A stretch of 64,000 bases of DNA from Natronobacterium haloterrestre (GTDB lineage Archaea > Halobacteriota > Halobacteria > Halobacteriales > Natrialbaceae): positions 62,001 to 126,000 of the forward strand of contig NZ_FOKW01000001.1 in assembly GCF_900112205.1 (NCBI RefSeq). The letters run 5' to 3'. Shown piece by piece: positions 1 through 64,000 of the stretch. Position 1 is the first letter of the stretch; each line of letters opens with the position of its first letter. The notes beneath the pieces were generated by a model. The model did no database searches, was not told where the DNA came from, and was given only the letters and a program-made list of their open reading frames with translations. The translations under genes and the position numbers were made by a program.

Positions 1-355
1 CCTCGACTTCGCGGAGGTCCACGACTGCTTCGCCATCGCGGAACTGATCGCCTACGAGGACCTGGGCTTTTGCGAGCCCGGAACCGCGCCCGAACTGCTC
101 CGCGAGGGGCGCACCGACCCGGACGGCGACCTCCCCGTCAACACCTCCGGCGGCCTCAAGTCGAAGGGCCACCCCATCGGCGCGACCGGTACCGGCCAGG
201 TCGTCGAGGCGTTCGACCAGTTGACCGGCCGGGCCGGGGATCGACAACTCGAGGACCCCCGGCCCCGGTACGGGCTGACCCACAACGTCGGCGGCAGCGG
301 CGGCGCGTCGGTCGTCCACGTCTTCGAGCGCGAGCGCGAGGGGGTGGCGAGATGA
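1..355 (+). CDS. Thiolase-family acyltransferase, C-terminal part (5' truncated by window edge)
   Basis: Only the last ~117 residues are present, and the reading frame is open to the window edge. The C-terminal thiolase signature is visible: an N-terminal [11 protein letters not shown] stretch, then [13 protein letters not shown], which carries the catalytic His, and a C-terminal [12 protein letters not shown] block. The -EVHDCFA- and -HPIGATG- forms resemble the SCP-x/acetyl-CoA acetyltransferase branch rather than the biosynthetic branch. The stop overlaps the start of the next gene by 4 bases (ATGA), so the two are translationally coupled. In archaea such thiolases form a complex with HMG-CoA synthase and a DUF35 protein; the neighbour here has the last two parts in one chain. 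The nucleophilic Cys would lie outside the window and cannot be checked. Confidence 0.9.
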
Positions 356-1785
356 CCCTCGAGGTCGCGAGCGTCGGCGCGTACGCCCCGCGCTACCGGC
401 TCCCCGCCGACGGCGTCGAGGAGGTCTGGGGCCAGTTCCACGGCGCGGGAATCTCCGAGACCGCCGTGCCAGCGGCCGACGAGGACGCGCTGACGATGGC
501 CGCCGAGGCCGCGAGGCTCGCCCTCTCGGAGGGTAGCGTCGAGCCCGCGGACGTCCCGCGCCTGCTGCTGGCCACGACGACCCCGCCGCTCGAGGAGGGC
601 GCGGTCGCCGCGCGGCTCGCGAGTTTCCTCGGTTGCGAGGACACGGTCGAAACGCGCACGTTCACCGCCGGGACGCGGGCCGGCGTCGACGCGCTGGCGA
701 CGGGGCTCGAGGGCGACGGGCCGGCCCTGGTCGTCGCGAGCGACGCGCCCCGCGGGGCGCCCGACGACGAGGTCGAACACGCCGGCGGCGCGGGGGCGGC
801 CGCATTCCTCCTGACCGCGGACGGCGGGGGACCGATACGAGGTCGCGCCGAACGAACGGCGGCGACCCCCGGGACGCGGTTCCGCCCCGCGGGATCGGAC
901 GAGACGACCGGCCTCGGGATCGCGCCCTACGACCGGTCGGCGTTCACCGACGCGGTCGCGGCCGTCGCCGACGACCTCGAGGCCGATCTCGGGGACGCGG
1001 ACGCCGTCGCGCTCCAGTCGCCGAACGGGAAGCTCCCCTACCGTGCTGCGGGCCCGCTCGGCGTCGAGACCGCCGCGATCCGGGAGGGGACGACCGTCCA
1101 CGACCTCGGCGACACCGGTGCGGCCAGCCCCCTCCTCGGGTTCGCGAGCGCGCTCGAGGCCGGGGGCGAGTCCGTCGTCCTGATCGGCTACGGCGGCGAC
1201 GGAGCGGCCGCGATCGCGTTCGACGTCGGGGACGTCGCGGTCGCGACCCGCCTCGAGGGCGCGGAGACGCTGTCCTACGGGGAGTACCTGCGGACCCGCG
1301 GCGATATTACGCCGGGAGAGCCGGACGGGGGCGGCGCGTACGTCAGCGTCCCCAGCTGGACGCGGACGCTCCCCCAGCGCCACCGCCTCGTCGCGGGCCG
1401 GTGCCGGGAATGTGGCGACCTCGCGTTCCCGCCGGAGGGTGCCTGTCCCGGCTGTAGCGCGTTCGAGGCCTACGACGAGGTCACGCTGCCGGGAACGGGG
1501 ACGGTCGAGGCGGCGACGGTCATCGGCCAGGGCGGCGCGCCGCCGGAGTTCGTCGAACAGCAGGCCAGGGAGGGCGCGTACGTCAGTGCGATCGTGGCAC
1601 TCGATGGGCCCGCCGTCGAGGACGGCCGCGACGGGAGCGCCGCGACGGTCTCGACGCCCGCGCAGGTCGGCACCGTCGGCGACGAGTCGGTCTCGCCAGG
1701 GGACCGCGTCGAGGCGACGATCCGCCGGATCTACACCCAGGAGGGCGTGACCCGGTACGGGTTCAAGATGCGACTCCTCGAGTAG
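352..1785 (+). CDS. HMG-CoA-synthase-like domain fused to DUF35 zinc-ribbon/OB domain
   Basis: 477 residues. Residues ~1-330 have the thiolase-like fold of archaeal HMG-CoA synthase/KAS III proteins. Residues ~335-477 are a DUF35 module: a zinc ribbon with Cys351, 354, 365 and 368 (CRECG..CPGC) followed by an OB-fold with [14 protein letters not shown]. In known archaeal complexes DUF35 holds the thiolase and HMG-CoA synthase together so acetoacetyl-CoA can be passed on. The partner thiolase gene overlaps by 4 bases. The usual active-site residues look replaced: the nucleophile position of the ACxAGT-like motif is Phe104 (TFTAGT), and the His of the HQPNGxFP motif is Gln222 (QSPNGKLP). So this may be a scaffold or a carrier of a different chemistry rather than the mevalonate-pathway synthase. 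The start is the ATG inside the thiolase stop; the longer frame upstream is the overlap with that gene. Confidence 0.85.
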
Positions 1786-1801
1786 CGCCCGCGCGATGCG
1801 T

Positions 1802-1818
1802 GTTCGAGTAACTCGAAC
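1802..1818. repeat. 17-bp palindrome, copy 1 (GTTCGAGTnACTCGAAC)
   Basis: Perfect 8-base arms around a single A, starting 16 bases after the stop of the DUF35 fusion gene. A second copy with G at the centre lies at 1940-1956. Neither copy has a following T-run, so it is not a classical terminator. The arms are long enough for a dimeric regulator site, but no promoter of a recognised gene is close by. Confidence 0.6.
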
Positions 1819-1939
1819 GCAACGTCCGCTCGAGATTCCTCGTTCATAATTCGTCGCGGGGATTACACGGGCTGAATTACAGCGGTACGTTTGTATACCG
1901 GCGGGGCGAGCGCGTCGTTCACGGACCGGAGACGGTTTC

Positions 1940-1956
1940 GTTCGAGTGACTCGAAC
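1940..1956. repeat. 17-bp palindrome, copy 2 (GTTCGAGTnACTCGAAC)
   Basis: Same 8-base arms as the copy at 1802-1818, with G in the centre. It lies about 185 bases beyond the stop of the minus-strand HD gene and about 155 beyond the stop of the plus-strand fusion gene. The function is unknown. Confidence 0.6.
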
Positions 1957-2141
1957 GGATTCCTAGAGGTCCGCGGCCGATTCCGTCCGCCCGACGGTCA
2001 CGGCGTCGATTTCGGAGGTCTCGAGCACTATCGGCCGGGTCGACTCGATTCGGACTGGCCTGGATCCGGGCCGGTTGTGGTCTCGTTCCCGCTATTCGAA
2101 CGGATCGGGAATGTCGGGCGAGCGACGATACGGAGCCCGGA

Positions 2142-2732
2142 TCACGAGGTCTGGGAGTACTCCTCGACCCACTCCTGGAGGGTGATCCCCATCGTCGCCT
2201 GCGTGATCGCGTTCGAGGAGGCGGAGTTGGCGCTCTTGACGAGTTCGGCCTCGAGGGTTCGGTCGGGGACCTCCCCGAGGAAGTGGGGGATCGCCCGCTG
2301 GACGGCGAGCGGACAGCCGACCTCGTGGGCCAGCGCGTACCCCGAGATGGAGTGGGGGATCGTCTCGCCGCCGTAGCGCGGGTCGGGGTCGACGAGGTCC
2401 TCGTCGACGTGGTCGGTGTACTCGTAGCACTTCCCGACGTCGTGCAGCAGGCACGCGGCGACGATCGTATCCGTGTCGGGATCGGCACCGTGGAACTCCC
2501 GCTGTTCGCGGGCGGCCTCGAGGGCGATGCGGGCGACGCCCCGGACGTGCTCGACGTTCGTGACCTCGTGGATGTTCCAGGCGTAGGGGACGTCCTCGAC
2601 GTGTCGCCAGCCCCCGCGTCGGAGGCCGAGCGTCCACGCCTCGACGACGCGGTCGGCGAGATCGGTGTCGTCGATGCGCTCGAGTTCGGGAAAGGCGTCG
2701 CGTATCTGGGTATCGTAATCGGATTCGGACAT
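2142..2732 (-). CDS. HD-domain phosphohydrolase-like protein
   Basis: 196 residues. The HD superfamily metal-binding pattern is visible: His62 (EHVRGVARIAL), then His97-Asp98 in LLHDVGKCYEY, and a later His in the HFLGEVPD region. The family hydrolyses phosphate esters of nucleotides and other substrates in the cytoplasm, and the substrate cannot be read from this sequence. A sequence with an N-terminal helix, one HD domain and no transmembrane segment fits a small soluble enzyme. It stands alone on the minus strand, 111 bases from the next minus gene, so a shared operon is uncertain. It is not an obvious HD-GYP or RelA/SpoT type because no HHE or GYP signature is seen. Confidence 0.8.
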   Translation of the reverse strand: MSESDYDTQIRDAFPELERIDDTDLADRVVEAWTLGLRRGGWRHVEDVPYAWNIHEVTNVEHVRGVARIALEAAREQREFHGADPDTDTIVAACLLHDVGKCYEYTDHVDEDLVDPDPRYGGETIPHSISGYALAHEVGCPLAVQRAIPHFLGEVPDRTLEAELVKSANSASSNAITQATMGITLQEWVEEYSQTS

Positions 2733-2843
2733 GATTCGAGTTCAGCGTGGAACGGTCGTCTCGTCGACGGTACCTCGACGGGTCGCCGGGTTCGGTTCGG
2801 ATGGCACGTTCGGACGCACGCACATAAATCGTACCCCCGGGGA

Positions 2844-3320
2844 TCACAGCGGCTCGCCGTCGACGAACAGCCGCTTCCCGGCCTCCCGTTCCGCGGCGTA
2901 GCCGTCGTAGTACTCCATCAACTGGAACAGCGTGCCGGTCGGGTTCTCGGGCGAGACGAACGCCTCGCCCCAGCCGTCGAACTCGGCGCGGTCGACGACC
3001 GACACGCCGCGGTCGGACAGGGCCTCGACCGCCGCCTCGAGGTCCGCGACCTCGAGCGTGACGTGGTGGAGCCCGGGGCCGTGGTCCTCGAGGAAGCCGG
3101 TGAGAAACGACTCCGAGCCGTCCTCGGGGGCGACGAGTTCGAGCCGCGAGGCGTCGCCGAGGACGTACGTGGCCCACGTGAACGACCCGTACTCGCTTCC
3201 TTCCTCGTGGATCTTCTCGCACCCGAGCGCGAACAGGATCGGCTCGGCGTCGTCGATCGATTCCACCGCGATACCGACGTGATCGACCCGCGTCGCTGGC
3301 ATCGCTGGCTGCGCGGCCAT
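2844..3320 (-). CDS. VOC/glyoxalase-fold protein, methylmalonyl-CoA-epimerase-like
   Basis: 158 residues from the ATG at 3320; an alternative ATG at 3302 gives 152. The vicinal-oxygen-chelate pattern is clear: VDHVGIAVES at the N-terminus with the first metal His, GLHHVTLEVADLEAAVEAL in the middle with another metal His, and a terminal GTLFQLMEYY carrying the acidic ligand. The order DHVGIAV..LHHV..QLMEY is that of methylmalonyl-CoA epimerase and 4-hydroxyphenylpyruvate-type small VOC proteins. No methylmalonyl-CoA mutase gene lies nearby, so the substrate stays open. Upstream of the start the sequence is a short AT-richer stretch (3340-3360) that could hold the promoter. Confidence 0.8.
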   Translation of the reverse strand: MAAQPAMPATRVDHVGIAVESIDDAEPILFALGCEKIHEEGSEYGSFTWATYVLGDASRLELVAPEDGSESFLTGFLEDHGPGLHHVTLEVADLEAAVEALSDRGVSVVDRAEFDGWGEAFVSPENPTGTLFQLMEYYDGYAAEREAGKRLFVDGEPL

Positions 3321-3437
3321 GACTCGAGTACCACGAGCGGCCCACATAGATCTTGGGTATCGTTTGCACTCGTCGCGGGTCGAGTGACCACACCGCACCG
3401 ATAGAACGAAGTTCGGGGCCGTCGATGCCGGGAGTGT

Positions 3438-3776
3438 ATGATCACGATGGTGGAGCTACTCGTCCGCAAGGACGGGTACAGCCACGCGGAGTTCGTCGAG
3501 CGGTGGCAGGGCGACCACGCCGAGATCGCTCGTGAACTGCCCGGCCTGCAGCGGTACAGCACGTCCGTACCGACCGACCCGGAGGCCGTCGAGTACGACG
3601 GCGTCCTCGAGTTGACCGTCGAGGACGAGGCGGCGCTGAACGAGGCGTTCGCCTCCGACGTGGGTCGGGAGGCGCAGGCGGACGCCGCGGAGTTCGTCGA
3701 CGTCGGGGCCGGCCCGCGGCTGATCGTCGAGGAGACGGTCCACGTCGACGAGACCGCGACCGAGACGGGCCGATGA
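3438..3776 (+). CDS. EthD-family protein
   Basis: 112 residues. It is a ferredoxin-like (dimeric alpha+beta barrel) small protein of the EthD type: an N-terminal strand MVELLVRKDGYSHAEFVERW, an HAEIARELPGLQRY stretch with the family's conserved His, and a C-terminal strand with RLIVEETVHVDE. EthD proteins accompany oxidative degradation enzymes, often with unknown exact chemistry. Its stop overlaps the start of the thiamine-diphosphate enzyme gene by 4 bases (ATGA), so the two are made together and probably act in one pathway. Confidence 0.8.
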   Translation: MITMVELLVRKDGYSHAEFVERWQGDHAEIARELPGLQRYSTSVPTDPEAVEYDGVLELTVEDEAALNEAFASDVGREAQADAAEFVDVGAGPRLIVEETVHVDETATETGR

Positions 3777-5473
3777 CGACCACGGCCCACGAACTCGTCG
3801 CGACCCTCGAGGAGTTGGGCGTCGAGTACGTCTTCGGCTACCCGGGCGGCCGCGCCATCGAGTTGTTCGAGCACCTCCCCGACTCCGACGTGACGGTCGT
3901 CCGCCCCCGCGACGAGCGCGAGGCGAGCGTCATGGCCGAAGCACACGGCCGCCTCACGGGGCGACCGGCCGTGCTCACCGGCCAGGGCCCCTGGATCGGC
4001 AGCCTCGGGGCGATCGGCCAGATGGAGGCCCGGCTGGCGTCCTCGCCGATGGTCGTGCTCACCGAGGCTTCCGAACGCGGCGAGTACTCGACGCTCGCCC
4101 CCTACCAGCAGTCCCGCGGGGATTACGGCGGGCTCGGCTTGCCCGACATCCTCGAGGGGATCACCAAGGAGTGGTGGTTCCCGCGGACGCCCGTCGAGAC
4201 GCTGCGGTCGACGCAACTGGCGTTCAAACACGCCGTCGCCGGCCGGCCGGGCCCTACCGCCGTGATCCTGGACGGGAACGCGATCACCGACGAGGTGCCC
4301 GACGACCCGACGCCGCCGGCCTGGGACGCCCGCGAGCAGGCCCGCACCTGGGACGCCGCGCCGACCGACGACGACGTGGCGGCGGCCGTCGAGGCACTCG
4401 AGGCCGCCGACCGGCCGGTCGTGATCGCGGGCAACGGCGTCCACGCCGCGACGGCCTACGACGAACTCGCGGCCGTCGCCGACGCCTACGACTGCGCGGT
4501 CGTGACCTCCTACCTCGGGAAGTCGACCTACCCCGAGACGGCCGACCGCGCGGCGGGAGTCATCGGCTCGTTCGGCCACGAGGGGGCAAACCGGGTCGTC
4601 AGCGAAGCCGACACGCTCCTGGTCGTCGGCTGTCGGCTGAACCCGATGGACACCAACTGGCAGGCCCCCGAGTTCGTCCGGCCGGACGAGCAGACGATCG
4701 TCCACGCCGACGTGGACGCCCGGAACGCGGGCTGGGTCTACCCCGCCGACGTGGGCCTCATCGGCGACGCGGCGGAGAGCCTCGCGGCGCTGGCCGACGC
4801 GGGCGGCGCCGAAAACGGGTGGGCGCTCGAGCGCGCGGCCGAAGCCCGGGAGTGGTTCACGGCACCCGAGTGTCGGGACGACTCGAGTCCGATCAAACCC
4901 CAGCGGGCCGCCGCGGAGATCCAGCGGGTCGTCGACGGGGAGACGATCGTCACCGCCGACTCGGGGAACAACCGGTTCTGGCTGCTGTACTACCTGCAGA
5001 CGCCCGCGGTCCGCACGTACTTCGGCAGCGGCGGCGTCGGCGGGATGGGCTGGGCCCAGCCGGCCGCGGTCTCGGCGGCGCTGACGACCGACAAGGACGC
5101 CATCGCGGTCGCCGGCGACGGCGGCTTTTCGATGACGATGAACAGCGTCGAGACGGCCGTCGAGTACGGCGTCGCGCCGACGTTCGTCGTCCTGAACGAC
5201 ACCAGCCTCGGGATGGTCCGGCAGATGCAGGACGAGGGCCACGGCGAGATCGCCAGCGTCGAGTTCCACGACACCGACTTCGTGCAAGTCGCCGAGGCGT
5301 TCGGCGCGGTCGGCCGGCGGGTGACCGACCCCGACGACCTCGCGGACGCCCTCGAGGACGGGAAGGCGGCCGACACCCCGCACGTCGTCGACGTCCGAAT
5401 CGACCGCGAGGAGGAGATGGCCGACCAGCTCGCCTCCTCGTTCTACGAGTCGGTGGGAGGGCTTCACGAGTGA
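3773..5473 (+). CDS. Thiamine-diphosphate enzyme, acetolactate-synthase/benzoylformate-decarboxylase family
   Basis: 566 residues with the three-domain layout of the family: N-terminal pyrimidine-binding domain with the catalytic Glu in RPRDEREASVMAEAHGR, a central Rossmann-like domain (VVIAGNGVHAATAYDELA), and a C-terminal diphosphate-binding domain with the GDG...N motif (GDGGFSMTMNSVETAVEYG, then LNDTSLGM). Length is typical. It lacks a regulatory small subunit (ilvN) next to it, and it is coupled to an EthD protein rather than to ilvC/leuA, so it is more likely a catabolic 2-oxoacid decarboxylase or carboligase than the branched-chain amino acid enzyme. Its place just before an aromatic catabolic island would suit an aromatic 2-oxoacid substrate; that is inference. 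Confidence 0.85.
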   Translation: MTTTAHELVATLEELGVEYVFGYPGGRAIELFEHLPDSDVTVVRPRDEREASVMAEAHGRLTGRPAVLTGQGPWIGSLGAIGQMEARLASSPMVVLTEASERGEYSTLAPYQQSRGDYGGLGLPDILEGITKEWWFPRTPVETLRSTQLAFKHAVAGRPGPTAVILDGNAITDEVPDDPTPPAWDAREQARTWDAAPTDDDVAAAVEALEAADRPVVIAGNGVHAATAYDELAAVADAYDCAVVTSYLGKSTYPETADRAAGVIGSFGHEGANRVVSEADTLLVVGCRLNPMDTNWQAPEFVRPDEQTIVHADVDARNAGWVYPADVGLIGDAAESLAALADAGGAENGWALERAAEAREWFTAPECRDDSSPIKPQRAAAEIQRVVDGETIVTADSGNNRFWLLYYLQTPAVRTYFGSGGVGGMGWAQPAAVSAALTTDKDAIAVAGDGGFSMTMNSVETAVEYGVAPTFVVLNDTSLGMVRQMQDEGHGEIASVEFHDTDFVQVAEAFGAVGRRVTDPDDLADALEDGKAADTPHVVDVRIDREEEMADQLASSFYESVGGLHE

Positions 5474-5505
5474 TGGGGCGCATCGACGTGCGAACGAACA
5501 CCAAC

Positions 5506-5514
5506 CTATACGTG
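5506..5514 (+). promoter_or_regulatory. TATA box for the NAD epimerase gene
   Basis: CCTATACGT lies about 27 bases upstream of the ATG at 5538, the spacing of a leaderless haloarchaeal transcript. It supports that ATG as the start. Confidence 0.5.
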
Positions 5515-5537
5515 ATCGATCGACACACTATGAGACC

Positions 5538-6512
5538 ATGACGAACGTGACTGACGACGCGACCGTACTGGTCACCGGCGGCACCGGCTTCATCGGCTCC
5601 TACGTGGTACAGGACCTGCTCGAGGGTGGCCACGACGTCGTGGCCTACGACCTCTCGACGGACACGGAGATCCTCGAGAACCTCGGCGTCGCGGACGACG
5701 TCGAGGTGCGACGGGGCGACGTCTCCGAGGCGACCGACGTGATCCGCGCGGTGCGGGAGACGGGCGCGACCCACATCGTCCACCTCGCCGCGCTGCTGAC
5801 GACGACGGCCCGGGAGAACCCCCGGAGCGCGGCCGACGTGAACATCATGGGGACGAACAACGTCTTCGAGGCGGCCCGGATCCTCGACGACCAGGTCGAA
5901 CGGGTCGCCTGGGCCTCCTCGGCGGCCGCCTACGCGCCCCCCGAGAACTACGACGCCGAGTGGGTCGACGAGGACGAACTCGTCTACCCCGACACCCTCT
6001 ACGGGGCGACCAAGGAGTACAACGAACACCAGGCCCGGGTCTACCGCGAGGACTACGGGCTGGATCACGTCGCCCTGCGCCCGACCGTCGCCTACGGCCC
6101 CTACCGGGAGACCGGGGGCTCCGCGTTCCTGGCGAACATCGTCGAGAAGCCCGCGCTCGGCGAGTCCTACAGCGTCGAGTACGGCGACCAGTACGTCGAC
6201 TGGCAGCACGTCGAGGACATCGCCCAGGCGTTCCGCAAGGCGGCGTTTACCCGCGAGGAGGACCTCTCCCAGCGGGTCTACAACGTCCGGGGCGTCCTCG
6301 CGACGATCCGCGAGGCCGCAGAGACCGTCGAGTCGATCCTCTCCGACGCGGAGATCGACGTCTCCGACGACGGCGAACTCCCCTGGACGCAGAACCTGGA
6401 CATGACGAAAGCGCAGGAGGATCTGGGCTACGACCCCGAGTACGATCTCGAGTCCGGCTTCCGGAAGTACATCAACGTCCTCCGGGAGGAAGCGGGGCTC
6501 GAGCCCGTGTAG
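5538..6512 (+). CDS. NAD-dependent epimerase/dehydratase (extended SDR)
   Basis: 324 residues. The Rossmann nucleotide loop is GGTGFIG at residues 14-20 and the catalytic pair is YGATK (Tyr155, Lys159). An acidic residue after the second strand (AYDLSTD) favours NAD over NADP. The size and the C-terminal substrate domain are those of the sugar-nucleotide epimerase / UDP-glucose-4-epimerase family, but members also act on other substrates and no sugar genes lie nearby. A TATA box 27 bases upstream points to its own promoter. The substrate is not determinable from the sequence. Confidence 0.85.
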   Translation: MTNVTDDATVLVTGGTGFIGSYVVQDLLEGGHDVVAYDLSTDTEILENLGVADDVEVRRGDVSEATDVIRAVRETGATHIVHLAALLTTTARENPRSAADVNIMGTNNVFEAARILDDQVERVAWASSAAAYAPPENYDAEWVDEDELVYPDTLYGATKEYNEHQARVYREDYGLDHVALRPTVAYGPYRETGGSAFLANIVEKPALGESYSVEYGDQYVDWQHVEDIAQAFRKAAFTREEDLSQRVYNVRGVLATIREAAETVESILSDAEIDVSDDGELPWTQNLDMTKAQEDLGYDPEYDLESGFRKYINVLREEAGLEPV

Positions 6513-6556
6513 TCGGATTCGCTCGTTCCGATCGCCGCAGGCGGCTGCCGGCAGCG

Positions 6557-6566
6557 AACTTATTTA
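6557..6566 (+). promoter_or_regulatory. TATA box for the copper amine oxidase gene
   Basis: ACTTATTTAC lies about 28 bases before the ATG at 6591. That spacing supports leaderless translation from 6591 rather than from the in-frame upstream codon at 6576. Confidence 0.6.
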
Positions 6567-6590
6567 CCTTGGCTCGTGGTGACGAATCTC

Positions 6591-8642
6591 ATGGCGCTCG
6601 AACACACGCCAGTGGCGGACCACCCGCTCGACCCGCTGTCGCCGGAGGAGATCGAAACGGCGTACGAAATTCTGACCCGGGAGCGGAACGTTGGGGAGGA
6701 TAGCCTCTGCATCAAGATCGAACTCGACGAACCGGACAAGGAGGCGCTCGAGGCCTACGACGAGACCGGAGAGACGCCCGATCGGCGAGCACGGACCGTC
6801 ATAAGGAACGGCGCCGAGCGGAAGACGATCGAGGCGACCGTCTCGCTGGACGAGGACGCCGTGGTCGCCTGGGAGCACGTCGAGGGGGCCCAGCCCTCGA
6901 TCGCGATCGAGGAGTTTATCGCCTGCGAGGAGACGGTCAAGGCGAACGAGGAGTGGCAGGAAGCCGTCGAGCGACGCGGCGTCGAGAACACCGACCGCGC
7001 GATGGTCGACCCCTGGTCGGCCGGTCACGAGTTCATCCCCGAGGACGTCGATCGGTCGAAGCGGCTGGCTCACGGGCTGACCTTCCTCCGGCCGAGCGAG
7101 GACGACGGCGACGAGGGGTACGCGAAGCCGCTGACCGGCATCCACACGTTCGTCGACCTCGACCGGATGGAGGTCCTGAAGGTCGTCGATTACGGCCCGC
7201 CGGACGAGGACCAGCCGCTGCCGCCCGAGTGGATGGCCTACCGCGAGGACGACGTGGACCTGCGGGAGGACCTGGCCGCCTACAACGTCGACCAGCCCGA
7301 CGGTCCCAGCTGGAGCGTCGACGGCCACAAACTCGAGTGGCAGGGCTGGCACATGCGCGTGGGCTGGACCCAGCGGGAAGGCCTGGTCCTGTACGACATC
7401 GGCTACGAGGACGACGGGGACGGCGAGGTGCGCTCGATCATCGACCGGGCCTCCTGCGCCGAGATGTCGGTGCCGTACGGGACGACCGACGTCAACGACC
7501 GGTTCAAGAACGCGATGGACGTCGGCGAGTACAACATCGGCCGGCTGGCGAAGTCGCTGACCAACGGCTGCGACTGCCTCGGGCACATGCACTACTGGGA
7601 CGCCGTGATGAACACGGCCGACGGCGAGGCGAACGTCCTCGAGAACGCTATCTGCCTCCACGAGGAGGACAACGGGACGCTCTGGGAGCGCAGCGACTGG
7701 CGGACGGAGAGCGACGAGGTCCGCCGTCGTCGCCGGCTCGTCGTCTCGTTCGTCGCGGCCGTGGGCAACTACGACTACATCTTCAACTGGTACTTCTACC
7801 AGGACGCCTCGATCGAGGTCGAGGTGCGGCTGACGGGGATCGACAGCGTCTCGACGGTGGCGCCCGACGAGGACCCGTCCGGATACGGGGAACTGGTCGC
7901 GCCGCAACTCAACGGGCCGATCCACCAGCACTTCTTCAACTTCCGGCTCGACATGAACGTCGACGACGGACCGAACAGCCTCTACCGCGTCGAGAACCGA
8001 ACAGTTCCCGTCGGCCCGGATGGGACGGACCCGATGGGGGAGGCCGACGACCGAACGCACAATCCCGGCGGCAACGCCTTCTACGCGAAGCGGGAGAAAC
8101 TGACCAGCGAGGAAGCCGCGAAGGACCTGATCGACCCGCTGAAGGGACGGTACTGGCAGATCGTCAACGAGAACGCGGAGAACCGCCTCGGGAGGCCGAC
8201 CGGGTACCGCCTCGTGCCCGGCGGCAACGTCGAGGCTGCGGTCCACCCCGACTCGAGCGTGATGGACCGCTCCGGCTTCATCCGCTATCACCTGTGGGCG
8301 ACGCCGTTCCGCGAGGACGAACGGTTCCCCGCGGGTCGGTATCCGAACCAGCACCCCGGCGGTGCGGGGCTGCCGGCCTGGACCGAGGCGGACCGCGACC
8401 TCGAGGACGAGGACCTCGTCTGCTGGTACACGCTCGGGGTCAACCACGTGACCCGGCCCGAAGACTGGCCGATCCTGCCCGTGCAGGTCTACAGTTTCAA
8501 ACTCCAACCGGACAACTTCTTCGACGAGAGCCCGGCGATCGACGTGCCGCCCCAGCACGCGATCGAGGGACAGGACGTGCCGGGCCACGGCGCCTGCGGG
8601 GCTGACGGGACGGACGCGGACGCCGAAGCCGACGACGACTGA
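6591..8642 (+). CDS. Copper-containing primary amine oxidase (topaquinone enzyme)
   Basis: 683 residues, the usual length. The enzyme turns primary amines into aldehydes, releasing ammonia and hydrogen peroxide. The key residues line up with the yeast enzyme: the topaquinone precursor is Tyr394 in NYDY, the catalytic base is Asp310 in AMDVGEYNIG, and the copper ligands are His445 and His447 (IHQHFF) and His619 (VNHVTRPEDWP). The spacing from Tyr394 to the first His is 51, as in the Hansenula enzyme. No signal peptide is seen, so it is probably cytoplasmic. It lies next to phenylacetate genes, so phenylethylamine or tyramine are sensible substrates; the aldehyde dehydrogenase needed for the next step is not in the window. 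Confidence 0.93.
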   Translation: MALEHTPVADHPLDPLSPEEIETAYEILTRERNVGEDSLCIKIELDEPDKEALEAYDETGETPDRRARTVIRNGAERKTIEATVSLDEDAVVAWEHVEGAQPSIAIEEFIACEETVKANEEWQEAVERRGVENTDRAMVDPWSAGHEFIPEDVDRSKRLAHGLTFLRPSEDDGDEGYAKPLTGIHTFVDLDRMEVLKVVDYGPPDEDQPLPPEWMAYREDDVDLREDLAAYNVDQPDGPSWSVDGHKLEWQGWHMRVGWTQREGLVLYDIGYEDDGDGEVRSIIDRASCAEMSVPYGTTDVNDRFKNAMDVGEYNIGRLAKSLTNGCDCLGHMHYWDAVMNTADGEANVLENAICLHEEDNGTLWERSDWRTESDEVRRRRRLVVSFVAAVGNYDYIFNWYFYQDASIEVEVRLTGIDSVSTVAPDEDPSGYGELVAPQLNGPIHQHFFNFRLDMNVDDGPNSLYRVENRTVPVGPDGTDPMGEADDRTHNPGGNAFYAKREKLTSEEAAKDLIDPLKGRYWQIVNENAENRLGRPTGYRLVPGGNVEAAVHPDSSVMDRSGFIRYHLWATPFREDERFPAGRYPNQHPGGAGLPAWTEADRDLEDEDLVCWYTLGVNHVTRPEDWPILPVQVYSFKLQPDNFFDESPAIDVPPQHAIEGQDVPGHGACGADGTDADAEADDD

Positions 8643-8707
8643 TCCCGGCCCCGCCCGGGTCCCGACCGATCGTCTCGGATCTCCGGACCCCGGACGCTGG
8701 ACCCACC

Positions 8708-8911
8708 TCAGCCGCTCGGATCCACCGAGACGTCCTCGTCCCCGATGATCTCCCGGATCTCGTCGGCCTCGAGCAGGTCGACCAGTTCGGCGTCGCCCTG
8801 CCGGTAGGTCTCGCGTTCGGACTCGGAGAGGTACTCCTCGAGGTGTGTTTCTCCCAGGCTGGTCTCGAGCGCGTCCTCGATGTCTTCGGGATCGTACCCT
8901 GGAACTGGCAT
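8708..8911 (-). CDS. Small acidic hypothetical protein
   Basis: 67 residues starting MPVPGYDPEDIEDALETSLGE in part, rich in Asp and Glu and predicted mostly helical. No known domain is recognised. The start at 8911 is preferred over the in-frame ATG at 8935 because a TATA-like CGTTATAAG sits at 8936-8944 on the minus strand, about 28 bases upstream, as for a leaderless mRNA. It follows paaK on the same strand but with its own promoter, so it may be independent of the paa operon. Confidence 0.6.
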   Translation of the reverse strand: MPVPGYDPEDIEDALETSLGETHLEEYLSESERETYRQGDAELVDLLEADEIREIIGDEDVSVDPSG

Positions 8912-9005
8912 ACGATAACGTATGACGCCATTCATCTTATAACGTGGTCGGGTCGCTCGGCCCGCGGTCGTCGACGGCGGGGTCACGGTCGAGTCCGGGA
9001 CTCGC

Positions 9006-10289
9006 TCACCGGTGGTCGTACACCCGCTTGACTTTCCCCACCTCCGTCCGCTCGATCGTCCCGTAATCGACCAACTCGAGGGCGTCGGGGCTGAACGACA
9101 GCGCGTTCTGGAGCCGTTCCGCCATCGCCTCGCGGAGCGCCCCCCGATCCCCCTCGAAGTCCTCGGCCAGTTCGACGGTCAACTCGAGGCGGTCGAGGGT
9201 GTCCTCGCGGCGGAGGTCGATCCGGTAGTGGGGCGCGACGTCGTCGAACTCGAGGACGACGTCCTCGATCTGACTGGGGTAGAGGTTGACCCCGCGGACG
9301 ATGATGAGGTCGTCCGCCCGCCCGGTGACGCCGTCCATCCGGACCGTCGTCCGGCCACACTCACACTCCTCGTAGGTGAGCGTCGTCAGGTCGCCGGTAC
9401 GGTACCGCAGGACGGGAAGCGCCTCCTTCGAGAGCGACGTGAGGACGAGTTCGCCCTCCTCGCCCTCGGGCAGCGGTTCGCCGGTCCCCGGGTCGATCAC
9501 CTCCGGGTAGAAGTGGTCCTCGTGGATGTGCATCCCGTCCTGGGCTTCGCGACACTCGGCGGCGACGCCCGGGCCGATCAGTTCGGAGAGGCCGTAGTTC
9601 TCGATTCCCGTCGCGCCCAGGCGCCGCTCGATCTCCTCGCGCATCGGTTCGGTGCAGGGCTCCGCGCCGTACAGCACGGTCGAGAGCGGAAGTTCGCGGG
9701 GATCGACCCCCATCTCCTCGGCCGTCTCCGCGAAGTACAGCGCGTAGGAGGGGGTACAGCCGATCGCGTCGCTCCCGAGGTCACGCGCGAGTTCGACCTG
9801 TCGCTGCGTGTTGCCGCTGCCGGACGGAACGACGGTCGCGCCGAGTTCCTCCGCGCCGCCGTGGAAGCCGAGCCCACCCGTAAAGAGTCCGTAGCCGTAG
9901 GCGTTCTGGACCGTGTCGCCGGCCTCGACCCCCGCGGCCGCCATCGAGCGCGCCATCACATCGCGCCAGACCTCGAGGTCGCCCTCGGTGTAGGAGACGA
10001 TCTTTGGCTTCCCCGTCGTCCCCGAGGAGGCGTGGATCCGCCGGATCTCGTCGTCGTCGACGGCGAAGAGGCCGTCGGGGTACTCGTCGCGGAAGTCCTC
10101 CTTCGTGGTGAACGGTAGCTTCTCGAGGTCGTCGACGCTCTCGACGTCGGCCGGCGAGACGCCGGCTTCCTCGAGGCGGTTCCGGTAGAGCGGAACGTGC
10201 TCGTAGGCCCGTTCGACCGTCTCCCGCAGCCGTCTGGACTGTAGCTCGCGCAGCTCCTCGCGCCCCCAGCGGTGGATGGTCTCCGACAT
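9006..10289 (-). CDS. paaK: Phenylacetate-CoA ligase
   Basis: 427 residues. This AMP-forming ligase activates phenylacetate to phenylacetyl-CoA, the first step of the aerobic pathway. The phosphate loop SSGTTGKPK spans residues 88-96, followed by an aromatic-acid pocket region (YGYGLFTGGLGFHGG), the adenine-binding YGLSE motif and a late RYRTGDL segment. Length and motifs match PaaK. The ATG at 10289 is chosen because the upstream in-frame codon at 10316 is TTG. It is the last gene of the run paaA-paaB-paaC-paaD-zinc-ribbon-paaK, with an 84-base gap before it. A close paralog lies at 21766. Confidence 0.93.
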   Translation of the reverse strand: MSETIHRWGREELRELQSRRLRETVERAYEHVPLYRNRLEEAGVSPADVESVDDLEKLPFTTKEDFRDEYPDGLFAVDDDEIRRIHASSGTTGKPKIVSYTEGDLEVWRDVMARSMAAAGVEAGDTVQNAYGYGLFTGGLGFHGGAEELGATVVPSGSGNTQRQVELARDLGSDAIGCTPSYALYFAETAEEMGVDPRELPLSTVLYGAEPCTEPMREEIERRLGATGIENYGLSELIGPGVAAECREAQDGMHIHEDHFYPEVIDPGTGEPLPEGEEGELVLTSLSKEALPVLRYRTGDLTTLTYEECECGRTTVRMDGVTGRADDLIIVRGVNLYPSQIEDVVLEFDDVAPHYRIDLRREDTLDRLELTVELAEDFEGDRGALREAMAERLQNALSFSPDALELVDYGTIERTEVGKVKRVYDHR

Positions 10290-10373
10290 GCGTCTATCCG
10301 TCACTGATGGTATCAAGTACCAAAGTTCTTGAGTCGCGGCCTCGAGCCAGGGGCGACTACCGGGAAAAGGCGT

Positions 10374-10544
10374 TCACTCGAACTTCTCGAAGGGCTGTTC
10401 GCAGTCGTTGCAGTAGTGCATCGACCGGCAGAGCGACGGCCCCTTCGGGTGTTCGCGGACGGTGTTCGTCGACTCGCAGTAGGGACACTCAGCGCCCGTC
10501 TCGTCGCCGCTGGTCTCGACGCTCGGATCGCGGCTCCGTCTCAT
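10374..10544 (-). CDS. Detached PaaD zinc-ribbon domain
   Basis: 56 residues with four cysteines in zinc-ribbon spacing: CPYC near residue 20 and CNDC near residue 45, separated by a PKGPSLCRSMHY stretch. In bacterial PaaD this ribbon is the C-terminal part of one protein whose N-terminal part is a DUF59 (MIP18-like) domain. Here the DUF59 part is the separate upstream gene, whose stop overlaps this start by 4 bases (ATGA). PaaD helps assemble or mature the ring-epoxidase, probably through iron. The very short length and the coupled start argue that this is a real split rather than a frameshift. The ATG at 10544 gives the tightest fit to the domain. Confidence 0.8.
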   Translation of the reverse strand: MRRSRDPSVETSGDETGAECPYCESTNTVREHPKGPSLCRSMHYCNDCEQPFEKFE

Positions 10545-10984
10545 ATGCTCAGTCCGAACTCCTTCAGGTCCGCCTTGCCCTGTTCGGTGACCATCTCGAC
10601 GGTCCACTCCGGACTCCAGACGAGCCGAAGGTCGACCTCCTCGACGCCGTCGACGTCGGCGACCGTCTCCTCGACCCGTTCCAGGAGCATGTCCCGTGCC
10701 GGACAGCCCGAGTAGGTGAGCGTCATGTCGACGGTCGCGGTGCCGTCCTCGACGCTGACCCCGTAGATCAAGCCGAGATCGACGATGCTGACCGGCATCT
10801 CGGGGTCCTCGATCCCGTAGACGGCGTCCCAGACGTCGGCCTCGAGGCCGGCCGCGTCCTCGCCGGTGGCGGGGAGGTCCTCGGCGCCTTCGCCCTCGCG
10901 GTAGTCGGTGTACGCACAGGGGGTCGCGTTGGAGTCGGGATCGGGGTCTGGATCGGGGTCGGGGCCCGGCGTGTTGCTGCTCAT
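10541..10984 (-). CDS. paaD: PaaD DUF59 domain protein of the phenylacetyl-CoA epoxidase
   Basis: 147 residues. A low-complexity N-terminus of alternating Pro and Asp (residues ~5-16) is followed by the DUF59/MIP18 core: MPVSIVDLGLIYGVSVEDG and the conserved TYSGCPARDMLL with the single Cys. This is the PaaD N-terminal half; the zinc-ribbon half is the next gene. Its start overlaps the paaC stop by one base (TAATG). The protein is needed for the PaaABCE epoxidase in bacteria, probably in iron or Fe-S delivery. The Asp-Pro repeat is not part of the family core and likely is a disordered tail. Confidence 0.9.
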   Translation of the reverse strand: MSSNTPGPDPDPDPDPDSNATPCAYTDYREGEGAEDLPATGEDAAGLEADVWDAVYGIEDPEMPVSIVDLGLIYGVSVEDGTATVDMTLTYSGCPARDMLLERVEETVADVDGVEEVDLRLVWSPEWTVEMVTEQGKADLKEFGLSI

Positions 10985-11883
10985 TATTCGGGTTTGTCCA
11001 TGATCTTGGTCGCTTCGCTACGCTCCAGTTCGCGGTAGGTGTGGGTGAACTCCTCCCGGAGGTCGTCCCAGGCGTCGGTGTGGCTGCCGTCCCGGCCGAC
11101 GGCGTCGGGGAGGACGTCCTCGGTCACGTCGAACTCGTACTCGTCGAAGTGAACGAGTTCCGAGGCCGGCGTCTCCAGCCCGAGGTCGTCCAGGAACGGA
11201 ACCACGGTCGAGAGCCACCCCTCGCGCATCTCCTCGAGGGTTGCGTCGCGGAAGCCGGCCGAGACGATCGTCTCCTCGACGTCCTCGTCGCCGCTCGCGT
11301 CTCCCGCGCCGGTGGCCGGCGCGCACGGCTCGAACAGCGTCAGCGCGTGCGGGAACAGCCGATCGACGGCGTCCTGTAGCCGTTCGGCGCCCTCGTCGCC
11401 GTTCGCGAGCCGTTCGACCCAGTTGCTCGCGTGCTCGAGGTGGTACTCCTCCTCGCTTCGGATCTTGCCGACGCGGTCGGCGATCTTCGCGTACGACGAC
11501 CCCTCGAGCGCGTCGAGCCGGATGTCCTCGGCGACGTCGTAGAGGTAGTGACGCAGGACGGCGTCGGCCCAGTCGCCCTCGGCAAAGGGTCGCTCGACGA
11601 GCGTGCTGTGGCGCCACTCGTCGGCCTCGCGCTCGTAGACGAGTTCGTGTTCCTCGTACCCCAGGTCCTCGAGGACGTCGTACCACAGGCGGGCGTGGCC
11701 GAGTTCGTCCTGGGCGTTGTTCGCGAGCGCCAGGTCCGACTCCAGGGTCGGTGCCTTGACCTGCCACTCGGTGTAGCGCTCGGCGAGGACGTACTCGTCG
11801 TCGCCGAGTCGCTTGAGCAGCGTCTCGAGCGCCTCGCGTTCCTCGTCGTCGAGGTCCGCCGGGGACTCGAGGGTCGCGGACAT
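10984..11883 (-). CDS. paaC: Phenylacetyl-CoA 1,2-epoxidase structural subunit PaaC
   Basis: 299 residues, ferritin-like all-alpha. The helix pair NAQDELGHARLWYD and SEEEYHLEHASNW shows the ferritin-fold motifs, but PaaC is the structural partner of the catalytic PaaA and does not carry the working di-iron site. Length matches haloarchaeal PaaC, a little longer than bacterial forms because of an insert near residue 190 (CAPATGAGDASGDEDVEE). The ATG at 11883 is chosen over the GTG immediately before it. It overlaps paaB by one base and paaD by one base, so translation is coupled. Confidence 0.93.
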   Translation of the reverse strand: MSATLESPADLDDEEREALETLLKRLGDDEYVLAERYTEWQVKAPTLESDLALANNAQDELGHARLWYDVLEDLGYEEHELVYEREADEWRHSTLVERPFAEGDWADAVLRHYLYDVAEDIRLDALEGSSYAKIADRVGKIRSEEEYHLEHASNWVERLANGDEGAERLQDAVDRLFPHALTLFEPCAPATGAGDASGDEDVEETIVSAGFRDATLEEMREGWLSTVVPFLDDLGLETPASELVHFDEYEFDVTEDVLPDAVGRDGSHTDAWDDLREEFTHTYRELERSEATKIMDKPE

Positions 11884-12200
11884 CACGCGTCACCCCGCTG
11901 TTTCTCGGCTTCGGCCTGCTGACCCTCGGATTCGACGACCTCCTCGGCGTGGTCGACGTCCGGGTTGTAGGCCGTCGCCCACCGGTAGGCCTTGTCGGTC
12001 GTGCCGCCGAAGGCGACGTCGTCGGCGTCGGTCTCGCCGACTTCCTCTTTCGGGACGACCCAGAGGCTGTTGGTCGGCTTGCGCCGGCCGTGCTGGATCG
12101 CGGCGAACTGCTTTGCCATCTCGCGGTCCGGCGCGTGAACGTTGCCACAGTGGGTGTGGTAGTCACCCTGCTTCTCCTGTCGGAATACTTCCCAGATCAT
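11883..12200 (-). CDS. paaB: Phenylacetyl-CoA epoxidase subunit PaaB
   Basis: 105 residues. PaaB is the small subunit that bridges the PaaA-PaaC heterodimers in the epoxidase. The family starts with WEVFRQEKQGDYHTHCGNV and has SLWVVPKEEV in the middle, both seen here. The C-terminal ~20 residues are a Glu/Gln-rich tail. It starts 2 bases after the paaA stop and overlaps the start of paaC, so paaA, paaB and paaC form one tight operon. Confidence 0.95.
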   Translation of the reverse strand: MIWEVFRQEKQGDYHTHCGNVHAPDREMAKQFAAIQHGRRKPTNSLWVVPKEEVGETDADDVAFGGTTDKAYRWATAYNPDVDHAEEVVESEGQQAEAEKQRGDA

Positions 12201-12202
12201 GG

Positions 12203-13144
12203 TTAGTCGGCTGCCTGCGGGGGCTGGTTACCGGCGGGCATGTCGTTGCTCTCGAGCGTGTCGCGGACCCACTCGACGGCCTCCTGGGCCTTCTTCCGGC
12301 CGTCGATCTGGCCGACGCCAGGCTCGTACTCGTTTTTGGCGATCGTGAAGAACTCGTCCCAGTCCAGGTCGTCCTCGACGACCTCGTAGGTGCCGTCGTC
12401 CCGCTCCCGAATGCGGGGCTCGTCGGGGATCTCGAGGCCGTACTTCCGGGCTTTCGGGATGTACTGATCGAGGAACGCCTGCCGGAGTTCGTCGTTGGAC
12501 TGCTGTTTCAGCCCGACGGCGGACGCGAAGTCGTGGTGCGTGCTCCGGTCGTCGGTCGGCCCGAAGAACTGGATGATGCGTGGCCACCACTTCTCGAAGG
12601 CCTCCTGGGTCAGCTTCTGTTCCTTCCGGGAGCCCGTCATCAGCGTCCGGAGGATGTCCTCGCCGTGTTTGACGTGGAACCCCTCCTCGAAGCACACCTT
12701 GTCCATCGCGTGGGCGTACGGCTCCCAGCTGGTCCGCCGGAGCGTCGCCTGCCGGCGCATCGCCGCGCCGTCGACGAAGAAGGCGATCATCGGCGTCTCG
12801 ACCCAGTCCTCCATCGGGTAGTGGAAGCAATTGAGGAACTTCCCGTCGCCGTTGGCCAGGTCGTCAAGCATCTCCTCGCGGGTCTTGACGCCCAGCGACT
12901 CCGCCGCACGATAGAGCAACTGTCCGTGGCCGATCTCGTCTTGCACCTTCGCGGAGAAGGCCAGTTTGCGGTCGATGCTCGGCGCCTGCCGGATGAACGG
13001 TCGCTCCAGGTACGCCCCCATGATCTCGCTGTTGGCGTGGAACTCGATCATCCGGGTCGCCGCCTTCCGGTACTCCTCGGGGAGGTCGTCCGCGGGGTCG
13101 AACTCCCGCGGGCCCGCTCGTTCTTTCACGGTGTCCAGGTCCAT
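12203..13144 (-). CDS. paaA: Phenylacetyl-CoA 1,2-epoxidase catalytic subunit PaaA
   Basis: 313 residues. PaaA holds the di-iron site that inserts oxygen into the aromatic ring of phenylacetyl-CoA. The two metal motifs are VQDEIGHGQLLYR near residue 85 and EEGFHVKHGED near residue 165. Other conserved blocks include FHYPMEDWVETPMIAFFVDG. It is the first gene of the paa operon and faces a divergent HTH regulator across a 99-base promoter region. The reductase subunit PaaE, a flavin/ferredoxin protein, is not in the window; another electron donor must be used or encoded elsewhere. Confidence 0.95.
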   Translation of the reverse strand: MDLDTVKERAGPREFDPADDLPEEYRKAATRMIEFHANSEIMGAYLERPFIRQAPSIDRKLAFSAKVQDEIGHGQLLYRAAESLGVKTREEMLDDLANGDGKFLNCFHYPMEDWVETPMIAFFVDGAAMRRQATLRRTSWEPYAHAMDKVCFEEGFHVKHGEDILRTLMTGSRKEQKLTQEAFEKWWPRIIQFFGPTDDRSTHHDFASAVGLKQQSNDELRQAFLDQYIPKARKYGLEIPDEPRIRERDDGTYEVVEDDLDWDEFFTIAKNEYEPGVGQIDGRKKAQEAVEWVRDTLESNDMPAGNQPPQAAD

Positions 13145-13243
13145 GGTTTCACCCGAATGAACGATCGTGAGAGTCTTAGGGGTTGACCGCTACATGAAGG
13201 GGTTTTATATATTGGTGTCGTATAACATACCACATACGTCCCG
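13145..13243. promoter_or_regulatory. Divergent promoter region of the paa operon and its regulator
   Basis: The 99 bases between the two starts contain GGGTTTTATATATTGGTG at about 13199-13216. The core TTTTATATAT can be read as a TATA box on either strand, and reads CACCAATATATAAAA towards paaA. A second AT-rich GTATAAC lies at 13219-13225. The box is about 60 bases from paaA, so that transcript has a leader, and 30-40 bases from the regulator start. A shared box would let the regulator control both directions. Confidence 0.55.
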
Positions 13244-13888
13244 ATGATCGACGAATGCCTCGTGGTCGAATTCCGGGTGCAAAACGACGACTGTCCGCTG
13301 GCGGAGGCGACCGCCGCGGTCGACGTCGACGTCGAGGTCGAGGCCCAACCGCCACAGCGGCGCAACGACGGGAACGACCTCCTGCAGTTCAGCGCACCCA
13401 AAAGCGACCGGCTCACCGAGGTCCTCGACGCGGACGACCGGATCTCCTATCTCCACGTCTCGAAGAGCGACGGCCGCTACCGGTACCGTTGCCTGTCGAA
13501 ACAGCCCTGTATCGTCCACGAACTGATCGACAACGGGCTCATCGTCGAACGGCTGCGGTACCGCGAGGACGCGACCGCCATCTTCGGCGCGGTCGTCGGA
13601 CGCGACGTCCTCAAAGGGGTCATGGAGGCCGCCGGCGACACCGTCGGCGTCACCCTCGAGCGGATTTACCCCCTCGAGTCGGAGGCCCGTGAGGTCCCCA
13701 GCCGGCGGTGGGACCTCACGCCCGCTCAGGAGGAGTGTATCCGGGCGGCCCTCGAACTGGGCTACTTCGAGATCCCGCGGGCGACCTCGACCGAGGAGGT
13801 CGCCGCGGAACTGGACGTCAGCAAGTCTGCCTTCCTCGAGCGATTGCGGCGGGGCGAGCGGGCGCTGTTCGAGCAGATCTTCGACTAG
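13244..13888 (+). CDS. HTH-10 (bacterioopsin-activator type) transcriptional regulator
   Basis: 214 residues. The C-terminal ~60 residues hold the haloarchaeal HTH-10 domain: WDLTPAQEECIRAALELGYFEIPR, then TSTEEVAAELDVSKSAFLERLRRGE, the helix-turn-helix. The N-terminal ~130 residues are a variable sensor domain with no recognised cofactor site. It is divergent from paaA and directly followed by the thioesterase gene, so it is the likely local regulator of phenylacetate use. The effector would plausibly be phenylacetyl-CoA, as for bacterial PaaX, but the two regulators are unrelated. Confidence 0.85.
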   Translation: MIDECLVVEFRVQNDDCPLAEATAAVDVDVEVEAQPPQRRNDGNDLLQFSAPKSDRLTEVLDADDRISYLHVSKSDGRYRYRCLSKQPCIVHELIDNGLIVERLRYREDATAIFGAVVGRDVLKGVMEAAGDTVGVTLERIYPLESEAREVPSRRWDLTPAQEECIRAALELGYFEIPRATSTEEVAAELDVSKSAFLERLRRGERALFEQIFD

Positions 13889-13929
13889 CCGCCGGTACCT
13901 TCTTTATCCCCGGCATGGCGTGGTATCGT

Positions 13930-14322
13930 ATGACAGATAGCGGTCGCGTCAGGGAGCACATCGAGAGCGACGCCTACTGCGAGACGCTGGGAATCGAACT
14001 CGTCGGCCTCGAGCCCGGGTCGGCGACGACCCGACTCGAGGTGACCGAGGACCTGACGAACTTCCACGGGACGCCCCACGGCGGGGCGATCTACTCGCTG
14101 GCCGACGCCGCGTTCGCCGCCGCGTCGAACTCGCGGGGCGAGACGGCAGTCGCGCTCGAGACGAACGTCTCGTACCTCGAGGCCGTCGAGGTCGGAACGA
14201 CGCTGACCGCGACGGCGACCGAGACCCACGACGCCGGACGCACCGCGGCCTACGAGGTGACGGTTACGGACGAAGAAGAGGAACGGGTGGCGACGTTCCG
14301 CGGGCGGGTGTACAAACCCTGA
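13930..14322 (+). CDS. paaI: PaaI-type hotdog-fold thioesterase
   Basis: 130 residues. The hotdog fold signature is NFHGTPHGGAIYSLADAAFA, with the conserved HGG and downstream Asp, followed by TNVSYLEAVEVGTTLTATA. PaaI releases CoA from stalled ring-hydroxylated phenylacetyl-CoA derivatives and so protects the CoA pool. A TTTATCC box at about 13899, near 28 bases upstream of the ATG at 13930, favours that start over the in-frame ATG at 13915. It lies 41 bases after the regulator. Confidence 0.85.
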   Translation: MTDSGRVREHIESDAYCETLGIELVGLEPGSATTRLEVTEDLTNFHGTPHGGAIYSLADAAFAAASNSRGETAVALETNVSYLEAVEVGTTLTATATETHDAGRTAAYEVTVTDEEEERVATFRGRVYKP

Positions 14323-14326
14323 CTGC

Positions 14327-15055
14327 TCAGGCCGTGACGCCGAGATACCTGTCGAGCACCTCCTCGTTCGCCTCCAGCTCCGCGGAGGTCCCCTCGTAGA
14401 CGATCTCGCCTTGGTTGATGACGTAGTTCCGGTCGGCGAGCTCGAGGCAGACGTGGACGTTCTGCTCGACCAGCAGGACGGTGATCCCGCGGTCGTTGAG
14501 CCGCTCGACGATGTCCATCACGTCCTGGACGATGTAGGGGGCCAGCCCCTCGGTCGGCTCGTCCAGCAGGACGAGGTCGGCCCCGCCGACGAGCGCACGG
14601 GCGATCGCGAGCATCTGCTGTTCGCCGCCCGACAGCGACGAGCCGGCGTTGCCCGCCCGCTCCCGGAGGTTCTCGAACATCTCGAGGGCCTCCGCGACCG
14701 ACAGCGAGTCGGCCTCCGGTGCGCCGCCGTGGTCGGCCAGTTCCAGGTTCTCCCTGACGGTCAACTCGGGGAAGATCCGCCGTTCCTCCGGGACGAGTGC
14801 GATCCCGCGGGCGGCGGTCCTCGTCGCGTCGAGGCCGGAGACGTCGTCGCCCCGATAGACGACCCGGCCGCTCGTCGGCTCGAGGATGCCCATGATCGTC
14901 CGCAGCGTGGTGGTCTTGCCCGCGCCGTTGCGGCCGACGAGCGAGACGATCTCGCCCTCGTCGATCGACAGCGAGAGGTCCTGTAGCACCGTCGTTTCGC
15001 CGTAGCCGGCGTCGACCGAGTCGACCGAGAGCAGCGGGTCTGTGGTCCCGTTCAT
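14327..15055 (-). CDS. livF: Branched-chain-type ABC transporter ATP-binding protein LivF
   Basis: 242 residues. Walker A is GRNGAGKTTT near residue 43, the ABC signature LSGGEQQMLAIARAL near residue 140, and Walker B DLVLLDEPTEGLAP follows. The LivF marker GLAPYIVQDVMDIVERL is present. It couples ATP hydrolysis to uptake through the LivHM permease. Its start overlaps livG by 4 bases. It closes the operon livJ-livHM-livG-livF. The location inside the phenylacetate island suggests an aromatic or branched acid as cargo, as seen for some Liv-type importers. Confidence 0.93.
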   Translation of the reverse strand: MNGTTDPLLSVDSVDAGYGETTVLQDLSLSIDEGEIVSLVGRNGAGKTTTLRTIMGILEPTSGRVVYRGDDVSGLDATRTAARGIALVPEERRIFPELTVRENLELADHGGAPEADSLSVAEALEMFENLRERAGNAGSSLSGGEQQMLAIARALVGGADLVLLDEPTEGLAPYIVQDVMDIVERLNDRGITVLLVEQNVHVCLELADRNYVINQGEIVYEGTSAELEANEEVLDRYLGVTA

Positions 15056-15858
15056 TCGATCATCCCTCCGAGGTAGGCGTCCTGTACGTCCTCGTTCGCG
15101 GCGATCTCCTCGGGCGTTCCCTCCGCGAGGATCTCGCCGCGGTTCAACACGGTGATGCGGTCGGATAGTTCCATGACGAGTTCGATGTCGTGTTCGATGA
15201 GCAACAGCGTCTGGTCGACCAGCACCTCCTCGATCAGATCGATCGTCTCCTGGGTCTCCTCGGCGCTCATGCCGGCGGTTGGCTCGTCGAACAGGACGAG
15301 GTCGGGGTCGGTCGCCAGCACGACGCCGATTTCGAGGCGGCGCTTGTCGCCGTAGGCGAGCGCGTCGGCCTGCTCCTCCGCGACGTCCGCGAGGCCGATC
15401 CGCTCGAGGGCCGCGTCGGTGCGTTCGTTCATCCCGTCGTAGCGGTCGGTCGGCTTGAACAGCGCCTCGAGGGCGTTGTACTCGTCGCGGTCGATCGACT
15501 GGGCGGCAAGCCGGACGTTCTCGCGGACGGTCAGCCCGCCGAAGACGTTCGAGATCTGGAACGAGCGACCCATCCCGCGTCGCACCCGCTCGGACGGCGA
15601 CAGCCCGGTGATCTCCTCGCCGTCGAAGTAGATCTCGCCCTCGGTCACCGGGAGCGCGCCGGTGACGAGGTTGAACAGCGTGGTCTTGCCGGCCCCGTTC
15701 GGGCCGATGATGCTCCGGAACTCGCCGCGCTCGACGGTGAGGTCGACGCGGTCGGTCGCCACGAACTGGCCGAACTTCTTGACCAGGCCGTCGGTTCGGA
15801 GGATCTGTTCTTCCGCGGCGCGTCGATCCGTGTCGGGTTGGGTGGGTTCGGCAGCCAT
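15052..15858 (-). CDS. livG: Branched-chain-type ABC transporter ATP-binding protein LivG
   Basis: 268 residues. Walker A is GPNGAGKTTL, the signature is the LAYGDKRRLEIGVVLA segment, with Y in place of S as usual for LivG, and Walker B is LVLFDEPTAGMS. A LivG-type extended C-terminus after LLLIEHDIELVMELSDRITVLNRG is present. It overlaps livF by 4 bases and livHM by one base. Confidence 0.93.
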   Translation of the reverse strand: MAAEPTQPDTDRRAAEEQILRTDGLVKKFGQFVATDRVDLTVERGEFRSIIGPNGAGKTTLFNLVTGALPVTEGEIYFDGEEITGLSPSERVRRGMGRSFQISNVFGGLTVRENVRLAAQSIDRDEYNALEALFKPTDRYDGMNERTDAALERIGLADVAEEQADALAYGDKRRLEIGVVLATDPDLVLFDEPTAGMSAEETQETIDLIEEVLVDQTLLLIEHDIELVMELSDRITVLNRGEILAEGTPEEIAANEDVQDAYLGGMIE

Positions 15859-17843
15859 CAGTCGTCACCTCGAACGCTCGAGTCCTCGGGGGTCGGTTCC
15901 GGTTCGGGCTCCGGCTCGGGCCCCGGGCCCGAACCGCCGAGGTACGGCTCGAGCTGGGCCGGCAGCGATACCAGTCCCTGGGGCAGGAAAATGACGAACA
16001 GGACGAAGACCGTTCCCAGCACCAGTCGCCATCGCTCGGTGAACTCGGTGAGTACCTCCTCGAGGCCGAAGAACACGCCGGAGCCGATGATCGGGCCGTA
16101 CAGCGTTCCCATCCCGCCGAGGATGACCATCACGATCACCTCGCCGGAGTGGAGCCAGTAGGCGAACGACGGCGTGGCATACCCCGCGTTGAGGGTGAAC
16201 AGCCCGCCGGCCAGCCCGGCCAGCGCGCCGCTTATCACGAACGCGCGGCGCTTGTAGACCGTCGTCTCGTAGCCGACGAACGTCGCTCGCTGTTCGTTCT
16301 CGCGAATCGACTTCAGCACCGCGCCGAACGGCGACTCGAGCATCCGCCGCGTGAGCAGGAACGCGCCGACCAGCGTCGCCAGCGCGATGTAGTAAAACAG
16401 CGACTGGCCGGTCAGCGCGACGGGGCCGACGAAGATCGCGATCTCCTCGAGGCTGATCCCGACCCCGGCGAGCCCGTAGTACGCCGAGAGCCCGAACAGC
16501 CCCTCGGAGCCGCCGGTGATCTCCAGCCGGAACAGCAGGTTGTAGAACAGTTCGGCGAACGCGAGCGTGATCATCGCGAAGTAGACCCCCGAGACGCGGA
16601 TCGAGAGGTAGCCGACGAACCAGGCGATCGCCGCCGACAGCAGGATCGCCAGCCCGATGGCGACGAACGCGGAGCCGCCGACGTGAGCCAGCGAGATCGC
16701 GACGGCGTAGGCCCCGAGCGCGTAGAACAGCGCGTGGCCGAGCGACACCAGCCCCGTATACCCCATCACGAAGTCGAGGCTGAGCGCGAACAGCCCCCAG
16801 ATGAGGATCTCGACCATCAGCGTGACCGCGTAAGTCGAGTACAGCGTGCCCGCACCCAGGGGAACCAGCGCCAGGAGGCCGACCGCCGCGAGGCCGAGAC
16901 GCCGTCGCGTCTCGGCCTCGAGGACGCCGCCGGAACCGGTCAGCAGGTCCCCGCCGCCCTCGCCCTCCGGCGCTTCCGACCCGAACAGGCCGTGGGGGCG
17001 GACGAGCAACACGGCGATCATCAGCAGGAAGATCACCATGCCCTCGAGGATCGGTGCGTACGTCCGCAGCAGCGTCTGGATGATCCCGACCGCCAGCCCG
17101 CCGACGACGGCGCCCTTGAAGCTCCCGAGGCCGCCCAGGACGACGATGACGAACGCGGGGATGATGACCGACATCCCCATCTCCGGGCTCACCGTCTGGT
17201 AGCCGCCGAGGATGATCCCCGCGACGGCGGCCAGGGCCGCGCCGACGCCGAAGACAAGCGAGTAGTAGCGGTCGATGTCGATGCCCAGATTCCGGACCAT
17301 CTGTCGGTCCTGGGACCCCGCGCGGACGATCAGCCCGTACTTCGTGTACTCGAGCAGCGCCCAGACGGCAAGCGCCATCGCCGCGCCGAAGGCGATGATG
17401 AACAGGTTGTAGACGCTGGCGTTGAGGCCGAAGGCGGTGACCGTCCCCGAGAGGACGGCCGGAACGGCGAGGCTCACGTTCCCCGGCCCCCAGACGAGGT
17501 AGATGAGGTCGTTGATGACCAACACCAGCCCGAACGTCAGCAGGATGTGGTAGAGGGGGTTGCGCCCGTACAGCGGCTGGACCGTGTAGCGTTCGATGCC
17601 GACGCCGATGAGCCCGACCAGAAGCGGTGCGACGAGCAGGGCCGCGAAGAAGCCGTAGCCGCCGAACGGACCGACCAGGGCCAGCGCGAAGTACGCCCCG
17701 AGCGCGAACAACTCCCCGTGGGCGAAGTTGATCACGTTCATCACCCCGAAGATGACCGACAGCCCGGCGGCTAACAGGACGTACACGATCCCGATGGTCA
17801 GGCCGTCGACCAGCGCCTGGAGGAGTCCTTCGACCATGGTCAT
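15858..17843 (-). CDS. Fused LivH-LivM permease of a branched-chain-type ABC transporter
   Basis: 661 residues, about the sum of LivH (~300) and LivM (~330). Residues 1-~300 are LivH-like (GVMNVINFAHGELFALGAY, then a series of hydrophobic helices). A loop rich in Gly and Glu (EAPEGEGGGDLL) leads into the LivM-like half (MGYTGLVSLGHALFYALGAY). Each half has 8-10 predicted membrane helices. The C-terminus is a Pro-Glu alternating tail (residues ~635-652). In most genomes these are two genes. The frame is open throughout with no stop or shift, so this is a real fusion. Two start codons lie 6 bases apart (17843, 17837). Confidence 0.9.
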   Translation of the reverse strand: MTMVEGLLQALVDGLTIGIVYVLLAAGLSVIFGVMNVINFAHGELFALGAYFALALVGPFGGYGFFAALLVAPLLVGLIGVGIERYTVQPLYGRNPLYHILLTFGLVLVINDLIYLVWGPGNVSLAVPAVLSGTVTAFGLNASVYNLFIIAFGAAMALAVWALLEYTKYGLIVRAGSQDRQMVRNLGIDIDRYYSLVFGVGAALAAVAGIILGGYQTVSPEMGMSVIIPAFVIVVLGGLGSFKGAVVGGLAVGIIQTLLRTYAPILEGMVIFLLMIAVLLVRPHGLFGSEAPEGEGGGDLLTGSGGVLEAETRRRLGLAAVGLLALVPLGAGTLYSTYAVTLMVEILIWGLFALSLDFVMGYTGLVSLGHALFYALGAYAVAISLAHVGGSAFVAIGLAILLSAAIAWFVGYLSIRVSGVYFAMITLAFAELFYNLLFRLEITGGSEGLFGLSAYYGLAGVGISLEEIAIFVGPVALTGQSLFYYIALATLVGAFLLTRRMLESPFGAVLKSIRENEQRATFVGYETTVYKRRAFVISGALAGLAGGLFTLNAGYATPSFAYWLHSGEVIVMVILGGMGTLYGPIIGSGVFFGLEEVLTEFTERWRLVLGTVFVLFVIFLPQGLVSLPAQLEPYLGGSGPGPEPEPEPEPTPEDSSVRGDD

Positions 17844-17846
17844 CCC

Positions 17847-19115
17847 CTAGAGGTCACAGCCGGTCTCCTCGCAGTCGGGGATGGCTTCCTCGCCGGACAG
17901 GTCCGTCAGGAGTTCGACGTCGGCGAGTTCGCCCTCGTCGGGTTCGACGCACTCGCCCATCCAGACCGGGTTGACCGCCTGCTGGTCGCACTCGCGGAAC
18001 TCGTTCGGACCGAAGATGGTGTCGTGTTCCATCCCCGACAGCGTCTCCCTGACCGTCGTCGGATCGTTCGATCCCGCCTCGCGGATTCCGTTCGCGACCA
18101 TCCGGATCGACTCGTAGCCGACCCGCGAGAAGTTGTCCGGCACGTCGTCGTACTCGTTCTGGTAGGCGTCGACGAACGCCCCGTTGTCACCGGTCTCGAT
18201 ACTCGGAACGTACCGCACGCCGCTGTAGACGTCGTACGCGCCCTCCCCCGCGCCGGCCCGGACGGCCCGGAACGACGCGGTCGTCGTGACGATGGGGATC
18301 TCGTCCTGCAGGCCCCGTGCGCTGGCCTGCGAGAGGAAGATCGCAAGGTCCGCTCCCGTCATCCCGACGACGAGCGCATCGGCCTCGTCGCTCGCGTTGG
18401 AGATCTGGCTGATGAACGCCTCGAAGTCGGTCGACCCCGGATCCGAGCGGGTAACGTCGACCCGTTCGTAGGAGTCACTGATGGACTCCATGCGGGTCTC
18501 GACTTCCTCGAGCACCGAATCCCCGTAGGCGTAGTCCGCGATGTGATAGAAGATCCGGTCCCCGAGTTCGTCGGCCGTCCACTGGGCCATCGCCTCCGCG
18601 ATCTGTGCGGTGTTGGTCTCGAACCGGAAGACGTACTCGTTGCACTCCGATCCCGTGATCGAGACGTCCGCCGCGCCCGGCGTGTAGACGACCTCGTTCT
18701 CGAGAGCGAAGTCGTTGATCGCCAGCGCGGAGGAACTCGAGATACAGCCGGTGATGAACTGTGCCCCGTCGGACTGGACGGCCTGTTCGGCTCGCTGGGT
18801 CGCCGTCGCCGGATCGAGTTGCGTGTCGTACTCCTCGTACTCGATCGTGAACTCGTACTCGTCGCTCTCGTTGATCTGTTCGATCGCGAGTTCGGTTCCC
18901 TGGTGACGTTCCTTGGCGAGCTCGCTGAACTCCCCATTGAAGGGTTCGAGAACCCCGAACTGGACCGTGTCGAACTCGCCGTCGTTGTCGTCGGCGCCCG
19001 CCTGTTCCGGATCCCCCACGCAGCCGGCGACCCCGACCAGCCCGCCGACGCTACCCGCGGTGATCGCCTTGAGAAGCCGTCGCCTGCTCCCCTGGCATGT
19101 GCCATCTCGAGACAT
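17847..19115 (-). CDS. Twin-arginine lipoprotein, periplasmic-type substrate-binding protein LivJ-like
   Basis: 422 residues. The N-terminus has a twin-arginine signal (SRRRLLKA, residues 10-17), a hydrophobic stretch and a lipobox ending at Cys32 (GVAGC), so it is anchored outside the cell membrane. The mature part is a type I periplasmic-binding fold of the Leu/Ile/Val-binding family: FGVLEPFNGEFSELAKERHQG, then ITGCISSSSALAINDFALEN, and RVGYESIRMVANGI. It delivers ligand to the LivHM-LivG-LivF importer. TTTTATAA at 19138-19145 lies about 25 bases upstream and supports leaderless expression of the operon. The ligand cannot be assigned; phenylacetate-like acids are possible from context. Confidence 0.93.
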   Translation of the reverse strand: MSRDGTCQGSRRRLLKAITAGSVGGLVGVAGCVGDPEQAGADDNDGEFDTVQFGVLEPFNGEFSELAKERHQGTELAIEQINESDEYEFTIEYEEYDTQLDPATATQRAEQAVQSDGAQFITGCISSSSALAINDFALENEVVYTPGAADVSITGSECNEYVFRFETNTAQIAEAMAQWTADELGDRIFYHIADYAYGDSVLEEVETRMESISDSYERVDVTRSDPGSTDFEAFISQISNASDEADALVVGMTGADLAIFLSQASARGLQDEIPIVTTTASFRAVRAGAGEGAYDVYSGVRYVPSIETGDNGAFVDAYQNEYDDVPDNFSRVGYESIRMVANGIREAGSNDPTTVRETLSGMEHDTIFGPNEFRECDQQAVNPVWMGECVEPDEGELADVELLTDLSGEEAIPDCEETGCDL

Positions 19116-19137
19116 ACCTCCAGTAGATTACAATACA

Positions 19138-19145
19138 TTATAAAA
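19138..19145 (-). promoter_or_regulatory. TATA box of the liv operon
   Basis: On the minus strand TTTTATAA sits about 25 bases before the livJ ATG at 19115. The wider region 19128-19150 is AT-rich against a GC-rich background. A GGAGGT directly before the ATG is too close to act as a normal Shine-Dalgarno site. Confidence 0.6.
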
Positions 19146-19356
19146 ATCTACCCCGTTTTGTGGGGGTTTTATCAGGCGTCTCCGGCAGCATTTGTCGATT
19201 CCGCGCCGAATCGGGCGGAATCACCGCCGAGGGGTGTCGCTCGTCGGTGGCCGTCGAGCGGGGCGAACCAAGGCATCGGTCCAGCACGGCTCGAACCGAT
19301 AAAACCCGGATACGTGGCGCACGACTGTTATGTCGCTCCGACACGAGGGTCGAGGC

Positions 19357-19752
19357 ATGTACCGAATACTGGTCGGGCTGGACGCCGACCCCGAGCGGGC
19401 GGCCGCGCAGGCGTCGACGATCGAGTCCCTGCCGGCGGCCGACGAGGAGATCACGGCGATCCTCGCCCACGTCTTCGGCGAGAACCCGGAGGGGCGGTCG
19501 GTCCACGAACTCGAGGGGGTACGCCGCGTCGCGTCGACGTTCGACGATGCCGGGATCGATTACGAGTACTACGAGGCGAGCGGCGAACCGGCCCCGGAAC
19601 TGATCGCCGCGGCAGCGGAACTCGACGCGGACATGATCTGCCTGTCGGGTCGCAAACGGACGCCGACCGGCAAGGTCATCTTCGGGAGCGTCACCCAGTC
19701 AGTCATCCTCGGAACGGATCTGCCCGTGGTGACGGTGAGTCCGGAGGAGTAG
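19357..19752 (+). CDS. Universal stress protein (UspA family)
   Basis: 131 residues, single Usp domain. The N-terminal strand MYRILVGLDADPE and the C-terminal nucleotide loop GRKRTPTGKVIFGSVTQSVI, with the final LPVVTVSP, mark an ATP-binding UspA. An in-frame ATG at 19330 gives 9 more residues and lies about 28 bases behind a CGATAAAAC box at 19297-19305. A leaderless start there cannot be excluded, but the domain begins at 19357. It is a stand-alone gene with the general stress role of the family; no specific partner is visible. Confidence 0.85.
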   Translation: MYRILVGLDADPERAAAQASTIESLPAADEEITAILAHVFGENPEGRSVHELEGVRRVASTFDDAGIDYEYYEASGEPAPELIAAAAELDADMICLSGRKRTPTGKVIFGSVTQSVILGTDLPVVTVSPEE

Positions 19753-19892
19753 GCCGCCCCCGTCGCTCGGCGTCGGGGCGATACGGTGTCGGGATCGCTG
19801 ACCCTCGAGAGCGGACCCGACCGCGGCCGAACTAAAAAACCCCCGCATGAGCGGGACGAGGGTCATGTGACTGGATGCCGTACATACGACCG

Positions 19893-20489
19893 ATGACCAC
19901 CGACACCTGCCCCGCATGGGACCCGGCGGACTGCGAGGGGACGACGGGCTGTCCCCCGCGATGCCCCCGCTTCATCGACAAGCGCGGTGAGCCGATCCTG
20001 GTCGAGCCCTACGACGGCGACCGCTTCGAGGGTCTCGTCTCCATGTACGTCGACTACCCCGAGGTCCACCGGTCGATGGGGGTGCCGCCGGTCACCCGCG
20101 AGCACATCGAGAACTGGCTCGAGCGACTGATCGACCGCGGCTACAACGTGGTCGCCGCCCACGAGGACGAGATCGTCGGCCACGCGGCCTATTCCCCCTG
20201 CTCGAGCCTCGAGCCCCAGTTCGTCGTGTTCGTCGACCCGGCGTACCACGAACGCGGGATCGGGAGCGAACTCTGTCGGCACGTGATCGCCCGCGCGGCC
20301 GATAACGGCCACGAGGCGCTGGTCCTCGACGTCGACGGCGACAACGAGCGGGCGATCCACGTCTACCGCCGGATGGGGTTCGAGACGGTCGACCGCAGTG
20401 GGAACGACCTCCGGATGCGCCTGTCGTTCGACGAACCGATCGTCGAGACGGTGCAGTTGCCGCCGGCCGAGCGACCGGCGAACGCGTAG
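19893..20489 (+). CDS. GNAT acetyltransferase with a cysteine-rich N-terminus
   Basis: 198 residues. The core is GNAT: FVDPAYHERGIGSELCRHVI carries the acetyl-CoA loop (RGIGSE), followed by LDVDGDNERAIHVYRRMGFE. The first ~28 residues hold four cysteines (CPAWDP, DCEG, GCPPRCP) that could bind a metal and precede the catalytic domain. The substrate is unknown. The ATG at 19893 is preferred; an earlier in-frame ATG at 19875 adds MPYIRP. An A-rich CTAAAAAAC at 19832-19840 is a possible TATA box with a short leader. Confidence 0.8.
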   Translation: MTTDTCPAWDPADCEGTTGCPPRCPRFIDKRGEPILVEPYDGDRFEGLVSMYVDYPEVHRSMGVPPVTREHIENWLERLIDRGYNVVAAHEDEIVGHAAYSPCSSLEPQFVVFVDPAYHERGIGSELCRHVIARAADNGHEALVLDVDGDNERAIHVYRRMGFETVDRSGNDLRMRLSFDEPIVETVQLPPAERPANA

Positions 20490-20537
20490 TCGGGGGCGAC
20501 CGAACTTTTATTCCGAAATCGATCGACTGCACGGACG

Positions 20538-21683
20538 ATGACCGAATCAGCGGCCGTTATCGTCGACGCGGTCCGGACGCCACAGGCGCGGAAAGACGGC
20601 GGACTCGCCGACGCCTATCCCGAGGACCTCGTCGTCGCCGTCCTCGAGGCGCTGGTCGACCGAACGGCGGTTCCGGCCGAGGCGTGGGACGACTTCCGCC
20701 TCGGCTGTGCGAACCAGGAGGGAAAGCAGGGGCGCAACCTCGCCCGCCAGTCGTTGCTTGCCGGCGGGTTCCCCGAGTCGGTCCCGGGCGCGACGCTCTC
20801 CCGGCTCTGTGGCTCCTCGCTGACGGCGCTGGTCGACGCCGCGCGGGCGATCGAGGCCGGCGACGCCGCGGTCGTCCCCGTGGCCGGCGTCGAACACATG
20901 AGTCGCGTCCCCTTCTCCGACTGGCTCCACCCCGCCATCGAGGAGCGGTACGACCCCGACGCGCTGCCGATGGGGGCGACCGCCGAGCGGGTGGCCCGCG
21001 AGTACGGCGTCGACCGGGACGAGCAGGACCGGTTCGCGCTCCGCTCGCACGAACGCGCAGTCGACGCCTGGGAGTCGGGTCGGTTCGACGACGAGGTCGT
21101 CCCGGTCGAGACTGACGACGGACGCCTCGAGCGGGACGAGGGACCCCGTCCCGACACCGACCTCGAGACGCTGGGCGAGTTGCCGACGGTCTTCGCCGAC
21201 GACGAGGCGGCGACCGTCACGCCCGGCAACGCCTCGCCGCTGACCGACGGCGCCGCGGGGCTGCTCGTGACGAGCGCCGAGTTCGCCGCCGAGCACGGTC
21301 TCGAGCCGCTGGCCCGGGTACGTTCGCGCGCCGTCGCCGGCGTCGATCCCCGGGAGATGGGGATCGGGCCGGTGCCGGCGACCCGCGACGCGCTCGCGGC
21401 CGCCGACCTCTCGGTGTCGGATCTGGACCTCGTGGAACTCAACGAGGCCTTCGCCGCCCAGGCGCTGTACTGCAAGCGGGAACTCGGCCTCCCCGACGAC
21501 CGACTGAACGTCAACGGCGGCGCGATCGCGCTCGGCCACCCGCTGGGTTGTTCCGGCGCGCGCATCGCGACGACGCTCTGTCACGAACTCGAGCGCCGGG
21601 GCGGCCGGCACGGCCTCGCGACGATGTGCGTCGGGTTCGGACAGGGGGTCGCGACGGTGCTCGAGCGGCCCGACGCGCTATAG
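20538..21683 (+). CDS. Thiolase (acetyl-CoA acyltransferase)
   Basis: 381 residues, full length. The three thiolase catalytic residues are present: Cys91 (SRLCGSSL), His334 (GHPLGCSG) and Cys364 (TMCVGFGQG), with the NEAF motif ([10 protein letters not shown]). It cleaves 3-oxoacyl-CoA with CoA or condenses acetyl units. In the phenylacetate island a PaaJ-like role, splitting 3-oxoadipyl-CoA or the dehydrosuberyl intermediate, is plausible; other beta-oxidation roles cannot be excluded. It lies upstream of the second phenylacetate-CoA ligase on the same strand. Confidence 0.9.
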
Positions 21684-21765
21684 GTCGACGGAGCGTCGCG
21701 CCCACCAGAAGGATGTGCACACACCACATGATTTTTGATGTGGGACGGAGGAGTGTCGAGTGAGG

Positions 21766-23052
21766 ATGAGTTACACGCAGCTAGAGATGGCACCCCGGGA
21801 AGAGATTCGGGAACGACAGAGCGAGCGACTGCGGGAGACGGTCGAACGGGCCTACGAGAACGTCGCGTTCTACCGGGAGGCGTTCGACGAGGCCGGGATC
21901 GAACCGGACGACATCGAGGGGATCGAGGACATCGAGAAACTGCCCTTCACCACGAAAGAGGACTTCCGCGACGAGTACCCCGACGGCCTCTTCGCCGTCG
22001 ACGACGACGAGATCCGGCGGATCCACGCCTCCTCCGGCACCACCGGCAAGCCAAAGATCGTCTCCTACACCGAGGGCGACCTCGAGGTCTGGAGCGAAGT
22101 CGTCGCCCGCTGTCTCGAGGCCTCCGGCGTCGAGCCGGGCGACACCGTCCAGAACGGCTACGGCTACGGCCTCTTTACGGGCGGGCTCGGGCTTCACTAC
22201 GGGGTCGAAGAACTCGGCGCGACGGTCATCCCGATCGGGGGCGGACAGACCCAGCGCCAGGTCGAACTGCTCGAGGATTTAGAGAGCGACGTGCTCACCT
22301 GCACGCCATCGTACTCGCTGTACCTCGCGGAGACCGCAGAGGAGATGGGCGTCGACGTCTCGGAGCTGCCGGTGTCGACGGTGATCTTCGGCGCGGAGCC
22401 CTGTACGGACCCGATGCGCGAGGAGATCGAGGAACGCCTGGACGTCACGGGCATCGACATCTACGGGCTCTCGGAGATCATCGGCCCCGGCGTCTCCAAC
22501 GAGTGCCACGAGGCCCAGGAGGGGCTCCACATCTGGGAGGATCACTTCTACCCGGAGGTGATCGATCCCCAGACTGGCGAGGTCCTGCCGGAAGGCGAGG
22601 AGGGCGAACTCGTGTTGACGACGCTGACGAAGGAAGCCCTGCCGGCGATCCGCTACCGGACGGGGGACCTGACGACGCTCACCTACGAGGAGTGTGAGTG
22701 TGGCCGGACGATGGTCCGGATGGACAACGTCACCGGGCGGGCCGACGACCTCATCATCGTCCGTGGGGTCAACCTCTACCCCAGCGAGATCGAGGACGTC
22801 GTCCTCGAGTTCGACGGGATCGCTCCTCATTATCGGATCGATCTCCACCGCGAGGACAACCTCGACCGCCTCGAGTTGACGCTCGAACGCGCCGAGGGCT
22901 TCGAGGGGGACGTCGAGACGCTCCGCGATCGGGTGCTCACCAGGCTGGAGAACGTCCTCTCGTTCACCCCGGACGAACTGCATCTCACCGATCCCGGCGG
23001 GATCGAACGGACGGAGGTGGGGAAGGTCAAGCGAGTCTACGATCACCGCTGA
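21766..23052 (+). CDS. paaK: Phenylacetate-CoA ligase, second copy
   Basis: 428 residues and very similar to the protein encoded at 9006-10289 over its full length, with identical blocks such as PFTTKEDFRDEYPDGLFAVD and ASSGTTGKPKIVSYTEGDLE. The most visible differences are at the N-terminus (MSYTQLEMAPREEI) and in the acid-pocket region (GLGLHYGVEELGATV). The ATG at 21766 follows a GTG at 21760; ATTTTTGATG near 21731 could be its TATA box. Two PaaK isoforms of different substrate range (for example phenylacetate versus hydroxyphenylacetate) are known in bacteria; which acid this one prefers is not visible. Confidence 0.92.
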   Translation: MSYTQLEMAPREEIRERQSERLRETVERAYENVAFYREAFDEAGIEPDDIEGIEDIEKLPFTTKEDFRDEYPDGLFAVDDDEIRRIHASSGTTGKPKIVSYTEGDLEVWSEVVARCLEASGVEPGDTVQNGYGYGLFTGGLGLHYGVEELGATVIPIGGGQTQRQVELLEDLESDVLTCTPSYSLYLAETAEEMGVDVSELPVSTVIFGAEPCTDPMREEIEERLDVTGIDIYGLSEIIGPGVSNECHEAQEGLHIWEDHFYPEVIDPQTGEVLPEGEEGELVLTTLTKEALPAIRYRTGDLTTLTYEECECGRTMVRMDNVTGRADDLIIVRGVNLYPSEIEDVVLEFDGIAPHYRIDLHREDNLDRLELTLERAEGFEGDVETLRDRVLTRLENVLSFTPDELHLTDPGGIERTEVGKVKRVYDHR

Positions 23053-23152
23053 TCGAACGCCGATACACGGAGCCGAGCCCGGTCGATGCGCCGTCTCGAG
23101 CGGTAGCTCCCATCAACGTTCGGTCCCGTTGCCGTTTCCCGTAAGCGAGGTA

Positions 23153-23160
23153 ACTTATTT
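23153..23160 (+). promoter_or_regulatory. TATA box for the MaoC gene
   Basis: ACTTATTT is centred about 28 bases before the ATG at 23185 and supports that start over the upstream in-frame codon at 23161. Confidence 0.55.
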
Positions 23161-23184
23161 GTGCCGCGGTTGGGATGTCCACGT

Positions 23185-23643
23185 ATGGCATATAGCTACG
23201 AGCCGCATCACTTCGAGGAGTTCGAGGTCGGACAGGAGTTCCAGAGCGTCGGTCGCACCGTCACCGAGGCGGACTTCGTCGTCCACTCGGCGCTGTCGGG
23301 CGACTGGACGGAACTGCACACGAACAAGGAGTACGCGGAGGACGGCCCGTTCGACGGCCGGATCGCCCACGGCCCGATGACGTTCGTCCACGCGACCGGG
23401 TTCGTCTATCGCACCGGCATCGTCGAGCGCACCGCCTACGCCTTCCTCGGGATGAACTACATGGACCTCCCCAACCCCGTCTACATCGGCGACACCCTCT
23501 CGCTCGAGATGGAGGTCACCGACAAGAAAGACGTCGACCACGAGGACGCGGGGATCGTCGTCCTCGATACGGAGATGACCAACCAGGACGACACCGTCGT
23601 CTTCCAGGGCGACATGAAGTTCCTGATCAAGCGCAAGGAGTGA
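23185..23643 (+). CDS. MaoC-type (R)-specific enoyl-CoA hydratase
   Basis: 152 residues, a single hotdog-fold MaoC domain. The hydratase catalytic pair is in the block DWTELHTNKEYAEDGPFDGR then IAHGPMTFVHATG, i.e. Asp and His of the D-x4-H pattern. MaoC also forms the oxepin-CoA hydrolase half of bacterial PaaZ; that activity is otherwise missing here, so this protein is a good candidate to open the ring of oxepin-CoA. It could equally hydrate ordinary enoyl-CoAs. It lies 9 bases before the enoyl-CoA hydratase gene, in one operon. Confidence 0.88.
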   Translation: MAYSYEPHHFEEFEVGQEFQSVGRTVTEADFVVHSALSGDWTELHTNKEYAEDGPFDGRIAHGPMTFVHATGFVYRTGIVERTAYAFLGMNYMDLPNPVYIGDTLSLEMEVTDKKDVDHEDAGIVVLDTEMTNQDDTVVFQGDMKFLIKRKE

Positions 23644-23652
23644 CGGCCGCCC

Positions 23653-24417
23653 ATGCACGTACGCACCGACGACTCGGTCCGCTATCTCACGTTCGACCGT
23701 CCGGACGTCCACAACGCCGTCACCGCCGAGGTCGCCCGCGACCTCGCCGGCGAACTCGAGGCCCTCGACCCCGGAACGCTGGACGCGGTCGTCCTCGCCG
23801 GCGAGGGCGAGGCGTTCAGCGCCGGCGGCGACATCGAGGCGATGGCCGAACGCGAGGAGACGACCGCCGAAGCCTACGAGCGCGTCCGGGCGACCCTCGG
23901 TCGGGTCGCCGAGCGGATGCTGACCGCGCCCGTGCCGATTGTGGCGGCGGTGGACGGCGACGCCGTCGGCGCGGGGCTCTCGCTGGTCGCCGCCGCCGAC
24001 TTCGCGTACGCGGCCGAGTCGGCCAGGTTCGGGGCCTCGTTCATCAACGTAGGGCTCGTCCCCGACGCCGGCGGCACCGTCACACTGCCCCGACTCGTCG
24101 GCCTGCGGACCGCGAAGGAACTCGCCTTTACCGGGCGACTGCTCGACGCCGCGGAGGCCGACGACCTCGACCTCGTCAACGAGACGGTCCCGGACGACGA
24201 ACTCGAGGACCGTATCGACGACCTGCTCGAGACGCTCGCCGAGCGGCCGACGGAGAACGTCGGCCTGGCGAAGCGGGCCATCCACGACAACCTGGGGCGA
24301 CCCTGGCGGGACGGCCTCGAGCGCGAGGCGTCGGTCCAGTCGCTGGCCTACGATACCGAGGCCCACCGCGAGGGCGTCGACGCCTTCCTGAACGATCGCC
24401 GACCGGACTTCGAGTGA
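23653..24417 (+). CDS. Enoyl-CoA hydratase/isomerase family protein
   Basis: 254 residues of the crotonase fold. The oxyanion-hole segments are EAFSAGGDIEAMAE and the G in VDGDAVGAGLSLVAAADF. The family reacts on CoA thioesters by hydration or double-bond shift. In this operon it may act as PaaF (hydratase) or PaaG (isomerase forming oxepin-CoA). A Glu pair typical of hydratases is not obvious, so isomerase or other crotonase activity is open. It follows MaoC by 9 bases. Bases 24234-24258 of this gene recur inverted at 24614-24638. Confidence 0.88.
   Translation: MHVRTDDSVRYLTFDRPDVHNAVTAEVARDLAGELEALDPGTLDAVVLAGEGEAFSAGGDIEAMAEREETTAEAYERVRATLGRVAERMLTAPVPIVAAVDGDAVGAGLSLVAAADFAYAAESARFGASFINVGLVPDAGGTVTLPRLVGLRTAKELAFTGRLLDAAEADDLDLVNETVPDDELEDRIDDLLETLAERPTENVGLAKRAIHDNLGRPWRDGLEREASVQSLAYDTEAHREGVDAFLNDRRPDFE
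24234..24258 (+). repeat. 25-bp inverted repeat, arm inside the enoyl-CoA hydratase gene
   Basis: GCTCGCCGAGCGGCCGACGG and the five following bases AGAAC are repeated exactly on the opposite strand at 24614-24638. The arm encodes the LAERPTEN segment of the enzyme. The flanks on both sides diverge at once. Confidence 0.75.
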
Positions 24418-24792
24418 GCGGTCGGCTGGCCCCGCCTTCCCGGAACAAATATCGGATCTAGATAATACTAAGGAGATTGGTTTTCGTCGACGAAATGGAT
24501 CCAGTTCAGCCGAACTGACCTGGGCGGCCTCGAGACGGGACCAGTTCGAGACCGGAATACGGGACGGTGTGGCCGAAATAGCGCCGGAAGCGATCTCCTC
24601 GGTCACGGACGATGTTCTCCGTCGGCCGCTCGGCGAGCGATCCGGACGATCGACTCGAGTCGAATGATATGTGTCGGGGTAGGTTTCCAAAAGTATCGTA
24701 TGAGTGTGAATTCGGACACTCCTTCGTCCCTGCGACCTCGAGCGACGACCCCACTCGACCCACGGGCGGTCTCGCGCTCGAGGCCGGTCCCC
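24418..24792. other. Intergenic region, possible relic with an inverted copy of upstream gene sequence
   Basis: 375 bases. The first part holds an AT-rich stretch ATCTAGATAATACTAAGG at 24456-24473. The middle shows no gene. The minus-strand arm at 24614-24638 reads LAERPTEN in frame -, as in the enoyl-CoA hydratase. The remaining 24640-24792 shows no recognised feature and lies downstream of the minus-strand regulator gene. Confidence 0.4.
24614..24638 (-). repeat. 25-bp inverted repeat, intergenic arm
   Basis: Exact reverse complement of 24234-24258. The arms are 355 bases apart, too far for a simple terminator hairpin, and the outer flanks do not match. It may be a footprint of an inverted duplication or a recombination scar. 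Confidence 0.75.
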
Positions 24793-25983
24793 TCACTCGA
24801 GGCCGTCGGCGGACCCCGCGATCGAGCGGAGCCGGTCGATCCCGAGCGGCGGTCCGCGAACGAGGAGCGTGTCACCGCCCGAACAGGCGACGTCACCGGC
24901 CGGATCGAACGTCCAGTCGCCGTCAGTCCGGCGGATCGCGAGCACGACGACGCCGGTCTCGAGTTCGCCCTCCAGGTCCCCGACGGTCTGTCCGGCGACG
25001 TCGCCGTCCGGGCCGACGTGGACGGCCCCGATCCCCTCCTCGCTGTCCGACAGCGCCTCGCCGAACACCGGGGGGAGTTCCACGTTTCGTACCACGAGTT
25101 CGGCGATATCGACCGCCGCGTCACAGATCTCCTCGGAGGCCGTCGCCAGTCGGAGCAGCCCCCGGAGTTCGTCGGCGTCCCAGCCCTCGATGTCGACGAC
25201 CCACGCCTCGAGGTCGTTGCGCCACTCGTCGGACCGATCCTCGACGGAGAACACCTCGCGGGCGAGTTCCTCGTCGTCGAACCGGGCCGCGCCGTAGCTC
25301 AGTCCGACCGCGAGTTCGGCCGCGTCCTTGAGTTCCACGACCGTCTCGGCCGCACGCTCGAGGGCGTCGCTCGACTCCGCAGGGGTCACTGGCGACGGGA
25401 AAGCATCGCCAGTCGCGCGCCGGTAGACGGCCTCGATCCCCGCCTGCGGTCCGCGACCGACGATCACGTCGCCGGCCTCGAGGCGGTCGTCTCCCTCCGG
25501 GGAGAACGACCACTCCCCCTCGCGCCTGATCGCGATCAGCCTGACGCCGGTCTCGAGGTCGAGCCGGGACTCCCGGAGGTGGCTCCCGGCGAGGTCGGAT
25601 TCGGGGTCGACGGTCGCCCGCACGAGCCGTTCGTCGGCCTCGGGAAAGGCCTGGTCGAACGCCTCGGGGACGCCGCCGTCCTCGAGAACCAGTCGGGCGA
25701 CGTCGGCCGCGGCCTCGGTGATCCGGACGGCGCTCGAGGCGATCTGGTGGAGGCCGACCAGCCGCTCGGCCTCGTCGGCGCGTTTCGCCGCGAGCATCAG
25801 CGCGATCCGGACGTGATACTGCAGGTAGTCGACGCGCGACTCGAGTTCGAGGACCTCGTCGGCCAACGCGGGGTCGTCGTAGCGCAGAGCGGAGTACGCG
25901 AGGTCGACCGCCAGTTCCGAGGAGTCCTTGAGTTCGACGAGCGTCTCCCGGACGTTCCGGGGCTCGTAGGAGATGTCGCGCAT
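24793..25983 (-). CDS. Double PhoU-like/TrkA_C regulator protein
   Basis: 396 residues with an internal duplication: a PhoU-like helical module (ELKDSSELAVDLAYSALR...) followed by a TrkA_C/RCK_C ligand-binding module (GVRLIAIRREGEWSFSPEGD), then the same pair again (ELKDAAELAVGLSYGAAR and GVVVLAIRRTDGDWTF). There are no membrane helices, so it is a soluble protein. RCK_C domains gate ion channels by binding small ligands or ions. It is divergent from two half-MgtE transporter genes and is their likely cytosolic gate or regulator. A TATA-like CTTGATTAC about 27 bases upstream supports the ATG at 25983. A paralog with the same layout lies at 40543. Confidence 0.88.
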   Translation of the reverse strand: MRDISYEPRNVRETLVELKDSSELAVDLAYSALRYDDPALADEVLELESRVDYLQYHVRIALMLAAKRADEAERLVGLHQIASSAVRITEAAADVARLVLEDGGVPEAFDQAFPEADERLVRATVDPESDLAGSHLRESRLDLETGVRLIAIRREGEWSFSPEGDDRLEAGDVIVGRGPQAGIEAVYRRATGDAFPSPVTPAESSDALERAAETVVELKDAAELAVGLSYGAARFDDEELAREVFSVEDRSDEWRNDLEAWVVDIEGWDADELRGLLRLATASEEICDAAVDIAELVVRNVELPPVFGEALSDSEEGIGAVHVGPDGDVAGQTVGDLEGELETGVVVLAIRRTDGDWTFDPAGDVACSGGDTLLVRGPPLGIDRLRSIAGSADGLE

Positions 25984-26062
25984 TACCGTCTCGTGTCGGC
26001 GACCGGTAATCAAGATTGGGTCGAGCGACCCTTCGGAGCGGGCCCACCGAAACCAACGCTTA

Positions 26063-26077
26063 ATGCGGCGGCCGCAT
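26063..26077. promoter_or_regulatory. 15-bp palindrome between the TATA region and the first MgtE-half gene
   Basis: ATGCGGC-G-GCCGCAT has perfect 7-base arms. It sits 12-27 bases before the start of the half-MgtE gene, next to a CGCTTAATG that can serve as its TATA box, so a bound protein would block transcription. It is absent from the second MgtE pair. Confidence 0.5.
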
Positions 26078-26089
26078 ACGTTTGGACAG

Positions 26090-26662
26090 ATGTTCGGTCA
26101 CGACTCCGCCCTCGACGTCTATCGGCAGGCGCTGCCGGTGATCCTCGTCAGCCTCGTCGCTGGGCTGTTCGCCGGCACGCTGCTCGGCACCGAAACGATG
26201 CGCGAGGGAATCGAGAGCGTTCCCGGAATCCTGCTGTTGCTCCCCGCGTTTCTCGCCACCCGCGGCGGCGTCTACGGCTCGCTCGGCGCGCGCCTCTCGA
26301 GCGGGCTCCACCAGGGGTTGATCGACCCTCGCTTCGAGTGGAACGGCCGGCTCAAGAACGCGATCGTCGCGTCCTTCCTCAACGGGATGATCGTCTCCGT
26401 GTTCATCGCCGTCCTCGCCTGGGGAGTCCTGCTGCTCCTGGGGCGGGAGGCCGGTCTCCTCGAACTGGTGATCGTGCTGGTCGTCGCGGCCCTGTTGAGC
26501 GCGTTCGCGATGCTCGGCGTGTTACTCACCGTGATCTTCAAGGGGTATCGACGCGGGCTCGACCCCGACAACGTCATCGGGCCGGTCGTGACGACCGTCG
26601 GCGACGTCTTCGGCGTCGCCTTCCTGCTCGTCGGCATCGCCACCGCCGGGGTGGTGCTGTGA
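26090..26662 (+). CDS. Half-length MgtE-type cation transporter, first half (copy 1)
   Basis: 190 residues, five predicted membrane helices, no cytosolic N-domain and no CBS domains, so it matches only the transmembrane part of MgtE magnesium channels. The pore motif is RGGVYGSLGARLSSGL, and the C-terminal helix keeps the Asp in DPDNVIGPVVTTVGDVFG that binds metal in MgtE. It overlaps the second half by 4 bases (GTGA), so the two are made as a pair and probably form a heterodimer that equals one MgtE pore. The ATG at 26090 follows a CTTAATG box by ~28 bases. Confidence 0.88.
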   Translation: MFGHDSALDVYRQALPVILVSLVAGLFAGTLLGTETMREGIESVPGILLLLPAFLATRGGVYGSLGARLSSGLHQGLIDPRFEWNGRLKNAIVASFLNGMIVSVFIAVLAWGVLLLLGREAGLLELVIVLVVAALLSAFAMLGVLLTVIFKGYRRGLDPDNVIGPVVTTVGDVFGVAFLLVGIATAGVVL

Positions 26663-27261
26663 GCGCCGGCAGCGACGTCCTGGCCGGCGAGGACCTCGAG
26701 GACGACCTCATCGGCAGCTGGACGGTCCGGAACATCGTCTCGACGCTCGTCCCGCTTTTGATCGCGCTGTCGGTGCTGCAGATGGTCTCGGGGACCGTCC
26801 TCGAGACCTTCGAAGATCAACTGCTCGAGAACCCATCCTTGCTCGTCCTCGTCCCCGTGATGATCGGGACTGCCGGCAACCTGGGGTCGATCATGTGCGC
26901 GCGGCTCTCGACCCAGTTGCACCTGGGCACGCTCGAGTTCTCGCCGGACAACCCCGACATTCGGGCGAACGTCGGCGCCGTCATCGGCCTCGCGGCGACG
27001 GTGTTCGTCCTGCTCGGCGTCGCCTCGTGGGCCATCGGGCGGGCCCTCGGCGGCTCGCTCGGACTCGGGACGCTGCTGGTGATCACGATCGTCAGCGGGT
27101 TGCTGCTGGCCGTCTGGGTGGTCGTCGTCAGCACGGTCTCCGTCTACGCGTCCTACCGGCTGGGGTTCGATCCCGACGATACGACGATCCCGGTCGTCAC
27201 CAACGTCTGTGACATCACGGGCGTGTTGATCCTCTTCAGCGTCGTCTGGGTCGTCATCTGA
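26659..27261 (+). CDS. Half-length MgtE-type cation transporter, second half (copy 1)
   Basis: 200 residues starting at GTG 26659, overlapping the first half. It has a short acidic N-terminus then five membrane helices. The pore block is GTAGNLGSIMCARLSTQLHLG and the last helix keeps the Asp of DPDDTTIPVVTNVCDITG. It differs clearly from the first half, so the two are not copies of each other, and each supplies half a pore. The pair lies next to the double PhoU/TrkA_C gene. Confidence 0.88.
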   Translation: MSAGSDVLAGEDLEDDLIGSWTVRNIVSTLVPLLIALSVLQMVSGTVLETFEDQLLENPSLLVLVPVMIGTAGNLGSIMCARLSTQLHLGTLEFSPDNPDIRANVGAVIGLAATVFVLLGVASWAIGRALGGSLGLGTLLVITIVSGLLLAVWVVVVSTVSVYASYRLGFDPDDTTIPVVTNVCDITGVLILFSVVWVVI

Positions 27262-27456
27262 GGCGCTGTCGGCTCCCTCGGTCGCTCCGACTGCCGCCGA
27301 ACGCGGGGTCGCGTTCGATGGGCAGCATGAATGCCCGCCGGTTTGGTAATTACAAGATAGATACGATTGGTTCGAACAGGAGAGGGTCGTCAAAAACGTC
27401 ATTAGAACCCCTCTCGAACTGCATCTTGATCAGGACAAACAGAATAGATATAGGAA

Positions 27457-27466
27457 ATGTTTATTG
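27457..27466 (+). promoter_or_regulatory. TATA box for the cupin gene
   Basis: ATGTTTATTG lies about 28 bases before the ATG at 27490 in a region (27330-27480) that is AT-rich for this chromosome. It favours 27490 over the in-frame ATG at 27457. Confidence 0.55.
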
Positions 27467-27489
27467 CTTGTTCCTGCCTATCATACCCG

Positions 27490-28002
27490 ATGACTCGAGC
27501 AGATTCAGTACGCAAGGAGCGCCCGGTCTCGCCGTTCGTTCGAGGACGAGACGAGGGCGACCGGTTCAACATGTTCGGCGGGCTCACCTTCATCAAGGCG
27601 ACGGGGGAGGAAACCGGCGGTGCCTACGGGCTCATCGAGCAACGCGCCGACGCGGGGATGGCGACGCCGTTGCACGTCCACCGCGCGGAGGACGAACTCT
27701 GGTTCGTGATCGACGGACGGATTTCGGTCCACGTCGACGGAGAGACCGTCACGGTCGGCCCCGGCGACGTCGCTTTCGGCCCGCGAGGTCTGCCCCACGC
27801 GTTCCGCGTCGACGAGGACGCCAGCCGGTACCTCATCGTTCGCAACGCCGGCGGCGAATCCTTCTTCGAGGCCGTGGGCGACCCCGCAGACGACCTGACG
27901 CTTCCCGACCCCCGTCCCACGGAGGCACAACTCGAGCGCCTCGAGGAGGTGCTCGAGACGTACGAACTCGACCTGCTCGGCCCGCCGCCGTTCGACGACT
28001 GA
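27490..28002 (+). CDS. Cupin-domain protein
   Basis: 170 residues. The two cupin motifs are present: TPLHVHRAEDELWFVIDG with the His-His-Glu metal ligands, and GPGDVAFGPRGLPHAF with the last His. It is a single-domain small cupin that binds a metal and may be an enzyme, sensor or isomerase; the substrate is unknown. The C-terminal ~45 residues are an acidic helical tail. Its promoter is separate from the MgtE pair, and the next gene is convergent. Confidence 0.82.
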   Translation: MTRADSVRKERPVSPFVRGRDEGDRFNMFGGLTFIKATGEETGGAYGLIEQRADAGMATPLHVHRAEDELWFVIDGRISVHVDGETVTVGPGDVAFGPRGLPHAFRVDEDASRYLIVRNAGGESFFEAVGDPADDLTLPDPRPTEAQLERLEEVLETYELDLLGPPPFDD

Positions 28003-28063
28003 CCGCCGCACTCGGCGGCCGGTTCTCTCGGCCGCGACGTGGCCGTTTCGGGTGTGCCGACGG

Positions 28064-28864
28064 CTACTCGAGTGCGGCCGGCGGATCCGGCAGTTTCTTC
28101 TGTTCCTCCGGGTCGTGATGGACGATCACCGTCGCATCCGTCGCTCGCGCTCGGTCCCGCACCCGCTGGATCGACTCGAGGGAGTCCTCGAGCGACCAGG
28201 AAAACGACGGGACGCGCTCGCGCTCGTATCCCCCGCGGCTGTTGGCGACGTCGGCGGCGAGGACGACAGCGCTGGACTCGAGTTCGACCGCGAGCGACTG
28301 GTGACCGGGCGTGTGTCCCGGCGTCGGGAACGCCACGACGCTGCCGTCGCCGAAGAGATCGTATTCGCCCGTGACGGCCGTCACGTCGACCGACTCGTCC
28401 CGCAAGGGGGAGAAGTCACCCTCGAGGTAGAACAGCCGCTGGACGCCGTCGGGCCAGAACGCGTACCGCAGTTCCGGCTTCTGGACGACGATTTCGGCCT
28501 CCGGGAACGCGTCGACGTTGCCCGCGTGATCGACGTGGAGATGCGAGAGCACGACGTAGTCGACGTCCCCGGGCTCGTACCCCAGCGCGGCGAGGTGGTC
28601 GGTCGGCGACTGCCCGACCGAGAGGTCGAGCGTCTCGAGGAACGCCGTCATGTGGGCCGCACCGTTCGGCCCGTAGCTTTCGGGATCGGCCGCCATCTCG
28701 CGGCTGATCCCGGTGTCGAAAAGCACCAGCCCCTCGGGGTGCTCGAGGAGGTAACACGGGCACCAGCCGGTGTAGGGTTCGCCGGGGTCCTCGAGTTGCA
28801 TGGCCACGCTGTGATCGAAGGTCCATTCGGCGGTGTTGAGCCGGTAGAGACGACGAACTGTCAT
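28064..28864 (-). CDS. Metallo-beta-lactamase-fold hydrolase (N-acyl homoserine lactonase-like)
   Basis: 266 residues. The HxHxDH motif is SHLHVDHAGN near residue 119, followed by GHTPGHQSL with the next His, LAADV with the bridging Asp and VIVHHDPEE with the last His. The length and the order TGWCPCYLLEHPEGLVLFDTG at the N-terminus fit the lactonase branch. Lactonase activity is not certain because this fold serves many hydrolases. A CTTCTATGG 27 bases before the ATG at 28864 supports that start; the longer upstream frame contains a GGTATC repeat and is not coding. Confidence 0.82.
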   Translation of the reverse strand: MTVRRLYRLNTAEWTFDHSVAMQLEDPGEPYTGWCPCYLLEHPEGLVLFDTGISREMAADPESYGPNGAAHMTAFLETLDLSVGQSPTDHLAALGYEPGDVDYVVLSHLHVDHAGNVDAFPEAEIVVQKPELRYAFWPDGVQRLFYLEGDFSPLRDESVDVTAVTGEYDLFGDGSVVAFPTPGHTPGHQSLAVELESSAVVLAADVANSRGGYERERVPSFSWSLEDSLESIQRVRDRARATDATVIVHHDPEEQKKLPDPPAALE

Positions 28865-28925
28865 ACGTATATTCGGGGCCGATCTCCCATAGAAGGTTCG
28901 CCTAACCGAGGGGTTGGTCATCGCC

Positions 28926-28979
28926 GGTACCGGTATCGGTATCGGTATCGATATCGGTATCGCAATCGCTGTCGCCGTC
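28926..28979. repeat. Degenerate hexanucleotide tandem repeat (GGTATC)
   Basis: Nine 6-base units run in register: GGTACC, GGTATC three times, GATATC, GGTATC, then more diverged GCAATC, GCTGTC, GCCGTC. It lies between two minus-strand genes, just outside the stop of the acyl-CoA synthetase, and does not belong to a supported gene. A similar unit repeat follows serS. Confidence 0.75.
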
Positions 28980-29011
28980 ACCGCCGTTCCTCCCTCGGGC
29001 CCGTCGCCCCA

Positions 29012-31027
29012 TCAGGCGGCCTGTCGCTGCTCGGTTTCGTCCTCCGCGTAGATCGAGTCGACCTCGTCCTCGAACTCCTCGAGGATCGCCCGGCGCTTCT
29101 TCTTCATCGTCGGGGTCAGCAGGTCGTTGTCCTCGGTGAACTCGATCGGGACGATCCGGTACTCCTTGATCGTCTCGTGGGCTTCGAACCGTTCGTTGAC
29201 CGCCTCGACTTCCTCGTCGATGCGCTCCCGGACCCACTCGTGGTCGGCGATTTCATCGGCGCTGTCGGGCAGGTCGACGCCCTCGTTCTCGGCGAGCCGG
29301 CGGAGCGCGTCGACGTTGGGGACGATGAGCGCGCCGACGAACTTCTCGCCGTCGCCGACGACCATGCACTGCTCGACGGGTTCCCGCGCCGCGAAGGCGT
29401 CCTCGATTGGAGCCGGGGCGACGTTCTTCCCGGTCGAGAGGACCAGGAGTTGCTTCGCGCGCTCGTGGAAGACGACGTAGCCGTCGGGTCGGATCGTGAC
29501 GATGTCGCCGGTTCGGAACCACCTCCCGGAAGACGAGTCTTCCGACTCCTCGCTCGCTGTGCTCGCGGGGACGTCTTCCGTGAACGCCCGATCGGTAGCC
29601 TCGGGTTTCTCCCAGTAACCCTCGGCGACGTTCGGCCCCTTCACGAGGAGTTCGCCGGTTTCGCCCGGGGTGTCGGCGGCTTCCCCGTCGGGGACGACGG
29701 TGTCGTCCACTTTCACCTCACAGCCCGGGACCGCCGGCCCGACGGTGCCGATCTTGGGCTCCTCGGGCGGGTTCGTGGTGACGACGGGGGCGGTCTCGGT
29801 CAGCCCGTATCCCTCGAAAATGGGCAGCCCCATCCCGTGATAGAGCGTACAGAGATCGGGCGAGAGCGTGCCGCCCCCGCTGACGAGCATCTCGATGTTC
29901 CCGCCCAGGGCCTCCTTGACCTGGCTGAAGACCAGTTTGTCCGCGATCGAGAGCTTCGCCTCGAGGATCGGTCCCGGATCGTCCGTCCGCTGGTACTCCT
30001 TGCCGACGTCGGTCGCCCAGTTGAAGATCCGTTCTTTGATCGGCGATTCGGTGGCCTGCTCGCGGATGGCGTCGTAGATCTTCTCGTAAACTCGCGGGAC
30101 GCTCGTCGCGCCGGTCGGCTGGACGGCGCCGAAGTCCTCCTGGAGCGTCTCGGAGCTTTCGGCGTACGCGACGGTCGCGCCGGCGGCGAACGGCAGGAAG
30201 TGGCCGGCCGTCCGTTCGAAGACGTGTGCGAGCGGCAGGTACGAGACCATCTTGCTGTCGTCGTCGATCGTCGGCGTGTCCTCGTCCTTGTCCGGCCGTG
30301 GTCCGACGCGACGATAGACCTGGTTGACGTTCGACCGGAAGTTCCGGTGGCTCAGTTTCACGCCCTTGGGCTGGCCGGTCGTTCCGCTCGTGTAGATGAT
30401 GCTCGCCAGGTCGTCCACGTCGGGTTCGTCGACCCACTCCTGGTAGGTCTCCTCGTCGAAGGCCTCCTCGCCCAGATCGTAGACGTCCGCGAGGGTGTAG
30501 ACGTCGTCGCGGTCGTATCCCGAGAGCTCGTCCATCGAGACGAGAAACTCGAGGTCCAGATCGTCTTCGACCTCGAGCACCCGCTCAAGCAGTTCCTCGT
30601 TCTCGACGACGACGCCGTCGGCGTCGGGGTCGTCGAGGAGGTAGCGGGTCTTTTCCGGCGAAGAACTCTTGTAGACAGTCGTGACGACGCCGCCGGCCGA
30701 CAGCAGGGCGAAGTCCGTCTGGGCCCACTCCATGCGCGTCTGGGCGAAGATGCCGACGCGATCCCCCTGCTCGACGCCGAGTTCCCGGAAGCCGGCCGCG
30801 AGTACGCGGACGATCTCGCGCATCTCCGCGTACGACAGGCCGGCGTACTCCCCGTGCGGGGCGGGCGGGAACGCCGTTCCGGCCATGCTCCGGTCGTAGA
30901 TCCCACCGCGATACTGCTGGGCGAGCGAGTTGGCGTTTCGCTCGACCGACTTCTCGAACATTCGGCCGAGGGTCTCGGTCCCCAGCACCTCGCTGTCGAA
31001 CTCCCGTTCCGCGGTTTGCCAGTCCAT
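29012..31027 (-). CDS. AMP-forming acyl-CoA synthetase (long-chain type), copy 1
   Basis: 671 residues. The ATP loop is IYTSGTTGQPKGVKLSHRNF, the adenine region includes YGLTETAPVVTTNPPEEP and the late ligase motif is WFRTGDIVTIRPDGYVVF, with GRLI-like hinge residues. It activates fatty acids with ATP and CoA. Compared with the neighbouring copy it has a short Ser/Glu-rich insert near residue 480 (SEESEDSSSGR) and a Gln/Arg C-terminal tail. The two genes are tandem on the minus strand, 115 bases apart, with very similar stretches, so they come from a duplication. Confidence 0.9.
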   Translation of the reverse strand: MDWQTAEREFDSEVLGTETLGRMFEKSVERNANSLAQQYRGGIYDRSMAGTAFPPAPHGEYAGLSYAEMREIVRVLAAGFRELGVEQGDRVGIFAQTRMEWAQTDFALLSAGGVVTTVYKSSSPEKTRYLLDDPDADGVVVENEELLERVLEVEDDLDLEFLVSMDELSGYDRDDVYTLADVYDLGEEAFDEETYQEWVDEPDVDDLASIIYTSGTTGQPKGVKLSHRNFRSNVNQVYRRVGPRPDKDEDTPTIDDDSKMVSYLPLAHVFERTAGHFLPFAAGATVAYAESSETLQEDFGAVQPTGATSVPRVYEKIYDAIREQATESPIKERIFNWATDVGKEYQRTDDPGPILEAKLSIADKLVFSQVKEALGGNIEMLVSGGGTLSPDLCTLYHGMGLPIFEGYGLTETAPVVTTNPPEEPKIGTVGPAVPGCEVKVDDTVVPDGEAADTPGETGELLVKGPNVAEGYWEKPEATDRAFTEDVPASTASEESEDSSSGRWFRTGDIVTIRPDGYVVFHERAKQLLVLSTGKNVAPAPIEDAFAAREPVEQCMVVGDGEKFVGALIVPNVDALRRLAENEGVDLPDSADEIADHEWVRERIDEEVEAVNERFEAHETIKEYRIVPIEFTEDNDLLTPTMKKKRRAILEEFEDEVDSIYAEDETEQRQAA

Positions 31028-31142
31028 GATTTACCGTACCATGAATCCGTACCTACATGAAAGATGGGTATAGTACAGGGTTAATTGAACAAAATAAATT
31101 ATCCTCGAAATCGCGTGACCGATGATGCCGTGGTACGGGGAA

Positions 31143-33086
31143 TCAGCTTTCGTCGTAAATCCGATCGACCCGGTCCTCGAACTCCTCGAGGATGACCCGT
31201 CGCTTCTTCTTCATCGTGGGGGTCATCATGTCGTTGTCCTCGGTAAACTCGATGGGAACGAGTTCGAACTGCTTGATCTGCTCGTAGGACTCGAAGTCCT
31301 CGTTGACCCGGTCGACTTCTTCCCCGACGTACTCCCGGACACGCTCGTCGTCGCACATGGCTTCGGGGTCGTCGGGGAGGTCGATCCCTTCTTCGTCGGC
31401 CCACTCGCGGATGTGGTCCGTGTTCGGGACGAGCAACGCGCCGACGAACTTCTCGTTGTCGCCGACGACCATCGCCTGTTCGACGACCTCGCTGGCGGCG
31501 AAGGCGTCCTCGATCGGGCCGGGGGCGACGTTCTTCCCCGTCGAGAGCACGAGGATCTGTTTGACTCGGTCGCGGAACTCGATGTAGCCGTCGGGCCGCA
31601 GGTGGACGATATCGCCGGTGCGGAACCAGCCGTCCTCGGTGAACGCCCGGTCGGTCGCGCTCGGTTTCTCCCAGTAGCCGTCGGTGACGTTCGGCCCCGT
31701 CACGACGAGTTCACCGACCTCGCCGGGGTCGTCGAAGGCGGCCTGGTCGGCGACGGACTCGTCGATCCGTAACTCGACGTCCGGCAGCGCCGGGCCGATC
31801 GTCCCGATTTTGGGCTCCTCGGGCGGGTTGACCGCCAGGACCGGCGCGGTCTCTGTCAGCCCGTATCCCTCGTAGATCGGCAGCCCCATCGCGTGATACA
31901 GCGTACACAGCTCCGGCGAGAGGCTTCCGCCGCCACTGATCAGCATCTCGATCTCGCCGCCAAGGGCCTCGCGGACGGTCGAGAAGACGAGTCTGTCGGC
32001 GAGGGCCTGTTTCGCCGACAGCACCGGGCCCGGATCGTCGGTTTCCTGATAGTCGACGCCGACGTCGGTCGCCCACTCGAAGATACGCTTCTTGACCGGG
32101 GATTCACTCGCCTGCTCGCGGATGGCGTCGTAGATCTTCTCGTAGACTCGCGGGACGCTCGTGGCCACGTTCGGCCCGACGGCACTGAAATCCTCCTGGA
32201 GAGTGTCGGGATCCTCGGCGTAGGCCACGCAGCCGCCGCTGGCGAAGATCAGGAAGTGACCCGCGGTCCGCTCGAAGACGTGCGCAAGCGGCAGATACGA
32301 GACGGTCTGTGCGCTCTCGTCGATCGACGGCAGGTCGTCGGGTCTGTCCGGCCGCGGAGCCATCCGCTTTCTGAGCTGATTGACGTTCGCCCGGAAGTTC
32401 CAGTGGGTGAGCTTCACCCCCTTGGGCTGGCCGGTCGTCCCGCTCGTGTAGATCAGGCTCGCCAGGTCGTCCGTGTCGGGTGCGTCGAGCCACTCCTCGT
32501 AGGCTGCCTCGTCGAACGACGATTCGCCGAGTTCGTAGACGTCCGCGAGGGTGTAGATATCCTCACGGTCGTCGTACCCCGAGAGCTCGTCGATCGAGAC
32601 GATGAACTCGAGATCGAGGTCGTCCTCGACCTCGAGCACCCGCTCGAGGGCGTCGCCGTTCTCGACGACGACGCCGTCGGCGTCGGGGTCGTCGAGCAGG
32701 TAGCGAACCTGATCCGGCGAGGAACTCTTGTAGACGGTCGTGACGACCGCGCCGGAAGACAGCAGGGCGAAGTCCGTCTGGGCCCATTCCATGCGGGTGT
32801 TCGAGAAGAGCCCGACGCGATCACCGGTTTCGATCCCTAACTCGCGGAACCCGGCCGCGAGGTTGCGGACGATGTCCCGCATCTCGGCGTAGGAGAGGGT
32901 CCGGAATTCTCCGGGTCTGGCCGCCGAAACGACCGAATCAGTCAGCGACCGTTCGTAGATCCCACCTTTGTACTTCTGGGCCGGCCGATTGGCGTTCCGT
33001 TCCGCCGACTCCTCGAACATTCGTCCGAGCGTCGACTCCCCGATTACCTCGTCGTCGTACTCGCGTTCGGCGTCCCGCCAGTCCAT
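31143..33086 (-). CDS. AMP-forming acyl-CoA synthetase (long-chain type), copy 2
   Basis: 647 residues, paralog of the gene at 29012. The ATP loop IYTSGTTGQPKGVKLTHWNF, the YGLTETAPVLAVNPPEEP block and WFRTGDIVHLRPDGYIEF are almost the same. Differences in the N-terminal acyl-binding half (for example RSLTDSVVSAARPGEF) may change substrate range. A TTTTATCG box at about 33110-33118 lies 27 bases before the ATG, and a TGAAACttGTTTCA palindrome precedes it at 33124-33137, so this copy has its own regulated promoter. Confidence 0.9.
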   Translation of the reverse strand: MDWRDAEREYDDEVIGESTLGRMFEESAERNANRPAQKYKGGIYERSLTDSVVSAARPGEFRTLSYAEMRDIVRNLAAGFRELGIETGDRVGLFSNTRMEWAQTDFALLSSGAVVTTVYKSSSPDQVRYLLDDPDADGVVVENGDALERVLEVEDDLDLEFIVSIDELSGYDDREDIYTLADVYELGESSFDEAAYEEWLDAPDTDDLASLIYTSGTTGQPKGVKLTHWNFRANVNQLRKRMAPRPDRPDDLPSIDESAQTVSYLPLAHVFERTAGHFLIFASGGCVAYAEDPDTLQEDFSAVGPNVATSVPRVYEKIYDAIREQASESPVKKRIFEWATDVGVDYQETDDPGPVLSAKQALADRLVFSTVREALGGEIEMLISGGGSLSPELCTLYHAMGLPIYEGYGLTETAPVLAVNPPEEPKIGTIGPALPDVELRIDESVADQAAFDDPGEVGELVVTGPNVTDGYWEKPSATDRAFTEDGWFRTGDIVHLRPDGYIEFRDRVKQILVLSTGKNVAPGPIEDAFAASEVVEQAMVVGDNEKFVGALLVPNTDHIREWADEEGIDLPDDPEAMCDDERVREYVGEEVDRVNEDFESYEQIKQFELVPIEFTEDNDMMTPTMKKKRRVILEEFEDRVDRIYDES

Positions 33087-33109
33087 ACGTGTGTGAGGGA
33101 ACGTCCCAA

Positions 33110-33137
33110 GCGATAAAACGTGATGAAACTTGTTTCA
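33110..33137 (-). promoter_or_regulatory. TATA box plus palindrome upstream of acyl-CoA synthetase copy 2
   Basis: On the minus strand CGTTTTATCG lies 25-32 bases before the ATG at 33086. Immediately upstream of it is TGAAAC-TT-GTTTCA (33124-33137), a perfect 6-base inverted repeat. This is a typical place for a dimeric regulator next to the TFB/TBP site. No such palindrome is seen before copy 1. Confidence 0.55.
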
Positions 33138-33195
33138 CCTGTCGCTACGTTTATCCGACGCGCCGGACGCCGAACACCGACGCGCTCGTACCGGC

Positions 33196-34119
33196 TTACT
33201 CCCCGTCGAGGTAGCCGAGCACGCCACGGACGTTCATCGCAGCCTCGGCGCTGGCCTTTCGCTCGCCCCAGGTGTCGGCCCGCTCGCTGCCGACCGTCTC
33301 CGCGAAGTGGTCGATGACCGCCTCGTCGTCCTCGAGTTCCCGTCGCTTCGACTCGACGGCCTCGACCCACGTCGAGAGGACGTCGCCGTACTCCGCGAGA
33401 GCGTCCTCGAGGTCGTCGCCGACCTCCCGCGGCCCGAAGTGGGTGTACAGCAAGACGTCGGGGTCGATCTCGCCGATCGTCTCCAGGTCCTCGAGACACT
33501 GCTCGAGGTCGAAGTCCGACGGGGGCGAGGTCTCGACGATCTCTTCCGTTCCGGGGAGCCAGATGCCGGCGGCGTCGCCGGTGAAGACCGCGTCGTTCTC
33601 GGGGTCCTCGAAGACGACCTGGTGGAAGGCGTGGCCGGGCGCCTCGTGGACGTGCAGTTCGTGGTCGCCGAGGTCGACGACGTCGCCGCCCTCGATCTCT
33701 CGGATCCGCTCTTCGGGGATCGGTTTCGGCTCCGTGTAGAACTCCCACTGGTCGCCGACGGCGGCTTTCGTCCCCGCGACCAGCCGTCCCGGATCGGCGA
33801 GCAGGCTCGCGCCCGCGGCGTGGACGCAGACGTCGGCGTTCGGACACGCCTCGGCGAGAAAGCCCGCGCCGCCGGCGTGGTCGAGGTGGATGTGTGTCAC
33901 GGCGATCGCTGCCACCTCCTCGCGGTCGATGTCCAGTTCCGCAAGCGCCGCGAGAATCCGCTCGTGGTTGGTCCCGATACCGGTCTCGACGACGGCAGGC
34001 CGCTCCGCGTCGAGCACGTAGGCGGCCCCGTAGCCGTCCGTGTCGTACATGCCGGTGTCGACGTAGTAGAGGTCCGAGCAGTCGCCGGTCGTCACTTCGG
34101 TGAGTTCGCCGCGTTCCAT
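33196..34119 (-). CDS. Metallo-beta-lactamase-fold hydrolase
   Basis: 307 residues. The metal motif is THIHLDHAGGAGFLAEAC, with later APGHAFHQV, FTGDAAGIW and LLYTHFGPRE carrying the remaining ligands. The length and the C-terminal helical extension (ESKRRELEDDEAVIDHFAETV) match the glyoxalase II-like and related MBL hydrolases of haloarchaea. The substrate is unknown. It lies on the same strand as the two acyl-CoA synthetases and downstream of the CDF gene, 50 bases from it; a shared transcript with the CDF gene is possible. Confidence 0.8.
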   Translation of the reverse strand: MERGELTEVTTGDCSDLYYVDTGMYDTDGYGAAYVLDAERPAVVETGIGTNHERILAALAELDIDREEVAAIAVTHIHLDHAGGAGFLAEACPNADVCVHAAGASLLADPGRLVAGTKAAVGDQWEFYTEPKPIPEERIREIEGGDVVDLGDHELHVHEAPGHAFHQVVFEDPENDAVFTGDAAGIWLPGTEEIVETSPPSDFDLEQCLEDLETIGEIDPDVLLYTHFGPREVGDDLEDALAEYGDVLSTWVEAVESKRRELEDDEAVIDHFAETVGSERADTWGERKASAEAAMNVRGVLGYLDGE

Positions 34120-34169
34120 GTCTCCCGCATCGAGCGGCCCCGAGGTAAAACTACACGTCTCGGTCCGCG

Positions 34170-35135
34170 TTACCGGGAGCCAGCCTCGCCGCGGCCGTTC
34201 GCCGACTGCTCGCCCGATCGGCGCTCGTCCCGCCAGCGACCCTCCGGCCGATCCTTCCACTCCCCGATGCCGGAGGGATCGAGATGGACGTGGGCATCGC
34301 CGACGTCCTCGAGGCCCCGCAAGCGCTCGACGAGTTCCGACTCGATGTCGTGGGCCTGCCGGAACGGCATTTCGCCGTCGACCTCGACGTGGACCTCGAC
34401 CTCGAGGACGGTGCCATCGTAGAAGACCGTCAGGTCGTGGACGCCCTCCACGTCGGGGTGGTCCCGCAGCGCCCGGGTGATCGCGGCCCGTTTCTCCGAA
34501 CCCGGCGCGGCACCGACGAGATAATCGACGTTCTCGCGGGCGATCTCGACCCCCTGATAGACGACCAGCAGGCTGACGAGTCCGCCGGCGATCGGGTCGA
34601 GCACCGACTGGCCGAGCAACACGCCGACGACCCCGACGAGCGCGGCGAACGTGGTGTAGATGTCGTTCAGGCAGTCGATCGCCAGCGCCTCGAGCGCGGC
34701 CGAGCCGAGGTCGGCGTTGACGCGTTCGGTGTAGCGGTAGACGAGGTACATGTCGACGATCGCGAACGCGAGCACGCCCAGCAGGATCGGACTGGGCTCC
34801 GGCGGATCCGGGACCAGGAGTCCCTGCACGGAGTCGTACAGCAGCGACAGTCCGAGCACGGCGAGGACGGCACCCACGAACAGCGCCGTCAGCGGTTCGA
34901 TCCGGGCGTGACCGTGGGGGTGGGTATCGTCCGGCTCGTCGAAGGCGCTGCGCCCCCAGACGAGGACGACGACGCTCGAGACGAGGTCCGCGACCGAATG
35001 GGCCGCGTCCGCGAGCAGGGCGACGCTGCCGAAGGCGATCCCAGCAGCGCCCTCGGCGAGGATCTTCACCGTGTTTCCGAGGACGTTGACCCACGACGCC
35101 TTCGCGAACGCTCGTCGCCCGTCCTCGTCGGTCAT
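34170..35135 (-). CDS. Cation efflux (CDF) family transporter
   Basis: 321 residues, six predicted membrane helices and a C-terminal cytosolic domain. Metal-binding positions are seen in helix 2 (LLADAAHSVADL, a HxxxD pair) and helix 5 (LAIDCLNDIY, a DxxxD pair). The arrangement HxxxD/DxxxD does not let me assign zinc, manganese or iron. The C-terminal domain (DVEGVHDLTVFYDGTVLEVEV) is the CDF dimerisation domain. The last ~25 residues are an Arg/Glu-rich tail. A 19-bp palindrome overlaps its promoter, which suggests metal-controlled expression. Confidence 0.9.
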   Translation of the reverse strand: MTDEDGRRAFAKASWVNVLGNTVKILAEGAAGIAFGSVALLADAAHSVADLVSSVVVLVWGRSAFDEPDDTHPHGHARIEPLTALFVGAVLAVLGLSLLYDSVQGLLVPDPPEPSPILLGVLAFAIVDMYLVYRYTERVNADLGSAALEALAIDCLNDIYTTFAALVGVVGVLLGQSVLDPIAGGLVSLLVVYQGVEIARENVDYLVGAAPGSEKRAAITRALRDHPDVEGVHDLTVFYDGTVLEVEVHVEVDGEMPFRQAHDIESELVERLRGLEDVGDAHVHLDPSGIGEWKDRPEGRWRDERRSGEQSANGRGEAGSR

Positions 35136-35141
35136 GCCCTG

Positions 35142-35160
35142 GTTTAGAGCCAGTCTAAAC
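35142..35160. promoter_or_regulatory. 19-bp palindromic operator candidate over the CDF promoter
   Basis: GTTTAGA-GCCAG-TCTAAAC is a perfect 7-base inverted repeat with a 5-base spacer. It starts 7 bases upstream of the CDF ATG on the minus strand. AAGTTTAGA, the best TATA-like box for the gene, lies within its outer arm, so a bound repressor would occlude the promoter. The form resembles metal-responsive sites of DtxR/SirR or ArsR type regulators. Confidence 0.55.
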
Positions 35161-35302
35161 TTGAGCTTTTTCCTTCCCGAGCGCGGACGAGACGGATCGA
35201 CGGTTTCGCAACGCTCATACAGTTCCTGCAAGAAGCGCGCCGTAACCGAATGGACGACTCGACACGACGTGGGAAACCGACGACTCGGTCCGAACGGCGA
35301 CC

Positions 35303-35719
35303 ATGACAGGTGACCATCCGCTCGTTCGACTCGAGACGCTCGCGCTGGTCGCCATCGGCGGGTTCGCCGGTTCGAACCTCCGGTTTTTAGCGACGGACCT
35401 GCTCGCGGACGTGCCGGGGGTCTTGCTTGTCAACGCCGTCGGCAGCGCCGCGCTCGCCTTTCTCGTCTACGAGGCGGAGTACGCTGGTCTGGTCGGCCGA
35501 CGGTCGCGGGTCGTCTTCACGACGGGATTTCTCTCCTCGCTGACGACCTACTCGACGTTCGCGGTCCAGACCGCGCTCGCCGGCGATCCGCTGCTCGTCG
35601 CGGGGGTCGTCGCCGGGAACTACGGGCTCGGATTCGCGGGCGTCGTCGCCGGTCGGTCGCTCGCGCGTCGGGTCGCCGACGGGGCGGGATCGACCGTCGG
35701 AGGGGGTGAGACGGCGTGA
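35303..35719 (+). CDS. crcB: Fluoride channel protein CrcB, first of a pair
   Basis: 138 residues with four predicted membrane helices. The family marks are VNAVGSAALAFLVY and the TGFLSSLTTYSTFAVQ segment, a form of the GxxTTFSTF motif, which together with the GGFAGSNLRF opening identify CrcB/Fluc. These proteins export fluoride as dimers; in many archaea the two subunits are separate genes, as here. It overlaps the second crcB by 4 bases (GTGA). No fluoride riboswitch was recognised upstream. Confidence 0.88.
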   Translation: MTGDHPLVRLETLALVAIGGFAGSNLRFLATDLLADVPGVLLVNAVGSAALAFLVYEAEYAGLVGRRSRVVFTTGFLSSLTTYSTFAVQTALAGDPLLVAGVVAGNYGLGFAGVVAGRSLARRVADGAGSTVGGGETA

Positions 35720-36129
35720 CGCTCGACGTTCTGACGGTGACTTCGACTATCTCGTTCGCGTTCGACCTCCAGCCCGCCCACCTGGTCGGCACGGGCGGCG
35801 CGATCGGCGCCGTCCTCCGCCACTGGATCTACCTGCAGTTCTCGAGCGAGCGGTTCCCCTGGCCGACGCTCGCGGTGAACGCGATCGGCAGTTTCGTCCT
35901 CGGGTTCGTGGTCTTCGCCGGCGTCGGCGAGTCGACGGCCCAGTTGGTGGGGATCGGCATCTGCGGCTCGTTCACGACGTTCTCCTCGTTTTCGGTCGAA
36001 ACCGTGCAACTGTACGAGCGGGGGGATCGGTTGCGGGCGGTCGTCAACGCCGCGGCGAACCTCCTGCTCTCGCTCGCGGCGATCGGTCTCGCGTGGGTGA
36101 TCGTCGCCCGGGGGCCGCTCGCGCTCTGA
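35716..36129 (+). CDS. crcB: Fluoride channel protein CrcB, second of a pair
   Basis: 137 residues starting at GTG 35716 inside the first crcB stop. The canonical motifs are stronger here: GGAIGAVLRHWIY, VNAIGSFVLGFVVF and GICGSFTTFSSFSVETV. The first ~20 residues extend beyond the usual start. With the first protein it is expected to form an asymmetric channel. Confidence 0.88.
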   Translation: MTLDVLTVTSTISFAFDLQPAHLVGTGGAIGAVLRHWIYLQFSSERFPWPTLAVNAIGSFVLGFVVFAGVGESTAQLVGIGICGSFTTFSSFSVETVQLYERGDRLRAVVNAAANLLLSLAAIGLAWVIVARGPLAL

Positions 36130-36301
36130 GGTTTCCGGTCGTCGCCGCTGCCCTCCGCCCTTCGCTGCCCGGGGTCGCTCGAGTGTCCCGTGCGGTTGCG
36201 ATAGGACGTGTTCTTCCGGAACTGCGGGCCCGAATGGGTCGAGTTCGACGTCACGCCCGTGCGGGAACCACGATCCGATTCGAACCGGGCACCGACTGCC
36301 G

Positions 36302-37873
36302 CTAGCGGTCGAACCGTTTCCCCGTCACCGACCGTCGTTGTCGCTTCGTTTCGGCGAACGAGTCGATCTCCGCGGCGATGCGCTCGACGAGGGCCGACTG
36401 TCGCTCGGTCGCCGACTCGATCGCGTTCGTTCGGTCGGAAACGTCGCGGGAGTCCTCGAGTGCGCCGTCGATCATGGTCGCGACCTCTTCGGTGCTCGCC
36501 GCCTGATCGTCCGTCGCGTCGGCGACCTGCTCGGTGCCGTCGTTTGCCTCCTCGATCGTCGTCTCGATCCGGCGCAGTCCGTCGACCGTTTCGGCGACGT
36601 CGTCGACCGCCTCCGCCACCGCCTCGGTCGCCGTCTCGAGCGTGCTGACGGTTTCTTCCGTGTCCGTCTGGATCCGATCGACGAGCGACTCGATGGTCGA
36701 TGCCTCCTCCTGTGACTCCTCGGCCAGGGACTTCACCTCGTTGGCGACGACGGCGAAGCCGTCCCCCTCGGTCCCGGCGTGTGCGGCCTCGATCGAGGCG
36801 TTCAGCGCGAGTAGGTTCGTCTGATCCGCGATCTGATTGATGACGTCGACGATCTCGTCGATCCGTTCGACGCTCTCCCGGAGCTCTTCGACGTCGTCGG
36901 TCGCGTCGTCGGTCACCGACTCGACCCGCTCCATCTCCCGGATCGCCCCCTCGGCCGTTTCCGTGGCCCGGGTGGCGGTCCGTTCGGCCTCTTCGGTCGT
37001 CGCGCTGACTTCCTCCGCCGTGGATGCGATCTCCTCGACGGTCGCCGAGAGGTCGGAAACCTCGGCCGCGGTCTCCTCCATCGCGGCCGTCTGCTCGTCG
37101 GTCACTGACTGAATGTCTTCCGCCTGGGTCGCCACGTTCTCCGTGATCTCCTCGAGTTCCTCGACGGCGTCCGTGACCCGTTCGGCTACCGCTCGCTGCT
37201 CCTCGAGCGATTCGATGCGCTCGCTGTAGGAGTGGAGGTAGGTATCGTTGACCACCTGCATGTCGAGGTTCGTCCCCCGGATCACTGCGGCCGCGTCCGC
37301 GAAGCCGTCGTCGATCGCATCGGCGACCGCGGTCCGGGCGTCTTCGAGTTCGTCTGCGTCGTCGCTCGCCGCCTCGGCCTCCTCGAGCGCGGTCATCGCC
37401 TCGCGTTTCGTCGCCTCCCTGATCTCCGAGAGGAATATCGCGTTGAGGTTCGCGAACATCCCGCCGAAGTAGTGCAGCGGCATCTCGAGCCGATCGTGTA
37501 ATCGGCCGATCCGCGTTCGATGGGTGAAATACCGCCTGTCGTAACTGCCACCCGTAAGCGTCTCGAGGTACCCCGACACGATCTGGCGCAGTTGCCGATC
37601 GTTCCTGGGGGATCGATCGAGCACCTCCCGCGTCCGTCGGTGTTCCGTGATCGGCTCGAGAAAGGCGGTCACGAGGTCTTCCCGTCGGTCGTCGACGACG
37701 TCGTTCAGTGCGGTCAGCCGTCTTTCGTCCTCCGCGTCGAAGTCGATGAACTCCTTTCGCCACTCGATGTTCGACTCCGTCAATCCGATCTCGTCGGCGA
37801 GTTCGTTGGCGTCGTACGCCATCCCGATCGATTCCCCGTCTGCCACTGACTCCCCCGGCGGTGGCGTCTGCAT
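36302..37873 (-). CDS. Soluble chemoreceptor with globin-coupled sensor (HemAT-like)
   Basis: 523 residues and no membrane helices. Residues ~20-200 are a protoglobin-type sensor: TRIGRLHDRLEMPLHYFGGM contains the proximal heme His126 at the position of His123 in Bacillus HemAT. The remainder is a methyl-accepting domain with the conserved hairpin tip (NQIADQTNLLALNASIEAAHAGT, in part, and VVANEVKSLAEES). It should sense oxygen and signal through CheW/CheA to the archaellum. CGCTTATTCC about 25-30 bases before the ATG at 37873 supports that start and argues against the longer upstream frame. No other chemotaxis gene is next to it. Confidence 0.88.
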   Translation of the reverse strand: MQTPPPGESVADGESIGMAYDANELADEIGLTESNIEWRKEFIDFDAEDERRLTALNDVVDDRREDLVTAFLEPITEHRRTREVLDRSPRNDRQLRQIVSGYLETLTGGSYDRRYFTHRTRIGRLHDRLEMPLHYFGGMFANLNAIFLSEIREATKREAMTALEEAEAASDDADELEDARTAVADAIDDGFADAAAVIRGTNLDMQVVNDTYLHSYSERIESLEEQRAVAERVTDAVEELEEITENVATQAEDIQSVTDEQTAAMEETAAEVSDLSATVEEIASTAEEVSATTEEAERTATRATETAEGAIREMERVESVTDDATDDVEELRESVERIDEIVDVINQIADQTNLLALNASIEAAHAGTEGDGFAVVANEVKSLAEESQEEASTIESLVDRIQTDTEETVSTLETATEAVAEAVDDVAETVDGLRRIETTIEEANDGTEQVADATDDQAASTEEVATMIDGALEDSRDVSDRTNAIESATERQSALVERIAAEIDSFAETKRQRRSVTGKRFDR

Positions 37874-38204
37874 AGTAAAGATGTCGAGGAAAGCGGAATA
37901 AGCGTAGTGGCCTCGTGAGAGAAATCTGTCGGGTACGGACGGTCTCACGCCCGGAACCCTCAAATGTGGGGTCGGTCCCGTCGCGGCCGCAACCGCTCGG
38001 CGACGGTGGCGATAACGGCGGCCGCTCCATCGAGATCCGAAACGCCCACGTTCGACACCGGGCGCTCGCTTCTCTTTTCATCGCCCAACGGACCGGTTCG
38101 GCTCGGAGTCCGGTTCCGATTCCGGGAAGTCGCGGCGTCACACACCCCGCGGAAACCCGCCGGATCCCCGATACGTTTAACAGGTAACTGAGTGATGCAC
38201 TGGT
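37874..38204. other. Intergenic region between divergent HemAT and MgtE-half genes
   Basis: 331 bases. At the left end is the HemAT TATA box (about 37896-37904, minus strand). At the right end ATACGTTTAAC near 38170-38180 is the TATA box for the MgtE pair. No gene or strong palindrome is seen in the middle. Confidence 0.45.
38171..38180 (+). promoter_or_regulatory. TATA box of the second MgtE-half pair
   Basis: TACGTTTAAC lies about 28 bases before the ATG at 38205 and fits leaderless expression. The palindrome that precedes the first pair is not found here, so the two pairs may be controlled differently. Confidence 0.5.
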
Positions 38205-38774
38205 ATGAGCGTTCGGGGCGACTTCTGGTCGATCTATCGCGAGGCGCTCCCGATCCTGCTGGTCGCGCTCGGCGGGGGGCTGTTCGCCGGACTCGTGCTC
38301 GAGGACATCCTCGAGAACGTCGAGCGGTTCCCGGGATTGCTCGTGATGGTGCCGGTCTTTCTCGCGACGCGGGGCAACGTCTACGGGGCGCTCGGCGGGC
38401 GCATCTCGAGCGGGCTCCACCAGGGGTTGCTGGACCCGCAGTTCGAACGGAACGACCGGCTCGTCAACGCCGTGCTCGCCTCGCTCGTCAACGGGATCGG
38501 GATCTCGATCGTCATCGGCGTCATCACCTGGGCCGCTCTCCTGGTGCTTGGATGGGAGGTCGCCGCGCTGTCCGAACTGGTCGGGATCATGCTCGTCGCG
38601 GGCACCCTGACCTCGGTCGTCATGATCGTCGGCCTGCTCGGGCTGATCTTCGCCGGGTACAACCGCGGCTACGACCCGGACAACCTCGTCGGACCCATCG
38701 TCACGACGCTCGGTGACATCTTCGGGATGCTGTTCATGCTGTTCTCGATCGGCTTCGTGGAGGTGCTCGCCTGA
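38205..38774 (+). CDS. Half-length MgtE-type cation transporter, first half (copy 2)
   Basis: 189 residues, five predicted helices. It matches the gene at 26090 through its length: VPVFLATRGNVYGALGGRISSGLHQG in pieces, and PDNLVGPIVTTLGDIFG with the metal-site Asp. No N-domain or CBS domains. It abuts the second half (TGATG, shared base), so the pair is cotranslated. It is the second copy of the same two-gene unit in the window. Confidence 0.88.
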   Translation: MSVRGDFWSIYREALPILLVALGGGLFAGLVLEDILENVERFPGLLVMVPVFLATRGNVYGALGGRISSGLHQGLLDPQFERNDRLVNAVLASLVNGIGISIVIGVITWAALLVLGWEVAALSELVGIMLVAGTLTSVVMIVGLLGLIFAGYNRGYDPDNLVGPIVTTLGDIFGMLFMLFSIGFVEVLA

Positions 38775-39364
38775 TGGTCTCCCAGCCCCAGTCCGGGCAG
38801 GGGTCGCTCGGCACCTGGGACTGGACCTCGATCGTCGGCAACATGTTTCCGCTGCTTGTGGCGCTGTCGATCATCGTCCTCTGGGCTGGCATCACCCTCG
38901 AGGGGGCCGAGGAGATGCTCGAGGAGTACGCGATCCTCGCGGTGATGGTGCCGACGATGATCGACATGGGTGGCAACCTCGGCGCGATCCTCTCCTCGCG
39001 GCTCTCGACGCGGTTTCACCTGGGGACGACGGAACTCGATCCGACCGATCGCGTGCTGTGGGCGAACGTGGGCGCGATCCTGGCCCTGGCCGCGACGATC
39101 TTCACGGCGCTTGCGTTCGGCGCGTACGCGCTCGGCGTGCTCGTCGGTTCGCCGCTTCCACTGTCGACGCTGCTCACTATCTCGCTGCTCAGCGGGATGT
39201 CCGTCGCCGTCATCGCGATCGTTTTCAGCTTCGCGGCGACGTACGGCTCCTACCGGTTCGGGATCGACCCCGACGACACGACGATCCCGATCGTCACCAA
39301 CGTCGTCGACGTCTTCGGGATGCTCATCTTCATCGGCGTTTCGGGGCTGGTGCTTGGGTTCTGA
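38774..39364 (+). CDS. Half-length MgtE-type cation transporter, second half (copy 2)
   Basis: 196 residues, five predicted helices. The pore block is DMGGNLGAILSSRLSTRFHL and the final helix keeps DPDDTTIPIVTNVVDVFG. It aligns with the gene at 26659. The short N-terminus is Gln/Gly-rich instead of acidic. Together with its partner it should form the pore. Confidence 0.88.
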   Translation: MVSQPQSGQGSLGTWDWTSIVGNMFPLLVALSIIVLWAGITLEGAEEMLEEYAILAVMVPTMIDMGGNLGAILSSRLSTRFHLGTTELDPTDRVLWANVGAILALAATIFTALAFGAYALGVLVGSPLPLSTLLTISLLSGMSVAVIAIVFSFAATYGSYRFGIDPDDTTIPIVTNVVDVFGMLIFIGVSGLVLGF

Positions 39365-39404
39365 CCATCGCGAAAAATCGGCGACCGCGGGTGGGCTCGC
39401 GATC

Positions 39405-39803
39405 TCAATCGTCCGCCGCCGCTGCCCCCTGCTCGAGGTAGTCGACCATCTCGTCGGTCTCCGATTCGAACTCCTCGAGATCGATCTCGTTGCCGTGCAG
39501 TATCGTCGAGAAGTACCTGGTCGAACTCGCGAGGTTGACCGCCTCCTCGAGTTCGGCCTCGCCGACGTCCGCCAGCCGTGCCTCCTCCTTGTGGAAGTAA
39601 GTGCAGTACGGGCAGCCGATCGCGGCCGCAACGCCGACCCCGATGAGCCCTTTCTCCCGGGCCGAGAGTTCGTTCTCGCCGAACGTGAGATCCCGGAACA
39701 GTCCCCAACTGTGATCGACCGCGGGATCAGCGATCGTCTCCATCCAACTCGGTACCTGTCCGAGCGTTTCCTCGATCTCCTGTCGTGTCTCTTCCGATGC
39801 CAT
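39405..39803 (-). CDS. Carboxymuconolactone-decarboxylase-fold protein (AhpD-like)
   Basis: 132 residues. The AhpD redox motif GCPYCTYFHKEEA has Cys64, Cys67 and His71, so this is an AhpD-type peroxide-defence or disulfide protein rather than the aromatic lactone decarboxylase that gives the fold its name. It is soluble and stands alone, convergent with the MgtE pair. No alkyl hydroperoxide reductase gene is seen nearby. Confidence 0.82.
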   Translation of the reverse strand: MASEETRQEIEETLGQVPSWMETIADPAVDHSWGLFRDLTFGENELSAREKGLIGVGVAAAIGCPYCTYFHKEEARLADVGEAELEEAVNLASSTRYFSTILHGNEIDLEEFESETDEMVDYLEQGAAAADD

Positions 39804-40187
39804 GGTTCAACCCCGCGGGTACGGTACTCGATCCGGCAGTACCTAGCTACCGAGTGACGTTTCGGCAGTCGGTGCCGTCACTGCAGCCCGTGCGGACGAG
39901 TCGAGGGTTGCATTTCATCCCGCGTCCGAAGACGCGGGAATCCCGCCACGGATATCATCTCGGACCCCGAGGGGCGACGGCCACGCTCGACACCCTCCTG
40001 CGGTCTCGCGGCGCTCGAGGATAGCGACGGTCCCGGACCCCGAAGTTGACCTTCCTGCTCTTCGGGACAGACCGCGATCTCGTTGGCCCGTAACAACGTC
40101 TGACCGCCGTCTGCTGGGCGTCTGACGCCGTCTCAGCGACCGATTGTCTGACTGAGATTCAAGTGGCGGCCTGTTGCCGTCGTCGGT
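39804..40187. other. Intergenic region with a hairpin resembling an IS200/IS605-type end
   Basis: 384 bases without a convincing gene. A stable stem-loop CCCGCGTC-CGAA-GACGCGGG lies at 39919-39938. On the minus strand the surrounding reads GGATTCCCGCG...CGCGGGATG, which is the pattern often found at the right end of haloarchaeal IS200/IS605 (TnpB) elements. No transposase part could be recognised on either side. The rest, 39950-40187, shows no gene. Confidence 0.4.
39919..39938. other. Stem-loop, possible solo end of an IS200/IS605-family element
   Basis: Eight-base-pair perfect stem with a CGAA tetraloop. There is no T-run after it on either strand, so it is not a typical archaeal terminator. 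If it is an element end it is a remnant, because no tnpB or tnpA reading frame is next to it. Confidence 0.35.
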
Positions 40188-40274
40188 ATGCCAGTCGACG
40201 CACCAACCCCCGACAGCGACCGACCGTCCCGCACGTTCCCCTCCTCCGACCGGGAGGGGGTGATCGACCGATGA
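40188..40274 (+). CDS. 28-residue small open reading frame coupled to a membrane protein gene
   Basis: Reads MPVDAPTPDSDRPSRTFPSS then DREGVIDR and stop. Its TGA overlaps the ATG of the next gene by 4 bases (ATGA), the same coupling used in other operons here. It is hydrophilic and has no known domain. The coupling favours a real leader or small gene; the lack of a strong promoter box leaves doubt. Confidence 0.4.
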   Translation: MPVDAPTPDSDRPSRTFPSSDREGVIDR

Positions 40275-40501
40275 CGGCGACCACGACGATCGCCGTCTCG
40301 CTCGCGTTGACGCTGCTCGAGGTGGTTCGAGCGTTCCCGCGTCCGAGTTCGGCCCGCGATCGGTTTCGTCTCCGGCCCCGGTTCCAGTACGGCGAGCGGG
40401 CCCGAACGCTCGCGTCGCTCGTCCTCGCGCTGGCGGTCGTGGCCGTCGGCACGGCGGTGTACCTCGAACTCGTCGGCGTGCTGGTGGCGTCGGTCGAGTG
40501 A
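40271..40501 (+). CDS. Small membrane protein, function unknown
   Basis: 76 residues with two hydrophobic stretches: TTTIAVSLALTLLEVV near the start, a basic loop (RPSSARDRFRLRPRFQYGER), and ASLVLALAVVAVGTAVYLEL near the end, so two membrane helices. The start at 40271 gives the first helix directly; the longer in-frame region upstream is Arg/Pro-rich and not typical coding. It converges with the double PhoU/TrkA_C gene, which ends 42 bases away. Confidence 0.6.
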   Translation: MTATTTIAVSLALTLLEVVRAFPRPSSARDRFRLRPRFQYGERARTLASLVLALAVVAVGTAVYLELVGVLVASVE

Positions 40502-40542
40502 GTGTGCGGTCGACCGAACAGGAGGGCGACGAACGCTCCCGA

Positions 40543-41751
40543 TCAGGGCACGGACATCTCGTCGAACGCCGCGGCCGCCGTCCGCGTCCCCTTCGAGATC
40601 AGCACGTCGCCGCCGCGGATTTCGGCGTTCGCGTCGCCGACGAGCAACCATCCTTCGTCGGGCCGCCGGACGGCGATCACGGACATCGTCGTCTCCGTGT
40701 CCGGGACGCCGGCGACGATCTCCCTGCCGTCGAGTTCGCTGCCCGGTTCGACCTCGACGCGGGTGATGATCTCGTCGCTCTCCTCGACGGCCAACTGGAC
40801 GACCGGGTGGACGTCGATCTCCCGGAGTACGCCCTCGCTGATGTCGATCGCCGCGTCGCTGATCACCTCGGTGGCGCTGCCCAGGTGGATCAGGCCCCGC
40901 AGGGCAACGGGGTCCGGCGCGTCCTCGGCCGCCCGGAGCGTCCAGGCCTCGAACCGCGACTCCAGGGCGTCGACCTCGACCTCGAGGTTCCGAACCTCCT
41001 CGGCCAGGGCCTCGCTATCGAAGAGGACGGCGCTGTAGGCCAGGTCGACGGCCAGTTCCGAGAGGTTCTTCATGTGGACGATCGTGTCGACCGCCCGCTC
41101 GAGGTCCTCGATGTCGGGGGTATCTGCGGTCGGCGGCTCGTAGCCCGTTCCGGTCATCGTCTCACAGACGTCGCCGATGGCGATCTCGGGACCGCGCAGG
41201 AGTGCGACGTCGTCGCCCCTGATCGTCGTCGTCGGACCGGGGTTGAGCAGCCACTCGTCCCCGCGCCGGAGCGCGATCACTCGGACGCCGGTCTCGGACT
41301 CGAGGTCGATGTCCTGGAGCGTGCGGTCGGCGTACACCGAGTCGGGGTCTACCACTCCGCGGACCAACGTCTCGACGGCCTCCGGGAGGGCCGTCCGCAT
41401 CGCCTCCGGCAGGCCGATGTCCTCGAGGACGACCTTCGCGATGTCGCCGGCAGCGTCGCTGATGTCGTCGGCGGCGGTGACGATCCCCAGGACGGGTGCG
41501 AGCTGTTCGGCGTCTTTCGGCTTGCGGACGGCCATCATCAGGCCCATCCGCGCGCGCATCTCGAGGACGTCCATCCGCTCCTCGAGTCGAAGCACCTCCC
41601 GGGCGATCTCTTCGCTCGAGTGAAGTACCGCGGAGTAGGCGAGGTCGATCAGCAGCTCCGCCGTGTCCTTCATCTCGACGAGCACGTCCTTGACGTTGAC
41701 GGGCTCGTACTCGATCGGTGCCGACGACGTCTCGCCCTCGAGCGGATCCAT
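40543..41751 (-). CDS. Double PhoU-like/TrkA_C regulator protein, second copy
   Basis: 402 residues with the same four-domain order as the gene at 24793: PhoU-like (EMKDTAELLIDLAYSAVL), TrkA_C (GVRVIALRRGDEWLLNPGP), PhoU-like (MKNLSELAVDLAYSAVLF), TrkA_C (TTMSVIAVRRPDEGWLLVGD). No membrane helices. The similarity is moderate, so the duplication is not recent. In this copy the gene faces the serS promoter and lies about 1.2 kb from the second MgtE pair. Confidence 0.88.
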   Translation of the reverse strand: MDPLEGETSSAPIEYEPVNVKDVLVEMKDTAELLIDLAYSAVLHSSEEIAREVLRLEERMDVLEMRARMGLMMAVRKPKDAEQLAPVLGIVTAADDISDAAGDIAKVVLEDIGLPEAMRTALPEAVETLVRGVVDPDSVYADRTLQDIDLESETGVRVIALRRGDEWLLNPGPTTTIRGDDVALLRGPEIAIGDVCETMTGTGYEPPTADTPDIEDLERAVDTIVHMKNLSELAVDLAYSAVLFDSEALAEEVRNLEVEVDALESRFEAWTLRAAEDAPDPVALRGLIHLGSATEVISDAAIDISEGVLREIDVHPVVQLAVEESDEIITRVEVEPGSELDGREIVAGVPDTETTMSVIAVRRPDEGWLLVGDANAEIRGGDVLISKGTRTAAAAFDEMSVP

Positions 41752-41904
41752 ACCTTAACCAACTCTGCCGGTCCAAAAAACGTTTTCCGCCCCGGATTCC
41801 TGGCTGGCGTCGCTCGGTTCTCCCCCGGCGATCGACCCCGGGCGGTTCCGACGCCACGCGATCTTCCGATACGGTTTTGGACGGCCGTCCTGAATTCACG
41901 GGTA

Positions 41905-43284
41905 ATGCTTGACCGGACGTACGTACGCGAGAATCCCGACGAGGTTCGGGACGCCCTCGACAACCGGGGTGCCGACGTCGACCTCGACGAGATTCTCGAC
42001 CTCGACGAGCGGTGGCGGGAACTGAAAGCCCGCGGCGACGAACTGCGCCACGAGCGCAACCAGATCACCGAGCAGATCGGCCAACTGGTCGCGGCGGGGA
42101 AACAGGAGGAGAAAGACGAGGCCATCGAGCAGTCCAAGGAACTGAAAGCCGAGATCGAGGACGTCGAGGCCGAAGCCGACGAACTCCAGGAGGAACTCCG
42201 GGAGCGAATGCTCGAGATTCCCCAGGTGCCCCACGAGAGCGTCCCGCTCGGCGTCGACGAGCGCCACAACGTCGAGGACCGCCGCTGGGGGTTCGACGAC
42301 CTGCGGGACGTACCCGAGGACGTGACGCCCCACTACGAACTCGGCGAGGAGATGGACATCATCGACGAGGACCGCGGTGCCAAGACCACCGGTGCCGGCT
42401 TCTACTTCCTCAAGGGCGACGGCGCGCGCTTAGAGCACGCGCTCATCCAGTTCATGATGGATATCCACCGCGAGCAGGGGTACGTCGACCTCTTCCCGCC
42501 GGTGCCGGTCAAGAGCGCGGCGATGCGCGGCACCGGCCAGTTCCCGAAGTTCACCGACGACGCCTATCGCCTCGGCGGCAGCAACGACGAGGAGTACGAG
42601 GAAGAGGACCTCTGGCTCTGCCCCACGGCGGAGGTCCCGGTCACCAACATGTACGCCGGCGACATCCTCCTGCAGGACGACCTCCCGCTGAAACACCAGG
42701 CCTACACCCCGAACTTCCGGCGCGAGGCCGGGGAACACGGCACCGAAACGCGGGGCATCGTCCGGGTCCACCAGTTCAACAAGGTCGAACTCGTCAACTT
42801 CGTCGAACCCGAGAACAGCTACGACCGCCTCGAGGAACTGCTCGACGAGGCGGAGGAGGTGCTCCGACGGCTCGAGCTTCCCTACCGCATCCTCGAGCTC
42901 TGTACCGGTGACCTCACCTTCGCGAGCGCGAAGACCTACGACATCGAGGTCTGGGCCCCCGCCGACGACATGGACGACGGCCCCGACCACGGCGGCCGCT
43001 GGCTCGAGGTCTCGTCGGCGTCGAACTTCGAGGACTTCCAGGCCCGCCGTGCCGGCCTGCGCTACCGACCCGAACGCCACGAGTCGGCCGAGTACCTGCA
43101 CACGCTGAACGCCTCGGGGCTCGCGATCCCGCGCGTGATGGTGGCCATCCTCGAGTACTACCAGAACGAGGACGGTACCGTCACGGTTCCGGAGGCGCTG
43201 CGACCGTACATGGACGGCCAGGAAGTCATCGAGGGCCACGAGAAGGTCGGCGAAGCCGCGCTGGGTGCGGGCGAACGCGAGTAA
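41905..43284 (+). CDS. serS: Seryl-tRNA synthetase
   Basis: 459 residues, class II. The N-terminal long coiled-coil arm (EKDEAIEQSKELKAEIEDVEAE in parts, residues ~35-100) holds the tRNA. The class II motifs are visible: motif 2 in NFRREAGEHGTETRGIVRVHQF and motif 3 in ALNASGLAIPRVMVAILEYYQ, in parts. It attaches serine to tRNA-Ser and tRNA-Sec, if present. It is the bacterial/archaeal common type, not the methanogen type. A CGGTTTTGG box is about 28 bases before the ATG at 41905. Confidence 0.95.
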   Translation: MLDRTYVRENPDEVRDALDNRGADVDLDEILDLDERWRELKARGDELRHERNQITEQIGQLVAAGKQEEKDEAIEQSKELKAEIEDVEAEADELQEELRERMLEIPQVPHESVPLGVDERHNVEDRRWGFDDLRDVPEDVTPHYELGEEMDIIDEDRGAKTTGAGFYFLKGDGARLEHALIQFMMDIHREQGYVDLFPPVPVKSAAMRGTGQFPKFTDDAYRLGGSNDEEYEEEDLWLCPTAEVPVTNMYAGDILLQDDLPLKHQAYTPNFRREAGEHGTETRGIVRVHQFNKVELVNFVEPENSYDRLEELLDEAEEVLRRLELPYRILELCTGDLTFASAKTYDIEVWAPADDMDDGPDHGGRWLEVSSASNFEDFQARRAGLRYRPERHESAEYLHTLNASGLAIPRVMVAILEYYQNEDGTVTVPEALRPYMDGQEVIEGHEKVGEAALGAGERE

Positions 43285-43285
43285 C

Positions 43286-43315
43286 AGTACCAGTACCAGT
43301 ATCGGTACCGGTACC
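43286..43315. repeat. Hexanucleotide tandem repeat downstream of serS
   Basis: Five 6-base units in register: AGTACC, AGTACC, AGTATC, GGTACC, GGTACC, beginning 2 bases after the serS stop. The unit type is shared with the repeat at 28926-28979. Confidence 0.7.
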
Positions 43316-43442
43316 GTCGGTTCCGCCGCAACTTCGTCTTTCGATCCCCGATCCGATGCCCGTCCCGTGGCGGCCTCGAGCCGAATCGACGACAACGAAT
43401 TTCTCTCGTAACAAATATGATCTTCAACTATGTCTTCCCGCT

Positions 43443-43589
43443 ATGCATATTAGCCTCGGGCAGAAGGCGATCGTCGCGACCGTCGGTGTCCTGTTCGCGC
43501 TCGGTGCTGTGGTGGTATTTCCCTGGGCGCTGACGATCATCGCCTTCGCCGTGATGATCCCGTTCTTTTACACCGTGCTTGGGGCCTGA
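43443..43589 (+). CDS. Very small membrane protein
   Basis: 48 residues, almost all hydrophobic after MHISLGQK: AIVATVGVLFALGAVVVFPW and ALTIIAFAVMIPFFYTVLGA, so one or two membrane helices. An AACAAATA box about 28 bases before the ATG supports it as a leaderless gene. No known family is recognised. It sits between serS and the EF-2 gene. Confidence 0.55.
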   Translation: MHISLGQKAIVATVGVLFALGAVVVFPWALTIIAFAVMIPFFYTVLGA

Positions 43590-43674
43590 ACCGTCGGCCT
43601 CGGTACCTGCGGTGGCTCGAGTCGCGACGTCGATGGAGGGCACTCGCTACTCACACCCGTGTCTCCGTGCTTCG

Positions 43675-43698
43675 AAAAACGGCGTACCGAAGAGAAAA
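43675..43698 (-). terminator. T-rich termination region after EF-2
   Basis: Downstream of the EF-2 stop on the minus strand there are two T-runs, CGTTTTCTC (about 43693-43699) and CGTTTTTCG (43675-43679). Archaeal termination commonly needs only such T-runs. Confidence 0.4.
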
Positions 43699-43746
43699 CG
43701 AAGCGGCGAACGGACCGCGACAGTGCCGGTCCGGGCCGTGGACGCC

Positions 43747-45933
43747 TTAGATGTAGTCGATCTGCTCGGGCAGTTCGAGCTTCATGCCCTTGCGCTCGCG
43801 GATCTCCATGATCTTCTCGCGCTGGAGCGAGTCGGACATGACCTCGAAGCCGGCGTTCTCCGTGTTCCAGGACGCGCGACCCTCGGTCGCGGAGCGGATG
43901 TCGGAGGCGAAGCCGATCATCTCGCCGACGGGCGCGATGCCCTCGACGACCATCAGATCGCCTTCCTGGTACATGTCGTCGACGCGGCCACGACGGCCCT
44001 GGATCTCGCCCGAGGCCGCACCCATGTGGTCGTTGGGCACGTCGATGCGGACGTCCTGCATCGGCTCGAGCATCTTGATCTTGCCGTCGATCAGGGCGTT
44101 GTGGACCGCTTCACGGACCGCAGGGATGACCTGGGCCGGGCCGCGGTGGATGGTGTCCTCGTGGAGTCGGGCGTCGTGCAGGCGGATGAGCGTCCCCTGG
44201 ACCGGCTCGTTGGCGAGCGGACCGTTGTCCAGGGCCTCCTCGAGACCCTCGACGACCAGTTCCATCGTCTCGTTTAAGTGCTGGATACCCTTCGTGTCGT
44301 CGATGAGGATGTTCGTCCCGTGGATGGTCTCGACGTTCTGGGACGTGTCCTTGTCCATGCCGGCCTCCTGCAGGGCCTCGCGGCGTTCCTGCTCGGGCAT
44401 GTCCATCGACGCTTCGCCGAGCTTGATCGTCTCGACGAGGTCGTCCGTCATCGGCTCGATGGAGATGTAGAAGCGGTTGTGGCGGTTCGGCGAGATGCCC
44501 TCGACCTCGGCGCTTGGCTCCTGGGGCTGCTCGCGGTAGACGACGATCGGCTCACCCGTATTCACGGGGATGCCCTGATTCTTCTCGATACGCTGGGTGA
44601 TGACCTCGAGGTGGAGTTCACCCTGCCCGGAGATCAGGTGCTCGCCGGTGTCCTCGTTGATGTCGATCTGGATCGTCGGGTCCTCCTTGGAGACCTGGCG
44701 CAGCGTCTCGATCAGCTTCGGTAGGTCGTCCATGTTCTGGGCCTCGACGGACTTCGTGATGACCGGCTCGGAGATGTGTTCGATCGACTCGAACGGCGTC
44801 ATCTCGACGCTCGAGACGGTCGAGCCGGCGATGGCGTCTTTCAACCCAGTCACCGCAGCGATGTTACCCGCGGGGACTTCCTCGACTTCCTCGCGTTCGC
44901 CACCCATGAAGACGCCCACGGACTGAATGCGGTTCTTGCCCGCGGTCCCGGAGACGTACAGCTCTTGACCCTTCTCGAGGCTCCCCGAGAAGACGCGACC
45001 GGAGGCGATCTCGCCGGCGTGGGGGTCCATCGAGATGTCGGTGACCATGAAGACGACCTCGCCGTCCTCGTCGACCAGGCGCATGCCCTCTGCGAGCTCG
45101 GTGTCGTCGTCGCCGCGCCAGATGCGTGGAATACGTCGGGGCTGGGCGTCGACGGGGTTGGGGAAGTGCTCACAGACCATGTCGAGCACGACGTCCGACA
45201 GCGGGGTCTTCTCGTGGAGTTCCTGGCGCTTGTCGGCGCGCTCGAGTTCCATGATCTCGGCGAAGTCCATCCCGGTACGCTGCATCGACGGCATGGAGAC
45301 GCCCCACTTGTACAGCGCGGAACCGAACCCGACGGTGCCGTCCTCGACGGAGACGGTCCAATCGTCGACGTCGTCCATGTCCTCGGTCATCCCGCGGATG
45401 AGTTCGTTGACGTCGCGGATGACCGAGAGGAGTCGCTCCTGCATCTCCTCGGGGCCTTCCTGCAGTTCGGAGATCAGGCGGTCGACCTTGTTGATGAACA
45501 GGGTCGGCTTGACGCCCTCGCGCAGCGCCTGGCGCAGGACGGTCTCGGTCTGGGGCATCGCCCCTTCGACGGCGTCGACGACCACCAGCGCGCCGTCGAC
45601 GGCACGCATCGCACGGGTGACGTCGCCACCGAAGTCGACGTGGCCCGGCGTGTCGATGAGGTTGATGAGGTGGTTGGTACCCTCGTACTCGTGGGTCATC
45701 GAGACGTTCGCTGCGTCGATGGTGATCCCACGTTCCTGCTCGTCTTCCTCCGTGTCCATCGCGAGCTGTTCGCCGGCAGTCTCGTCGGAGATCATGCCCG
45801 CACCAGCCAGCAGGTTGTCGGAGAGAGTCGTTTTTCCGTGGTCGACGTGAGCGGCGATGGCGATGTTCCGGATGTTCTCCGGTTCGTCCATCAGCCGTTC
45901 ACACTCCTGGACGATCTTCTTGCGTCGGCCCAT
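43747..45933 (-). CDS. fusA: Elongation factor EF-2
   Basis: 728 residues. GTPase motifs: AHVDHGKTT (28-36), later [10 protein letters not shown] and NKVDR. The diphthamide-site His is in the IHRGPAQ motif, at residue 596, which is 132 residues from the C-terminus, as in other archaeal EF-2. It drives ribosome translocation. The ATG at 45933 is used; the frame upstream is not conserved. CCCTTTTGAC about 28 bases before it is a promoter candidate. In the usual haloarchaeal order EF-2 follows S7; here a chemoreceptor and a HEFSH-motif gene lie between. Confidence 0.96.
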
Positions 45934-46227
45934 ATACCCCCCATTACCGGTAGCGGGGTCAAAAGGGTAGTGTTTCGTCGTCGGGAGAATCCGACGCGTC
46001 TCCCGCTCGGGCGCGTGAAATATCCACTTTACGTGAGGTAACAACACGCATGAATTGTCCCGGCGGCGAACGGTCGGCGCCACCGTCGCGTCTCGAGCCA
46101 GTACCGGGTACTCGAGCCCGCAGCCGTCGTCGCCGGTCTCGGCCCCTCTCGCACGCCGGCCGTCGTCTCGCGGCCTGCGCAACCGGGCGTAAGAGACATG
46201 GTTGGACGGCTATTGGTATAGGTACGC

Positions 46228-46980
46228 ATGGACCTCCGCGTTCAGGGGCCGGGCCCGACGTCACCGTTTCTCAGCGCCCGCGACCTCTTCGAGACCGAAC
46301 ACGATCTCTCGCTCCCCGTTCACGTCCACCTCCGGGACGACCCCGACGAACGAACGTGGGCGGGCCACTACGAAGACCGCCACGTCCTCAATATCTCGAG
46401 ACAGGCCGCCTCGAGTGCGATGGCCCGGGAACTCGCCTTGCACGAGTTCTCCCACATGGCCAGATACGAGCAGGAACACCCTTCCCACACCCAGTCGATC
46501 GAGGAGGTGCTCTTCCTCGCGCTGGCCGGAAAGAGCGTCGAACGGCGGAAACTCGCCCACTGCCGCCAGATCGCCAACCACATGAAAGACATCTACGCCG
46601 ACGACATCACGCTCTCGGTCGGCCCCGGCGAGAAACTGCTTGCCTTCCTCGAGTCCAGCCTCGCGACGGCCGTCGCGGACCGACCGGACACCCCCTCGAG
46701 ACAGGGCCTTCGACTCTCGGCGAGCGCCGATCCGGAGATCACGGCCGTCAACGCGGCGTTCGCGCTGGCGCTCGCGGAACGACACGATCTCGCCGACGAG
46801 ACCCACCGACTGTACGACCTCGCGCGCGTCGCGGCGATGGACGCACCTGGGGTCGACTTCGAGGGGTTCAAGCAGCGGTTCCGGGAACTCGCGCGCGACC
46901 CCGACTCGAGCGGGTACCGGCAGGAACTCGTCGACGCGACCAGGGACTACGTGGGGGGCGAACGCCTCGCGGCGGACTGA
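46228..46980 (+). CDS. HEFSH-motif protein (DUF5781-like, putative zinc-binding)
   Basis: 250 residues. A zincin-like HExxH motif, HEFSH, lies at residues 72-76 in LALHEFSHMARYEQEHPSHT, with a further Gln-Glu-His 6-9 residues on. The protein is soluble and mostly helical. I think it matches a haloarchaeal family of unknown function (DUF5781). It might be a metallopeptidase or a regulatory protein that has kept the motif. It sits between EF-2 and S7, where translation genes are normally next to one another, and is on the opposite strand. Confidence 0.7.
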   Translation: MDLRVQGPGPTSPFLSARDLFETEHDLSLPVHVHLRDDPDERTWAGHYEDRHVLNISRQAASSAMARELALHEFSHMARYEQEHPSHTQSIEEVLFLALAGKSVERRKLAHCRQIANHMKDIYADDITLSVGPGEKLLAFLESSLATAVADRPDTPSRQGLRLSASADPEITAVNAAFALALAERHDLADETHRLYDLARVAAMDAPGVDFEGFKQRFRELARDPDSSGYRQELVDATRDYVGGERLAAD

Positions 46981-47086
46981 CACGCCGATTTCCTCTCCCA
47001 TACGGTTTACTGTCCGTCAGTTCCGGCGCAACCGCGACCCGGGCGGCGGTTGCGCCGGGAAATCCTACAGCAATCCGTAGCAGCCG

Positions 47087-49978
47087 TCACTCCGGCAGCA
47101 ACATGACGACCGACGTCGTGTTGTGGAAACCGCTCAACTGTCCGCGTTCCATACAGAGTTCGCCGTAGGTTTCTATTCCGGTGAAGGGGACCTCGAGTTC
47201 GTCGGCCATCGCGTCGACGGCCTCGCCGAACTCGTCCTCGAGGATGATCGATCGGCAGGCACAGTCGTAGACGAACCCGCCGGCGACCCCGCTCGAGCCT
47301 GTGTTTTCGACGGCTTCGCGGGCGGTGTCTCGCGCGGATTCGATCTGTTCTGGTTTGGGGCTGTGCATCACGCGCAACTCGGTTCCCTCCGGGACGCCGA
47401 CGGGGAAGTCGAGGTACCCCGCCGTCGTCAGAGAGAGTCCCGGCCAGCGGATCTTGTAGCCGTCGTCGCTGGCTCCCCGGCCCTCCTCGATACCGAACTC
47501 GAACTCGGTCAACAGCCCGAGCAACTCGAGGCTGCCGTCCTCGAGGCCCTCGACGTCGACCTCGCGGCCGCGCTCGGCGAGGTACGGTTCGACGACCTCG
47601 CGCCAGGCCTCGAAGGCCGGTTTCCCGTCGAGCTCGAGGACGCGCCCGCCTTCCGAGTTCGTCACCGTCAGTGGCTCGGAGATCGGCGAGTGGCCGTGAT
47701 CGACGCTGATCGTCACCGGCTCCGTCGACGCCAGCATACCGACGACGACGGCGTCGGAGGCGACCGTGTCGTTCCGGAAGACGTGAGTCGCGTCCATCGC
47801 CAGGTCGTCCCCGGCCGAACCGCCGACGAAGCTCACGTCGCGGCCCAGGTTGCGCTGGGTCGCGACCGCGACCTGGTCGCCGACGCCCGCCAGCCCGTCG
47901 TGGAGGACGATCGCCGACCGGTGGGGGTATCCCTCGACCGAGGCCGGAAGCCCGTCGACGGCCTCGTTGACCGCGGCCGCGACGCCCGCCGAGAGGTCGG
48001 TGCCGATGCCGCTGAAAAACCGGATCGAGTCGCTGGCCACGAGCGCGACGGTCACGCTCCCCTCGGTACTGGTCCCCTCGGTGAACTCGCCCGACGACGA
48101 GGAACCGATCAACTCGACGTCGTCCCCGACGACCGACCGGATCCCGGAGAGTACGGCCTCGTAGTCGTACTCCGGCGAACAGAACACCTGCCCGAAGTCG
48201 ACGCGGCCGTCGGTCTCGAGGCCTTCGGCCGCCCGTGTCGCGGCTTCCTTCCCGACCGTGAACCCGTCGTCGCCGTCGGCGACGCCGCTTGCGAACTGGG
48301 TCGACAAGCCGTCGTCGTCGACGTCGGTGAACTCGAACGCCGTTTCCCCGGCCGCGTCGGCGTTCCCGTCCCGAGCGGCCGGTTCACCGTCGGCCTCGCG
48401 TTCGTCGCCGGCGGTCGACGCCGCCGTCGCCGTGGCCACGTCCGCATCCGCGGCTGCGGCCGCGGCCGCGGCGTCGCCGTCCTCGGAGTCCGGAAGCGTC
48501 CGCTCGTGGCCCGGCACCTCCGCGCGCGCCTTGTACATATCGAGCGTGTCCCGGAGCCACGCCGCATTCTCCGCGAGTTCGGCCGCGCCGTCCGAGACGC
48601 TCGAGAGCGCGGACGTCTGTTCTTCGGCCGAGGCGGCGACGTTCGCGGCCAGCCCCGACGTCCGTTCACTGATCGTCGCCGTCTCGTCGACCAGTGCGAC
48701 GACCTGCTGGGTCGACTCGGCCTGCTGGTCGGCGGCCGCGTGGATCTCCTGGACCCCGTCGTTGGTCCCCTCGGCGTACTCGGCGATCTCCTCGAGTGCG
48801 GCCAGCGCGTGCTCGACCGAGTCGGTGTGGTCCGCGATCATCGCCTCGGTCTCGGTGACCGTCTGCGTCGCCGACGCGGTCCGTTCCTGGATCCGCTCGA
48901 GGCGAGTCTCGATCCGTTCGGCGGCCGACTGGACCTCGCTCGCGAGGTCTTTGACCTCCGAGGCGACGACCGCGAACCCTTCGCCGTCGTCCCCGCCACT
49001 CCCGCGGGAGGCCTCGATGTTGGCGTTCAACGCCAGCATGTTCGTCTGGTGGGCGATGTCGGCGATCAGTTCGACCAGTTCGTCGATCGCCTCGACGTCT
49101 TCGTTGAGCGTCTCGATCGCCTCGACGGCCTCGGCCGACCCCGTCTCGATCTCCTCGAGGCCGTCGATGGCCGTCCGCGCCGCTTCCCTTCCCTTGTGGC
49201 CGGTCTCGACGGTCTCGGCCGAGAGCGATGCGACGCGTTCCGAGCGGCTCGCGATCTCCTCGATGTTCGACGAGAGGACGTCCATCTCGGCGTTGACTGC
49301 CTCGAGGCGCTCGGACTGGACCGAGGAGCCGTCGGCGATCTCCTGGATGTCGTCGCTGATCTCCGTACTCGCCGCGGTCACCTCGTCCGTGCCCGCCAGC
49401 AGTTCGTCGCTCGAGGTGACCACCAGCGCCACGAAGTCCTTGAGCTGGCGGATCGTCCCCTCGAGTTCGTCCATCATCGCGTTGAACTCCTCGGCGACGT
49501 CAAGCGGCGCGTCCTCGTCGGGTTCGATCCGGTGGGCGAGCCGCCCGGCCGCACACAGCCCCATCGCTTCCTCGAGATCGGCTGCCTGTGCCTCGATCCG
49601 TTCGTTTCGGGCCTCGAGACTGTCGATTTCTTCCTCGAGCTCGCTCGTCCGTTCGCGGAGCCTGCGGTTCTCCTTGAGCGTCGACTCGAGGGCGTCGCCC
49701 AAGTCCGTGGCGTCGTTCATCGCGTCGAACTCGTAACCGACGGCCTCGGCGTCGCCGGGCCTCGCTTCGGTCTCGATCCGCTCGAGCGTGCTATCGATAT
49801 GACTGCTCGACCAGTGGCCAAGCACCGTTCCGACGACGACGATCAGCGCACCGCCGCCAAGCAGGCCCGGCAATCCGGCCAGGAACCCGGCGCCGACGAC
49901 CGCGGCTGCGATGCCGACCGATAGTACTCCGAACCGGAACGCGGACGCTGCTGACGACGAGCCGAATACCCACTCCAT
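47087..49978 (-). CDS. Membrane chemoreceptor with C-terminal FIST domains
   Basis: 963 residues. The N-terminus has two membrane helices (residues ~10-50). A coiled region leads into a methyl-accepting signalling domain with the tip IAHQTNMLALNANIEASRGSG and VVASEVKDLASEVQ, ending near residue 480. After an Ala/Asp-rich linker (about 485-570) comes FIST_N (FGQVFCSPEYDYEAVLSGI...SSSGEFTEG) and FIST_C (NSEGGRVLELDGKPAFEAWRE), to the end at residue 963. FIST is a ligand-sensing domain for small molecules, possibly amino acids. Usual order is sensor first; here the sensor is behind the signalling part. It lies between S7 and EF-2. Confidence 0.85.
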   Translation of the reverse strand: MEWVFGSSSAASAFRFGVLSVGIAAAVVGAGFLAGLPGLLGGGALIVVVGTVLGHWSSSHIDSTLERIETEARPGDAEAVGYEFDAMNDATDLGDALESTLKENRRLRERTSELEEEIDSLEARNERIEAQAADLEEAMGLCAAGRLAHRIEPDEDAPLDVAEEFNAMMDELEGTIRQLKDFVALVVTSSDELLAGTDEVTAASTEISDDIQEIADGSSVQSERLEAVNAEMDVLSSNIEEIASRSERVASLSAETVETGHKGREAARTAIDGLEEIETGSAEAVEAIETLNEDVEAIDELVELIADIAHQTNMLALNANIEASRGSGGDDGEGFAVVASEVKDLASEVQSAAERIETRLERIQERTASATQTVTETEAMIADHTDSVEHALAALEEIAEYAEGTNDGVQEIHAAADQQAESTQQVVALVDETATISERTSGLAANVAASAEEQTSALSSVSDGAAELAENAAWLRDTLDMYKARAEVPGHERTLPDSEDGDAAAAAAAADADVATATAASTAGDEREADGEPAARDGNADAAGETAFEFTDVDDDGLSTQFASGVADGDDGFTVGKEAATRAAEGLETDGRVDFGQVFCSPEYDYEAVLSGIRSVVGDDVELIGSSSSGEFTEGTSTEGSVTVALVASDSIRFFSGIGTDLSAGVAAAVNEAVDGLPASVEGYPHRSAIVLHDGLAGVGDQVAVATQRNLGRDVSFVGGSAGDDLAMDATHVFRNDTVASDAVVVGMLASTEPVTISVDHGHSPISEPLTVTNSEGGRVLELDGKPAFEAWREVVEPYLAERGREVDVEGLEDGSLELLGLLTEFEFGIEEGRGASDDGYKIRWPGLSLTTAGYLDFPVGVPEGTELRVMHSPKPEQIESARDTAREAVENTGSSGVAGGFVYDCACRSIILEDEFGEAVDAMADELEVPFTGIETYGELCMERGQLSGFHNTTSVVMLLPE

Positions 49979-50194
49979 GCGACCACCATGATATCCAGCG
50001 TACAAGAATGTCGTGATAAAAACTCGAGCGGCGTACATTCGACCGGCCGACGGGCTGGGGACGTCGGGAAGAAACGCTTCCGTGGTTGGAATTTCCGCCC
50101 ACTTTTCCGGTACTCGAGTCGCTGCCGTGGTTGCGGGATGGGGGACACGGTGTGCCGGGTGGAGAATCGGAGCGGGCGCTACGGATGCGGGCGC

Positions 50195-50232
50195 AAAAAA
50201 ACGGAAAGAGAACGATCGACCGCGCGACGGTC
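50195..50232 (-). terminator. Hairpin and T7 terminator after rps7
   Basis: On the minus strand a stem GACCG/CGGTC (50218-50222 and 50228-50232) precedes CGTTTTTTTGCG, a run of seven T at 50195-50201. It is about 50 bases after the rps7 stop and would end the rps12-rps7 transcript. Confidence 0.6.
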
Positions 50233-50252
50233 GGCCGTCGGTGTGACCGTCG

Positions 50253-50861
50253 TTAGCGGGCAGCCGCCGCGACGCGCTCTTTCTCTTCTTTTTGGCTGAC
50301 CGCGTAGGTCTGGACGTCGTAGTTGGCCGCGCCGATGAGCTGGCTGGCGATGGCCTCCTCGACGGGCGTCGTCGTCTTGAACGAGTCGCTGTGGACACCT
50401 TCGGCCAGGAACTTCAGGGCCTGGTCGACCCGGCGCTGCGGGGCGACGTCGACTGCCTTCGGGACCGAAATACCGCCGTATTTCAGGCGAACGGTCTCCT
50501 CCCGGGGAGCGGCGTTCTCGACGGCGGTCACGAGCACCTGCACCGGGTTCTCCTCGGTACGCTCGTGGATGATGTCGAACGCGTCACGGACGTAGTTGAG
50601 CGTCTTTTGCTTCTTGCCCGTGTTCTCCTCCGTCTGCATCAGTCGGTTGATGAACCGCTCGACGATGGAGATCTGGGACTTTTTGAACTGCTTGCTGGCG
50701 TGACGGCCGGCCGTATGGGCGACGGGCGTCACCGTGATGTAGCGCTCGGTCGAGGGGTCACCGTACTCGATCTCGCCGATCTCCCACTCGCCGAACAGCT
50801 TCGCCGACACGTCCGCGCCCCCAGCAGGGGCGTCCGGATCGGGTTGGTCTTCCGCCGACAT
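50253..50861 (-). CDS. rps7: 30S ribosomal protein S7
   Basis: 202 residues, archaeal length. Conserved blocks are KSQISIVERFINRLMQTEEN, RYITVTPVAHTAGRHASKQF and the tail VQTYAVSQKEEKERVAAAAR. It nucleates the 30S head by binding 16S rRNA. The N-terminal ~20 residues are an acidic Asp/Pro-rich extension typical of haloarchaea. It starts 2 bases after the S12 stop. Confidence 0.97.
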   Translation of the reverse strand: MSAEDQPDPDAPAGGADVSAKLFGEWEIGEIEYGDPSTERYITVTPVAHTAGRHASKQFKKSQISIVERFINRLMQTEENTGKKQKTLNYVRDAFDIIHERTEENPVQVLVTAVENAAPREETVRLKYGGISVPKAVDVAPQRRVDQALKFLAEGVHSDSFKTTTPVEEAIASQLIGAANYDVQTYAVSQKEEKERVAAAAR

Positions 50862-50863
50862 GG

Positions 50864-51292
50864 TTATCGCACCGGCTTCTCCGCGTTTCCGCGAACGAGT
50901 TCCTTCAGCGCGACGCCGTTGACCTTGTCGACCTTGTAGTTGACACCGGAGAGGTCGCCCATCGCACGACCCTTCGCCCCACCGATACCGGCGATGGTGA
51001 CTTCGTCGTGCTCGTCGATGAACGAGATCGCACCGTCACCGGGACAGAACGCGGTGACCTGTTTCCCGTTCTTGATCAGCTGGACCCGGACGCACTTTCG
51101 GATCGCCGAGTTGGGCTGCTTTGCTTCGATGCCGACCTTTTCCAGTACGATGCCTCGACCCTGCGGAGCGCCCTCGAGGGGGTCGGACTTCTCGCGAAGC
51201 CCACGGGCGCGGCGCGCGTAGTCCGAGTCGGACCACCGCTGCTCCTGGCGGTCCTTCTTGAGCTTGCGCGCGGCGTACTTGCCGTTTGCCAT
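50864..51292 (-). CDS. rps12: 30S ribosomal protein S12
   Basis: 142 residues, the archaeal length. The decoding-centre loop is [19 protein letters not shown], where streptomycin-resistance sites map in the family. Its ATG at 51292 is 25 bases behind a GCTTAAGT box, so the gene starts a leaderless transcript. In classical haloarchaeal gene order nusA lies directly upstream; here 8.7 kb separates them. Confidence 0.97.
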
Positions 51293-51312
51293 GCGCGTCG
51301 ATATCCGACGGA

Positions 51313-51322
51313 GGCACTTAAG
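51313..51322 (-). promoter_or_regulatory. TATA box of the rps12-rps7 operon
   Basis: On the minus strand TTGCTTAAGT lies about 25 bases before the S12 ATG at 51292. Confidence 0.55.
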
Positions 51323-51504
51323 CAACCCGTTTCGAATCGGCGTTACGCCTCGAGAGCGCGCGAGGTACCCCGCTCGCGGGATCTGACGGCGTTTCGTCCT
51401 CGAGAGTTACCGACGGAGCGTGCCGTAGCGCGCCTCGGCCGCCGAGAGGTTCCCGAACGAGTACGGCGATATCGGCCGGTGTTTTCACCCGGCGGGAACC
51501 GCAT

Positions 51505-51516
51505 ACGGCTTTTACC
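51505..51516 (+). promoter_or_regulatory. TATA box of the Mrp-type ATPase gene
   Basis: ACGGCTTTTACC is about 28 bases before the ATG at 51541 and supports it over an in-frame codon at 51523. Confidence 0.5.
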
Positions 51517-51540
51517 CCCTCCGTGTGCTACGTCTGGGCA

Positions 51541-52746
51541 ATGACAGGGAGCTCAGACGCCGTCGACCCGTTCCGGTCCATCGAGCTACCCGACGGGAGC
51601 GATCCCGTTTCGAAGGGGATCGTTCGCCGGATACGGGCAAACGACGGCACGGTGACGGTCGAGGTCGCGATCGACGGACTCGGCGACGACCTCGCGGAAC
51701 GGATCGTCGAGCAGATCCGTGGGGCGGCGCTCGCGATGCCGGAGGCCGATCACGTCCGGATCCAGCCGCTCCGGGACCCCGACAAGGACGTCGACCTGCC
51801 GACGGTCGATCACGTCCTCGCGGTCGCGAGCGCGAAAGGCGGGGTCGGCAAGACGACGGTCGCGGTCGCCCTCGCACGGACCCTCGCGGCCCGGGGACTC
51901 GACGTCGGGCTCTTCGACGCCGACATCTACGGGCCGAACGTTCCCCACCTGCTCGAGGACGTCGAGGGGCCGGTGTTGACAAACGGGAGCGGCCAGCCGG
52001 TGCCCCTCGAGACCGACGACGGCCTGCAGGTGCTCAGCCCGGGCGTGGTCGGCGGCGACGCGCCGACCGCCCGCCGTGGCGCGATCGCCTACGGCGCGGT
52101 CGAGAACCTGCTGGGCCAGGGTGCCTGGGACGAGCGGGACGTACTTATCATTGATATGCCCGCGGGCACGGACGACGTCGTCGGCGCGGCCCTGGAACAC
52201 GTCCCGGTCGACGGCGCGGTCTTCGTGACGACGCCGTTCGACGCGAGCGTCGACGACACCCACCGGACCGTCGACCTGTTCGAGGAGAACGGGGTCGCGC
52301 CGGTCGCCGCGGTCGTGAACATGAACGGGTTCGACTGCGAGTGCTGCGGGGAGCGCAACCGGCTGTTCGAGGATCCCGTCGATCTGGCGGTGCCGGCGGT
52401 TCACGAACTCCCGTTCGACCGGGACCTCCAGTCGAACCCCGGCGGCGAGGAGGCCCCCGAGGCGGTCGACGACCTCGCCGACAGCGTCGAGTCGTTCGTC
52501 GACGACGTCCTCGAGGCCGTCCCCGAGGGGGCGCTCGACCTCCGGGGGCTACCGCCGGCCAGCCAGGCACGGCAGTTGAGCGACGAACTGGCGGCGGCCG
52601 GGGACGGCGACACCGTCAGCGCGGTCGTCGAGGACCCCACGGAGGTCCGCGAGACGATCCGCTCGGACGCCCCGGACCTGCTCGCCGGGACCGAACGGAA
52701 GGGGCTGAGTACCACCGGCGGGCTGCTCGAACTGACTCGAGCGTAG
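51541..52746 (+). CDS. Mrp/Nbp35-type P-loop ATPase with a C-terminal DUF2249/TusA-like extension
   Basis: 401 residues. N-terminal part resembles the small MIP18-like domain found before Mrp cores. The deviant Walker A is AKGGVGKTTVAVAL at residues ~98-111. The Fe-S carrier motif CxxC is Cys266-Glu-Cys-Cys269 (FDCECCGE), in the place of the usual CPHC. After ~residue 330 there is an extra segment with LDLRGLPPASQARQLSDELA that looks like a DUF2249 or TusA-type domain without its CPxP Cys. Mrp proteins carry Fe-S clusters to target enzymes. It lies 243 bases before an Fe-S molybdoenzyme operon and may mature those subunits. Confidence 0.82.
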   Translation: MTGSSDAVDPFRSIELPDGSDPVSKGIVRRIRANDGTVTVEVAIDGLGDDLAERIVEQIRGAALAMPEADHVRIQPLRDPDKDVDLPTVDHVLAVASAKGGVGKTTVAVALARTLAARGLDVGLFDADIYGPNVPHLLEDVEGPVLTNGSGQPVPLETDDGLQVLSPGVVGGDAPTARRGAIAYGAVENLLGQGAWDERDVLIIDMPAGTDDVVGAALEHVPVDGAVFVTTPFDASVDDTHRTVDLFEENGVAPVAAVVNMNGFDCECCGERNRLFEDPVDLAVPAVHELPFDRDLQSNPGGEEAPEAVDDLADSVESFVDDVLEAVPEGALDLRGLPPASQARQLSDELAAAGDGDTVSAVVEDPTEVRETIRSDAPDLLAGTERKGLSTTGGLLELTRA

Positions 52747-52974
52747 CGGCCGACCGGTCGTTCGCGCGTTTTCCGCGGGCGGCGTTCGTGCCGACCCGAC
52801 ACTTAAACAACCGATCGAACATCTTCGCGGACTTCTCACACGGCAGGAACTGTCTACCCCGACTTATGATCTCGCTGTGCTGGCCTCACGTATGCCGCTC
52901 GAACAGAAGCGGTGGCACTGGCCATCGGCCATCGGGCGCGAGCGTCGTTTCGAAACCGATGCGAGCGCGGCGGC

Positions 52975-52980
52975 GGAGGT
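52975..52980 (+). promoter_or_regulatory. Shine-Dalgarno site of the molybdoenzyme alpha subunit
   Basis: GGAGGT lies 9 bases before the ATG at 52990. The transcript therefore has a leader, and the site decides the start over the in-frame codon at 52912. Upstream, CGACTTATGA near 52860 is a possible TATA box. Confidence 0.55.
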
Positions 52981-52989
52981 GGTGCCAGC

Positions 52990-55900
52990 ATGACTGACAG
53001 CGAGCACGATCACGACCGTCGATCGCTCGACGAGGTTCGAACGGACGGCGGAGCATCGATCTCACGTCGGGAACTCCTGGGTGGCGCCGGTGCAGCCGGT
53101 ATCGCCGGCTTCGCGGGCTGTTCTCGACTGTTCGACGACGGGCAGGCTGACGAAGAGCCCGGAGACGGAGAGACGGCCTTTTCCAACCCGCTCGCGGAGT
53201 ATCCGAATCGCGAGTGGGAGGACCACTACCGCGACGTCTGGGACGTCGACGACACCTACTACCTGGCGTGTCGCCCCAACGACACCCACAACTGCTACCT
53301 CGAGGCGAACGTCAAGAACGGCGTCATCACCAGGCTCGGCCCGTCGATGAACTACGGCGACGCCGAGGACCTGTACGGCAACCAGGCCTCGGACCGCTGG
53401 GACCCGCGGGTCTGTCAGAAGGGCCTGTCGATGGTCGAGCGGTTCTACGGGGAGCGTCGCGTGACCTCGCCGATGATCCGACAGGGGTTCAAAGACTGGG
53501 TCGACGAGGGCTTCCCGCGCGACGAGGACGGTTCGATGCCCGAGGAGTACGCACAGCGCGGCGAGGATAGCTGGTACGAGGCATCCTGGGACGAAGCCTA
53601 CGAGTACGCCGCGGCGGCGTTCGTCGAGATCGCCGACCACTACTCCGGCGAGGAGGCCCAGGAGATGCTCCTAGAGCAGGGCTACGACGAACGCGTCGTC
53701 GAGGAGATGCAGGGGGTCGGCACCCGCACCATGAAGTTCCGCGGCGGGATGCCGATGCTGAGCACGCTCGGTCTCTTCGGCGAGTACCGGTTTGCCAACT
53801 CGATGGCGCTTTTGGACCACCACGTCCGCGGCGTCAGCGAGGACGACGCGCTGGGTGCCGTCGGCGGGGACAACTACTCGTTCCACACCGACCTGCCGCC
53901 GGGCCATCCGATGGTGACCGGCCAGCAGACGGTCGACTTCGACCTGGCGAACGTCGAGTACGCCGACCACATCGTGATGGCCGGGATGAACTGGACCTGT
54001 ACGAAGATGGCCGACTCCCACTGGCTGACCGAGGCCAAGATGCAGGGGGCCAAGGTCACGGGCATCTACACCGACTACAACGCCACGGCCTCGAAGTGCG
54101 ACGAACTGGTCATCATCCGCCCGGCCACCGACACGGCGCTGTTCCTCGGAATCTCCCAGCAGCTCATCGCCAACGACGAGTACGACGAGGAGTTCGTCCG
54201 GTCGAACACGGACCTCCCGCTGCTGGTCCGGATGGACACGGGCGAACACCTCCGGGCGAGCGACGTCTTCGACGACTACGACCCCGCGGACCTCGAGAAG
54301 ACGCGGGTCGCCCCGGCCGACGAACACCCGGCCCCGACGACCGTCGACACCGACGAGCAGTGGATCACGCCCGAACAGCGCGAGGACTGGGACGACTTCG
54401 TAGTCTACGACGCGGAGGCCGGCGGCGTCACGCCGGTCAACCGCGAGGAGGTCGGCGACGAGTTCGACGTCGAGGCCGCCCTCGAGGGGAGCTGGGAACT
54501 CGAACTCGCCGACGGCGAGACCGTCGAGGTCCGTCCCGTCTTCGACCTGGTCTCGGAGTACCTCGAGGAAACCTGGGACGCCGAGTCGACGGCCGACGTC
54601 ACGGGGACCGAACCCGAGGCCGTCGAGAGCCTCGCCGAGGAGTTCGCCGACAACAAGGAGGAGACGCTCATCCTCACCGGGATGGGCCCCAACCAGTACT
54701 TCAACGGCGACCTGAAAGACCGCGCCGCCTTCCTGCTGGCCTCGCTGACCAGCAACATCGGGACCCACAGCGGCAACCTCGGCAGCTACGCGGGGAACTA
54801 CCGCGCGGCCATGCTCAACGGGATCCCCCACTACCACCTCGAGGACCCGTTCGACCCCGAACTCGACCCCGAGGCCGACTCCACCGTCGATCCGCGGATC
54901 ACGATGGAGTCGATGCACTTCTACTCCAACCTCGACAAGCCGCTGAAGATCGACGGGGAGTACCACATGGGCGACACCCACATGAACACGCCCTCGAAGT
55001 CGTTCTGGGTCGCCGGGTCGAACTCCATCCTCGGGAACGCCAAGGGGTCGTACAAGATCATCGAGGACATGCTCCGCGAGGGGATGATCGAGGCGTTCTT
55101 CTGCAACGAGTGGTGGTGGACGATGACCTGCGAGTACAGCGATATCGTCTTCCCCGTCGACTCGTGGGCCGAGCAGAAGATCCACGACGTCACCGCCTCG
55201 GTCACGAACCCGTTCCTGATGGTGTTCCCCGAGGCCGACCTGGATCGCATCTACGACACGCGCCACGACTGCCAGGTCTACAAGGGCGTCGCCGAGAAAC
55301 TGGCCGAGGAGTTCGACGAACCCCGCTTCGAGCAGATGTGGGAGTTCATCGACGAGGACGAGTACCGGGCCAAGCCGTACCTCCAGCGCATCCTCGACAA
55401 CTCCAACATGACGAAGGGGTACGACGTCGAGGACCTGCTCGAGCGGTCCCGGCGTGGCGAACCCGCGCTGATGATGGGGTCGACCTATCCCTCGAAGGTC
55501 GGTACTCGACAGATCGAGGACGACGAGCCGTGGTACACGCGCACGGGTCGTCTCGAGTTCTTCCGCGAGGAGGAGACCTGGTCCGAGGTCGGCGAGAACC
55601 TCCCGGTTCACCGGGAGGCCATCGACGGCACGGTCTACAAGCCGAACGTCATCGTCGACGACAGCGACCACCCGCTGATCGACCCCGAGACGCCCGAGGA
55701 CCTGGGCTGGGACGACGACAAGGTCGACGACCCCGACGCCCGCCAGGTGCGCAACGAGGTGTTGAGCACCGACGAACTGCTCGAGTCGAACCACCCGCTG
55801 CAGGACGTCGACCCGGGCTTCAAGTACTCCTACATGACGCCGAAGTACCGCCATGGGGCGCACACGTTCTGTAACGCCCTGCCGAACATCGCGGTCTGGT

Positions 55901-56532
55901 GGGGCCCCTTCGGGGACCGCGACCGCGAGGACGAGCGCAAGCCGTACTTCGGCGAGGGGTTCGTCGAGATGAACCCCGAGGACGCCCGCGAGGAGGGCTT
56001 CGAGGACGGCGACTACGTCTGGGTCGACCCCGACCCGAGCGACCGTCCCTACCCGAGCGCGGACGGCGACCCCGAGGAGTACACGCGCGCGCTGATGCGC
56101 GTGCGGTACCAGCCGGCGATGCCCCGCAACGTGACTCGTAGCTGGTTCAACCTCAACCAGACCAGCCACGCCACGGCGGAGGCGACGCCGGACCGCGAGG
56201 GGATGGCGAAAAACGAAGAGACGGACTACGTCTCGCTCTACCGGCGCGGCGGCCACCAGAGCATGACCCGCTCGTGGCTCCGGCCGACCATCCTGACCGA
56301 CGAGATGAACCGCAAGGGGCTGATGGGCCAGTCCATCGGCAAGGGGTTCGCCCCGGACGTCCACTGTGCCAACGGCGCGCCCCGCGAATCGTTCGTCAAG
56401 TTCGAGAAGGAAGGCGACGCCGGGGAGGACGGCGAAGGCCTCTGGCGACCCGCCGAGATGGGCCTGCGCCCCGGCTACGAGGACGACGTGATGGAGCAGT
56501 ATCTCGACGGCGAATTCACCTCAACGGAGTGA
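52990..56532 (+). CDS. Type II DMSO-reductase-family molybdoenzyme, alpha (catalytic) subunit
   Basis: 1180 residues, longer than most relatives. A twin-arginine signal (SRRELL, Arg26-Arg27) ends in a lipobox at Cys44, so it is exported and anchored outside. Fe-S ligands near the mature N-terminus include Cys94, His100, Cys102 and Cys142. The Mo ligand is Asp301 in FHTDLPPGHPMVTGQQ, the place of Asp222 in NarG, so it is type II like nitrate, selenate, perchlorate, chlorate, dimethyl sulfide and ethylbenzene enzymes. The block RFANSMALLDHHVRGV is closest to the ethylbenzene/perchlorate branch. Extra acidic inserts, e.g. near residues 435-520, may be halophilic adaptations. The substrate is not determinable. 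Confidence 0.9.
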   Translation: MTDSEHDHDRRSLDEVRTDGGASISRRELLGGAGAAGIAGFAGCSRLFDDGQADEEPGDGETAFSNPLAEYPNREWEDHYRDVWDVDDTYYLACRPNDTHNCYLEANVKNGVITRLGPSMNYGDAEDLYGNQASDRWDPRVCQKGLSMVERFYGERRVTSPMIRQGFKDWVDEGFPRDEDGSMPEEYAQRGEDSWYEASWDEAYEYAAAAFVEIADHYSGEEAQEMLLEQGYDERVVEEMQGVGTRTMKFRGGMPMLSTLGLFGEYRFANSMALLDHHVRGVSEDDALGAVGGDNYSFHTDLPPGHPMVTGQQTVDFDLANVEYADHIVMAGMNWTCTKMADSHWLTEAKMQGAKVTGIYTDYNATASKCDELVIIRPATDTALFLGISQQLIANDEYDEEFVRSNTDLPLLVRMDTGEHLRASDVFDDYDPADLEKTRVAPADEHPAPTTVDTDEQWITPEQREDWDDFVVYDAEAGGVTPVNREEVGDEFDVEAALEGSWELELADGETVEVRPVFDLVSEYLEETWDAESTADVTGTEPEAVESLAEEFADNKEETLILTGMGPNQYFNGDLKDRAAFLLASLTSNIGTHSGNLGSYAGNYRAAMLNGIPHYHLEDPFDPELDPEADSTVDPRITMESMHFYSNLDKPLKIDGEYHMGDTHMNTPSKSFWVAGSNSILGNAKGSYKIIEDMLREGMIEAFFCNEWWWTMTCEYSDIVFPVDSWAEQKIHDVTASVTNPFLMVFPEADLDRIYDTRHDCQVYKGVAEKLAEEFDEPRFEQMWEFIDEDEYRAKPYLQRILDNSNMTKGYDVEDLLERSRRGEPALMMGSTYPSKVGTRQIEDDEPWYTRTGRLEFFREEETWSEVGENLPVHREAIDGTVYKPNVIVDDSDHPLIDPETPEDLGWDDDKVDDPDARQVRNEVLSTDELLESNHPLQDVDPGFKYSYMTPKYRHGAHTFCNALPNIAVWWGPFGDRDREDERKPYFGEGFVEMNPEDAREEGFEDGDYVWVDPDPSDRPYPSADGDPEEYTRALMRVRYQPAMPRNVTRSWFNLNQTSHATAEATPDREGMAKNEETDYVSLYRRGGHQSMTRSWLRPTILTDEMNRKGLMGQSIGKGFAPDVHCANGAPRESFVKFEKEGDAGEDGEGLWRPAEMGLRPGYEDDVMEQYLDGEFTSTE

Positions 56533-56538
56533 TAACAG

Positions 56539-57744
56539 ATGCCGAAAGTAGAAAACTGGCAGCTCGGCCGCGAAGTGGAGTACCCCTACGAGGGAGCGCG
56601 TCCCGACGACCAGTGGGCGGCCGTCTTCGACCTGAACAAGTGTATCGCGTGCCAGACGTGTACGCTCGCCTGCAAGACCACGTGGACTCACGAGGAGGGG
56701 CAGGAGCACATGTTCTGGAACAACGTCGAGACCAAACCCTACGGCTCCCATCCGGTCGGATGGGACCAGCGCACCCTCGACGATATGGGTGCCGGGGAGT
56801 GGGGTGACGACGGCACCTACGAGGGTGACACCATCTTCGAGGCCGAGGACGTCGACTGGGACGACCCCGAGAACCACCCCCAGGAAACCATGCAGGCGCG
56901 CGACGACGTCGCCGGGTTCCTGCCCGACGCCGACGACATGCGGTACCCGAACCTCGGCGAGGACGAGATCGCGGGCGACACGATGGAGTCGATCAGCCAC
57001 TTCGACGAGGAGACCCACCCCGTGTGGTTCTTCTACCTCCCGCGGATCTGCAACCACTGTACGTACGCCGCCTGTGCCGGCTCCTGTCCCGTCCCGGCGA
57101 TCTACAAGCGCGAGGAGGACGGCGTGGTCCTCATCGACGAGGAGTCCTGCCAGGCGTTCCAGCAGTGTAACGAGGCCTGTCCCTACAAGAAGGCGATCTA
57201 CAACCCGGCCGAGAGCATCTCCCAGAAGTGTATCGGCTGCTACACCAAGACGGAGGAAGGGAAGGCCCCGCAGTGTTTCGAGAACTGCCTGGGGAAGATC
57301 CGCCTGCACGGCTACATCAACCCGCCAGAGGAAGCCGACGACTCCGACCCGATGGAGGAGCCGACGAACCCGCTCGACTTCGTCGTCCACCAGAAGGAAC
57401 TCGCGAAGCCGCTGTACCCGCAGTTCGGGCTCGAGCCGAACGTCTACTACGTGCCGCCGATCACGGCCCCGACGGACTATCTCACCCAGATGTTCGGGCC
57501 GGGAGTCGACGACGCCATCGACACCTATCGCGCGATGCGCGACGGCGACGAACCCGAACTCGAGGGGCTGTTCAAGCTGATGGGGTCGACCGAGTGGTCG
57601 ATCACCGCCTTCGAGATCGACGGCGACGAGGCGGTCGGCTACTACGAGGGCGACGAGGTCGGTCGCGTGCCGATCACCGAGCCCACCGCCGAACGGGACC
57701 GCTACGACGAGGACGAAGAGGTCTACCGGCTGGACATCACGTAA
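56539..57744 (+). CDS. Type II molybdoenzyme, beta (iron-sulfur) subunit
   Basis: 401 residues, no signal peptide of its own; it is probably exported together with alpha. Four cysteine groups follow the NarH/DdhB pattern: CIACQTCTLAC from residue 35, CNHCTYAACAGSCP, CQAFQQCNEACPYKK and CIGCYTK...CFENC. They would hold one [3Fe-4S] or more [4Fe-4S] clusters and pass electrons to alpha. It begins 6 bases after the alpha stop. No membrane anchor or cytochrome gamma gene follows, so the electron donor is not encoded in this block. Confidence 0.92.
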   Translation: MPKVENWQLGREVEYPYEGARPDDQWAAVFDLNKCIACQTCTLACKTTWTHEEGQEHMFWNNVETKPYGSHPVGWDQRTLDDMGAGEWGDDGTYEGDTIFEAEDVDWDDPENHPQETMQARDDVAGFLPDADDMRYPNLGEDEIAGDTMESISHFDEETHPVWFFYLPRICNHCTYAACAGSCPVPAIYKREEDGVVLIDEESCQAFQQCNEACPYKKAIYNPAESISQKCIGCYTKTEEGKAPQCFENCLGKIRLHGYINPPEEADDSDPMEEPTNPLDFVVHQKELAKPLYPQFGLEPNVYYVPPITAPTDYLTQMFGPGVDDAIDTYRAMRDGDEPELEGLFKLMGSTEWSITAFEIDGDEAVGYYEGDEVGRVPITEPTAERDRYDEDEEVYRLDIT

Positions 57745-57746
57745 CC

Positions 57747-58691
57747 ATGACCGACAACACCATCCTCGGCGGCCCGCCGAGCGCGGCCGGCGAGACCGAG
57801 GAACCGACGCCGGAACCCGAACCCGAACCGGAGTCGATCGATCCGCCCGGGGACCTCGAGACCGCGGTCCACCGCAGCCGGCTGTACTCGCTGCTCTCGC
57901 TGGGGTTCGACCGTCCCGGCGACGACTTCGCGGCCGCCCGCGAGGACGGGGCCTACCGCGAGGACCTGCGGGAGTCGGCCGCGGCGATCGACGAGGACGT
58001 CGCGGACGCGGCGGCGGCCGTCGCCGACGCGCTCGAGGGGGCCGACCACCAGGCGCTGCACGGCCAGTGGGCGTCCCTGTTCGGCGTCGAGGAGGGGGTG
58101 ACCGTCTCCCCCTACGAACTGACCTACCTGCCGGGACCGCTGATGACCAACGTCCGGCGGCTCGCCGACATCAGCGGCTTCTACGAGGCGTTCGGCCTGT
58201 CGATCGACGAGGGCCAGACCGACCGCGGCGACCACGTCTGCTTCCTGACGGAGTTTTTGAGCCACCTCAGCCACCGCGAGGCGGCGCTCCGGATGGACGG
58301 CGACGACGAGGGCATCGAGGTCGTCGTGGACGCGCGCCGATCCTTCCTCGAGGACCACCTCGGCCGGTGGTACTGGCGGTTCGCGGACGAGGTCGGCGAC
58401 CACGACGACGGCGACTCCGGGTTCTACGCCGCGCTCGCGGAACTGCTCGCGGCGCTGGTCGAACTCGAGGTCGATCGCCTCGACCTCGATCCCGACTGGG
58501 TACCTGACGACCCCGAGGTCACGGAGTGGAACGAGGACGTCTTCGGCGACACGGGCCGTGGCTGTGGCGGCTGCGGCGTCGACGCCGGCGGCCCGGGCGA
58601 CCTCGAGCCCGGCCCCGTGCCGGACGTCGATCCCGCGGCCGACGCCGATCGCGGCTCCGACTTCGACCCCGACGTCGGCGGGGACGGCTAG
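57747..58691 (+). CDS. TorD/NarJ-type molybdoenzyme chaperone
   Basis: 314 residues. The helical TorD core runs from about residue 45 to 255 (RSRLYSLLSLGFDRP..., VSPYELTYLPGPLM, HVCFLTEFLSHLSHREAAL). It binds the Tat signal of the alpha subunit until cofactor insertion. A Pro-Glu repeat lies near the N-terminus (residues ~20-31) and a Gly/Asp-rich C-terminal tail contains CGGCG, which might bind a metal. The start follows the beta stop by 2 bases. Confidence 0.88.
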   Translation: MTDNTILGGPPSAAGETEEPTPEPEPEPESIDPPGDLETAVHRSRLYSLLSLGFDRPGDDFAAAREDGAYREDLRESAAAIDEDVADAAAAVADALEGADHQALHGQWASLFGVEEGVTVSPYELTYLPGPLMTNVRRLADISGFYEAFGLSIDEGQTDRGDHVCFLTEFLSHLSHREAALRMDGDDEGIEVVVDARRSFLEDHLGRWYWRFADEVGDHDDGDSGFYAALAELLAALVELEVDRLDLDPDWVPDDPEVTEWNEDVFGDTGRGCGGCGVDAGGPGDLEPGPVPDVDPAADADRGSDFDPDVGGDG

Positions 58692-58699
58692 CCCGGCGA

Positions 58700-58717
58700 C
58701 GACCCCCGGTCGTTTTT
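58700..58717 (+). terminator. Hairpin and T5 terminator after the chaperone gene
   Basis: CGACC-CCC-GGTCG, a perfect five-pair stem, is followed at once by TTTTT (58713-58717). It starts 9 bases after the chaperone stop and ends the molybdoenzyme operon. Confidence 0.65.
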
Positions 58718-58757
58718 CAGTCGTCCCGCGTTCGATCGCCGTGGACTCGACGATCGC

Positions 58758-59945
58758 CTACCGCTCGACCAGCAGCGACGGGTCCAGTTCCGCGACCGAC
58801 TCGCGTCCCGAAAGCCCCATCGTCAGATCGAGGTCCGCGAGGAAGTTCCGACAGACCGCTCCGACGCCGTCCTCGCCGTCGATCGCGAGCCCGTACGCGT
58901 AGGGCCGGCCGAGAAACACCATCTCGGCGCCCAGCGCGAGCGCGACGACCGCGTCCGCGCCCCGACGGATCCCGCTGTCGAACAGGACCGGCGCGTCGCC
59001 GTACCCCTCCCGCTCGAGGGCGTCGACCACCCGCGGCAGCGCCTCGATCGCCGGGAGGGCGTTGTCGACCTGGCGGCCGCCGTGGTTCGAGACGATCACC
59101 CCGTCCGCCCCCGACTCGAGCGCCAGGACGGCGTCTTCGTGGTGGACGATCCCCTTCACGAGGATCGGCAGGTCGGTCAGGCCGGCGAGCCACTCGAGGT
59201 CGTCCCAGGTCAGCGAGGCGTCGCCGAAGACGTCGACGAACTGCATGACTGCGGCGTCTTCGTTCTCCGCGGGGTCGCCCCCGACCAGTTCCTCGAAGAC
59301 GGGATCGGTGAAGTAGTTGCCGACCCCCTCCGCGTCGAGGAAGGGGAGGTACGCCTGCTCGACGTCGCGTTCCCGCCAGCTGATGACGGGCGTATCGACG
59401 GTGACGACCAAGGCCCCGTACCCCGCCGCCTCGGCGCGCTCGACGAAACTCCGGGTCAGGTCGCGGTTCGAACTCCAGTACAGCTGGAACCAGGCCGGCC
59501 CGTCGCCGACCGCCTCGGCCACCTCCTCCATCGGCTCCGTCGCGGCCGAACTCGCGACGAACGGGAGCCCGAGGTCGGCGGCCGCCCGCGCCGACGCGAG
59601 TTCGCCCTCTTCGTGGAGGATCGACTGGACCCCGATCGGCGCGAGCCCGACCGGCGCGGGGTAGCGCTGGCCGAACAACTCCACCGAGAGGTCACGGTCC
59701 GCGACGTCTCGCAGCATTCGGGGGACGATCCGCCACCGCGAAAACGCCTCGCGGTTCTCCCGCTCGGTCCGTTCCGCGCCTGCACTCCCCGCGACGTACG
59801 CGAACGCCTCGGGCTCGAGGGTTTCCTCGGCTGCAGCCTCGAGGTCCTCGAAGCGCGGCGGCAGCGTCGGCCGCCGGTCGGCGAGCATTCCCTGGGTGTA
59901 GACGTCGACCAGTCGTTCGCGCCCGTACTCGTTCCCGTCGGACAT
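58758..59945 (-). CDS. FMN-dependent 2-hydroxyacid dehydrogenase/oxidase
   Basis: 395 residues, TIM-barrel. Family marks: FAYVAGSAGAERTERENREAF at the N-terminus, PVGLAPIGVQSILHEEGELA for FMN, LVVTVDTPVISWRERD, and SNHGGRQVDNALPAI with the catalytic His. It oxidises lactate, glycolate or similar acids. Which acid, and whether electrons go to oxygen or quinone, cannot be told. CCTATTTTCC about 28-35 bases before the ATG at 59945 supports that start. It is convergent with the molybdoenzyme operon and could supply electrons or simply share the insertion. Confidence 0.9.
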   Translation of the reverse strand: MSDGNEYGRERLVDVYTQGMLADRRPTLPPRFEDLEAAAEETLEPEAFAYVAGSAGAERTERENREAFSRWRIVPRMLRDVADRDLSVELFGQRYPAPVGLAPIGVQSILHEEGELASARAAADLGLPFVASSAATEPMEEVAEAVGDGPAWFQLYWSSNRDLTRSFVERAEAAGYGALVVTVDTPVISWRERDVEQAYLPFLDAEGVGNYFTDPVFEELVGGDPAENEDAAVMQFVDVFGDASLTWDDLEWLAGLTDLPILVKGIVHHEDAVLALESGADGVIVSNHGGRQVDNALPAIEALPRVVDALEREGYGDAPVLFDSGIRRGADAVVALALGAEMVFLGRPYAYGLAIDGEDGVGAVCRNFLADLDLTMGLSGRESVAELDPSLLVER

Positions 59946-60040
59946 ATGGGCGGGGTTCGAAAGCCGCCGGAAAATAGGTTTGGGGCCGGTTACCACGATC
60001 GGACAGGGCGGTCGTGGCGGCAACCACGACGGCCGCCGTC

Positions 60041-60553
60041 TCAGAGGAGTTGCACGTCGTCGATCCCGAAGTGCCGGTCCGCGAGGCGACGGGCCGCCTC
60101 GATCGTTCGGCCGTGCGAACCGATCGCGACGCCCCGATCCTCCTGTGCGACCTCGACGTAGGCGACCGTGTCCTGATTCTCGCTGATCGTCACGTTGTAG
60201 ACGGCCGCCGGCGCGAGCGCGTTCGCGACGAACGTCTCGGGGTCGTCGGCCCCTTCGACGAGCCGAACCGGCATTCCGACCCGGTCCTCGAACCGCCGGA
60301 TCGTGCGGCCGTTCGGGCCGATCGCCTCGCCCATGCGGCCGGTCGCGACGACGATCAGGAGGCGTTTCTCGAGGTCGGGATCGGGGTCGGGGTCGGAACC
60401 GCCAGCACTCGAGCCGCCGTACCCGCGCGTGCGGCCACGCTCGAGGTCGAAATCGTCGCCACCGGTGACGATACAGTCCCGACCGTCGACGCCGGTTTCG
60501 TCCTCGAACGCGGCGAGGTACTGCCGGGCGTCGTCGTCGAGGGTGACGCCCAT
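60041..60553 (-). CDS. nusA: NusA-like KH-domain transcription factor
   Basis: 170 residues. Archaeal NusA is only the KH part: GEAIGPNGRTIRRFEDRVG is the first KH loop and RGVAIGSHGRTIEAARRLADR the second, in parts. It binds RNA and RNA polymerase. A Gly/Ser/Asp-Pro insert (GYGGSSAGGSDPDPDPD) near residues 45-61 is not part of the fold and makes the protein longer than usual. It starts 3 bases after the rpoA2 stop, in the polymerase operon. Confidence 0.93.
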   Translation of the reverse strand: MGVTLDDDARQYLAAFEDETGVDGRDCIVTGGDDFDLERGRTRGYGGSSAGGSDPDPDPDLEKRLLIVVATGRMGEAIGPNGRTIRRFEDRVGMPVRLVEGADDPETFVANALAPAAVYNVTISENQDTVAYVEVAQEDRGVAIGSHGRTIEAARRLADRHFGIDDVQLL

Positions 60554-60556
60554 CGA

Positions 60557-61771
60557 TCAGTCAGCCTGGCTCCCGCTTCCGCCTCCGGAGGAGCCGGAGC
60601 CGATCGATCCCATCCGGAGGTCGACGTCGCCGGTGCCGAGCTTGATCGGTTTCCCGACGATGACGTTCTCCGTGACGCCGTCTAGGTCGTCGATCTCGCC
60701 GTGGATCGCGGCGTTGAGCAGGTGGTTGACCGTGACCTCGAACGCGGCGCGGGCCAGCACGGACTCCTTCGAACCCGAGATGCCGTGGCGACCGATCGAC
60801 TCGATCTCGCCACGGTTGGTCATGATGTCCGCGACCAGCATCAGGTGGCGAACGTTGACGTCGTCCAGGCCCTGCTCGGCCAGCGTGTTGTTCGTCTCCT
60901 CGATGATGGCCTCGCGGGCGGCCTCGATGCCGAGGTTGCGACGGATCTCGTGGATGTTGTTACACGTGGTGCGGGAGGCGTCGACCCCCTCGATCTCGAG
61001 GACGTCGCCGAAGGCCGACCCCTCGGTGTAGAGGACGAACTCCTCGCTGCCGTCGTCCATCTCCTCGCGGCGGATGACGACTCGGGAGATGTCCTCGATC
61101 CCCTTGAACGTGATGTCGCGCAGTTCCTCGACGAGCTGCAGCAGGTCCCGGTACGACGGTTCCTCGGGACCGAACTGGATCTCGGTGCCCTGCTGGACCG
61201 TGCTCACGCCGAGTTCGTCCTCGATGATCTCGGCGACCTCCTCGGGCGTGATCATCCGCTCCTCTAAGGTGTCGCGGTTCAGCGAGATCTGGACGCGCAT
61301 GTCCGCGACGTTCGTCGAGACGTCACCCAGCGCGAGGATCTTCGTCGCCTCGATGTTCCAGACGACCTCGTGGGCCCGCTCGCGTTCGGTGGCATACTCG
61401 TCCTCGAGGTGGACGGTCATCATCGGCGTGTCCGGGGTCTTCCGGGCGTCGACCAGTTCGATCAGCCGCGGCAGCCCCTGGGTCACGTCGATCTCCGCGA
61501 CCCCCGCGTAGTGGAACGTGTTCATCGTCAGCTGCGTCCCCGGTTCGCCGATCGACTGGGCCGAGACGGTCCCGACCGGGTCGAGCGGATCGACGCGCGT
61601 ATCGACGTACCGGGTCTCGACGGCCTTCGCCAGCTCGTCGGCGTCCTCGACGGTCGCGTCCGGGCGACCCTCGAGTTCCTCGTAGACGTCGTCCTTGAGT
61701 CGTCGCGGGAGATTGGTGTCCTCGACGACCGCGATCATGTCGTCGGAGACGTCGTAATCGACTTCAGTCAT
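60557..61771 (-). CDS. rpoA2: DNA-directed RNA polymerase subunit A''
   Basis: 404 residues. It is the C-terminal third of the largest subunit, separate in archaea. The trigger-loop region [19 protein letters not shown] and [17 protein letters not shown] are fully conserved. The C-terminus is a Ser/Gly-rich tail. It overlaps the end of rpoA1 by 8 bases and nusA starts 3 bases after it. Confidence 0.97.
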
Positions 61772-64000
61772 CGGAGCTCACCTCCGTGCTCTCGACGGAG
61801 AGACGATCGTCCGCGTGCTCGGAGAGGTTCGTCGGCCGCGGGCGACGGCCGAGGAACTCCTGTTTCTCCTGTTCGGACTCGAACTCGGAGTCGAGGACCC
61901 GATCCGCGATGTTGGCGACGTCGATCTCGTTCTCGTCGCCCGAGGAGACCTTGACCGGCGAGGTGCCGTCCTCGCCGAACTCGAACTGGACGATCGTGTC
62001 CGAAGTGTCCCGGACCGTGCCGTCGTACTGGGTCTCGAGTTCCGACAGCGCGTTGATCAGGCGGCGCTGCAGGTACCCGGACTTCGACGTTCGGACTGCG
62101 GTGTCGACCAGGCCCTCGCGGCCACCCATCGCGTGGAAGAAGAACTCCCGCGGGGTCAGCCCGCTGGTGTAGGAGTTCTCGACGAAGCCGTGGGCCTCGG
62201 CGGAGAGGTCGTTCTCCTGGTAGTGGCTGAGCGTCCGGTTCTCGTACCCGCGGTTGATGCGTTCGCCCCGGACCGCCTGCTGGCCGACACAGCCGGCCAT
62301 CTGGGTCAGGTTCAGCATCGACCCACGGGCCCCGGACTCGGCCATGACGACCGCCGGGTTCTCGCTGGTGAAGTGCTCGTCCGCGATGTTCCCGGCGTTG
62401 TCACGGGCCCGCGAGAGCGTCTGCATGATCTTCATCTCGAGGGTCTCGTCGATCGTTCGGCCGGGCAGGGACTCGAGTTCGCCCCGTTCGTAGGCCTCGA
62501 TGAGTTCCTCGACGCGATCGTAGGCGTCGTCGATCGTCTCGTCGATGCGTGCCTGGGCCTCCTCCGGGATCGTCTCGTCGTCGATCCCGATCGAGAACCC
62601 GAAGTGCATGATCGAGCGCATCGCAAGCGACGCGACCTCGTTGATGAAGATCCGGGCGCGGGTCTTGCCGTAGATCTTCGTGATCGTGTCGACGATCTCG
62701 CCGCCGAACTCGCCGACCTCGTCCTCGGCGATGGTCCCCTCGAGGAGCTGGCCGTCCTCGATGACGACCTTCTCGCCGACGGTGCCGGTGAACTCGAGGT
62801 TCAGGTCGTCGGGCAGGAGTTCGGAGAAGACGTCGTACCCGGTCCAGAACGGTTCGCCCTCGTCGTCGATGCCGCTGGGTTCCGGCAGTTCGTCGATCCG
62901 GGTCGCACGCAGGAGGTCGAGCGCCTGCGTTTCGTTGAACCGCGGGTTGTTGTGGGTCAGCAGGTAGGTGCCCGAGATGTGGTCCTGGATGGCCCCGATG
63001 ATGTTCTCGCCGAACCGCGGCGAGAGGATCTGTTCCTGCACGCGCATGAGGACGCGGGCCTCGGCGCGGGCCTCCTCGTTTTGCAGCGCGTGCATGTTCA
63101 TCTCGTCGCCGTCGAAGTCGGCGTTGTACGGCGGACAGACGACGGTGTTGAGCCGGAACGTCTTGTACGGCATGACCACGACCTCGTGGGCCATGATCGA
63201 CATCCGGTGCAGCGACGGCTGGCGGTTGAAGATGACGATGTCGCCGTCGATGAGGTGCCGGTTGACTTCCCAGCCGGGTTCGACTTTCTCCGCGAGCTGT
63301 TCGCAGTTCTTCTCGGTCACCTTCAGCCGGCGACCGTCGGGGCGGCGGACGTAGTTCGCGCCCGGATGCCCCTCGGGCCCGTTGGAGACGAACCGGCGGG
63401 CCTTCTCTAAGTTCCGCTCGGTGACGTTCATCGTCTGGGTCATCTCCTTGGCGACGCGGTCCGGGACGCCGACCTCGTTCAGCGAGAGGGTCGGGTCCGG
63501 GGAGATGACGGTACGGGCGGAGAAGTTCACGCGCTTCCCGGACAGCGAGCCGCGGAAGCGACCTTCCTTCCCCTTGAGCCGCTGGGAGAGGGTCTTCAGC
63601 GGCCGGCCGGAGCGGTGTCGCGCCGGCGGCGTGCCCGAGATCTCGTTGTCCATGAACGTCGTCACGTGGTACTGGAGCAGTTCCCAGAGGTCCTCGATGA
63701 TGAGTTGCGGGGCACCGGCCTCGCGGTTCTCCATGAACCGCTGGTTGATCCGGATGATGTCGACCAGCTTGTGGGTGAGGTCGTCCTCGCTGCGCTGGCC
63801 GTTGTCCAGCGTAATCGACGGCCGCGCGGTGACCGGCGGAACCGGGAGGACGGTGAGGATCATCCACTCCGGACGCGAGCGCTCGGGGTCGATACCGAGC
63901 ACTTCGATGTCCTCGTCCGGGATCGCCTCGAACCAGTCCCGGATGTCGGAGGGCATCAGCTTGTTCGTGTCCTCCTCGGTGAGGTCGATGTCCAGGGCCT
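61764..64000 (-). CDS. rpoA1: DNA-directed RNA polymerase subunit A' (N-terminus beyond window)
   Basis: 745 residues up to the window edge; the frame continues past the ATG at 63956 ([14 protein letters not shown] before it), so the true start is outside. The catalytic magnesium loop [15 protein letters not shown] is present at about 63085-63130. Other conserved blocks are [34 protein letters not shown] in overlap, and [19 protein letters not shown]. It is the catalytic subunit of the archaeal enzyme. The zinc-binding N-terminal part and rpoB genes lie beyond the window. Confidence 0.97.

Follow-up and report, generated by a model that had tools for sequence, protein, structure and literature searches.

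A CBS-less pair of MgtE genes and a PhoU-TrkA_C protein as its candidate regulator in trans in haloarchaea and related methanogens

The window analysed here, a stretch of 64,000 nucleotides from the 4.5 Mb draft genome of a haloarchaeon (Natronobacterium haloterrestre), contains two sets of genes, unit 1 and unit 2, that encode MgtE-type membrane proteins together with a soluble protein composed of PhoU and TrkA_C (RCK_C) domains, which is referred to below as the regulator. Unit 1 comprises the following features:

24793-25983, minus strand: unit 1 regulator, 396 aa, ATG start, domain order PhoU-TrkA_C-PhoU-TrkA_C (Pfam)
25984-26089, no strand: divergent intergenic region, 106 bp between the unit 1 regulator and MgtE-A
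26090-26662, plus strand: unit 1 MgtE-A, 190 aa, five-helix MgtE domain
26659-27261, plus strand: unit 1 MgtE-B, 200 aa, GTG start, 4-base overlap with the end of MgtE-A

The first-pass annotation had described two consecutive genes with one five-helix MgtE domain each, and according to Pfam each half indeed carries one PF01769 domain (E 7e-22 in MgtE-A and 3e-22 in MgtE-B) as its sole domain, the MgtE_N and CBS domains being absent from both as had been stated. The metal-site aspartate of the last helix is likewise retained in both halves, the end-of-TM5 motif being DPDNVIGPVVTTVGD in MgtE-A and DPDDTTIPVVTNVCD in MgtE-B, and the TM2 motif reads PAFLATRGG and PVMIGTAGN, respectively. The divergent soluble protein reported at a distance of 106 bases was also recovered, with two PhoU and two TrkA_C domains scoring far above the Pfam cut-offs, no RCK_N domain detected by Pfam and no transmembrane segment in its structure model. 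The description of each gene as half of an MgtE pore holds insofar as bacterial MgtE is itself assembled from two copies of a five-helix subunit. Since this makes a five-helix protein a complete transmembrane domain, nothing has been cut, and two paralogous full domains stand in for two identical ones.

In an alignment of three genomes a conserved CTTAATGCG box was found about 28 bp upstream of the MgtE-A ATG and a conserved TAATCAAGATTGGG upstream of the regulator start; both boxes are putative archaeal promoters. The same divergent layout is kept in a sister species (99%) and in one other genus, whose proteins share 74% identity with the unit 1 regulator and 91% and 86.5% with the two halves. 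Purifying selection acts on unit 1, with dN/dS ratios of 0.32 (NG86) or 0.10 (YN00) for the regulator and of 0.10 and 0.15 (NG86) for the halves. While a regulator is present in all 61 genomes sampled from the window's family, high-identity copies of unit 1 were detected in three of them. The branch leading to the unit 1 regulator measures 1.92 changes per column (median 0.14), and the letter make-up of this protein is odd, both suggestive of an accelerated paralog. Due to this long branch we read unit 1 as a derived, fast-evolving and specialised second copy, and unit 2 as the ordinary version of the family. The latter is organised as follows:

38205-38774, plus strand: unit 2 MgtE-A, 189 aa
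38774-39364, plus strand: unit 2 MgtE-B, 196 aa, 1-base overlap between its start and the MgtE-A stop
39405-39803: small gene of the CMD family, between the pair and the regulator
40163-40501: small gene without assignment, between the pair and the regulator
40543-41751, minus strand: unit 2 regulator, 402 aa, domain order PhoU-TrkA_C-PhoU-TrkA_C, convergent with the pair

The host genome encodes four PF01769 domains and two full-length regulators, and since all of them are located within 15 kb, in units 1 and 2, their grouping goes well beyond chance. Neither CorA nor a canonical MgtE was found in the genome-wide search.

All four halves score 74-83 bits against PF01769 (cut-off 27.6 bits) and carry the aspartate at the end of TM5 together with the P(D/A)X4PX6D motif, and they reach 15-30 bits against the canonical MgtE model TIGR00400, far below its cut-off of 232.75. 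Doubled archaeal MgtE proteins without CBS domains have been published before, and like these and the SLC41 proteins the units described here combine two diverged MgtE domains, PX6GN-like and P(D/A)X4PX6D motifs and the lack of CBS and N domains (PMC9276622, PMC6410215). They differ in that the two domains are not joined in one polypeptide, as in SLC41-like MgtE, but encoded by separate genes, with an overlap of 4 bases in unit 1 and of 1 base in unit 2, and in being accompanied by a PhoU-TrkA_C partner, for which no counterpart is described in the SLC41 literature searched. Two layouts of the CBS-less MgtE occur in the surveyed phylum: split pairs, whose proteins measure about 185-215 aa each, and fused proteins of about 380-450 aa that contain both MgtE domains. 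All 33 fused proteins examined share the final TM5 aspartate in both halves.

A tree of 165 MgtE domains, from whose clades membership in A or B was taken, placed the first-gene (A) halves with the N-terminal halves of the fused proteins (support 100/98) and the canonical CBS-type MgtE apart (100/99). The haloarchaeal B halves grouped with the fused C-terminal halves at weaker support (94/42), and the B halves of the Methanosarcinaceae formed a clade of their own. Judging from these groupings, the split and fused forms most likely share descent from one duplication. The CBS-less double MgtE lineage is an old branch of its own, known in animals as SLC41. At one locus (L190, 9077-10374) the gene order seems to be swapped, the first gene falling into the B clade and the second into the A clade.

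In the fused form the halves are necessarily paired 1:1. An AlphaFold2 model of one fused protein (pLDDT 89, pTM 0.86) consists of five helices, a linking helix (residues 195-217) and another five helices, and the linking helix would hold both halves in one orientation. The first half of the model matched the Thermus thermophilus MgtE structure 2zy9 (Z 12.6, rmsd 3.4, 176 residues aligned) and the second half the transmembrane domain in 4u9l (Z 15.4, rmsd 3.6, 177 aligned). Whole-model Foldseek matches to MATE/MOP transporters were set aside as general helical packing, and MgtE-A by itself gave no match in a phmmer search of the PDB. As the split A and B proteins map onto the N- and C-terminal halves of a natural fused CBS-less double MgtE, the heterodimeric pore proposed in the first-pass annotation is supported, and assembly of A and B into a heterodimer is very likely. 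The units thus resemble bacterial MgtE (T. thermophilus; 2yvx, 2zy9, 4u9l) in the five-helix transmembrane domain, the TM5 aspartate and the fold (Z 12.6-15.4), but differ from this homodimer, whose chains also contain the N and CBS domains, by a probable heterodimeric architecture without cytosolic gate domains.

According to its structure model (pLDDT 88.9, pTM 0.89), the regulator resembles PH0236 of Pyrococcus horikoshii over residues 6-194 (1vct, 2bko; Z 20). PH0236 (1vct, 2bkn, 2bko, 2bkp) is a PhoU-TrkA_C chain with whole-length similarity to the regulator repeat (profile E 8e-68, 40% identity), but contains one repeat in 205 aa, whereas the halobacterial regulators combine two repeats per chain. 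Residues 9-302, which cover both PhoU bundles, overlay the whole PhoU structure 4q25 (Z 21.5, rmsd 2.5, 192 aligned), and the regulator therefore corresponds to a PhoU core with an RCK_C domain following each bundle. With the PhoU proteins of Pst systems (4q25, 1t72) it shares two three-helix bundles in the same packing; it differs from them by the added RCK_C domains, by a sub-equivalog score of 37.6 bits against the phosphate-uptake PhoU model TIGR02135 (cut-off 130.25) and by tracking MgtE. The acidic metal motif of PhoU is only partly kept: the positions E48xxxD52, E248xxxD252 and E284xxxD288 are common among the aligned regulators, but most of them contain Asn instead of Asp in the second motif of the first repeat, a site at which unit 1 deviates.

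The RCK_C domains of the model matched c-di-AMP-bound KhtT (Z 13.2), BusR (Z 12.7) and the Ca2+-gated MthK (Z 12.8). KtrA, TrkA, KhtT and the MthK gating ring likewise contain an RCK_C domain, within a soluble or cytosolic module by which an ion pathway through the membrane is controlled. The regulator described here, however, consists of TrkA_C and PhoU only, lacking the nucleotide-binding RCK_N (TrkA_N) domain expected of Trk/Ktr regulators, has PhoU bundles joined to its RCK_C domains and is paired with an MgtE-type partner. A search of the open literature, with most subscription journals outside its scope, for COG3273 and COG1824 (the presumed COG numbers), PH0236 and the combination of PhoU, TrkA_C and MgtE retrieved nothing linking these.

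A survey of 147 genomes across the window's phylum detected both the regulator and the CBS-less pair in 126 genomes, the regulator only in one (G078, 92% complete), the pair only in none and neither in 20 (Fisher 9e-24, a statistic that ignores kinship). The joint absences are spread over several families (f7, f14, f16, f22 and part of f21). Three of the 20 genomes without the system (G009, G012, G026) possess a canonical MgtE alone, the canonical proteins examined carrying CBS and mostly also MgtE_N domains; as the regulator is missing from these three, it tracks the CBS-less pair and not MgtE overall. CorA is present in all 20 genomes without the system. One genome of the window's family (G168; L234, L235) encodes the usual complete unit and, at another locus, a second full regulator that has no MgtE pair nearby (about 6 kb considered).

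Regulator and MgtE genes are located within 3 kb of each other in 49 of the 126 genomes, representing ten families, and on different contigs of draft genomes in another 47, where linkage is not judgeable. MgtE was found in the flank of 38 of 80 named regulator loci. It lies upstream and codirectional at 25 of these, mostly in Methanosarcinaceae and Methanomicrobia, and is otherwise arranged divergently (5 loci), convergently (5) or downstream and codirectional (3). The neighbours recurring at unlinked loci are, as read from the sequence, metabolic, namely citrate synthase and an aspartoacylase-like gene, and no channel gene is shared beside unlinked regulators. This, together with the absence of the pair from only one of 127 regulator genomes, argues against the regulator being usually found without MgtE and beside other channels. 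On the sole PLSDB plasmid encoding the regulator, from Halobaculum roseum, the genes follow each other in the order regulator-MgtE-MgtE with corA adjoining and form an operon; in RefSeq they are named 'TrkA C-terminal domain-containing protein' and 'magnesium transporter'. As many genomes have the genes at distant positions or on separate contigs, the two components need not be co-transcribed. No natural regulator-MgtE fusion was seen, and the trees of the two components do not correspond strictly: in Halonotius terrestris a unit-2-like regulator goes with unit-1-like halves. The co-occurrence, the adjacency in all orientations and the plasmid operon support the proposed tie between the regulator and the CBS-less MgtE, and we consider a functional link between the two likely.

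Taken as a whole, we regard it as fairly probable that the units encode an A:B transporter of CBS-less MgtE subunits that is regulated in trans by the PhoU-RCK_C protein. Each unit would encode a divalent-cation transporter of the CBS-less double-domain MgtE/SLC41 type, most likely for Mg2+, in which two translationally coupled five-helix subunits form a parallel A:B heterodimer contributing one TM5 aspartate per half. The soluble partner, in which each three-helix bundle of a PhoU-like six-helix core is followed by an RCK_C domain, would sense a cytosolic divalent metal via the acidic PhoU sites and/or a small ligand via RCK_C, and would shift the open probability or the transport rate by contacting the transporter from the cytosolic face. 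It may thereby fill the role that the N and CBS domains play in bacterial MgtE. That the regulator gates the pore directly appears slightly favoured. It could instead set transcription, stability or trafficking.

Such a role without contact to the channel, in which the regulator is part of the Mg2+ system and governs how the MgtE pair is expressed, stabilised or delivered to the membrane, or else relays the Mg2+ status to other targets, would fit the same co-occurrence as well as the unlinked genes in many lineages. PhoU proteins frequently serve as signalling adaptors, and BusR provides an example of RCK_C within a transcription factor. We nevertheless consider it rather unlikely, given that Pfam detects no DNA-binding domain in the regulator and that the RCK_C proteins KtrA, TrkA and KhtT act directly on their own transporters. 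Service to a potassium system (Trk-like or channel), with MgtE accompanying the regulator through a common archaeal core, might be expected from the RCK_C/TrkA_C domains, from the RefSeq name with the GO term 'potassium ion transport', from the PDB title of PH0236 ('putative potassium channel related protein') and from an ion-channel-like gene about 1.7 kb away at eight loci. It seems highly unlikely, since seven of the eight genomes without TrkH still carry the regulator and 19 of the 20 regulator-less ones possess TrkH, since the pair accompanies the regulator in 126 of 127 genomes and since MgtE is the only transporter neighbour conserved across families; based on the TrkH profile, potassium transport was rejected as the main role of the regulator.

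A third possibility concerns the ligand. The RCK_C domains might bind c-di-AMP and thereby set the Mg2+ flux, as has been proposed for the CBS-bearing MgtE of Bacillus. The resemblance to c-di-AMP-bound KhtT and to BusR is consistent with this, and so is the presence of c-di-AMP in Haloferax (PMC6741144). This nucleotide is frequently bound by proteins with CBS or RCK_C domains, the B. subtilis MgtE included (PMC8844918), which makes a replacement of one domain by another sharing its ligand attractive. In one genus (G067, G097, G107, G122; L105 7972-9141 and 6280-7308) a gene for the cyclase (DAC) lies 0.7-0.8 kb from the regulator, and in four further genomes (G029, G036, G115, G137) the distance is about 5.3 kb. 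This proximity is suggestive of c-di-AMP, but the neighbouring cyclase gene is convergent and not part of an operon. Furthermore, no DAC domain was detected in eight genomes with the regulator, some of them drafts (G016, G022, G052, G077, G078, G093, G095, G146), so that c-di-AMP is not supported as a universal ligand and would not be the general answer unless these absences are gaps. We therefore judge control by c-di-AMP to be quite improbable.

Regulation of the transporter in trans by the PhoU-RCK_C protein thus remains the preferred reading. The regulator would then be a real trans-acting partner of a known transporter type that is apparently undescribed. A broader version, in which the widespread archaeal family of soluble PhoU-RCK_C proteins acts as the trans-acting gate and sensor of CBS-less SLC41-type magnesium transporters, channel and regulator forming pseudo-twofold pairs and representing a third mode of regulation in the MgtE superfamily, has in our estimation an even chance of being correct. 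The literature leaves the regulation of CBS-less MgtE/SLC41 transporters open (PMC9276622, PMC13022745), and the animal SLC41 has been reported to be a Na+/Mg2+ exchanger (PMC9276622). The presence of a separate sensor-like protein in every surveyed genome that has the two-gene Mg-type channel without a built-in sensor, among salt-loving archaea and their methanogen relatives, suggests but does not prove a stand-alone regulator of Mg transport. In a study of haloarchaeal genomes a known Mg2+ transporter was identified in only 52 of 80 genomes and further uptake routes were expected (PMC4230888); in the present survey all 28 genomes of the window's order have the split pair and the regulator. 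Should the regulator act on the pair, this would assign a function to an orphan protein family whose crystal structure dates from 2005, and archaea that are easy to engineer, such as Haloferax or Methanosarcina, could serve to test how SLC41-type transport is controlled.

Two further features were observed between units 1 and 2. An overlapping pair of genes of the CrcB type (fluoride channel) is located near unit 2 at 35303-35719 and 35716-36129 on the plus strand, and a CrcB pair likewise adjoins the regulator-MgtE operon on the Halobaculum roseum plasmid (L236, 4523-5277). The gene at 36302-37963 on the minus strand encodes a globin-coupled transducer, in which a protoglobin is joined to an MCP signalling domain.
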